Source: Thiomicrospira sp. (GTDB taxonomy: Bacteria > Pseudomonadota > Gammaproteobacteria > Thiomicrospirales > Thiomicrospiraceae). From it: 36,872 nucleotides of DNA. The position numbers were made by a program, and so were the translations under genes. Below, in pieces: positions 1 through 36,872 of this stretch. The notes below the pieces were generated by a model. The model was not told the DNA's origin. It saw only the letters and a program-made list of their open reading frames with translations, and did no database searches. The stretch covers positions 1 to 36,872 of the forward strand of contig JAUUDE010000086.1 of the NCBI GenBank assembly GCA_030826915.1, read 5' to 3'. Position 1 is the stretch's first letter. Every line of letters begins with the position of its first letter.

Positions 1-478
1 AAGCGGATGAAAGTTACTTTGGTGGCAGACGTAAAGGTAAGCGTGGTCGAGGTGCAGCAGGAAAAGTCCCTGTATTTGGGCTTTTAAAGCGAAATGGCAA
101 GGTTTATACGGTTGTCATACCAGATGCAAAAACAGACACATAAATCCCGATAATTCGTCAAAAGGTAAAACCCGATAGCATTGTTTATACGGATACTTGG
201 CGAAGTTATAACGCGCTAGATGTATCAGAATTTAAGCATTACAGGATTAACCACAGTGAATTGTTCGCTAATAAAACAAATCACATCAATGGTATCGAGA
301 ATTTTTGGAACCAAGCTAAGCGACATATGCGCAAATTTAATGGCATTCCAAAAGAGTCATTTCACCTCTTTTTGAAAGAATGTGAGTGGCGATTTAACAA
401 CAGTGACCCAAAAGAACAATTAAGACAATTGAATCAATGGGTTAAAAAGGAACTGAACTAGTTATCTAGGACAGCCCC
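1..478 (+). mobile_element. IS1595-like insertion sequence, 3' part
   Basis: The window opens inside an insertion sequence. The interior encodes the 3' part of an IS1595/ISXO2-type DDE transposase. The right end carries a plausible terminal inverted repeat reading GGGGCTGTCCTAGATAAC on the minus strand and ending near base 478. The left end lies outside the window, so the matching repeat and the target duplication cannot be checked. The element stops within about ten bases of the purL stop codon (486-488), and no purL terminator is visible between them. Confidence 0.8.
3..461 (+). pseudogene. IS1595-family transposase, 5' truncated by window edge and interrupted by a stop
   Basis: One reading frame (codons from base 3) covers the whole stretch apart from a single TAA at 141-143. 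Before the stop it reads DESYFGGRRKGKRGRG, which carries the first catalytic Asp of the IS1595 DDE fold. After it, VYTDTWRSYN carries the second Asp and HINGIENFWNQAKRHMRKF the terminal Glu, so the catalytic triad is intact on both sides. The frame itself is not shifted, so one substitution explains the break. The residue before the PIIR motif is usually hydrophobic in this family, so TTA to TAA is a likely change. A protein restarted at the ATG at 261 would lack two of the three catalytic residues, so it is unlikely to be active. The N-terminal part lies outside the window. Confidence 0.8.
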
Positions 479-485
479 TTAATTT

Positions 486-3400
486 TTAACCAACCCACTT
501 ACGAGCATTTCTAAATAGACGCATCCAAGGTGCATCTTCTTGCCATTCATCAGGATGCCAAGAGTTTTGTACTGTTCTAAACACTCTTTCTGGGTGCGGC
601 ATCATAATCGTAACACGGCCGTCTGGGGTGGTTAAACCGGTCATACCCGCCTCTGTTCCATTAGGGTTAAAAGGGTAAGTTTCCGTTGGTTGACCAATTG
701 CATCAACATAACGCAAACCAACCAGGCCTGCTACATCCTCTGCTGTACCATTGCCAAAATCCATACGACCTTCACCATGCGCCACAGCGACAGGGATTCG
801 AGTTCCTTCCATTCCTTTTAACAGAATAGACGGAGATTCTTGAATTTCAACTTGTGAGAATCGGGCCTCAAACTGTTCCGATTCGTTACGTACAAAAGCA
901 GGCCAGTTTTCCGCACCAGGAATAATTTCTTTTAAGTTTGATAACATCTGACAACCGTTACACACACCTAAAGTAAAGGTATCATCACGATTAAAGAAGG
1001 CTTCAAATTCCGAACGTGCCGTATCATTAAATAAGATTGAGTTTGCCCAACCACGACCCGCACCTAAAACATCACCATAAGAGAAACCGCCACAGGCCAC
1101 TAACCCTTTATAGTCTGCAAATTTGACTTGCCCTGAAAGTACGTCTGTCATGTGAACATCAACGGCATCAAAACCAGCTTTATCAAATGCTGCAGCCATC
1201 TCTTGCTGACCATTAACACCTTGCTCACGCAAAATGGCCACCATAGGTCTTGGCTTACCTGCAAACTCTGCCGTGATATCTTCGTTCATATCAAAAGTTA
1301 CAACGGGTGAAATTTCTGTATTTTCAGAGTCTTGAATTGCATCAAATTCTTGTTTTGCACAGTTCTCGTTATCACGAAGTGCTTGCATTCTATATGAAGT
1401 CTCTGACCACCAGGCCTGTAGTTTCTTACGAGGCATATCAAGCATTGTTTTACCATGAGCTTGAATATTAATCTGATCAGAGTTTGCTACTGTACCAATC
1501 CAATGCGACATTGCGGTTAAGTTATTTTCAGACAATACTTTTTCTACAGCAGTTTTGTCAGCAGACTTAACTTGAACAACAACACCCACTTCTTCGGCAC
1601 ATAAAGCAGCAATCGCTTCAGTACCTAATGCTGAAACATCAACCTTTAAACCACAATTTCCAGCAAAAGCCATCTCTAACAATGTCACCAGTAAACCACC
1701 ATCTGAACGATCATGGTATGCAGTCATTAAATTATCAGCCAACATCGCTTGAGTAGCATTAAATAGATTTAATAAATCTTCTGAACTATCCAAATCAGCA
1801 GAAACATCACCAATTTGATTATAAACCTGTGCTAAACAGCTAGCGCCAACACGGTTTTGACCTTTACCTAAATCAATAACAAGTAGTTCTGTATCACCTA
1901 AGTCGGTGCGTAGCTGAGGTGTAACCGTTTTACGTACATCTTGAACAGGAGCAAACGTAGTAATATTAACTGACATAGGTGAAATAACCGCTTTAGATTC
2001 ATCCCCTTCTTGCCAAACGGTTTTCATAGACATGGAGTCTTTACCAACTGGAACAGCAATCCCTAAGTCAGGACACAACTCTAAACCAACGGCTTCAACA
2101 GCATCATACAGCGCAGAATCTTCACCAGGGTGACCAGCTGCAGCCATCCAGTTAGCAGAAATTTTAATATCACTCATTTTTTCAATTTTGGCGCAAGCGA
2201 TATTGGTAATAGCTTCTGCAATAGAAAGACGAGCAGACGCTTTAGGATTAATCAACGCAACAGGCGGACGTTCACCTGAAGCCATTGCTTCACCTACGTA
2301 TCCGTTATAGTCAGAACAAGTTACCGCAGCATCAGCAACAGGCACTTGCCATGGTCCAACCAACTGGTCACGAGTAACCATACCTGTAATACTACGATCA
2401 CCAATGGTAATTAAAAAACTTTTGCTTGCGATAGTAGGCAGTTTTAACAGGCGCTCTGTAACGTCATTAAAATCTAAATTCGCTGTTTCAAATCCAGCTT
2501 GTGGAATCTGTCGAGTTTCAGCTATTCTATGCATTTTAGGCGGCTTACCTAATAATACATTTAACGGCATATCAACAGGGTTGTTATCAAACACCGTATC
2601 ATTAACAATTAACTCTTGTTCTTTAGTCGCTTCACCGACGATGGCATATAGGCAGCGTTCACGTTTACAAATTGCTTCAAACGTATCAATCTTGTCTGGA
2701 TGAACGGCTATAACGTAACGTTCTTGAGATTCATTACTCCAGATTTCCATTGGCGACATACCTGGCTCATCATTTGGTACTGAACGTAAGTCAATACGAC
2801 CACCCTTTCCAGCATCATTAACAAGCTCTGGGAAGGCGTTAGAAATTCCACCCGCACCTACATCATGAATCGATGCAATAGGTGTTTCATCTCCTAAATA
2901 AGTACAGCGGTCAATCACTTCTTGCGCACGGCGTTCCATTTCTGGGTTTTCACGCTGTACAGAAGCAAAGTCTAAGTTTTCAGAACCTGAACCCGTATCT
3001 ACTGAAGAGGCAGCTCCGCCACCTAAACCAATCAGCATCGCAGGACCACCTAAAATCACTAACTTAGCACCAACAGGGATATCACCTTTTTGTACATGTT
3101 CTTCACGGATAGAACCTAAACCACCTGCTAACATAATTGGTTTATGGTAACCACGAACTTCTTCACCCTCATTGGTGATTAGAGTATTTTCATAAGTACG
3201 GAAATAACCGTTAATTGCTGGGCGACCAAATTCGTTATTAAACCCAGCCGCACCCAGTGGGCCTTCGGTCATAATTTCAAACGGAGTGACAATACGTGCT
3301 GGCTTACCATAATCTCTTTCCCAAGGCTGCTTAAACCCAGGAACATTCAAATTAGAAACGGTAAAGCCTGTTAAACCTACTTTTGGCTTAGACCCTTTAC

Positions 3401-4355
3401 CCGTTGCTCCTTCATCACGAATTTCTCCACCTGAACCGGTTGCCGCACCAGGCCAAGGAGAAATTGCTGTTGGATGATTGTGTGTTTCTACCTTAATTTG
3501 AAAATGCACATTTTCTTTATTGGTTTCGTATTGACGGGTTTCAGGATTAGGGAAAAATCTGGAAGCCGCATAACCCTCAACCACAGCAGCATTATCACTA
3601 TAAGCAGACAACACACCTTGTGGATTTTTTTGATAGGTATTACGAATCATACCAAACAATGAATTAGGCTTATTTTCACCGTCAATTGTCCAATCGGCAT
3701 TAAAGATTTTGTGACGACAATGTTCCGAGTTTGCTTGAGCAAACATCATTAATTCAGCATCTACTGGATTACGCTTAAGACCATTAAAAGCATTTACAAG
3801 GTAATCAATTTCATCATCACTTAAAGCCAAGCCCATTTCTGAGTTAGCCGTAACTAAGGCTTCACGTCCACCACCTAAAATATCAACCGTAGAATATGGT
3901 TTTGGAGACTGGTGAGAGAATAGACCCTCAAGCGTTTCAAAGTCATAAGAAACCTGCTCCATCATGCGATCATGCACAAGTTTTAACATGGCTTCTTTGT
4001 CTTCTGCATTAACGCCATCAAAAGTATAAACCACACCACGTTCAATACGATGAATATCTTTTATACCACATGTGTGAGTAATATCCGTAGCTTTTGAAGA
4101 CCAAGGAGAAATCGTTCCTAAACGAGGCGTAACAACACAACTATCTGTCGTTAGCTGCGAAGTTTTATCCTCTTCCGAATTATTTAACAACATCTTTAGA
4201 TGTGCTAATTCGGTCGAGGTTAACTCACCTTCCAAGTCTACAAAATAGACATATTGAGATTGAATATTTTGAATAGTGCCAACTTCTTGTAACTTGGTTA
4301 GCAATTGATTTAAACGATAAGCCGAATGAGCTGGATTTCCCCAGATAACTTGCAT
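486..4355 (-). CDS. purL: Phosphoribosylformylglycinamidine synthase (FGAM synthase)
   Basis: Large single-chain PurL of 1289 residues, the usual length in gammaproteobacteria. It converts FGAR, glutamine and ATP to FGAM in the fourth step of cytosolic de novo purine synthesis. An N-terminal and linker region is followed by two tandem AIRS-like ATPase halves (rich in GGG and [16 protein letters not shown] motifs) and a C-terminal class I glutamine amidotransferase domain from about residue 1035. The amidotransferase triad is visible: Cys1132 in GVCNGCQ, and His1254 and Glu1256 in MMPHPERV. The ATG at 4355 has AAGGGTC upstream and begins MQVIWGNPA. An intrinsic terminator lies between bamC and purL, so purL probably has its own promoter. 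No terminator follows purL before the insertion sequence. Confidence 0.97.
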
Positions 4356-4398
4356 ACTTTTGACCCTTATACAGAGACCTTTGCTAATTTAAAGATCT

Positions 4399-4428
4399 CA
4401 AAAAAACAAAGCCCTCTAATCCGAGGGC
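4399..4428 (-). terminator. Intrinsic terminator of dapA-bamC
   Basis: On the minus strand the 6-bp stem GCCCTC/GAGGGC (4411-4416 with 4423-4428) has a 6-nt loop and is followed by TTTGTTTTTTTG. It lies just after bamC and before purL. Confidence 0.8.
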
Positions 4429-4444
4429 AATTTATAACGTCTGA

Positions 4445-5566
4445 TTATTTAGCTAATAATCCTAAACTTTCAAAGATATAACGTCTCTGCTCTTCATTTA
4501 AAGCAGGCGTATCTTCTGGCGCTGAAACAGTAAGAATCACTTTTTCCTGATCCGTTTCAGATTGTGTTAATTTTAACTTCAGTAAATTTGGCAATGCTTT
4601 TTTACCAGAATCACGCCAAAAAGCTAAACTCGATAGAAAAGAATCGTCCTCTTTAACTGTTTTAGGAACTTGAACCCATAACTCATGTTGTGAAGCTTTA
4701 ACTTTATCAATAGACCAGTTAGCTCGATAAATCATAGCTTGTAAGTAACTCCAGCTCTTATCCATACCCGTACGCAATGAAAGGCCATCAAACTCTTGAC
4801 CATCAAGCACTTCAACCATCTGTTCAGATACTTTCAATTGTGCTAAAGCTTTTTCGCTACTCGATCCAAAAAAGACCATAGCCTGATAAAGAGCCTGCGC
4901 TTCCATAACTGGGCTATAAGGTTTAATACGCCACTGCCTATCAATTTCTCTCGCTTCATTTGCATCTGGTGAATAGAGCTCACTATGGTTAATGTAAACT
5001 CTAACAACCCCTTTATTTACATCCGTTTCAACACGAGCGATAAATTTATCGTAAACACCATCCGCTAATTCAGGACGCCAACTATTCAACATTCTTGTGA
5101 TTGGACCCACGTCATCTAAAGGCACTAATTCTGTACGAGGAAGATACTCTGTTTTCATAACACCAATATCTTTTCGCTCTTCTGCAATAGCAAACCCTGA
5201 AGAAGCAAAGAAACGTTTTAAGCTAGCCCAAACCTGTTCACTATTGGTTGTCTCTATTTCTAGCCAGCGTTCAGATAAGTTATTCTTAATATCCACACCT
5301 TTGGCTTTAAAGTTAGGAATGTAATCATACTTGTCTTGTTCTGCCAAAGCATCCTGCTCAGCTTTTTTTAATGCCAAAGACATTTCTGTTTGAGGCTTGG
5401 CAGGGTTAAATAGATTTGGTGGCATTTCCAGTGACTTAACTAACTTACCTTCATTGTCTCTATAACTACCATCTGAACCGAACATGTTAGAGATTGTTGA
5501 ACAACCACTTAAACTCATTGCTACAACCGAGGTAGACAATACAAACGTTTTTGCATAAAGACGCAT
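4445..5566 (-). CDS. bamC: Outer membrane protein assembly factor BamC (NlpB-like lipoprotein)
   Basis: A 373-residue lipoprotein. The N-terminus is a signal peptide ending in the lipobox LSGC with Cys22. After it comes a stretch with the BamC character, a poorly structured N-terminal segment ending in LEMPPNL, and then two mixed alpha/beta domains (about residues 95-220 and 260-370). BamC is an accessory lipoprotein of the BAM complex, which inserts beta-barrel proteins into the outer membrane. It follows dapA by 27 bp on the same strand, the order also found in E. coli (dapA-nlpB), and this context is much of the support for the name. It is slightly longer than the E. coli protein (344 residues). 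Start ATG at 5566 has AAAGGTAT upstream. Confidence 0.85.
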   Translation of the reverse strand: MRLYAKTFVLSTSVVAMSLSGCSTISNMFGSDGSYRDNEGKLVKSLEMPPNLFNPAKPQTEMSLALKKAEQDALAEQDKYDYIPNFKAKGVDIKNNLSERWLEIETTNSEQVWASLKRFFASSGFAIAEERKDIGVMKTEYLPRTELVPLDDVGPITRMLNSWRPELADGVYDKFIARVETDVNKGVVRVYINHSELYSPDANEAREIDRQWRIKPYSPVMEAQALYQAMVFFGSSSEKALAQLKVSEQMVEVLDGQEFDGLSLRTGMDKSWSYLQAMIYRANWSIDKVKASQHELWVQVPKTVKEDDSFLSSLAFWRDSGKKALPNLLKLKLTQSETDQEKVILTVSAPEDTPALNEEQRRYIFESLGLLAK

Positions 5567-5593
5567 AAAACTTATACCTTTAATTAAAGATTA

Positions 5594-6475
5594 TTACTTA
5601 AGTACAATACCAGCCTGCTCTAGCGCTTTGCGCACAACAGGCTGACAAGATTCTGATAAGGGCGTTAGAGGTAAACGTATTGCTTGTCCCATTAAGCCCA
5701 TTTTAGAGACTGCCCATTTTACTGGTATTGGGTTTGACTCCACAAAAATATCTCTATGAATTGCTTGTAAAGGCGCATCCAGATCACGCGCCTTTTCTGC
5801 ATCTCCGGCTATAGCGGCAGCATAAACATCATGCAACTGTTTCGGGGCAACATTAGCTGTTACTGAAATACCACCATGACCTCCAGCCAAAATAAAATCT
5901 ACAGCAGAAGCATCATCCCCAGTATACAAATCAAATTCAGCAGGTGCTTCTAATTGAATTTGACGTACACGATCAACTTCACCTGTCGCTTCTTTAATAC
6001 CGATAATATTTTTAACAGAGGCTAAACGAATAACCGTTTCTGGAAGCAAATCCACAGCAGTTCGACCGGGAACATTATATAGAATTTGAGGAATATCTAC
6101 CGTCTCTGCAATCTTTTTATAGTGCAAGTAGAGACCTTCTTGGGTTGGCTTATTGTAATAAGGCGTTACCAAAAGACAGGCATCTGCACCAGCATCTTTA
6201 GCACACTGAGTTAAAGCAATTGCCTCACTGGTTGAATTTGCTCCTGTTCCTGCAATAACAGGAATTCGGCCATGGACCTTTTCAACAACAAACCGAACAA
6301 CAGAGCAATGTTCTTCAAAATCCAAGGTTGCTGATTCACCTGTTGTGCCCATTGCAACAATCGCATCTGTCTCAGAAGCTATATGAAATTCCACCAACTT
6401 TTCTAAAGCGTCAAAATCTATAGACTCATCTTCCAACATAGGCGTGACCAATGCCACCATACTGCCTCTAAACAC
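5594..6475 (-). CDS. dapA: 4-hydroxy-tetrahydrodipicolinate synthase
   Basis: DapA condenses pyruvate with aspartate semialdehyde in the first committed step of lysine and diaminopimelate synthesis. It feeds peptidoglycan as well as protein. From the start chosen here it is 293 residues long and begins MFRGSMVALVTPM, matching the family N-terminus. The GTG at 6475 has GGAG nine bases upstream. A longer frame from a TTG at 6490 would begin on that ribosome binding site and is rejected. With this start the active-site residues take E. coli numbering: Thr44-Thr45 in MGTTGES, Tyr107, Tyr133 in LYNVPGRT, Arg138 and the Schiff-base Lys161 in GIKEATG. bamC follows in the same operon; the peroxiredoxin gene is divergent. 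Confidence 0.96.
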   Translation of the reverse strand: MFRGSMVALVTPMLEDESIDFDALEKLVEFHIASETDAIVAMGTTGESATLDFEEHCSVVRFVVEKVHGRIPVIAGTGANSTSEAIALTQCAKDAGADACLLVTPYYNKPTQEGLYLHYKKIAETVDIPQILYNVPGRTAVDLLPETVIRLASVKNIIGIKEATGEVDRVRQIQLEAPAEFDLYTGDDASAVDFILAGGHGGISVTANVAPKQLHDVYAAAIAGDAEKARDLDAPLQAIHRDIFVESNPIPVKWAVSKMGLMGQAIRLPLTPLSESCQPVVRKALEQAGIVLK

Positions 6476-6690
6476 GGTGATTTTCTCCAATCATGTTACG
6501 GTATTATAAAAAGTGTAATATTAACCTTTCCCCCCTTACACTTCAACCAATTAATGGCGATATTACATTACTCACCCAAGCTTATACTTTTCTTTTAAAA
6601 CTGTCATTTAACTTTCACAATATTTGCAGTTGCCAAGCCCAATAAAAGTCGGCATACTGAAATCAAAAACTTTTCTAACAGGAATATTAC

Positions 6691-7164
6691 ATGAGCATAA
6701 ACATTGGTGAACAACTCCCTTCTTTTTCTGTCGCAGCCACTTCAAATAAAACCATTACCAATCAAGACTTGCAAAACAAATACACTATCATTTATTTCTA
6801 CCCCAAAGACAGCACTCCAGGCTGCACTACTGAGGGCTTAGACTTTACTGCACTTCACCCTGAGTTTACAAAACTTAACACTCAAATCTTTGGTGCCTCG
6901 TTAGACTCAATGAAACGTCACGACAATTTTATCGCTAAACAAAACTTTGCTTTTGACCTTATTTCTGACCCAGAAGCTGAATTTTGTGAACTTTTTGGTG
7001 TGTATCAACTAAAAAAGAATTTTGGCAAAGAATATATGGGTATCGTTCGTAGCACTTTTTTGTTTGATGAAACAGGCACACTCGTAAAAGAGTGGCGAAA
7101 GGTAAAAGTAAAAGGACACGCACAAGAAGTATTAGATGCAATTAAAGAATTAACCCAATCTTAA
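6691..7164 (+). CDS. bcp: Peroxiredoxin of the PrxQ/Bcp family
   Basis: A 157-residue cytosolic thiol peroxidase that reduces hydrogen peroxide and organic hydroperoxides. The peroxidatic Cys45 sits in the family motif PKDSTPGCT, and the later GIVRSTFLFD block is also typical. The two places where PrxQ proteins usually carry a resolving cysteine are not Cys here: position 50 is Leu and the helix-3 position in HDNFIAKQ is Ile81. The only other cysteine is Cys99 in EFCELFGV. The enzyme may therefore work as a 1-Cys type or use Cys99. It starts at ATG 6691 with AGGAAT upstream. phoH2 follows after 29 bp, so the two are probably co-transcribed. Confidence 0.93.
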   Translation: MSINIGEQLPSFSVAATSNKTITNQDLQNKYTIIYFYPKDSTPGCTTEGLDFTALHPEFTKLNTQIFGASLDSMKRHDNFIAKQNFAFDLISDPEAEFCELFGVYQLKKNFGKEYMGIVRSTFLFDETGTLVKEWRKVKVKGHAQEVLDAIKELTQS

Positions 7165-7193
7165 AATCTAAGAAACTACCAAAAGGAAGTCAT

Positions 7194-8600
7194 ATGACTA
7201 ATGAATCTAAGCGACTATTCATACTCGACACCAATGTTTTAATGCATGACCCAATGGCTCTTTTTAACTTTGCAGAGCATGACCTTTTTATATCCATGAC
7301 AGTTTTAGAAGAATTGGATGCTGGTAAAAAAGGCATGTCGGAAGTTGCAAGAAATGTTCGAGAGACTAACCGCCTAATAGACCAAATAATTAGTGACTCT
7401 AGCTTTGAAGAGATTAAAAACGGGCTTTCTTTAGAGCGTATTCATCCAAACCCCAAGCAAGAAGAATTGCGCTTAGGGAAACTCTATTTTGAAACTGAGC
7501 CGCTCAAACACAACCTCCCCGAATCTCTACCTAGCCACAAAGCAGACAATCATATTTTACAAACAGGCCTGGCTCTAAGAGAGCAATTTCCTAATCGCAA
7601 TGTCACGCTTGTCACCAAAGATATCAATATGCGCATTAAGTCATCAGCAGTAGGTTTACACTCTGAAGACTACTACAACGACCGAGCATTAGAAGATGCT
7701 GACCTACTTTATACCGGCTGGGAATATTTAGAGCCAAACTTTTTTGAAAAACATGGTAAAACAATGAAGTCATGGCAAGAAGAAAGCCGAACTTTTTACG
7801 AACTGACTGTAGACAAAAACTGCAAATTGTATCCCAATCAAGGCTTAATAAGCGAAAACGATTCCGGGTTTAATGCGATTGTCCGAAACGTGAGCAACGG
7901 TAAAGCAGCGCTTGAATACATGCAAGACTTTGAGAACCCCAATCACTCTATTTGGGGAATTCATGCTCGTAATGCAGAACAAAACATTGCGTTAAACTTT
8001 CTAATGGATCCAGATATAGATTTTGTATCCCTACTTGGTGTAGCAGGAACAGGTAAAACATTGATTACTCTTGCAGCAGCACTGGAACAAACACTTGATC
8101 AAAACATCTACAATGAAATCATTATGACACGCGCCACAATTCCTGTTGGTGAAGACATTGGTTTTTTACCTGGTACTGAAGAAGAAAAAATGACACCTTG
8201 GATGGGAGCCTTAATGGACAATTTGGAAGTGTTAACCGACTCAGAAGGTTACACGGACTGGGAAAAGGAAAGTACTCAACAACTTCTGAGCAAACGTATA
8301 AAAATCAAATCTATGAATTTTATGCGTGGCCGCACATTTCAGAATAAATTTATCATTCTAGATGAAGCGCAAAACCTTACACCTAAACAGATGAAAACCT
8401 TAATTACTCGCTCTGGTGAAGGTACAAAGGTTGTATGTTTGGGGAATATCAGTCAAATTGACTCTCCTTACCTAACCGAAACAACCACTGGCTTAACTTA
8501 TGTAGTCGACCGTTTTAAAAACTGGTCACACGCTGCTCACATCACTCTGCAACAAGGTGAACGTTCTAGGCTAGCTGAATTTGCATCTGATAATCTATAA
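7194..8600 (+). CDS. PhoH2-type protein: PIN nuclease domain fused to PhoH-like ATPase
   Basis: A 468-residue two-domain protein. Residues 1-160 form a PIN domain (FILDTNVLMHDP with Asp12, later acidic residues in VTKDINMR). Residues 240-468 form a PhoH ATPase with Walker A GVAGTGKT (282-289) and Walker B FIILDEAQN (Asp390-Glu391). Characterised PhoH2 proteins are sequence-dependent RNA helicases and ribonucleases, so an RNA-processing role in the cytosol is expected; its targets are not known from this sequence. Start ATG 7194 has AAAAGGAAG upstream. It is the second gene of a pair with the peroxiredoxin and ends before a bidirectional terminator. Confidence 0.93.
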   Translation: MTNESKRLFILDTNVLMHDPMALFNFAEHDLFISMTVLEELDAGKKGMSEVARNVRETNRLIDQIISDSSFEEIKNGLSLERIHPNPKQEELRLGKLYFETEPLKHNLPESLPSHKADNHILQTGLALREQFPNRNVTLVTKDINMRIKSSAVGLHSEDYYNDRALEDADLLYTGWEYLEPNFFEKHGKTMKSWQEESRTFYELTVDKNCKLYPNQGLISENDSGFNAIVRNVSNGKAALEYMQDFENPNHSIWGIHARNAEQNIALNFLMDPDIDFVSLLGVAGTGKTLITLAAALEQTLDQNIYNEIIMTRATIPVGEDIGFLPGTEEEKMTPWMGALMDNLEVLTDSEGYTDWEKESTQQLLSKRIKIKSMNFMRGRTFQNKFIILDEAQNLTPKQMKTLITRSGEGTKVVCLGNISQIDSPYLTETTTGLTYVVDRFKNWSHAAHITLQQGERSRLAEFASDNL

Positions 8601-8640
8601 GTGAATCTTTAACTTTAGTGAACTGAAGCAGCTAAACATA

Positions 8641-8666
8641 AAAAAAGGCCTTAACGGCCTTTTTTT
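8641..8666. terminator. Bidirectional intrinsic terminator between phoH2 and lysR-type gene
   Basis: AGGCC (8646-8650) pairs with GGCCT (8656-8660) around the loop TTAAC, with an A run before and a T run after, so it can serve both converging genes. Confidence 0.88.
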
Positions 8667-8690
8667 AATTCTTACCCATTAGGAAATGAG

Positions 8691-9647
8691 CTATTTACTC
8701 CTTCCTAACGACTGCTCCGCTTCAGTAGGTATTCTAAAACCTAACTCTGCAGCACGCCCCCGACAATATTCAACAGCGAACTCCAATAACTCACCTACTG
8801 CTCTATGACGGAACTTATGCTTTTGCCTTACATGAGAAAACGGACGTAAAATTGGCGGATCCAAAGGAATTGCTTTCAAAGTACCCAAACGCAATTCTTT
8901 AGACAATGTAGTTCTAGAAACTACTGCTAAACCTACCTCTGACTCAACAGCCATTTTAACTGCTTCAGGACTTCCCAACTCCATTACAACTTTAAGGTCA
9001 CTATAAGAAAAACCTTGCTCTCGGATATAAGAATCAATCACCGCTCTTGAACCTGAACCTTCTTCACGGGAAATATAACCATATTTACGGAAGTCTTCTA
9101 CCGTTACTTTGTCGCGTTTTGCCAAAGGGTGATCCAGCGGACAAATCAACTGCATTTCATCTATCCGACAAACATCGACTTCTAGATTCTTATTTTGCAC
9201 AGGCGCTTCAACCAGCCCAAGATCAACCATATTGTTTTCAACCATTGATACGATGGCATCCGTGTTTCCAACTTGCAAGCGGATATTTACATCTTCAAAC
9301 TGTTTTTTAAATGCACCTAATAAACTCGGCAACATATATTCAGCAATCGTTGTACTTGCACCAATAACAAGAGTACCCGTAACCTCTCCAGTTAATTCTC
9401 GAACTTCACTATTCATTTTTTCATAATGCTCAAGAATTTGGTCGGCATAATCATATACAACCTTACCTGCTTCAGTTAGGGTGATTTTATTATGAGTACG
9501 GTCAAAGAGACGGGTATTAAAAAAATCTTCGAGTTGCTTTACCTGGAAAGTTACTGCTGGCTGTGTCATATGGAGAGTTTCAGCTGCTTTAGTGAAACTC
9601 ATTACTTTCGCAACAGTGTGGAACACTTGAAGACGTCTATCTGCCAT
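8691..9647 (-). CDS. LysR-family transcriptional regulator
   Basis: A 318-residue LysR regulator. The N-terminal winged helix-turn-helix (about residues 4-62) reads FHTVAKVMSFTKAAETLHMTQPAVTFQVKQLE, typical of the family. The C-terminal part is a LysR substrate-binding domain beginning near GTLVIGASTTIAEYMLP. By overall character it belongs with the CysL/YeiE/CbbR-like group, but its effector and targets cannot be read from sequence. It stands alone, with no divergent partner gene directly upstream that would suggest a target. Start ATG 9647 has AAAGGAATT upstream. It converges with phoH2. Confidence 0.9.
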   Translation of the reverse strand: MADRRLQVFHTVAKVMSFTKAAETLHMTQPAVTFQVKQLEDFFNTRLFDRTHNKITLTEAGKVVYDYADQILEHYEKMNSEVRELTGEVTGTLVIGASTTIAEYMLPSLLGAFKKQFEDVNIRLQVGNTDAIVSMVENNMVDLGLVEAPVQNKNLEVDVCRIDEMQLICPLDHPLAKRDKVTVEDFRKYGYISREEGSGSRAVIDSYIREQGFSYSDLKVVMELGSPEAVKMAVESEVGLAVVSRTTLSKELRLGTLKAIPLDPPILRPFSHVRQKHKFRHRAVGELLEFAVEYCRGRAAELGFRIPTEAEQSLGRSK

Positions 9648-9983
9648 TCCGATAATTCCTTTATGGTCTATAAATTAAACTTGGGTTGGGCGAATATAGG
9701 ACTTTAATAACAAAATGTCAATAAACTTAATCAGTATATAAGAATATTTTAATTTTTAGATAGAATGAACACCACTTAATACAGGGTTGAACCACTTTGT
9801 AATTAGCCTTATGCGAATTTTCAGTAATTAAGATTTAATTTAAATGGACCTATAAAAAATCTCATTAAAACAATAAACTTTTAGCTAGTAGCACAACAAC
9901 TATTCGAAGAAAAAAAGCATACATTCAACAATCTAAATTACCAAGCTTTGATGTTTTTAAAGCTACTTTTTCAGATCACTAAG
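9648..9983. other. 336-bp intergenic region, no gene seen
   Basis: AT-rich stretch between the LysR gene and the potassium channel gene, both on the minus strand. It must hold the LysR promoter and the 3' end of the channel transcript. A weak inverted repeat (AAGCTTT 9943-9949 with AAAGCT 9959-9964) is the only structure noticed. No coding frame, RNA gene or clear terminator was recognised. Confidence 0.6.
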
Positions 9984-10850
9984 CTAATTGTGACGTTTAG
10001 CATGAATCTGTTTAAGAAGCTTCAAATTTTCTTTTTGCATTTCTTTAAGTTCAATTTTTAAATTTGTTACTTCGTTATTCATATGAACCAAAATTTTTTC
10101 AACGCTCTTTTCATTTGACTCTTGCTGATAAACAAGCCTTTTTTCGGTCAACTTCATATACTCTAATATATCTTTCTCTAATTTTCGTTGCTCAGTACCA
10201 ATTAAAAATGCAGAAATATTTGCCGTAACCAATGAGAAAAAAACAACTCCAAACAAAATAAGTACAACACCAAATACTCGTCCAGAATCTGATAGGGGAA
10301 CAACATCACCATAACCAACCGTAGTAATAGTAACTAAAGAGTACCAAATCCCATCCCACAAACTTCTATCTTCTATGTAGGAAAATATCGCTCCTGAACC
10401 CAAAATAATGAATGCCGATGCAATAAGAATTTGTCCAAAACGATTCTTAGTTAACACTGTAAGTACGTCTTTAATAAAACCGCTAAAAAAACGCACAACT
10501 AACAGCAGTCTTAGAAATCTAACAATAAAGACCCAATCGCTGCCCCAGTCATAAGCAGGGAATGCAGCCAAAACAATCAACACGTTTAACCAATTTTCTA
10601 CAAGGTAACGTTTTTTATTTTGCACGTTATAAAGGTTAACAACTAACTCGGTTAAAAATACCAACCAAATTAAATTAGTCATCCAGTTTGAGTCTATAAA
10701 AGTACCACTATAAAACGATAAAATTTGTACGAAGACAACTAACAAAGCAATCAAAACCAAGAATTCAAAAAAACGTCCTATGTTTTTTGCTTTCTCTGGT
10801 TCTAAGGCGTTAACTCCAGCCACACCTAATAACGCATTAATTTTTTTCAT
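9984..10850 (-). CDS. Voltage-gated-type potassium channel
   Basis: A 288-residue inner-membrane protein with six hydrophobic segments (about 28-48, 57-75, 87-105, 108-126, 139-158 and 190-217). It has the potassium selectivity filter TVGYGD at 177-182 between the last two. Segment 4 reads RFLRLLLVVRFF with Arg111, Arg114 and Arg120, a sparse version of a voltage sensor. The last 65 residues are charged and predicted to form a cytoplasmic coiled coil, which may help tetramer assembly. This is the layout of bacterial Kv-type channels; ion selectivity for K+ is well supported by the filter, gating is inference. Start ATG 10850 has a weak ribosome site (TTAGAG). Confidence 0.92.
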   Translation of the reverse strand: MKKINALLGVAGVNALEPEKAKNIGRFFEFLVLIALLVVFVQILSFYSGTFIDSNWMTNLIWLVFLTELVVNLYNVQNKKRYLVENWLNVLIVLAAFPAYDWGSDWVFIVRFLRLLLVVRFFSGFIKDVLTVLTKNRFGQILIASAFIILGSGAIFSYIEDRSLWDGIWYSLVTITTVGYGDVVPLSDSGRVFGVVLILFGVVFFSLVTANISAFLIGTEQRKLEKDILEYMKLTEKRLVYQQESNEKSVEKILVHMNNEVTNLKIELKEMQKENLKLLKQIHAKRHN

Positions 10851-10887
10851 AAACTACTCTAACAAACAAGGATACATAATCATCTAA

Positions 10888-10920
10888 ATCACGTTAAAGT
10901 GCTTAGCACTTTAACGTGAT
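10888..10920 (-). repeat. Perfect 15-bp inverted repeat over the ubiI stop codon
   Basis: ATCACGTTAAAGTGC (10888-10902) and its exact reverse complement (10906-10920) are separated by three bases. The right arm includes the last codons and stop of the ubiI gene. It looks like the 3'-end hairpin of the ubi operon, but only a weak T-rich run follows on the minus strand. Confidence 0.75.
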
Positions 10921-12194
10921 TCTCTGGGGAATTTTTTTGCTAATTCTGGCAAAGCTTCACGGCCATTTAAAACTTGACCCATTAACCAACTTTTAACCAA
11001 CGTTAATTTATTTGCCAAAGGTAAAAATGGTTTGCGCACTAATGTCTTTAATGACGCATCTTGCTTAAATAACCAATCAAAACCTTCCATGGATCTTTGT
11101 ACTAAAGCATTATCCCCGCGGCGCCAACGCTCGTACTTTCTTAACACAGAAAAACTGCCCCAAGCCTTATTGGCCTGTTTGGCATTTAAAACCGTTTCCA
11201 CGAGAGCGGCAGCATCTAACAGCCCCAAATTCACGCCCTGCCCAGCTTGTGGGTGAATGGTATGCGCAGCATCACCCACTAACGCAAAGTTTGGTTTTAC
11301 GTAGTGTTCGGCATGTCTTCTCACTAATGGAAAAGCACCACGCTCCGAAACTTCAACTACCTGACCTAAACGGAAATCTGAAGCCATTGAAATTTCTCTG
11401 GCAAATTCTTCGTCTGATAACTCTAAAGCCCACTGCATTTTTTCAATGGGTAAATACCATGCAATGGAGCTAACATTATTCTCCATTGATAAAAAAGCAA
11501 AAGGCCCATCTTTGGTATAGCGTTGCCAGCAAGTATCTTCATGAGGCAATTCAGTTTTCACACAACCGACTACTGCACACTGTTCATAGTCATGAGTATC
11601 CATGCCAATACTTGCTAACTGTCGAACTTTAGAAAAAGCACCGTCCGCACCAATAACCAGCTCTGTTTGCAACTGTCCTAAATTTTCAATAGATAAGCAG
11701 GCTTGGTTATTTTCAAATTCAAGACCCTTAATATTGGCAGAAAACAACATTTTGACATTATCGCACTCATTCAAACACTCCCAAAGAGCAGCTTGAACCA
11801 CATTATTTTCAGCGATATAACCCAAATTAGGCTCATGCATATCTTTTGCCGAAAAATGGACAGAACCCGGTGTCACTTCATCCCAAACATGCATGGCAAC
11901 AAATGGATGATAACGTCTATTTTCTATCCCCTTCCAGGCGCCTAGATTTTTTAAAATCTTCTCTGAAGCGCGAGTTAAAGCACTGACTCTAATCTGACAT
12001 GGCGACTCTTTATCCCATTCTAAATCTACAGCCGTTTTTTCTAATAAAAGTACTTGCATACCTTTTTGGCCAAGGCCTAATGCAGTTGCTGCTCCAACCA
12101 TTCCTCCACCGACAACAATGGCATCCCAAAAGGTCTCAGTGATTTTGTTTTGTTGTTCATCCATTTTGTTTTTTGATTCTTTTACTTGATTCAT
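10911..12194 (-). CDS. ubiI: FAD-dependent ubiquinone hydroxylase, UbiI/VisC type
   Basis: A 427-residue flavoprotein monooxygenase of the UbiH/COQ6 family. It shows the N-terminal FAD-binding GGGMVG (29-34) and the second FAD motif GDAAHTIHPQAGQGVNLG (307-324), which is diagnostic for this family. These enzymes hydroxylate the ring of ubiquinone precursors at the cytoplasmic membrane. The gene position after ubiH in a ygfB-pepP-ubiH cluster matches E. coli ubiI (visC), which hydroxylates ring carbon 5. The exact regiospecificity is inferred from position, and UbiF-like activity is possible. The start overlaps the ubiH stop (ATGA, 12191-12194), indicating translational coupling. Its own stop lies inside a strong hairpin. 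Confidence 0.88.
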   Translation of the reverse strand: MNQVKESKNKMDEQQNKITETFWDAIVVGGGMVGAATALGLGQKGMQVLLLEKTAVDLEWDKESPCQIRVSALTRASEKILKNLGAWKGIENRRYHPFVAMHVWDEVTPGSVHFSAKDMHEPNLGYIAENNVVQAALWECLNECDNVKMLFSANIKGLEFENNQACLSIENLGQLQTELVIGADGAFSKVRQLASIGMDTHDYEQCAVVGCVKTELPHEDTCWQRYTKDGPFAFLSMENNVSSIAWYLPIEKMQWALELSDEEFAREISMASDFRLGQVVEVSERGAFPLVRRHAEHYVKPNFALVGDAAHTIHPQAGQGVNLGLLDAAALVETVLNAKQANKAWGSFSVLRKYERWRRGDNALVQRSMEGFDWLFKQDASLKTLVRKPFLPLANKLTLVKSWLMGQVLNGREALPELAKKFPRESR

Positions 12195-13396
12195 GTGCGA
12201 CTGCCTCGCATTGCAAATTTTGAAAACCTACGTTTAACAGATGGCATAGCTTGCATAGCCATTAAACCGATTCCTCTAAAATGTCCTACAACCGGAGAGT
12301 GGTGTTGAAATATTTGAATTAAACTATCTGTCATACCCATGACTTTTTGATGATCCGACTCTCTGCTATCAGCGTAATTTTGTAACATGTCTATATTGCC
12401 TAAATCATCCATCTCGTTTACAAATTCTATAAACACTTCAATATCCCGAATGCCAAGATTTAGCCCTTGTGCCGCCACCGGATGCTGAGTATGTGAAGCA
12501 TTTCCCATCAAAATAGCACGCCCTTTAGTCATTTGCGGAACATAGGTCTCTTTTAAAGGGTAAACAATACGTGGACTCACTTTTACAAAACGCCCCAAAC
12601 GTTCACCCATTTTTGAAGCAAACAATTCCAAATATTCTGCATCATCTAGGCTTTTAATCTTTTCCACTTGCTGGTCCGAACAAACCAACACGGCTTTATG
12701 AGCGTGTCCCTGCATTGGCAATAAAGCAACTGGCCCTTCACTGGTAAATCTTTCATAAGCCCAGCCTTGCGGGTGTTGCTCGGTTTCTATTTTCGCTAAA
12801 ACACCATAAGCATCGTAGGATTTCTCTTTAATCTCTAAGCCCAGTATTTCTCTAACCTTTGATTGCGTACCGTCTGCACCAACAATTAACTGCGCCTTTA
12901 TTTTGGTAATCGAATCGTCCTGCTCTTTTACTTTTATATCAACATGATTTTTACTTTCTACAAAGGAATGCAACTGAGCTGGCGCTAGAAGACGAATATT
13001 TTCTTTCTGGCTTGCGATATCCCATAAAACCTTACCTAGATAACTTGATTGAACACTAAAACCCAGAGCATCTACATCCACTTCATCCGCGTGTAAGGTG
13101 GTAATGCCTAAATAGCCTTTTTGTGAAACATGAATATGTTCGATAGGTGTCGTAAACGGCTCAAGCTGAGACCAAATTTCTAAATCTTGTAAACAGGTTT
13201 GTGAACCTTTAGACAGTGCTAAAACTCGACCATCAAAGGAATTTTTTACCTTGTTTAAATCGCTTGAATAAGACAATTCTGGTAAAAAACGTTCAGCAAG
13301 AGTAACGGTTTTTCCTTGGTTTGCTAAACCAATTGCCAGCATTAAACCTACTGGACCACCACCCGAAATAAATACATCACTTTTCAATTTAGCCAA
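12191..13396 (-). CDS. ubiH: 2-octaprenyl-6-methoxyphenol hydroxylase UbiH
   Basis: A 401-residue FAD monooxygenase, paralogous to the next gene. It has GGGPVG (12-17) near the N-terminus and GNASHTQHPVAAQGLNLGIRD near residue 300. The variant with Asn in place of Asp in the second motif is typical of UbiH rather than UbiI. UbiH hydroxylates ring carbon 1 in ubiquinone synthesis. No ATG is available. The frame opens at a TTG (13396) only four bases after an AGG ribosome site; a second TTG at 13387 has better spacing. A TAG lies just upstream, so no longer start exists. pepP precedes it by 64 bp. Confidence 0.9.
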   Translation of the reverse strand: MAKLKSDVFISGGGPVGLMLAIGLANQGKTVTLAERFLPELSYSSDLNKVKNSFDGRVLALSKGSQTCLQDLEIWSQLEPFTTPIEHIHVSQKGYLGITTLHADEVDVDALGFSVQSSYLGKVLWDIASQKENIRLLAPAQLHSFVESKNHVDIKVKEQDDSITKIKAQLIVGADGTQSKVREILGLEIKEKSYDAYGVLAKIETEQHPQGWAYERFTSEGPVALLPMQGHAHKAVLVCSDQQVEKIKSLDDAEYLELFASKMGERLGRFVKVSPRIVYPLKETYVPQMTKGRAILMGNASHTQHPVAAQGLNLGIRDIEVFIEFVNEMDDLGNIDMLQNYADSRESDHQKVMGMTDSLIQIFQHHSPVVGHFRGIGLMAMQAMPSVKRRFSKFAMRGSRT

Positions 13397-13460
13397 AACC
13401 TATTCACTTTTTGTCATTTCGTTAATTATTTAATTTTGTGTAATTACTGGTAAACAAATC

Positions 13461-14774
13461 TTATTTTTGCGCAGCCATCCACTCTTCAATTTCAGTAACC
13501 GTTCTTGGCAGGCCTGTTGTTAAGACCTCATTACCTTCTTTAGTAACTAAAATATCATCTTCAATTCTAATACCAATATTATGCCATTTTGGGTCAACAT
13601 TTTGATGTTCAGCAGAGATATAAAGCCCTGGTTCAACAGTAACCACCATGCCTGGTTGAAAATCACGCCACTGCTGATTTAATTTGTAATCGCCCACATC
13701 ATGCACATCCATACCTAACCAATGCCCTGTTCCATGCATAAAAAATGTCTTAAAGGCCTCTTCTTCAATTAACTTCTCAACAGAACCTTGCAAAATACCT
13801 AGCTCAACCAAACCTTCGGTTAAAACCTGTATGGAGGCTTTATGCGCTACGTCATAACTCACGCCAGGCTTAATACTATTAATTGCTGCATGCTGCGCCT
13901 TCAATACCAATTCATACAAACGGGCTTGTGGTTGGGAAAACTTGCCACTTGCAGGGAAAGTTGTTGTTATATCGCCTGCATAACCTTGCCACTCCGCACC
14001 GGCATCCACTAACAATAAGGCTTGTTTGTCTATTTTTGATTCATTTTCAGTGTAGTGCAAAATACAGGCATTTTCAGCAGAAGCGACAATCGAACTAAAA
14101 GCGACTCTTGGTGAACCATTTTTCATAAATTCTGCTTCTAATGCCGCTTGCACCTGGTATTCATAATCACTTGATAAAACAGCTTGCATGGCTGCCAAGT
14201 GGCCTTTTACCGAAATTTGAGCGGCTTGACGCATACGCTCAATCTCTTCTACGGATTTAAATAATCGCAACTCATGCAAAGGCTTATCTAAATCACAAAT
14301 CTGTGATGGCGCTGAAACACCTTTACGAACCTGTTGTTTTAACTGCGCCACCCATTTGTTAATGGATTCACTCCATTGAGGAAGTTGTGCAAAGCTCACA
14401 TAAACAGCTTCTAAGTTCTGTAATAGAACTTGAGCCTGCTCGTCTAACTCTTCAATCGACCAGGCCTGGTCAACATTTAGCGATTCACACGCCGCTTCAA
14501 CACCTAACCGGCGTCCTTGCCAAGTCTCCTGTTCTGGATCTTTTGGCCTTAAAAAGAGCACACTTTTATTCGATTCTTGCTTAATTAAAAACAACACAGA
14601 GTTCGGTTCTGAAAAACCTGTTAAATAGAAAAAATCACTTTCTGCACGAAAATGGTATTCCACATCACGATTACGAATTTTCTCTGCGCCAGAAGCAATT
14701 ATTGCAACGCTATTGCCTGGCATTTTATTGAATAAAGCGTCTCGATTATTTTGGTAAAAAGACTTTGCTTTCAT
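13461..14774 (-). CDS. pepP: Xaa-Pro aminopeptidase (aminopeptidase P)
   Basis: A 437-residue cytosolic metallopeptidase that removes N-terminal residues preceding proline. An N-terminal creatinase-like domain (about 1-165) is followed by the pita-bread catalytic domain. All five metal ligands of aminopeptidase P are visible: Asp257 and Asp268 in VDAGAEWQGYAGDITTTFP, His351 in GTGHWLGMDVHD, Glu381 in TVEPGLY and Glu405 in RIEDD. Start ATG 14774 has AAGAGAA upstream. It lies 22 bp after ygfB and 64 bp before ubiH, the same operon order as in E. coli. Confidence 0.96.
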   Translation of the reverse strand: MKAKSFYQNNRDALFNKMPGNSVAIIASGAEKIRNRDVEYHFRAESDFFYLTGFSEPNSVLFLIKQESNKSVLFLRPKDPEQETWQGRRLGVEAACESLNVDQAWSIEELDEQAQVLLQNLEAVYVSFAQLPQWSESINKWVAQLKQQVRKGVSAPSQICDLDKPLHELRLFKSVEEIERMRQAAQISVKGHLAAMQAVLSSDYEYQVQAALEAEFMKNGSPRVAFSSIVASAENACILHYTENESKIDKQALLLVDAGAEWQGYAGDITTTFPASGKFSQPQARLYELVLKAQHAAINSIKPGVSYDVAHKASIQVLTEGLVELGILQGSVEKLIEEEAFKTFFMHGTGHWLGMDVHDVGDYKLNQQWRDFQPGMVVTVEPGLYISAEHQNVDPKWHNIGIRIEDDILVTKEGNEVLTTGLPRTVTEIEEWMAAQK

Positions 14775-14796
14775 TGAAATTCTCTTAGGATATAAA

Positions 14797-15384
14797 TTAG
14801 TGTAATGTATCAGAGTCAGGCGTTGGATCCATAATAGGTGCTGCCTGAGTTGGGTTTAACTCTTCATTAATCGTTAAAATTCCAATTCGAACATATTCAA
14901 TTAGCTCCATAAAATCAGACTCTTCCTCATCTGTAACATCTTTTAAATCATTTAGCCCGCCAACATCAATGCGTGCAATTTGACCTAAATCATCTACCAA
15001 CTCATTCACCTCTTTAGGTATTTCTCTTTCTGAATCACTTAAAACGCCAACCAAACCTAAACCATACAGCAGGCCTTCACACAACTGACCTAACATGGCG
15101 GCTCTAAACACTAAAGATTCATTATCGTCAGGAATACATAGGTTTAACTCAAATCCAGAACCATTCATTCCCTTATTGGTCTCTTGAAAAACACCATCCA
15201 ATACTTGTAAAAAAGACTCTTTTACAGATTTAATTTGCGCTTCTTCAATAAGCTTTTTTATCCAAACGGCCTCCTGAATATCATTATCACCACAGAGCAG
15301 ACCTATTAACATTCCTTGAATAAATGCAGGCGACTCCAATTCTGGAAAAGGCGCAATCGCCTCATTGACTTGTTGAAAATCCAT
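14797..15384 (-). CDS. ygfB: YgfB/UPF0149 family protein
   Basis: A 195-residue acidic, mostly helical protein with the UPF0149 layout. The N-terminal FIQGMLIGLLCG block and the central LGQLCEGLLYGLGLVG block are characteristic. Biochemical function is not settled for the family as a whole; it is a soluble cytoplasmic protein. It heads the operon ygfB-pepP-ubiH-ubiI and is divergent from zapA, exactly as in many gammaproteobacteria. That arrangement gives most of the confidence in the name. Start ATG 15384 has AAGAGATAG upstream. Confidence 0.9.
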   Translation of the reverse strand: MDFQQVNEAIAPFPELESPAFIQGMLIGLLCGDNDIQEAVWIKKLIEEAQIKSVKESFLQVLDGVFQETNKGMNGSGFELNLCIPDDNESLVFRAAMLGQLCEGLLYGLGLVGVLSDSEREIPKEVNELVDDLGQIARIDVGGLNDLKDVTDEEESDFMELIEYVRIGILTINEELNPTQAAPIMDPTPDSDTLH

Positions 15385-15511
15385 TAAAACTATCTCTTGT
15401 TAAACTTGATTGATTGGGGAATAATATCACAATTAAAACAGATGAAGCTTATTCAAAATAAGCAACACCGTCTGAGAGAACGCCACTAAACAACAGACCA
15501 GGAGTCTTCTT

Positions 15512-15793
15512 GTGCTAACACTAACATTAATGAATCATACTTTTGAAATTCCTTGCGAACCTCACGAGCGTGACAAGTTAATTGAAGCTGCAACTCTTTT
15601 AGAAGATAAACTTGATCAGGTTCCCGGTTTAAAAGGCGAGAGTAAAGTCTTAATGGTGGCGCTAAACTTGTGTTTTGATTACCTTCAACTTAAAGAAGAC
15701 ACAACACAATACAGCTTAAGACTAGAAGATCAGTTGGATAATGTCATTAACCAAGTTGCTTCCGATAACACAACTGAACAAACCTCAAATTAA
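15512..15793 (+). CDS. zapA: Cell division protein ZapA
   Basis: A 93-residue protein matching ZapA, which binds FtsZ and helps bundle protofilaments at the division ring. The N-terminal beta-rich part contains FEIPCEPHERDKLIEAA, the counterpart of the conserved CPPDxRxxL region. A long helix with MVALNLCFDYLQLKED follows, and the C-terminal part should form the dimer coiled coil. The start is a GTG at 15512 with GGAG eight bases upstream; the next in-frame ATG would cut into the first strand. 6S RNA and ygfA follow on the same strand, the order known from E. coli. Confidence 0.88.
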   Translation: MLTLTLMNHTFEIPCEPHERDKLIEAATLLEDKLDQVPGLKGESKVLMVALNLCFDYLQLKEDTTQYSLRLEDQLDNVINQVASDNTTEQTSN

Positions 15794-15941
15794 TCATAGC
15801 AACCTTCATCTACTAGCCAAGCCTTCCGTGTATTTTTGCCGTTTCGAATAACGAATGTCTTACATTAATTATTTTTTGTTTTAACAATAAAAATTAATAA
15901 TTAAAAAACTTCGCTCTTCAAGCATTCAGCCTATGTGTTTT

Positions 15942-15950
15942 TGTTATAAT
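15942..15950 (+). promoter_or_regulatory. Extended -10 promoter of 6S RNA
   Basis: TGTTATAAT: a perfect -10 box (15945-15950) with the TG extension, about seven bases before the expected 5' end of the RNA. No good -35 box is seen at 17 bp. Confidence 0.7.
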
Positions 15951-15956
15951 GAACCT

Positions 15957-16130
15957 ACGGCACTTGATTACCAGACATAAACCCCGTTCCGATAATTACA
16001 ATATTGGGGTCAGATACTTGAAATGGTGAGCATCTCGTTAGCTTTGCTAACCCGAGAAGCCTAAATTTCTTGTGGAGACTGCCACCTGGACTCTCTCGGT
16101 CTAGGGCTTTTAGTTTGGTGGTCAGTGCTT
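15957..16130 (+). ncRNA. ssrS: 6S RNA
   Basis: 6S RNA binds the sigma-70 RNA polymerase holoenzyme by mimicking an open promoter and lowers transcription in stationary phase. The most conserved part is plain: GGTGAGCAT from 16025, then CTCG and CGAG flanking a GTTAGC/GCTAAC hairpin, then AGAAGCC. The ends form a long closing stem: GCACT (15960-15964) and GATTACCAGA (15966-15975) pair with TTTGGTGGTC (16114-16123) and AGTGC (16124-16128), allowing G-U pairs and one bulged U. An internal CCCC/GGGG stem also fits. The 3' side runs into a T-rich tail (16129-16139) that works as the terminator. Position between zapA and ygfA is the conserved one. The 5' end is inferred from the promoter. Confidence 0.92.
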
Positions 16131-16154
16131 TTTCTTTTTAAGAACCTTTTCTTT

Positions 16155-16757
16155 ATGAATCCTGCAGACATTCGCAAACATCTCAGACAAAAACGTAATG
16201 CTTTAACTCCCTCTAAACAAAGCAATAATGCTGAGCAAGCGTTTATCCAATTCAAAAAGCTTTTACAATCTTCAGTTAGCTTTCAAACACCACAAAAAAT
16301 TGCTCTATATCTCGCTCAAGATTCCGAACTCTCAACAGATAAAGCCATTCAATTCTTATGGAATGAAACAGAACATGAAGTTTATCTGCCTGTATTAGAA
16401 ACACGAGATGATTGGCATATGGCTTTTGTACGTTATACAAAACAAAGTGAGATGCAAAGCAATCAATTTGGCATTAAAGAGCCCTATGCACCGCACAGCG
16501 AACACCTTTCTGGAGAAAAGATGGACTGGGTTTTTATGCCGCTTGTAGGTTTTGATCGCAATGGAAATCGTCTGGGAATGGGTGGCGGTTATTACGACAG
16601 AACTTTTGCATTAAAATTAGAAACAAAAGCCAATCAGACCAAACTCATTGGTTGGGCACATCAATGCCAGAAAACCACTGAACCTTTGCCAAAAGAGCCC
16701 TGGGATGTTCCTCTCGATGGTGTTATAACTGAATTAGGCTTCAAGACTTTTAACTAA
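16155..16757 (+). CDS. ygfA: 5-formyltetrahydrofolate cyclo-ligase
   Basis: A 200-residue enzyme that converts 5-formyltetrahydrofolate to 5,10-methenyltetrahydrofolate with ATP, returning stored folate to one-carbon metabolism. The N-terminal RKHLRQKRNAL basic helix and the C-terminal LGMGGGYYDRTFA motif (core at 141-149) are the family signatures. The start is set at ATG 16155. A longer frame from a GTG at 16125 is rejected because it begins inside the closing stem and terminator of 6S RNA. Co-transcription with 6S RNA by read-through is the arrangement known in E. coli. Confidence 0.93.
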   Translation: MNPADIRKHLRQKRNALTPSKQSNNAEQAFIQFKKLLQSSVSFQTPQKIALYLAQDSELSTDKAIQFLWNETEHEVYLPVLETRDDWHMAFVRYTKQSEMQSNQFGIKEPYAPHSEHLSGEKMDWVFMPLVGFDRNGNRLGMGGGYYDRTFALKLETKANQTKLIGWAHQCQKTTEPLPKEPWDVPLDGVITELGFKTFN

Positions 16758-16834
16758 ATTACACTAAGCATCGCACTCTAAAAACTTTGCTTTCCCCTGT
16801 ACAGTCAGTCCTTTATCAAACCTGTAAATAAGAA

Positions 16835-16856
16835 AAAGGAGCAAAATTGCTCCTTT
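16835..16856. terminator. Bidirectional terminator between ygfA and the amidase gene
   Basis: AAAGGAGCA (16835-16843) pairs with TGCTCCTTT (16848-16856). A-rich sequence precedes it and T-rich sequence follows, so it can end both converging transcripts. Confidence 0.8.
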
Positions 16857-16884
16857 AAATCTTTTTAACTTTCAAGTTTGTCAG

Positions 16885-18663
16885 TTAGCCAAGTGTTGCC
16901 AAATACTTCTCAGAGACAGGGATTTTTAATTTTTTACCTACAAATAAAGAGTTGGCATTTTTAATATTATTTAACTTTTTAAGTGCTAATGTTGTCACTT
17001 GGTAGTTAGCGGCAATTTGTGAAAGTGTGTCCCCTCTTTGTACTTTGTAGTGAACATACAAAGTATCTCCCCAGCGAGGCTTTTTAACCTTCTGCTTAGC
17101 ATATTGTGCTAAACCCTCGACAATCGCACCAGCCATTTTCTTTTGAAAAGATTTATTCATTAAATTACGCGCTTCATGCGGATTTGAAATAAACGCGGTT
17201 TCAATCAATAATGATGGCATATCAATCGATTTCAATACGGCAAAACCAGCAGACTGAACCGATTTTTTATGCATTTTGACTTTTTTCCGCATCTCGCTCA
17301 AAACCGTTGACGCTAATTTACGGCTCTCTTTTACGGTTGCATCTCTTGATAAGTCACTTAAAGCAAAAGCCACATCATCATCTAAACCATTTAAGCTTAC
17401 TTCTTGCAAAGCGGCATTTTCACTTTTAGCCAACAACTTTGCCATTGTACTGCTCGCTCCACGTTCAGATAAAACATAAACAGAACCACCTCTTACAGAG
17501 TGATCATGGAAAGCATCAGCATGAATAGAAATAAACAAGTCAGCATTTTTTTGTTTGGCAATTTCCACACGTTTAGAAAGAGGTATAAAGACATCCTTGT
17601 CACGAGTTAAAACCGCGTGCATGCCTGGTTGACGATCAATCACTTTTTTTAACTCTTTCGCCATATTTAAAGTAGCCACCTTTTCATATATATGGTTGTG
17701 GCCAATGGCTCCAGTATCTTTTCCACCATGTCCTGCATCAATCGCAATTACGAAATCGTGCGTTTGTGTAAAAATATCACTGCCTTTGTTTAGCATTTCC
17801 TGTGTACTTGTTTTTACTACAGACTTATGAGCAGTTTTTACTTTTTTCATTTCCACCAATGGATTGCCGTTAGAGCTTGTCACAAGTAATGTTGAACCCT
17901 CTTTACTCTTCGATTGATTAACGGAGGATTTTGGCTTTGAAACTTTCTTGGCAACGGCTTTAGCAGGTTTAGTGGTTTTAGTTTTTACAGTGGTATTTTG
18001 AGCTACAGCAACAGACGTTGGATTTTTAACAGGTTTACTTTGAGTCTTTGCTAGACGTTTAGATGATTGTTTTGTTTTTTCATTCGAGATTGAACGCGAA
18101 GCTTGAAACTTCTGCTTAGCCAAATCTGGTTTAGAAACAGATTTTTTGACAACCTTTTTAACTTGTTTAATCACTGACTTTTTAGCAATATTTACTTTTT
18201 CGGCTTTTTTAGCTTTTATGCTTTTAGTAATCGACTGATTGTTGTCAACCGCTTTTTTATCCATTAAATCAACAACTAAACGCTGGTTAATTTTTGAACC
18301 TTGTCCCAAAACAAATGTCTTATATTCGGGTGTTTTATGTAAATCTAGAACGACTCTCACTCTTTTCTTAGCATCCGACACTCTGATTTTAAAAAGGCGA
18401 GAATCCGTAATGTGTTTATTTTTAAATGTGAGTCCATTATTGGTATTGAAAAAATCAACCACCAAACGAGAAGGGTTATTAAGGCGTGAAATTTGGTAAG
18501 TCTGAGGCTGTTTCAAATCAAAAACCACTCGGGTTTTATCAACAGCCTGACCAATACGCATGCTTGATAACTGTCCACTAGCAATAACACTTTGCATCCA
18601 AAACAAAAAGAATGCACCCAATACAAAAGAGACTGTATCTTTAGTAAAACCCTGAGATTTCAT
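16885..18663 (-). CDS. N-acetylmuramoyl-L-alanine amidase, AmiB/AmiC type with AMIN and LysM domains
   Basis: A 592-residue exported cell-wall hydrolase that cleaves the stem peptide from muramic acid during daughter cell separation. An N-terminal hydrophobic signal segment is followed by an AMIN domain (about 32-135) for targeting to the septum. A Lys/Ser/Thr-rich linker comes next (about 140-290), then the Amidase_3 domain (about 304-530) and one C-terminal LysM repeat (about 543-587) for peptidoglycan binding. Zinc and catalytic residues are His312 in DAGHGGKD, Glu327, His381 in SIHADAF and Glu488 in LLIETAF. It follows tsaE, as amiB does in E. coli; the long linker and LysM make it longer than E. 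coli AmiB. Start ATG 18663 has AAAGG upstream. Confidence 0.93.
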   Translation of the reverse strand: MKSQGFTKDTVSFVLGAFFLFWMQSVIASGQLSSMRIGQAVDKTRVVFDLKQPQTYQISRLNNPSRLVVDFFNTNNGLTFKNKHITDSRLFKIRVSDAKKRVRVVLDLHKTPEYKTFVLGQGSKINQRLVVDLMDKKAVDNNQSITKSIKAKKAEKVNIAKKSVIKQVKKVVKKSVSKPDLAKQKFQASRSISNEKTKQSSKRLAKTQSKPVKNPTSVAVAQNTTVKTKTTKPAKAVAKKVSKPKSSVNQSKSKEGSTLLVTSSNGNPLVEMKKVKTAHKSVVKTSTQEMLNKGSDIFTQTHDFVIAIDAGHGGKDTGAIGHNHIYEKVATLNMAKELKKVIDRQPGMHAVLTRDKDVFIPLSKRVEIAKQKNADLFISIHADAFHDHSVRGGSVYVLSERGASSTMAKLLAKSENAALQEVSLNGLDDDVAFALSDLSRDATVKESRKLASTVLSEMRKKVKMHKKSVQSAGFAVLKSIDMPSLLIETAFISNPHEARNLMNKSFQKKMAGAIVEGLAQYAKQKVKKPRWGDTLYVHYKVQRGDTLSQIAANYQVTTLALKKLNNIKNANSLFVGKKLKIPVSEKYLATLG

Positions 18664-18752
18664 TTAGTTAGCCTTTTATCGTTTCTTTTTCATAAATACA
18701 ATTAACAAACATCGTGCCACTTTTAAGTGTCCATTTTTATACCAATTAACAC

Positions 18753-19253
18753 TTATACAGTTTTATAAGTAGCTAAGATTTGTGCAACAAGAGATTTACC
18801 TTTTTCTGAAATGGCTGTCACCTTTACAGTACGCCCTACTGACTCATATTGAAACTCAAATTCAACATCCGCAGTCGGTAGAATTGGAGCACCTTTTTGA
18901 GGCCACTCAATTAAAGCGATAAAATTTTCTTTAAATAAATCCCTTATAGCTAAGTACTCTAACTCTTCTGGATCGCAAAGTCTATATAAATCAAGATGAT
19001 GTATCGCATTTATAGAAAAATTGTAACTTTCAACGATAGTATAGGTAGGACTTTTCACTTTTTGCCCTGGAATAAAGTGCTGAACAAATGCTCTTGAGAA
19101 AAAAGATTTTCCTGCACCTAGGTCGCCATTTAAATAAAAGATTAAGCCTTTTTCAAAACCGTTAACATTCGCAACCAACCTAGCTACAACCCCTGAAAAA
19201 TCAATAGTTTGTGACTCGTCAAGCAGTTTAATTTCTGTTGTTAACAGCGACAT
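18753..19253 (-). CDS. tsaE: tRNA threonylcarbamoyladenosine biosynthesis ATPase TsaE
   Basis: A 166-residue P-loop protein. TsaE is the ATPase that works with TsaB and TsaD to place threonylcarbamoyl on A37 of ANN-decoding tRNAs. Walker A is GDLGAGKS (43-50), followed by the family SPTYTIVESY segment and HLDLYRLCDPEEL. It lies directly upstream of the amidase gene and divergent from queG, the usual order, although the nnrE gene that often sits between queG and tsaE is absent. Start ATG 19253 has AAAGGAT upstream. Confidence 0.95.
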   Translation of the reverse strand: MSLLTTEIKLLDESQTIDFSGVVARLVANVNGFEKGLIFYLNGDLGAGKSFFSRAFVQHFIPGQKVKSPTYTIVESYNFSINAIHHLDLYRLCDPEELEYLAIRDLFKENFIALIEWPQKGAPILPTADVEFEFQYESVGRTVKVTAISEKGKSLVAQILATYKTV

Positions 19254-19339
19254 TTGAATCCTTTATATAGTTTATTTTGGTGTCGATTACCCGACATTTC
19301 ATTTTTGCTTAGAGTCCGATATTATGCGACATGAGACCT

Positions 19340-19369
19340 TTGTACGCTTGGTTTCAAGTTTGTTACACT
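19340..19369 (+). promoter_or_regulatory. Predicted promoter of queG, start of transcription at or next to the ATG
   Basis: TTGTAC (19340-19345), an 18-bp spacer and TACACT (19364-19369) with a TG extension (19361-19362). The expected first base is about 19376, and the ATG is at 19377. Confidence 0.5.
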
Positions 19370-19376
19370 ATTACGC

Positions 19377-20582
19377 ATGAAAAATGAACCTATCAGTACT
19401 CACCCAGCCAATATTTCTCCTGAAATATTGCTTTCCCATATCAAAGAATGGGGAAAAGAACTCGGTTTTGCAGATGTAGGCATCTCTGATACAGACTTAT
19501 CGGAGTATGAAACCCAGTATTTTAACTGGATAGGCGAAAATTTTCATGGTGATATGGAGTATATGACACGGCATGGCACTAAACGCACTCGACCCAATGA
19601 ACTCGAGCCTGGTACACTCAGCATTATTAGTGTTCGCATGAACTATTTTGACGTTACCTCTTCACAAGCCAGCCAACAGCTCCATACTCCAGAAAATGCC
19701 TATATTTCACGTTATGCATTAGGTAAAGATTATCACAAACTCATTCGTAAACGTCTTCAGACTTTAGCCAATAAGATTGCTGAAGTTTCAGATGACTTTA
19801 CTTATAGAGCCTTTACTGACAGTGCTCCAGTCTTAGAGCGCCCGATTGCAGAAAAGGCTGGATTAGGTTTTATTGGTAAAAATAGTCTCATCATTCACCC
19901 CCGAGCTGGCTCTTGGTTCTTTTTAGGTGAAATCTATACTAATTTAAAACTGCCCACAGATAATGAAGTTCATAAACAAGGCTGCGGTCCTTGTAAGGCT
20001 TGCATTCAAGAGTGTCCAACACAGGCAATTATTGATAATTCCATTATTGACTCTAGAAAGTGCATCTCTTATTTAACCATTGAATATAAAGGCTCAATTG
20101 CCAAAGAATTACGCCCTATGATTGGCAACCGCATCTATGGCTGTGATGACTGCCAACTTGTCTGTCCATGGAATAAATTTACCGTAGCAACCAAAGAGAG
20201 TGCTTTAAAAAGCAATAGAGATTTAGACTCTGCCTCCCTTTTAGATTTATGGAAATGGACAGAAGAAGAATTCTTAAAAAAACTGGAAGGCTCTCCCATT
20301 AGACGTATTGGCTATGCCCAATGGAACAGAAACATTGCAATTTCTATTGGAAATATTCAGGCTGAGCCTTTACAGACTCAAATATACATTCATTCGTTAT
20401 CAGAAAAATTAGGAAAAATAAACGACTTGGTGGATGAACACATTGAATGGGCAATAGAGCAATTACAGTCTAGACTAAATTCAGCCACCAATTTAAATTT
20501 ATCTAAAGTAAAATCACCCCATCAAATGAACACAACCGAAATTAAGCCTTTTATTGCACGTAAATACTACCTTCCTAAATAG
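19377..20582 (+). CDS. queG: Epoxyqueuosine reductase QueG
   Basis: A 401-residue iron-sulfur and cobalamin enzyme that carries out the last step of queuosine synthesis, reducing epoxyqueuosine in tRNA. The catalytic Asp148 lies in RAFTDSAPVLERPIAEKAG. Two [4Fe-4S] clusters are built from Cys203, 206, 209 and 213 (CGPCKACIQECP) and from Cys229, 256, 259 and 263 (CDDCQLVCPWN). The C-terminal extension is of usual length for proteobacteria. No ribosome binding site precedes the ATG, and a promoter is predicted so close that the messenger may be leaderless. It converges with the dgt-like gene 30 bp downstream with no terminator hairpin seen between them. Confidence 0.96.
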   Translation: MKNEPISTHPANISPEILLSHIKEWGKELGFADVGISDTDLSEYETQYFNWIGENFHGDMEYMTRHGTKRTRPNELEPGTLSIISVRMNYFDVTSSQASQQLHTPENAYISRYALGKDYHKLIRKRLQTLANKIAEVSDDFTYRAFTDSAPVLERPIAEKAGLGFIGKNSLIIHPRAGSWFFLGEIYTNLKLPTDNEVHKQGCGPCKACIQECPTQAIIDNSIIDSRKCISYLTIEYKGSIAKELRPMIGNRIYGCDDCQLVCPWNKFTVATKESALKSNRDLDSASLLDLWKWTEEEFLKKLEGSPIRRIGYAQWNRNIAISIGNIQAEPLQTQIYIHSLSEKLGKINDLVDEHIEWAIEQLQSRLNSATNLNLSKVKSPHQMNTTEIKPFIARKYYLPK

Positions 20583-20612
20583 TTTTCATGCGCCTTCATA
20601 TATGACTTAAAT

Positions 20613-21977
20613 TTATAACCGATCAAAAATAGAGCCTTGCGTTGGGGTAAATAGCTTTTCATATAGCCTTGATGCATAAGTATTGGTCATACCCGCTATG
20701 TAATCTGATATGACACGTTGTTGCGCTTGTTCGTTTTCTGCGAGCTTATATTTTTCGTACGCATTTGATGGTAATAACGCACTGGGGTTTGCTCTTAAAG
20801 ATTTAAACAGCTCTAAAACAATCAATTGACCTTTGTATTCCATTTGTTTAACTTCTGGGATAGTAATCACATTTTTAAATACAAAACGTTTGAGCAATTC
20901 TAAAACGGCTGTTTCGCCCTCTTTAAGGCGTGCTTGATATCGCAACAAAGGGTGTTCAAATTCGTCATTTTCATCCATATAAATAGATTCGACCATAATC
21001 CCAACAATTTTGCTTACCGCATGTTTGCGCCCTCTTGAAGAATCACTGAATAGACGATTAGTCATTTCATCATCCCATAAAGCGAATTGTTTAAAGTCTG
21101 GGTGTTCCATAACCTCTGCCTGCCAGATTTCACGTGATACCATTTTCATTGCAATGGCATCTTCTAAATCATGAATACCGTACGCAATATCGTCTGCCAG
21201 CTCCATAATGGTGGTATCTAGTGCTTTGTATTGGGTTTGTCTATGGCAGTCTTTACAGTCTGCCAGCTGCGTAAAACGTAACTTATCATTACTTGAAAAT
21301 GGTGTAAGTACCCAGTCAAAAAGCGCTTTTTCTTCAAGGTATAAACTTTTTGGTGGTGCCCAGCGATTCATTTGTAGAGTTCTAAAGTCATCAACTTGTT
21401 GCTCTTGCAGCTGAGCTAAATAGGTTGTATTGGCGGCAATCACATCATTATAGATAGCAGGATATTTCATCACTCCTAAAGCCGTTCTTCGAGATAAATC
21501 CAATCCATTCTCAGGAGTGTATTCTCCTAGTTTTGCTAGAATTCTTAAGGTTTGAGCATTGCCTTCAAAACCGCCATAGTGGCGCATCATATAATTCAAA
21601 GCCACTTCGCCGCCATGCCCAAAAGGCGGATGTCCTAAATCATGCGCTAAACAAATGGCCTCTATTAAATAAAAAGATGGCAACCACTCAATATAATCCG
21701 CATCATCACCCTGCTCATCCGTACCCACTGTAATAAGCTGTTCTACCAGGCCTGATCCAATTTGTGCCACCTCCATAGAGTGGGTTAAACGAGTGCGGTA
21801 AAAATCAGATTCACTTAAACCAAAAATTTGTGTTTTGGCTTGCAAACGTCTAAATGAAGCGGAGTGAATAACACGAGCTCTATCTCGTTGGTAAACAATG
21901 CGGGCAGGTCTTGATGCCAAAGATTGTAAAAAATCAGAATATCTTTGCGTCCATTGCTGGGTTTCTATGGAATCCAT
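20613..21977 (-). CDS. dGTPase-like deoxyribonucleoside triphosphate triphosphohydrolase
   Basis: A 454-residue HD-domain protein of the dGTPase-like family. It hydrolyses deoxynucleoside triphosphates to nucleoside and tripolyphosphate. The HD metal site is visible as His66 in THSMEVAQIG and His112-Asp113 in LAHDLGHPPFGHGGE, and ARVIHSASFRRLQAKTQ is the conserved N-terminal block. The start is placed at ATG 21977 (MDSIETQQW), with AAAGAG upstream. An open frame continues to 22091 but adds 38 hydrophobic residues without family resemblance. Substrate preference among dNTPs cannot be told from sequence. Confidence 0.93.
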   Translation of the reverse strand: MDSIETQQWTQRYSDFLQSLASRPARIVYQRDRARVIHSASFRRLQAKTQIFGLSESDFYRTRLTHSMEVAQIGSGLVEQLITVGTDEQGDDADYIEWLPSFYLIEAICLAHDLGHPPFGHGGEVALNYMMRHYGGFEGNAQTLRILAKLGEYTPENGLDLSRRTALGVMKYPAIYNDVIAANTTYLAQLQEQQVDDFRTLQMNRWAPPKSLYLEEKALFDWVLTPFSSNDKLRFTQLADCKDCHRQTQYKALDTTIMELADDIAYGIHDLEDAIAMKMVSREIWQAEVMEHPDFKQFALWDDEMTNRLFSDSSRGRKHAVSKIVGIMVESIYMDENDEFEHPLLRYQARLKEGETAVLELLKRFVFKNVITIPEVKQMEYKGQLIVLELFKSLRANPSALLPSNAYEKYKLAENEQAQQRVISDYIAGMTNTYASRLYEKLFTPTQGSIFDRL

Positions 21978-22445
21978 AACAACTCTTTTTAATCTTATTA
22001 AGAAAGAATAACTGTTCAATATGCCTGTCATTGCGACAAAACAGACAAATACGTCTGTTATCATACTGAATAAACAGCCTATTTGAAACAAGAGTCAAAG
22101 TCCTATTTTATGCAATAGACCTTTATTCAAATTATAGGTATGCTAAAGCTTCTAAATTATTATTTAGTCGACCCTGAACAACTAGTTTAAATTATGGCAA
22201 AGCCAGCTTTTCCTCAACAAGGCAGAATTTTGAAATGCTATCTAGATAACATAAGAACTCCAACGCAGTTGAAGGAAAACTGGCACAGCCCCTTTGGGAT
22301 AATAAAACCAACAACCCAAATGCAAATAAAGCCTATTGGAGTGCCGTTGAACGTTGTAAAAGCAAAGGAAAATGACTTTTGTTGACTTATTCTAAATAGT
22401 CGACTAAATAGTAATTTACACAATAAACCATTAAAAGAGTATTCG
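21978..22445. other. 468-bp intergenic region holding an inverted-repeat element
   Basis: Region between the divergent dGTPase-like gene and ydbH. It contains the promoters of both and the 270-bp element at 22151-22420 described separately. No intact gene was recognised. Confidence 0.7.
22151..22420. mobile_element. MITE-like element with 22-bp terminal inverted repeats
   Basis: The ends 22151-22172 and 22399-22420 are inverted repeats matching at 20 of 22 positions; the inner 17 bases (ATTATTATTTAGTCGAC at 22156-22172) match at 16 of 17. The interior holds what looks like decayed coding sequence: one frame from 22250 to a TGA at 22375 reads NAVEGKLAQPLWDNKT and continues to AYWSAVERCKSKGK, preceded by an in-frame TAA at 22247. 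An overlapping 63-codon frame (22194-22385) looks less protein-like. No target duplication is evident. It may be a miniature transposable element or the relic of a larger one. Its right end lies 26 bp from the ydbH start, so it probably supplies the ydbH promoter region. Confidence 0.45.
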
Positions 22446-25400
22446 ATGAAGAGGCTAAAGGCATTTGGTATTTTTTCCAGTATCCTTCTGGTTATTATAT
22501 TTTTATTATATTTTTTGCTTCAGACATTAATCACTCAAAACTTAAACAAAAACAAACTCACGGCAATTGATTGGCGTATTGGTAACCTTTCATCTGACGT
22601 CACTCGTTTTGAATCCTTCAACTTTACTTATAACAATCAGTTTGAGGTGAAGTTAGAAAATATTGATATTAATTTGGACTTTTCAGAAAACAAACCTTAT
22701 ATCCAACACCTTAAAATTGGCCAACTATCTATAAAGAATAAACAGGGCTTTCTATTTAAACCAACCGACAACAATCAACCAAGTCAAAGCGCGATTACTC
22801 ACCTAAAATCCATTATTCAATTTTTAGAACAACCCCTACCTCAAAACAATCAATTATCGATTCTATTGGCAAATATTCCAAACAAGCTTGAAATTGAAAG
22901 CATTCAATACTCTCAACCTTGTGCAAATCAAGCTACTACTTCAAAAGACCTGGCTACAGAGATTTGCAAAGCAAAAGGTCGATTAACTTGGCAATATAAA
23001 ACAGGTTATGAATCTGTCAGCGCACAGACTAAATTACATGCCTATGATGATTCACTTCCAGGCTTAAAGCTCCTCGCTACTTTAGATTTGGCAGCGAATC
23101 AGCATAAAAACGGGCTTCAGTTAACGAATATAGATAGCGATATTCATCTTATACAAGAAACAAACAATCAAACTGTATCTCTGTTTAGGCTAAAAAATCT
23201 CAATCAACTTCCAGAGTTTGAAAACCACACTCAATTATTAACAAGCGAAATTATGCTCGCCACATTTTCAAATTCTGCACGGCCCGAAATAAAAACGCCA
23301 TTCAGTCTTGAAGAAACACTAACAAAACTCAATCAACGCTACATTAAATGGAGTGGAACAAATTTCCCCATTCAATCAAGCTCTACAACATTTCAATCAA
23401 CAACTCGTGCTTTACCCAAAATTGATTTCGTCCTTAAATCTACGATGAACTTAGCTAACCTTAAACAAACTGAGGATAATCAAAACTTATGGGCAACCTT
23501 ATTACAGAACACAGATATAAATACCAAGTTAGATGCCAATATCCCAAACCCAGTCTCAATTAATGATATTGGAACTATTTCAGGAGAGAGCTCAATTGGC
23601 ACAAATCTCAAACATGGTTTTATGGAAGATTACCAGTTAAATGCATCTGGTCAATTTGCGCTTTCACCCTCTTCAAACATCGCTATACAAATGGCTAAAT
23701 ATAATGTAAAAACAGACCCAATTGATTTTAAGCTTATCAGTAAAGATATAACTAAACGTAAGTTAACCAATCTCTCTTTAGATATAAAAAACACACCCAA
23801 AATACCTATTGATATTACATTAACGACCAGGCCTGGTAACATTCCAAAAAATGAGGAAAAACAATCAAATAAACAGGCGTTTTTGAATGCTCTTCAGTCC
23901 AAAGCCTACATTAAAGGTGAATTCGACTTTCAGGATAAAATTACATTTCACCTTCTTGACGCTCAAATTAATCTGAAAAGCCCTGCTATTAAACTGAATG
24001 AAACCAACACTATTCAAAACGCAAGACTCAACTTTAATTTAAATGGCAATATACAAGCGGATAAATGGCATGTTTTTTCTACAAAAGGACAAATAAAAGC
24101 GCTATTTAAAGGAAAGGATTTCACCATTAAAAATGGCGTCATCAATTGGCAAGATTTAAAGCTGTCTGGTCAATCTAATTCAGAGAAAACCAAGCAGTCA
24201 GAGAGCAACACTCAAATATTGAATGCAAAGGGGAAAAGCTTAAGCTTTACAGGTTCAGTAAGTCATAAATTAGCAGAAGCAGAAAATGTTTCATTAAACT
24301 TAAAAGCGTTGAACATCAAGCCAATTTTTAATCCTAAAAAAACCGCACTACAAGCCCTACTTAACTATAAATTTGATACTCAATACAAACTAAATGCTAG
24401 CAAACTCATTCAAGCGAACTTAATACCCCAGTCTTGGAAACTGTTCGGGCAGGTTCAAGGTGAATTATTACCCTCTCTCAAAACTGTAAAGCAGTTAAAT
24501 TTACAGGGTCGCGTTTCTAACAAATCGGGCTTCGTAGTATTTCACAACCTCTTTTACACACCAAATCAACTGGCAGGAGATTGGGAGGTGCCACCTATCT
24601 ATTTCTTAGCTGGAAATAGTTTACAAAACACCTTTAAAAACTGGCCAAAACTTCTCACTCTTGGAAGTGGTTCTTTACAAGCCAAAAGTCGCACTAAAAT
24701 TAATTTAGGTTCACTGAATTCTGAGACCAGTATCTTTAACAATATAGACTCTCATACCACAATTACAACAAAAGGAATTAGCGGTATATACAATGAAACT
24801 ACCCTTAATCAACTCGATAGTAAAATCGCTCTAAACCTTAATAAGAGCAAATTATCTATTTCCGCTCAGAAACTCGAAGCTTTACAGTTAAATCATGGCG
24901 TGATTATTGGACCTATTAGCGTTATTGGCGACTACCAAACCACCCTAAAAAATCTATATACAGGAATTATTAACCTTAAAACTGCCAAGTCAGAGCTGTT
25001 TACTGGCCAAGCTTGGTTAGCCCCACAAACCATTGATTTAAGCAAACCTTTTGCAAGTAAGCTACAGCTCACCAATATAGACCTAAACAAACTACTACAA
25101 CAATACCCCTCTGCGGACATTCAAGGTAGAGGCCTGGTCGATGGTGAACTGCCTTTCAAGGTTGATTTAAAAAAAGAGCCTGCTATTGCCATTCCAAACG
25201 GGCACTTAAAATCACAAGTCAATGGTGGCCTACTCAAATACCAACCAACTTCACAGGGTTTAAAACAAACCCACCAAAGCATGACCCTTGTTTTAAATGT
25301 ACTTGAAGATTTTCACTACTCTTTGCTTAGTAGCAATGTCACCTATGGAGAGGATAAAAAAATACACCTAAATCTAAAACTGAGGGGAAGCAACCCGGCG

Positions 25401-25535
25401 GTGGAAGATGGACGCCAAGTCCATTTTAATATTCAGTTAGAAGAGGATTTACCGGCTCTCATTACCAGTATGCAAATCAGTAACCAGGTAAGTGAAACAA
25501 TAAAAAAACGCATTCAAGAAAAACTTCAAAAATAA
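22446..25535 (+). CDS. ydbH: AsmA-like intermembrane phospholipid transport protein YdbH
   Basis: A 1029-residue protein with one N-terminal membrane anchor (about 8-28) and a long periplasmic beta-rich body. The C-terminal part (about 880-1025), with DIQGRGLVDGELPF and LNLKLRGSNPAVEDGRQVHFNIQLEEDLPALI, is the YdbH-type C-terminal domain. YdbH is one of the AsmA-like proteins, with TamB and YhdP, that in E. coli redundantly carry phospholipids to the outer membrane. It forms a bridge by pairing its C-terminal end with the lipoprotein YnbE. The genes for YnbE and YdbL follow directly, which makes the assignment secure. It is longer than E. coli YdbH (about 880 residues). Start ATG has AAAAGAGT upstream. 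Confidence 0.92.
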   Translation: MKRLKAFGIFSSILLVIIFLLYFLLQTLITQNLNKNKLTAIDWRIGNLSSDVTRFESFNFTYNNQFEVKLENIDINLDFSENKPYIQHLKIGQLSIKNKQGFLFKPTDNNQPSQSAITHLKSIIQFLEQPLPQNNQLSILLANIPNKLEIESIQYSQPCANQATTSKDLATEICKAKGRLTWQYKTGYESVSAQTKLHAYDDSLPGLKLLATLDLAANQHKNGLQLTNIDSDIHLIQETNNQTVSLFRLKNLNQLPEFENHTQLLTSEIMLATFSNSARPEIKTPFSLEETLTKLNQRYIKWSGTNFPIQSSSTTFQSTTRALPKIDFVLKSTMNLANLKQTEDNQNLWATLLQNTDINTKLDANIPNPVSINDIGTISGESSIGTNLKHGFMEDYQLNASGQFALSPSSNIAIQMAKYNVKTDPIDFKLISKDITKRKLTNLSLDIKNTPKIPIDITLTTRPGNIPKNEEKQSNKQAFLNALQSKAYIKGEFDFQDKITFHLLDAQINLKSPAIKLNETNTIQNARLNFNLNGNIQADKWHVFSTKGQIKALFKGKDFTIKNGVINWQDLKLSGQSNSEKTKQSESNTQILNAKGKSLSFTGSVSHKLAEAENVSLNLKALNIKPIFNPKKTALQALLNYKFDTQYKLNASKLIQANLIPQSWKLFGQVQGELLPSLKTVKQLNLQGRVSNKSGFVVFHNLFYTPNQLAGDWEVPPIYFLAGNSLQNTFKNWPKLLTLGSGSLQAKSRTKINLGSLNSETSIFNNIDSHTTITTKGISGIYNETTLNQLDSKIALNLNKSKLSISAQKLEALQLNHGVIIGPISVIGDYQTTLKNLYTGIINLKTAKSELFTGQAWLAPQTIDLSKPFASKLQLTNIDLNKLLQQYPSADIQGRGLVDGELPFKVDLKKEPAIAIPNGHLKSQVNGGLLKYQPTSQGLKQTHQSMTLVLNVLEDFHYSLLSSNVTYGEDKKIHLNLKLRGSNPAVEDGRQVHFNIQLEEDLPALITSMQISNQVSETIKKRIQEKLQK

Positions 25536-25668
25536 ATCAGAACCTCAATTCCTAGACAATTCAGTTAGAAAAAATGACTTAAGTATGGAAAAAACCTTAT
25601 CCACAAACTATTTGATTTAAACTTTGATAAACTAAAACTTAGAGACCTTTCAAATCGGAGTCAAACCA

Positions 25669-25947
25669 ATGTCTTCCAATACAAACAAACTAACCATGGC
25701 GAATTCTATCAATATTCGGCAATCAAACAGTGTGTTTTGCCTTCAAAATCTAAAACAAATTGGCTTATACATTGCTGTGTTCTCATTTTGCATTGGCTTA
25801 CTTTCAGGCTGTACGCCATCTGTTCAAGTGGCTTTACCAAATGAACCAATTAACATCAATTTAAATGTCAAAATTCAGCATGAGATTCTAATTAAAATTG
25901 ATAAACAGCTCGACAATATGTTTAGTGAATCTAGCGGCTTATTTTAG
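25669..25947 (+). CDS. ynbE: YnbE-like outer membrane lipoprotein
   Basis: A 92-residue lipoprotein. The mature part starts at Cys48 (lipobox LLSGC) and reads CTPSVQVALPNEPININLN followed by VKIQHEILIKIDKQ, the highly conserved YnbE sequence. In E. coli YnbE sits in the outer membrane and stacks its beta strand onto the end of YdbH to complete the intermembrane bridge. The N-terminal stretch before the hydrophobic segment is about 30 residues, unusually long for a lipoprotein signal. The ATG at 25669 is kept because CGGAG lies upstream; a GTG at 25732 would give a normal signal length but has no ribosome site. Confidence 0.93.
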   Translation: MSSNTNKLTMANSINIRQSNSVFCLQNLKQIGLYIAVFSFCIGLLSGCTPSVQVALPNEPININLNVKIQHEILIKIDKQLDNMFSESSGLF

Positions 25948-25958
25948 GGAGCGTGACC

Positions 25959-26312
25959 ATGACTATATTAAAACCACTAAAACTCATTATTTTTTCTTTA
26001 TTGTTAACTTTATCAGCCAATGTTTGGGCGATGAGTTTATCAGACGCTATGTCTCAGCTTAGTTCGGTTAAAAGCCAAGGCTTAGTTGGGGAGCAACCAA
26101 ATGGCTACCTTGGTGTTATTAAGGATAAAAACGGTGCTAAAGAAATTGTTGAGTTGATTAACCAAGCCCGAAATGCTCAATACCAAAAAATGACACAAAC
26201 CCACAACCTAAGCCTACAAGAAATTGAAGTTTTAGCAGGCAAAAAAGCAATCACAAAAACCGCTCACGGCAACTACATAAAAATAGACAGTAAATGGATT
26301 AAAAAGCCTTAG
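25959..26312 (+). CDS. ydbL: YdbL family periplasmic protein (DUF1318)
   Basis: A 117-residue exported protein. A signal peptide (LKLIIFSLLLTLSANVWA) is followed by the YdbL domain with MSLSDAMSQL, GLVGEQPNGYLGV and the C-terminal GNYIKIDSKWIKK. In E. coli YdbL is a periplasmic partner that controls how YnbE multimerises on YdbH. The ATG at 25959 has AGGGAG seven bases upstream; an in-frame GTG at 25953 would overlap that site and is rejected. The start lies 11 bp after the ynbE stop, so the three genes form one operon. Confidence 0.93.
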   Translation: MTILKPLKLIIFSLLLTLSANVWAMSLSDAMSQLSSVKSQGLVGEQPNGYLGVIKDKNGAKEIVELINQARNAQYQKMTQTHNLSLQEIEVLAGKKAITKTAHGNYIKIDSKWIKKP

Positions 26313-26330
26313 CAAATTATTCTAAAACTC

Positions 26331-26363
26331 AAGAATGCATACTTCCTTCGACCATGCATTCTT
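26331..26363 (+). repeat. 10-bp perfect inverted repeat after ydbL
   Basis: AAGAATGCAT (26331-26340) and ATGCATTCTT (26354-26363) can form a hairpin with a 13-nt loop 18 bp after the ydbL stop. No T run follows, so it is not a standard intrinsic terminator; it may protect the 3' end or mark a Rho-type end. Confidence 0.5.
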
Positions 26364-26500
26364 ACACCACAATTCCGCATTGGTTGCTCGCATTGAATTC
26401 ATTTTATTTATGTTCAAAACTAACTAACTAAATATTTATTATTTTCTGTCATCTGTTACCATTATTCCAAAACGTCCGTAAAATTACGATCGAGTAGAAA

Positions 26501-28834
26501 ATGAAAGCGTTTGGTTTAATTCTTAAAGTTCTTCTTGGCTTAGTTGCCGTAGTGGTTATCGCTGTAGGTGCTATAATTGCCGTCGTTGATCCAAATGACT
26601 ATAGAGATGAAATTACCAACGTTGTTAAAGAACAAACTGGTCGTGATTTAACCATTCAATCTATGAGCCTTTCCTTCTTCCCTCATTTAGGCATTAACTT
26701 GGAATCTGCATCATTGAGTAATGCAGAAGGATTTAGCAATTCACCTTTTATTAAGGTCGACAAAGTTCAAGTTGGCGCATCCATCTTGCCTCTTCTATCG
26801 CAAAAGTTAGAAGTTGATACCTTAACTTTACATGGTTTATCACTAAACTTAGAGCGTGATGCCAAAGGCAACAACAACTGGGATGATTTTGCTAAATCTA
26901 AAGACAAAAAATCGGATGGCGAAGAGGTTAACGAAAATGAAAACCCAATGGATAAATTGGCAGGCCTAAACTTTGGCGGTATTGATATCCAAAATGGTCA
27001 AATTCTTTGGAAAGATGCTCAAGCAAAACAAGATGTTACCTTAAAAAATGTTACCTTCAGCAGTGGCGCGATTACTTTTGGGGAATTCTTTTTCATCGCT
27101 TTTTCTGCCGAAACCAAAGTCAACAACCCAGACATTAATACAGAACTAGCCATAAATTTAGAAGCTAAATTAGATAAAAATGGTGAGTATGCTATTCGTA
27201 AACTGAATGTCATTAATACCACGACAGGTAAAGGCATCCCGGTTAACAAAGCGGTAACTAAAATTGAACTTCCAACTTTCAGCATTGAAAACAACAGTCT
27301 ATCATTGCCTGAACTCGCTGTTTCTTATGACATTGATGGTGGTAAAGACTTTCCTTTGCAAACCATTAAAGGCAATTTGAAATTAAGCGAATTCTCTGGA
27401 GATATGCAAACACAAAGCTTCAAAGCCAAACAAATTGCACTTAACGCTGATATTGCTGGTGATGCCATCCCAACTGGCAAGGCCTCCATTAAATTAGACA
27501 CCGAAGCAGACATCGATTTAACGGCACAAACTGCCAAACTGCTAAATTTATCGCTACAGGCAGTAGACTTGAATGTAACCGGTAATATTGAAGCAAGCCA
27601 AATCAAAAGTGATGCCATCGTTAATGCAAACCTAAATATTGCAGAAACCAACCTAAGAAACTTAATGAAGCAGTTAAAAGTTGATCTGCCAGCCATGTCA
27701 GACAATACCACCTTGACAAAGTTTGCAGCCTCTTTAGGTGTGCAATTTGTTAGTAAAACTCAAGCGTTTAAGGTCTCAAACCTTAATTTAAAATTAGATG
27801 ACAGCAAACTAACTGGTAAGGCTGCGATAAGTCAGTTTGACGCTCCAAATATCTCTTACGATTTAGCGCTAGATAAAATCAATATCAATCGTTACCTTCC
27901 TCCAAAACAAGAGCAAACGGCAACACCAACTAGCACGGCTGAAGAAGATACTAAAATCGAACTTCCTGTTGAGCTATTGCGCAAACTTACTATGAACGGA
28001 ACAATCAATGTAGGAAGCGCGACATATGATAAGCTCAAACCCACCAATATTGTTATGACCACTAAGTCTGCCAATGGAAATATTCAAATCAACCCATTAA
28101 AAGCCAATATATTCAAAACCAACATCTTGGTGAATGCAGGTTTAGATGTGCGTGGAAAAGTGCCAAAATACAGCGTTAAAACCAATACCAAAAACCTACC
28201 AATTGGTGAATTACTAGTTGCGGTAGCGGATACCGATATTTTAAGTGGTAAAGGAATGATGAATGCTGATATTGCAACAGCTGGTGAACGCGTCTCTGAA
28301 TTTAAGAAAAACCTGAATGGTAATGCCGCTGTTGATTTAAAAGACGGTGCAGTTAAAGGTTTTAATCTTGCCCAGATAATTCGTGATGCTAAAGCTAAAA
28401 TTGGCGGCACATCTACAACAACAACCGATAAAGAGGCTAAAACAGACTTTAGTTCACTGGTTGCTCAAGTCACCATTAAAAATGGGATTGTAACAACCAA
28501 AAAACTTGCTGCCCAAGCACCATTTATGCGTATAAACGGGAGCGGAACCGTTGATTTACCTAAAGAAAAACTAAACTATCTAGTCCAAACAAAAATCGTA
28601 GCTTCTGATAAAGGTCAAGGCGGTGAAGACCTTAAAGATCTAAACGGTTTAACCATTCCAGTTAAGCTTAAAGGTAATTTAATGGATCCAAGTATCTCTT
28701 TAGATTTAGAATCTTTGGTTTCACAAAAAGCCAAAGCTGAAATTGAAAAGAAAAAAGAAGAAGTCGTTAACAAAGCAAAAAAACAAGTTGAAGACAAACT
28801 TAAAGACTCTCTACTTAAAGGCTTTAAATTTTAA
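26501..28834 (+). CDS. AsmA family protein
   Basis: A 777-residue protein with an N-terminal membrane anchor (about 4-27) and the AsmA N-terminal signature VDPNDYRDEITNVVKEQTGR followed by SFFPHLGINLES. The long repeat-like periplasmic body and the C-terminal AsmA_2-like region (PFMRINGSGTVDLPKEKLNY near residue 675) complete the family pattern. It ends in a Lys/Glu-rich amphipathic helix. AsmA-like proteins form hydrophobic grooves that are thought to move lipids across the periplasm. It follows ydbL by 188 bp on the same strand and may have its own promoter. It is most like AsmA itself in layout, but I leave the symbol open because several AsmA paralogues exist in such genomes. Confidence 0.9.
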   Translation: MKAFGLILKVLLGLVAVVVIAVGAIIAVVDPNDYRDEITNVVKEQTGRDLTIQSMSLSFFPHLGINLESASLSNAEGFSNSPFIKVDKVQVGASILPLLSQKLEVDTLTLHGLSLNLERDAKGNNNWDDFAKSKDKKSDGEEVNENENPMDKLAGLNFGGIDIQNGQILWKDAQAKQDVTLKNVTFSSGAITFGEFFFIAFSAETKVNNPDINTELAINLEAKLDKNGEYAIRKLNVINTTTGKGIPVNKAVTKIELPTFSIENNSLSLPELAVSYDIDGGKDFPLQTIKGNLKLSEFSGDMQTQSFKAKQIALNADIAGDAIPTGKASIKLDTEADIDLTAQTAKLLNLSLQAVDLNVTGNIEASQIKSDAIVNANLNIAETNLRNLMKQLKVDLPAMSDNTTLTKFAASLGVQFVSKTQAFKVSNLNLKLDDSKLTGKAAISQFDAPNISYDLALDKININRYLPPKQEQTATPTSTAEEDTKIELPVELLRKLTMNGTINVGSATYDKLKPTNIVMTTKSANGNIQINPLKANIFKTNILVNAGLDVRGKVPKYSVKTNTKNLPIGELLVAVADTDILSGKGMMNADIATAGERVSEFKKNLNGNAAVDLKDGAVKGFNLAQIIRDAKAKIGGTSTTTTDKEAKTDFSSLVAQVTIKNGIVTTKKLAAQAPFMRINGSGTVDLPKEKLNYLVQTKIVASDKGQGGEDLKDLNGLTIPVKLKGNLMDPSISLDLESLVSQKAKAEIEKKKEEVVNKAKKQVEDKLKDSLLKGFKF

Positions 28835-29102
28835 ACGAAAAATACGCATGAAAAAATTGCTACAAAAAATAATTGATATAAAAGGTAAATTTTATTCAGG
28901 AGCACCGAAGATTTACTAACCTTTTAAGATTTATACTTTAAAACCTAAAGTGATAACCTAGTTTCATTTCGGTAAATGCTTTGGCGAATATTTAAAGTAC
29001 TCTTTAAAAAAGTGCAAAACTAAGCACCTAGAACAATTAAATCACTTAAAGTTCTATCTGCACCTTTGAAATAAACTGTACCGATTTTATTAAAATGGGT
29101 TC

Positions 29103-29111
29103 TGCTATAAT
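29103..29111 (+). promoter_or_regulatory. Extended -10 promoter directly before the DUF2062 gene
   Basis: TGCTATAAT, with the -10 hexamer at 29106-29111. The expected first base (about 29118) coincides with the A of the ATG. No convincing -35 box is seen. Confidence 0.55.
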
Positions 29112-29117
29112 AAATAG

Positions 29118-29642
29118 ATGCTACGATACCTTAAACTCAAAATGCATCAAATTGGCCGTGTAACAAAACGCTCTGCTTTTTTGAACAAATATTTTCCCAA
29201 ATTCAAAGACCGTGTCTACTGGGCTGGCGATAGAATTTCTTTCGCTCGAGCTGGTTTTATCGGCTCATTTTGCATGATGTTACCAGTTCCATTTCAGATG
29301 ATTTTAGGCTCAGTTTTCGCCTATTATTTCAGGGCAAACATTCCTTTAGCAACTGCTCTAGCTTGGGTTACCAACCCTTTAACCATGTGGCCTATTTGGT
29401 ACGGTGGTTATGTTTTTGGTACATGGATGCTTGGTACACCTGATTTATTTGAAGCTTCTGCACACATAACTATTGGCTCTCAGGTTTGGTTCGACGAAGT
29501 TTTCCCCCTGATTTGGAAACCGTTCTATATTGGTAATATGGTTTTAGGAGTAGCAATTGGTTCTCTTATGTACATCTCAATTGCTCATTTTCATTGGGCT
29601 ACTGTGGTTCACATATTTAAAAAAGCAACCCATAGAGCCTAA
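29118..29642 (+). CDS. DUF2062 family inner membrane protein
   Basis: A 174-residue membrane protein of the DUF2062 family. It has the conserved SFARAGFIGSFCMMLPVPFQ, then RANIPLATALAWVTNPLTMWPIW. It carries three hydrophobic segments (about 45-70, 75-105 and 135-158). The function of the family is unknown. The ATG at 29118 has no ribosome binding site and directly follows a strong -10 box, so a leaderless message is likely. An internal ATG at codon 9 also lacks a ribosome site. The gene lies alone after asmA with 283 bp between them. Confidence 0.88.
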   Translation: MLRYLKLKMHQIGRVTKRSAFLNKYFPKFKDRVYWAGDRISFARAGFIGSFCMMLPVPFQMILGSVFAYYFRANIPLATALAWVTNPLTMWPIWYGGYVFGTWMLGTPDLFEASAHITIGSQVWFDEVFPLIWKPFYIGNMVLGVAIGSLMYISIAHFHWATVVHIFKKATHRA

Positions 29643-29711
29643 GCTCTAATGTAGACTAGATACTACTTACTCACAAACACAAAAACTTTTCTAATTTCGG
29701 GACTTCTCTGT

Positions 29712-30271
29712 ATGAATACAGTTCAAGTTACAACCGCTGAAGAGATTTTAGAATTCTGGTTTTCTGACCGTATTCAACCCTACTGGTTCAATTCAACCCC
29801 TAAGTTAGATAAAGAAATTAAACAGCGCTTTGAAAATATTTGGTTACAAGCGAGTAATAACGCTTTGGATAACTGGTTACAAACGGCGCACGGTTCCCTT
29901 GCCTTAGCAATTGTCTTAGACCGATTTCCAATAAATATGTATCGTGGCTTAGCCAAAAGCTTTCAAACCGAAACAAAAGCAATAGAAATTGCCAAACAAG
30001 CCATTCAACAGGGTTTTGATAAAGAAATTGCAAAATACAAGCTCATGTTTTTATATGTGCCACTTATGCATAGTGAATCTATTGAAGATCAAAACTTATC
30101 GGTAAAACTATTCAGTCAAGCTGGTTTAAGTGATAACCTTCGTTTGCCAAACACCACAAAGCACTCATTGCAAAATACGGTCGTTTTCCACATCGTAATT
30201 CCATTTTAGGTCGCACCAGTACCAGCAAGGAATTACATTATCTAAATTCCCCTGAAGCTTTTACAGGTTAA
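29712..30271 (+). pseudogene. DUF924 family protein, interrupted by a one-base frameshift
   Basis: The gene starts at ATG 29712 (GGGA upstream) and reads as a DUF924 protein: EEILEFWFSD near the N-terminus, then YWFNSTPKLD, and HGSLALAIVLDRFPINMYRG in the middle. DUF924 proteins are helical, TPR-like and of unknown function. After codon 144 (30141-30143) one base is missing in CGTTTGCC. The frame then runs out to a false end at 30209. Restoring one T gives RFAKHHKALIAKYGRFPHRN followed by SILGRTSTSKELHYL and a stop at 30271, which is the hallmark C-terminal motif of the family. The intact protein would have 186 residues. Either the gene has just been inactivated, or this is a sequencing error in a T run. 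Confidence 0.85.
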
Positions 30272-30357
30272 AAACTGAGCCTCACAGGCCTGCTAATTCA
30301 GCAAGTATTTAACTTTCATTTGAATCAATCTAAATTCAAACCTCTCTGGCTATTGCA

Positions 30358-30366
30358 TGATAAAAT
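30358..30366 (+). promoter_or_regulatory. Extended -10 promoter of proS
   Basis: TGATAAAAT, with the -10 hexamer at 30361-30366 and no recognisable -35 box; transcription would begin near 30373, giving a leader of about 38 bases. Confidence 0.5.
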
Positions 30367-30410
30367 ACGCGCAATTTAATGGATTCAAAATTTCAAGGTA
30401 ATTGCCAATC

Positions 30411-32126
30411 ATGAGAACTTCAAACTTACTTATCTCAACCACTCGTGAAACCCCTTCTGATGCGGTTGTTATCAGCCATCAGTTGATGCTTCGTGCGGGT
30501 ATTATTCGTTCACTAGCCGGCGGTTTATACAACTGGTTACCATTGGGTGTACGTGTTTTAAGAAAAGTAGAAGCGATTGTTCGTGAAGAGATGAGTCGTT
30601 CTGGTGCTCAGGAAGTCTTAATGCCTGTGGTTCAACCTATGGAACTTTGGGAAGAATCAGGCCGTGCACAGGATTATGGCCCTGAGTTATTACGTTTTAA
30701 AGACCGACATGCTCGTGACTTTGCTCTTGGACCAACTCATGAAGAAATCATTACAGATTTAGTGCGTAAAGAAATCCGTAGCTACAAGCAATTGCCTGCA
30801 AACTTCTTCCAAATTCAAACTAAATTCCGTGATGAAATCCGTCCTCGTTTTGGAGTAATGCGTTCACGTGAATTTATTATGAAAGATGCCTACTCTTTCC
30901 ATATGGATAAAGAAAGCCTACAAAGCACCTATGAAGAGATGTTTGAAGCATACAATCGAATATTTACTCGTCTAGGTTTAGACTTCCGCCCTGTCCTTGC
31001 AGATACAGGTTCAATTGGTGGTGACGCTTCTCATGAGTTTCATGTATTAGCAGATTCAGGGGAAGATGATATTGCCTTTTCAACCGGTTCAGATTATGCC
31101 GCCAATGTTGAACTTGCAGAAGCCGTCGCTCCAAATGGCGAGCGTGGAACGCCAACCGAAGAATTAACCGAAGTTGCAACACCGAATAAACACTCTATTG
31201 AAGAAGTCTGCGATTTTTTACAGCTTAAGAAAAAGAAAATTATTAAAACTCTTTTGGTTAAAGGTGCTACTGAAGAAAACCCAGTTGTGGCTTTAGTGGT
31301 GCGTGGCGACCATGACTTAAACGAAATCAAAGCAGAAAAGCTTGATTTAGTGGCAGAACCTTTTGAAATGGCAAAAGATGAAGAGATTGCTGCAGCCGCA
31401 GGTTGTGGTGCTGGTTCAATTGGCCCTGTCGGCTTAACAATTCCAGTGATTGTTGACCGTACAGCCGCCCACATGAGTGATTTTGTTTGTGGAGCAAATA
31501 AAGATGGTTTCCACTTTACTGGTGCAAACTGGGATCGTGATGCAACGCCTACTTTGGTTGCAGATATTCGTAATGTGGTTAAAGGCGACTTTAGCCCTTG
31601 CGGCAAAGGTAAAATTGAAATTCGCCGTGGTATTGAAGTAGGCCATATTTTCCAACTTGGTAATAAGTACTCAACAGCTCTGAATGCAACGGTACAAAAT
31701 GAAAACAGCCGTTCACAAATACTAGAAATGGGTTGTTATGGCATAGGTATAACCCGTGTTGTTGCCGCCGCGATTGAACAAAATTATGATAACCGCGGCA
31801 TCATCTGGCCAGAAAGCATTGCACCTTTCCAAGTATGCATTGTACCAATGCAAATGCATAAGTCGCCGCGAGTTCAAGAGGCCGCTGAAGCGATTTATAA
31901 TGAGTTAATTGCAAAAGGTATTGAAGTTTTATTTGATGACCGTAGCGAGCGTCCTGGCGTCATGTTCTCTGATATGGATTTAATCGGAATTCCACACCGT
32001 ATCGTCATTGGTGAAAGAGGTTTAGATAAAGGCATGATTGAATATAAATATCGACGTGATGAAAAATCACAAGATATTGAAGCGGATGGCTTTATGGAAT
32101 TCTTAATGGCACAATTAGTTAAATAA
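30411..32126 (+). CDS. proS: Prolyl-tRNA synthetase, bacterial type with editing domain
   Basis: A 571-residue class II aminoacyl-tRNA synthetase that charges tRNA(Pro). The N-terminus [20 protein letters not shown], followed by [20 protein letters not shown], matches the long bacterial form. The catalytic core is split by the YbaK-like editing (INS) domain at about residues 225-400, which removes mischarged Ala. The anticodon-binding domain occupies about 470-571 and ends with [14 protein letters not shown]. The ATG at 30411 is chosen over a TTG at 30402 because it matches the family N-terminus; AAGGTAA lies upstream. A hairpin terminator follows. Confidence 0.97.
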
Positions 32127-32137
32127 CAATAAACAAT

Positions 32138-32193
32138 ACTGGTTAAAAAACGGTTAATTCTTCTATTTGAATTAACCAGTTTCTCTTATTAAG
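32138..32193 (+). terminator. Terminator region of proS with two alternative hairpins
   Basis: GGTTAATTC (32152-32160) pairs with GAATTAACC (32169-32177), and ACTGGTTAA (32138-32146) can pair with TTAACCAGT (32172-32180). The two share the 3' arm and so exclude each other. TTTCTCTTATT follows. Confidence 0.6.
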
Positions 32194-32263
32194 TTAGCAA
32201 ATAACCAGGCCTGTTATCTTTATGATTCATTACGATTTTTGCCAAATTAACTCAGGATAAATT

Positions 32264-32506
32264 ATGGATATTTTTCAAAAAATCTTTCTTTACTTAGGTG
32301 CTTTAATTGCGGCAAGTTTTTTAATTGTTGCTTTAATCGCGCTTTCTAATGCTGAAAATGGTCAATTAACCGTGGAAGGGCTTTCACATTTAGAGGGACA
32401 GTTTGTCTCTTTTTATGAGTTTTTTCGATGGATAGTCTACGTCTGGATGGCTTCTGCGATTTTTCTTTTTGTGCGTTTCTTATCGAGAATCTTTCGTAAG
32501 TCGTAA
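32264..32506 (+). CDS. Small membrane protein of unknown function
   Basis: An 80-residue protein I do not recognise. It has two hydrophobic segments (about 7-28 and 54-74) separated by an acidic, Gly-containing loop (NAENGQLTVEGLSHLEGQF). It ends in a basic tail (RFLSRIFRKS), suggesting both ends face the cytoplasm. Start ATG 32264 has AGGATAA upstream, a good ribosome site, which together with the hydrophobic pattern supports a real gene. It lies after proS and its terminator and converges with the cyclase gene. Confidence 0.7.
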   Translation: MDIFQKIFLYLGALIAASFLIVALIALSNAENGQLTVEGLSHLEGQFVSFYEFFRWIVYVWMASAIFLFVRFLSRIFRKS

Positions 32507-32536
32507 ACGATTGGAGCAATCTGATTTCAATCTAAA

Positions 32537-33808
32537 TCATTCAGATTGATAAGTTGAAATCACAACTTTATTTCGACCTGTCTCTTTTGCTTCATACAAG
32601 TTTTGATCGGCTTTCTCAATATACGATTCTAAAGCATCATTTAATTTCTCAGGTTCAATAACTAACGCACCTATACTCATGGTTAATGGAATCGCTACAC
32701 CTTCCCATTCAATAACCAATTTTTCAACTTGCGCTCGAATTCGTTCTGCAACTTTAACAGTATTCTCTTCTGAGATATTGGATACAAACAGTAAAAATTC
32801 TTCACCGCCATATCTAAAAGCAACATCATGCTCTCTTTGATTTTGTTGTATGAGTTTTCCTAGCGCTTCAAGTACCTTATCCCCTGCCTGATGCCCCCAA
32901 GTATCATTAATTTTCTTAAAATGGTCGAGGTCAAGCATCATCATAGCCACAATCTGTTGTTTACGTGCAGACTTTCTAAAACTATCTTTTAGTTTACTTT
33001 CTAGAGAGTGTCGAAGTAGCAGGCCTGTTAATGCATCGTAATAGAGTTCTTCAATCGCTTGATGGGAAACCGCTAAACCAATTTGATTACTTAATGAAAC
33101 CGTAATAGCAAACAACTTAGCAAACATAAAATTTGCCAACATATAATCCTCTTCTCTAAAGAAAAAGGCCATACTCAAAGCTAAAGAATGTTGTTCAGTG
33201 TGAGAGATAATAATGCGTTGTTTTAATTCGTCTTCTACCTCTAAGTTTTGAATCATAGGTGTTAAAGGGCATAAATCAGCGGTTAAGATATCCGAATGTT
33301 GCAGTAATTCTTCTGATTGAAATCTGATGGTAATATTCTTCAACCAAATTAAAGAGTTAATCAAAACATCATGATCTTGTTCTGAATAAGCCTCCTGTAC
33401 ATTTTTGATAGACAATTCTAATTGTGATAAAACATCTTCAAATTGAAAAACCAAATAACCTTTGGCTAAATACTGCTCCATTTTTTCAATAATGTTATAG
33501 ATTGTAGTTGCATCAATAGACGTGTTTTTTAGCAAATTATCTCGCACCATACTTAAGGCAGAGACCATATCTTCAAAAGGTAATTGCATCTTGGCGTGCA
33601 TTAAACCAAGTAGTATGTAATTCTGTTTAAAGTCCTCATCAGACATAAATAAACTTTGATAGAAATTATCAGCCTGAAGCTTTATTAAAGCATTCACTTG
33701 CTCTTGGCCATCAAAAAACACTCGAAAGTGCTCTGATTCCATCATTACACGATAAAAATTTGTAAATGCATTTTCTATATTGTCTAATTTAATGGATGAA
33801 AAATCCAT
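32537..33808 (-). CDS. GGDEF diguanylate cyclase with globin-like N-terminal sensor
   Basis: A 423-residue predicted cytosolic enzyme that makes cyclic di-GMP. The C-terminal GGDEF domain (about 255-420) has YDALTGLLLRHSLE at its start, DLDHFKKINDTWGH as metal-binding segment and an active GGEEF site at 334-338. An RxxD motif (REHD, 325-328) five residues upstream should allow product inhibition. The N-terminal 140 residues resemble the globin of DosC-type sensors: FYRVMM with Tyr19 at the distal position and GLMHAKMQLPFEDMV with His71 at the proximal heme position, spaced as in E. coli DosC. Oxygen sensing is therefore inferred. A helical middle domain joins the two. The ATG at 33808 follows a GGGGGG ribosome site; a TTG twelve bases upstream is rejected. 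Confidence 0.88.
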   Translation of the reverse strand: MDFSSIKLDNIENAFTNFYRVMMESEHFRVFFDGQEQVNALIKLQADNFYQSLFMSDEDFKQNYILLGLMHAKMQLPFEDMVSALSMVRDNLLKNTSIDATTIYNIIEKMEQYLAKGYLVFQFEDVLSQLELSIKNVQEAYSEQDHDVLINSLIWLKNITIRFQSEELLQHSDILTADLCPLTPMIQNLEVEDELKQRIIISHTEQHSLALSMAFFFREEDYMLANFMFAKLFAITVSLSNQIGLAVSHQAIEELYYDALTGLLLRHSLESKLKDSFRKSARKQQIVAMMMLDLDHFKKINDTWGHQAGDKVLEALGKLIQQNQREHDVAFRYGGEEFLLFVSNISEENTVKVAERIRAQVEKLVIEWEGVAIPLTMSIGALVIEPEKLNDALESYIEKADQNLYEAKETGRNKVVISTYQSE

Positions 33809-33999
33809 CGTACCCCCCAAAATCTATCCAATAACTACAGAATAACTTTAAACGATGTTTGACTCTTTATTATATAAATCAATTACTTTTCTCGGTTTAA
33901 ACAAAATAAAAAGGTAAACAGCCGGTATATTTCAGACTTTTACAAGAATATAAGCTTTATGACAAATCCATGAATGTCGCCAGTTCTTTCAAACATTTA

Positions 34000-34008
34000 T
34001 GCTATGAT
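34000..34008 (+). promoter_or_regulatory. Extended -10 promoter of fklB
   Basis: TGCTATGAT, with the -10 hexamer at 34003-34008; transcription would start near 34015, 24 bases before the ATG. This supports the shorter protein start. Confidence 0.5.
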
Positions 34009-34038
34009 TTCTCTTTTTTATCAACTGGATTTTTAATT

Positions 34039-34659
34039 ATGTCTAATAACTTTACAACAACTCCTGAAATCGTGAGCTATGGAATTGGTCGTCAAATGGG
34101 TGACCAGCTTGCTGCGGATCCATTTGAAGGCGTAAGCCCGCAAGCTGTTGCCGCTGGTCTTATCGACTCTTTAGAAGGTACAGCAAGCCCAATTAGCCAA
34201 GAACAGTTTGCTAAAGCTTTTGAAGAAATCAACGAAATCATGCAGGCTAAGCACGCTGAACAAGCTAAAGTAGCTGGTGCACAAGGTGAAGCATTTCTAG
34301 CGGAAAATGCTAAAAAAGACGGGATTGTTGTAACCGATTCAGGCCTTCAATATGAGATTCTTGAAGCAGGTCATGGTGAAAAACCCGGTGTGGATTCAGT
34401 GGTGTTAACGCACTATCACGGTACATTAATTGATGGAACCGTATTTGATAGCTCAGTTGAGCGCGGCCAACCTGCTGAGTTTCCTGTAAACCGTGTTATT
34501 CCAGGTTGGACTGAAGCATTACAGTTAATGCCTAAAGGTTCTAAATGGCGTTTATACATCCCTCAAGAGCTTGCATACGGTTCAGCCGGATCTGGTGGAA
34601 AAATTGCACCTTTTTCTGCATTAGTTTTTGATGTAGAGTTGCTAGATATCCTTTCTTAA
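34039..34659 (+). CDS. fklB: FKBP-type peptidyl-prolyl isomerase FklB
   Basis: A 206-residue proline isomerase, the same length as E. coli FklB (FKBP22). The N-terminal helical dimerisation part (SYGIGRQMGDQLAADPFEGV, about 10-95) is followed by the FKBP catalytic domain (about 105-206) with LIDGTVFDSSVERGQPAEF, VIPGWTEALQLMPKG and IPQELAYGSAG. No signal peptide is present, so it acts in the cytoplasm, unlike FkpA. The ATG at 34039 starts MSNNFTTTPEIVSYGIG. A frame from 33970 adds 23 residues but would begin upstream of the predicted promoter. Confidence 0.94.
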   Translation: MSNNFTTTPEIVSYGIGRQMGDQLAADPFEGVSPQAVAAGLIDSLEGTASPISQEQFAKAFEEINEIMQAKHAEQAKVAGAQGEAFLAENAKKDGIVVTDSGLQYEILEAGHGEKPGVDSVVLTHYHGTLIDGTVFDSSVERGQPAEFPVNRVIPGWTEALQLMPKGSKWRLYIPQELAYGSAGSGGKIAPFSALVFDVELLDILS

Positions 34660-34673
34660 GCAACAAAAACAAA

Positions 34674-34715
34674 GGCTAAGAACTTTCTTTCTTAGCCCTC
34701 TCTCTTTTCTTGTCC
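34674..34715. terminator. Bidirectional terminator between fklB and the DUF2058 gene
   Basis: GGCTAAGAA (34674-34682) pairs with TTCTTAGCC (34689-34697) around a 6-nt loop. CTCTCTCTTTTCTT follows on the plus strand; on the minus strand it is followed by TTTGTTTTTGTTG. Confidence 0.82.
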
Positions 34716-34729
34716 TTATTCCTTTTTTT

Positions 34730-35287
34730 CTACCAAACAAGGTCGTCTGGAATTTCAAATTGAGCGTAGTAATCTTGATCCTCTTTGGATATAGAATCAT
34801 CATTACCTGGTATTTTAATTAACGCCTCTTTATCACGTTTTTCTACCTTTTCTGCCGCCTCGCTTGAAATCAGTATATAACTGCCACCAAAACGTACAAT
34901 ACGAATTGTTTCAACCACTAATCCTCTATGGATTTTTGAGTTAACATTAAGCCTTTTCACCTGTTTTCCATCTGCAAAGTGATAAACAATATCACCATCA
35001 TAATCATTGATTTTATTGGTATCTATAATTTGACGAAGCTCAGCTAACTTTGCTTTTTTAGCCTGTTGTTGCTGACGTTCCAGGTTTAACTTACGATCAC
35101 GTTTCGCCTTCTCTTCAGCCGCTTGAGCAGCAAGTAAAGCCGCCTCACTGACCACCGCTTGGCCTTTTTTGGTTTTATTCGCACGCTTCTTTTTATTCTG
35201 TTGATGCTGTTCTTGTTTGGCTTTTTTCGCCTTTTTTTCATCAACTAAACCGGATTTTTTTAATTGGTCAAACAATGAACCTGCCAT
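34730..35287 (-). CDS. DUF2058 family protein (YaiL-like)
   Basis: A 185-residue, strongly basic and helical cytoplasmic protein. The N-terminus MAGSLFDQLKKSGLVDEKKA, the Lys/Gln-rich coiled segment (about 17-95) and the C-terminal YHFADGKQVKRLNVN and GGSYILISSEAAEKV blocks are the DUF2058 signature. E. coli YaiL belongs to this family. The charge suggests nucleic-acid or ribosome association, but function is not established. It converges with fklB and shares a terminator with it. Start ATG 35287 has AGAAAAGAG upstream. Confidence 0.88.
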   Translation of the reverse strand: MAGSLFDQLKKSGLVDEKKAKKAKQEQHQQNKKKRANKTKKGQAVVSEAALLAAQAAEEKAKRDRKLNLERQQQQAKKAKLAELRQIIDTNKINDYDGDIVYHFADGKQVKRLNVNSKIHRGLVVETIRIVRFGGSYILISSEAAEKVEKRDKEALIKIPGNDDSISKEDQDYYAQFEIPDDLVW

Positions 35288-35380
35288 ACTCTTTTCTCAT
35301 GTCTAAAATTTAGGCCATTATTCTAACGCATCTATCATTTCAAATTTACAAAGGAAGTTAGTGAATCTAAATAATTAGCC

Positions 35381-35386
35381 TATAAT
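35381..35386 (+). promoter_or_regulatory. -10 box of the small lipoprotein gene
   Basis: A perfect TATAAT 24 bases before the ATG at 35410, with TTGGAGA as ribosome site between. No clear -35 box. Confidence 0.5.
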
Positions 35387-35409
35387 ATGAACTATTTGGA
35401 GATTTCAAT

Positions 35410-35544
35410 ATGAAGCAACTTGCCACTTTAGCCCTATTTTTATCCATTACTTTTGTAATTAGCTCCTGTTCAATTCCTGATTTACCAGGACCAATTGGAA
35501 TTCCAGGTATCGAAATTCAACCAACCACAGCAAGTCCTGAATAA
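35410..35544 (+). CDS. Very small lipoprotein, 44 residues
   Basis: A short gene of unknown function. It encodes a lipoprotein signal peptide (MKQLATLALFLSITFVISSC, lipobox ISSC, Cys20) and a mature part of only 25 residues, SIPDLPGPIGIPGIEIQPTT after the cysteine. The mature part is rich in Pro, Gly and Ile with no charged residues until the end. Support comes from the TTGGAGA ribosome site, a perfect -10 box and a coherent lipobox. Tiny entericidin- or LptM-like lipoproteins have comparable sizes, but I see no sequence match to either. It stands between the divergent DUF2058 gene and rbgA. Confidence 0.65.
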   Translation: MKQLATLALFLSITFVISSCSIPDLPGPIGIPGIEIQPTTASPE

Positions 35545-35726
35545 TAATCAATGGTACTTATTGATTAATTTTAAAATTTGCCAGGTATTAATGAGCTTTT
35601 TTATCCCCCTGACTACTCCCCTTGTCTGAATCAATTTACCAACCCATTTTATCCATTAAGATTTGAACTCATTAAAACCTGTAAAACGCTATAATCCTCT
35701 CATTAAGCAAAATTAAGGATTTAACA

Positions 35727-36671
35727 ATGGGAATACAATGGTATCCAGGCCACATGCACAAAGCTCAAAAAGAAGTGCGTGAAATATTTAACCAGGTCGA
35801 TGTATTTATTGAGGTACTAGATGCTCGTATTCCTTTTAGTAGCCAAAACCCATTGATTGAAGAAATTCGTCAAGACAAACCTACCATTAAAATCCTTAGT
35901 AAAACCGATTTAGCCGACCCTGCTATTACTGAAATTTGGCAGACTCACATGGAAAAGGAGTCTAGCGTTAAGACTCTTGCATTTAACACTCAAAACGCGG
36001 ATAAACGTGAGCAGTTATTGAGCATGATAAAAAAAATGGTACCGGAAAAAGCCAATACGGTAAAAACCATTCATGCTTTGATTATTGGTATTCCAAATGT
36101 CGGTAAATCCACCTTAATCAACAGTATTACAGGACGCACTATTGCCAAAACCGGTAATGAGCCTGCCGTAACCAAAAATCAGCAACGCATTAAACTAGAA
36201 GACAACATCACTCTTATCGATACTCCAGGAATGTTATGGCCAAACATCGAAAATGAAAACAGTGGTTACCGTTTAGCAATTACAGGCGGAATCAAAGAGA
36301 CCGCTTACGAACTACCTGATATTGCCTCTTATGCGGCCGAATATCTTCTTGAAGCTTACCCTAACGAACTTAAAGCACGTTTTAACCTAAAAGAATTACC
36401 TGAAACAGATATGGAGTTATTAGAAGATATTGGACGTCAGCGTGGTTGTTTACGGGGCGGCGGACGAGTCGATTTAGATAAGGTTTCACGTATTCTAATT
36501 ATGGAATACCGCGATAACTCTATCGGAAACTTGTCTTTAGAAACACCCGAAATGATTAAAGAAGAGTGGCGCCAAGTTGAAATTCAACGCAAACTCAAAG
36601 AAGAGAAAAAGAAAGCACGAGAAGAGTTAAAAAAACAACGCCGTGCTAGGCATAAAAAGAATAAACGTTAA
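35727..36671 (+). CDS. ylqF: Ribosome biogenesis GTPase YlqF/RbgA
   Basis: A 314-residue circularly permuted GTPase that helps assemble the large ribosomal subunit. Motif order is G4-G1-G3: the G4 position reads SKTD (58-61), G1 is GIPNVGKS (121-128) and G3 is DTPG (165-168). The N-terminal QWYPGHMHKAQKEV is the family hallmark. The C-terminal domain (about 200-314) ends in a long Lys/Arg/Glu-rich tail expected to touch rRNA. The usual Asn of NKxD is Ser here, a variant that may occur in related proteins. Start ATG 35727 has AAGGA upstream, and TATAAT at 35690-35695 is a likely -10 box. Confidence 0.94.
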   Translation: MGIQWYPGHMHKAQKEVREIFNQVDVFIEVLDARIPFSSQNPLIEEIRQDKPTIKILSKTDLADPAITEIWQTHMEKESSVKTLAFNTQNADKREQLLSMIKKMVPEKANTVKTIHALIIGIPNVGKSTLINSITGRTIAKTGNEPAVTKNQQRIKLEDNITLIDTPGMLWPNIENENSGYRLAITGGIKETAYELPDIASYAAEYLLEAYPNELKARFNLKELPETDMELLEDIGRQRGCLRGGGRVDLDKVSRILIMEYRDNSIGNLSLETPEMIKEEWRQVEIQRKLKEEKKKAREELKKQRRARHKKNKR

Positions 36672-36732
36672 TGACCTTTTCATCTAACCTTTATTATCAG
36701 AAAGGTAAGATTCTGCAGTTTTCATTGCTTCT

Positions 36733-36872
36733 TGTAGTGGTCTAATAAACCCGAACGCTTTTTTAGGTGGTAAACTCCATCCAAAAGAGGTGTTCAATGA
36801 CAAGACAAAGACGATCATTCACAACAGAATTTAAACGCGAAGCAGCTCAGCTAGTTTTAGATGAAGGTTACT
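36733..36872 (+). mobile_element. IS3-family insertion sequence, 5' part
   Basis: The left end of an IS3-family element that continues past the window. The likely left inverted repeat begins near TGTAGTGGTCTAATAAACCC at 36733, with the transposase frame opening 64 bases later. The exact boundary is a guess because the right end is not in the window. Confidence 0.6.
36797..36872 (+). CDS. IS3-family transposase OrfA, N-terminal fragment (runs off the window)
   Basis: Twenty-five codons are visible, starting MTRQRRSFTTEFKREAAQLV and continuing to DEGY. This is the start of the helix-turn-helix DNA-binding protein OrfA of IS3-family elements, with the characteristic R-R-S-F-T-x-E-F-K-x-E-A pattern. 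AAGAGG lies upstream as ribosome site. The remainder, including OrfB with the DDE site, is outside the window. Confidence 0.88.
   Translation, partial: MTRQRRSFTTEFKREAAQLVLDEGY

Follow-up and report, generated by a model that had tools for sequence, protein, structure and literature searches.

The window analysed here, a stretch of 36,872 nucleotides from Thiomicrospira sp., carries a gene whose product is probably a heme-based, O2-sensing globin-coupled diguanylate cyclase built on the plan of DosC. What is new here, for a globin-coupled diguanylate cyclase, is a middle domain in which most of the metal site of CZB domains is retained. Globin, middle domain and GGDEF domain make up the plan of DosC and BpeGReg, as set out in sections of PMC5549716. 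By analogy with these proteins, the cyclase would be expected to bind heme and O2, to form a dimer and to have its activity controlled by O2.

Gene structure and genomic context

The cyclase ORF lies at 32537..33808 on the minus strand, with its ATG at 33808 and its stop codon at 32537-32539, and encodes 423 amino acids plus stop. It is supported by a Pfam GGDEF match (E 3.4e-46), a Pfam Protoglobin match (E 4.4e-4; 20.7 bits, under the cut-off of 25) and its relatives. An earlier note on this DNA, made from its letters alone, had described an ORF with Tyr19, His71, a GGEEF motif and an inhibitory RxxD site, and each of these was confirmed. The protein consists of a sensor globin (residues 1-139; 33392..33808, minus strand), a CZB-like four-helix middle domain (residues 140-255; 33044..33391, minus strand) and a GGDEF domain (residues 256-423; 32540..33043, minus strand). 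Both catalytic-domain motifs are intact, as the note had held, GGEEF at residues 334-338 and the inhibitory RxxD (REHD) at 325-328. In the full-length model, the GGDEF domain compares with that of DosC (4zve) at Z 24.9. The frame allows an upstream extension of no more than four residues (to a TTG at 33820), and the short N-terminus of the cyclase is therefore not an annotation slip.

The ORF at 33970-34659, which we take to encode an FKBP-type isomerase, is divergent from the cyclase gene, while the ORFs at 30402-32126, presumably encoding ProS, and at 32264-32506 are convergent with it. The latter encodes 80 residues with two hydrophobic stretches. In Thiomicrorhabdus sp. Milos-T2 (L001), the counterpart of the cyclase is 73% identical and is flanked by relatives of the window ORF 34730-35287 and of ProS; the isomerase gene is absent there. 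A search of the window placed an FNR-type box with two mismatches at 33869-33882, upstream of the cyclase gene. Across the whole window, 59 FNR-like sites with at most two mismatches were counted against 40.4 (sd 7.1) expected, a number reached by none of 100 shuffles, and because such matches are so numerous the one at 33869-33882 is not used as evidence. No sigma-70-like promoter pair was found between 32100 and 34100, against 8.9 (sd 3.0) in shuffles.

Distribution and phylogeny

The cyclase belongs to a clade of 11 members (P0001, L001, L002/L006/L045, L005, L007, L008, L009, L010, L011, L012 and L013), found in 11 genomes from three genera of one order, within an order sample of 60-62 genomes. 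The clade profile A2 matches in 13 of 62 order genomes, two of them (G012 and G024) through globin-EAL proteins that do not belong to the clade. Of the 369 genomes in the class sample, 6 hold A2 matches; two are clade members (G000 and G037), and the other four end at model position 149-174 of 255, so that they cover mostly the globin part. The single match in the phylum sample of 398 genomes is this genome itself. With the middle domain alone as query, matches were obtained in 10 of 60 order genomes, all of them known clade members; G008 lies outside that sample.

The phylogenetic tree was built from 45 chosen GGDEF domains. The 11 clade members form one branch (88/90, present in 86% of bootstrap trees), classic globin-coupled cyclases (10 of 13 used) form a separate branch (95/87), and three CZB-GGDEF proteins form another (94/93). 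The tree gives no supported order among these three branches, and L046, L042 and L049 are ungrouped.

The N-terminal globin domain

The globin resemblance that the earlier note had proposed for the N-terminal 140 residues was borne out by a family profile, by profile-profile comparison and by the AlphaFold2 fold. The Protoglobin match of the cyclase is the only one at E 0.01 in its genome, an assembly about 86% complete. At E values up to 10, Protoglobin is matched by all but one of the 11 proteins in alignment A1, the best with E 1.1e-9, and the cut-off is passed by the clade members of G015, G044, G048, G053, G055, G057 and G037. Matches to the profile start only at position 26-32 in the clade, as they do in several further short sensor globins from the order, and at position 15-21 in the classic members. 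In the cyclase the match begins at position 32 of 158, leaving about 30 N-terminal profile positions without a counterpart. A globin without its A helix is still able to bind heme, as the mini-hemoglobin of Cerebratulus does.

Searched as one sequence against PDB sequences with phmmer, the globin region returned no globins and one irrelevant match. Profiles were built from alignment A6, which comprises ten N-termini, eight from the clade together with L046 and L049, and omits L002, L007, L011 and L042; among the omitted, L002 and L011 carry Tyr in place of His71. Against 177,635 PDB sequences, the A6 profile led with 4uii (3e-6), 7o0i (2.3e-5), 2w31 (1.3e-4) and 8h17 (0.0063), followed by the unrelated chain 4v91 (0.012), HemAT (0.014), truncated hemoglobins and DosC (about 0.09). 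The two best matches, 4uii ('GGDEF domain protein') and 7o0i ('anti-anti-sigma factor'), which we take to be sensor globins, have their His in register with that of the cyclase, and 7o0i presumably carries another output domain. Profile-profile comparison of A6 with 13 classic globin-coupled cyclases of the order reached 95.7% (E 8.9e-9), against 0.2% in a similar run with a reversed partner, and brought His71 into register with the His of GEVHARIDVP in the classic proteins.

The AlphaFold2 model of residues 1-254, made with 15 aligned sequences, has globin topology (pLDDT 90.5, pTM 0.85). In VIA-align, all of the best 50 rows listed for this model are globins (Z 11.7-13.7), one of them titled only 'hexacoordinated heme protein', and the sensor globins among the matches listed have Z 11.9-13.6. 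The alignments with cytoglobin (Z 13.7), BpeGReg 6m9a (Z 13.6, 119 residues, 2.2 A), AfGcHK 5ohe (Z 13.6) and DosC 4zvb (Z 12.7) span 117-120 residues at 2.0-2.4 A. The comparison with globin-coupled sensors by which the note had proposed to check its claim was thus favourable, with Z 12.7-13.6 to DosC, BpeGReg and AfGcHK; since cytoglobin scores as high as the sensor globins, the fold match is one to globins in general. Foldseek gave no match at E <=0.001 for the 1-254 model, with globins still at the top of its list.

Tyr19 (codon 33752..33754, minus strand) is the predicted distal residue and His71 (codon 33596..33598, minus strand) the predicted proximal heme ligand. Phe18, Tyr19, Phe32, Gln45, Gly68 and His71 are invariant in all ten A6 rows, which are 21-75% identical to the cyclase. 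His71 is kept in 9 of the 11 clade members, with Tyr in L002 and L011. Both of the latter are draft sequences, L011 starting at a contig end and L002/L045 having an ambiguous base and a frame break. In another clade member, L007:1501-2766, the globin part contains an in-frame TAG, by eye near the slot of Gln45. Tyr19 (in FYRV) and His71 (in LMHAKMQLP) lie 52 residues apart, a spacing that the note had likened to that of DosC. Tyr19 is invariant in A6 and His71 is in register with the His of the classic proteins, and this part of the claim holds; the spacing taken alone is weak evidence, as a Y...H pair 49-56 residues apart within the first 140 residues also occurs in 3 of 24 other window ORFs (likely genes as chosen, with two short ones and antisense ORFs excluded). 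It is conservation, seen in the invariant residues and in the Protoglobin E of 1.1e-9 of a relative, together with the modelled globin fold, that lifts the Tyr/His spacing above chance.

The CZB-like middle domain

Residues 140-255 are predicted with high confidence as a helical bundle. Residues 140-421 of the full-length model align with residues 10-290 of DgcZ (4h54) over 258 residues at 4.2 A (Z 23.9), a score to which the GGDEF domain contributes. Among the best 50 rows listed, none besides DgcZ aligned as many residues, and three with 233-245 residues have rmsd values of 7.0 to 17.8 A; the alignments of the full model with two DgcZ chains in Foldseek have rmsd values of 7.8 and 8.4 A. A middle-domain profile of nine clade sequences, compared by hhalign with 15 CZB domains of the order, reached 92.1% (E 6.3e-7), against 0.2 and 0.5% in reversed controls. 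Taken apart, the CZB subsets gave 87.2% (three EAL proteins), 7.9% (three GGDEF proteins) and 2.8% (nine chemoreceptors). Pfam CZB finds no match in the cyclase or the A1 proteins at E up to 10. Searches of PDB sequences returned no CZB structure and nothing relevant with the middle-domain profile A4, and nothing at E 0.01 with the CZB profile A5. What ties the middle domain to DgcZ is thus the fold, together with the profile match to CZB domains from within the order.

The middle domain of DosC has a Pfam family of its own, PF21118 (DosC_2nd), titled 'DosC CZB-like middle domain', which shows that the CZB likeness of the DosC plan was already known. PF21118 finds no match at E up to 10 in the cyclase or the A1 proteins, an absence of little power because the classic member L133 itself reaches only E 0.012, under the cut-off. 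No profile similarity was found between the clade middle domain and the 13 classic middle domains of the order (0.4%), and an attempt to join the classic middle domains to CZB or to the clade by profile failed, at 0.4% each.

The zinc site of CZB domains, made up of three His and one Cys, is incomplete in the cyclase, where three of the four ligands are aligned. Alignment and hhalign place Cys180 (codon 33269..33271, minus strand) with the zinc Cys, His203 (33200..33202, minus strand) with a zinc His and His207 (33188..33190, minus strand) with the last zinc His. Ser152 (33353..33355, minus strand) occupies the position corresponding to the first zinc His (His22 in DgcZ), an alignment that fits the pairing of model residue 140 with DgcZ residue 10. 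Cys180, His203 and His207 are invariant in the nine aligned clade members and present by eye in L006 and L007, that is, in 11 of 11, and they remain so where the middle domains fall to 25-29% identity. The first His slot has Ser, Ala or Pro in all 11 members, and the Gly of the CZB Cys motif is replaced by Thr (Thr183 in the cyclase) or His. In L046, L042 and L049 the globin His is present and all three of these residues are missing.

Comparison with known cyclases

DosC of E. coli (also YddV, EcGReg or DgcO) and BpeGReg have, like the cyclase, a sensor globin, a CZB-like four-helix middle domain and a GGDEF domain in the same order, and share with it the Phe-Tyr pair, the proximal His, GGEEF and RxxD. 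Unlike the DosC type, the cyclase matches Protoglobin only from position 32 (from position 16 in the classic L133); unlike DosC, it has Cys180 and His203xxxHis207 in its middle domain and lacks a pair like His223/Lys224 of DosC, with no HK anywhere in residues 140-255. This His-Lys pair is essential in both DosC and BpeGReg according to sections of PMC5549716, and in parts of PMC7033309 it is placed in a pi-helical kink that contacts the globin. The same parts of PMC7033309 describe the route of the O2 signal from globin to cyclase as unknown and put the middle domain at its centre.

DgcZ (YdeH) of E. coli, a zinc-inhibited CZB-GGDEF protein, aligns with the cyclase in middle domain and GGDEF domain, and the Cys and the HxxxH of the cyclase stand as in CZB. 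The likeness extends to a Trp, described in sections of PMC8262984, that stands three residues beyond the first-His slot. In contrast to DgcZ, the cyclase has Ser152 for the first zinc His, Thr183 for the Gly of the Cys motif, a globin in front and no Pfam CZB match. For DgcZ, parts of PMC8262984 state that its cyclase activity is inhibited by zinc and that the zinc Cys is the residue through which hypochlorite acts. No description of a protein with globin, partial CZB and GGDEF was found in the available sections of the literature on globin-coupled sensors and CZB (PMC5549716, PMC7033309, PMC8262984, PMC8846402, PMC8041772 and PMC4331095). Two of these do name both domains: the legend of Fig. 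6 of PMC8262984 lists globin among the domains found with CZB, and a passage of PMC4331095 names globin and CZB domains among the c-di-GMP proteins of Acidithiobacillus caldus.

Other globin and CZB combinations in the order

Several further proteins of the order combine related domains. L127:634-2667, L128:321-2339 and L129:403-2418 are EAL proteins in which a Protoglobin match (E 9e-4 to 8e-3) precedes one to CZB (E 2e-6 to 1e-3), with neither reaching the cut-off. They resemble the cyclase in this pairing of a weak Protoglobin match with CZB, and differ from it in their EAL output, in the presence of all four zinc ligands and in having, by eye, no His at the globin slot. L043:1474-3324 and L044:1474-3312 contain a short sensor globin with its His (Protoglobin over the cut-off) and an EAL domain, and may be O2-linked phosphodiesterases. 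In one alignment, their region aligned with CZB keeps two zinc His without the Cys, and Pfam finds no CZB there.

L145:986-3244 and L146:547-2805 contain Protoglobin (E 4.7e-9 and 1.7e-4), GAF and EAL. By eye, both have a His at the globin slot, and their C-terminal tail holds a His, CP(M/L)T and HxxxH, which is the motif of the middle domain of the clade. The tail reaches 11.8% over 18 columns with the clade middle domain, against 0.2% for the reversed control, and 1.0% with CZB; Pfam finds no CZB in either protein. L115:574-1851, L116:529-1806 and L117:537-1829, of about 430 residues, contain an unassigned N-terminus of globin size, a CZB over the Pfam cut-off and a GGDEF domain. Neither profile comparison (0.5%) nor Protoglobin, which gave no match with E values up to 1, showed this N-terminus to be a globin. 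A trade-off between the globin His and a complete set of zinc ligands was suspected and is contradicted, by eye, by L145 and L146. Across the c-di-GMP enzymes of the order, heme and Cys/His motifs are repeatedly combined, and no simple exchange between them holds.

Proposed mechanism and alternative readings

In the proposed mechanism, His71 of the globin (residues 1-139) would ligate the heme, and Tyr19 would lie on its distal side. O2 bound to the heme would change the globin, the CZB-like bundle (residues 140-255) would relay this change, and the altered bundle would change the way in which the two GGEEF domains meet and hence the output of c-di-GMP, with product inhibition predicted at RxxD. 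Cys180, His203 and His207 might hold a metal with one open place, or form a redox thiol, and so tune the same cyclase. Because three of the four CZB zinc ligands are kept, the middle bundle may have a function in metal binding or in thiol redox chemistry; this role is speculative and on balance doubtful. The full arrangement, a cyclase with two inputs in which the heme O2 sensor and an open three-ligand Cys/His/His metal or thiol site govern one GGDEF domain, is somewhat unlikely, and the same applies to the suggestion that the site would take zinc, iron or copper and that its signal would be sulfide, an oxidant or a metal.

That the N-terminus is a four-helix sensor without globin ancestry, its Tyr/His spacing a coincidence, would agree with the Y...H pairs in 3 of the 24 other window ORFs and with the one-sequence PDB search empty of globins; this reading deserves hardly any credence, being contradicted by the profile, profile-profile and model comparisons, all of which point toward globins. 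It is improbable, if less so, that the globin fold no longer binds heme, or that its heme is unused, so that the globin would be structural and the Cys/His/His site of the middle domain the real input. The clade keeps these three residues in 11 of 11 members and His71 in 9 of 11, as such a reading would have it, and L127-L129 offer a parallel in which CZB ligands accompany a weak Protoglobin match without a His at its slot; against it, the two members with Tyr are the drafts noted above, and His71, Tyr19, Phe18, Gly68 and Gln45 are invariant in ten A6 rows at 21-75% identity to the cyclase.

A reading that comes close to an even chance takes the protein as an ordinary heme O2 sensor of the DosC type whose middle Cys and two His are kept for packing and not for a metal or redox function. 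It shares the heme part of the proposed mechanism and competes with it only over the middle site. Consistent with it, the middle domain of DosC is itself called CZB-like in the title of PF21118, a His-Lys pair of that domain is essential in DosC and BpeGReg (in the sections of PMC5549716 cited above), and each of the 11 members is one zinc ligand short. However, the kept residues are exactly those of the ligand columns and are invariant at 25-29% identity of the middle domain, and all three are absent from L046, L042 and L049, in which the globin His is kept. The heme-based, O2-sensing cyclase on the DosC plan is thus common ground between this reading and the proposed mechanism.

A clade that keeps most of the zinc site offers a natural test of two questions: whether a metal sensor was the ancestor of the middle domain, and whether gas and metal or redox inputs can join in one cyclase. 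If the two-input reading is true, L145 and L146, in which the motif was recognized by eye, would be matching two-input phosphodiesterases. Thiomicrorhabdus-like bacteria are sulfur oxidisers, and if the interpretation given here is true, they would have an O2-linked c-di-GMP switch.
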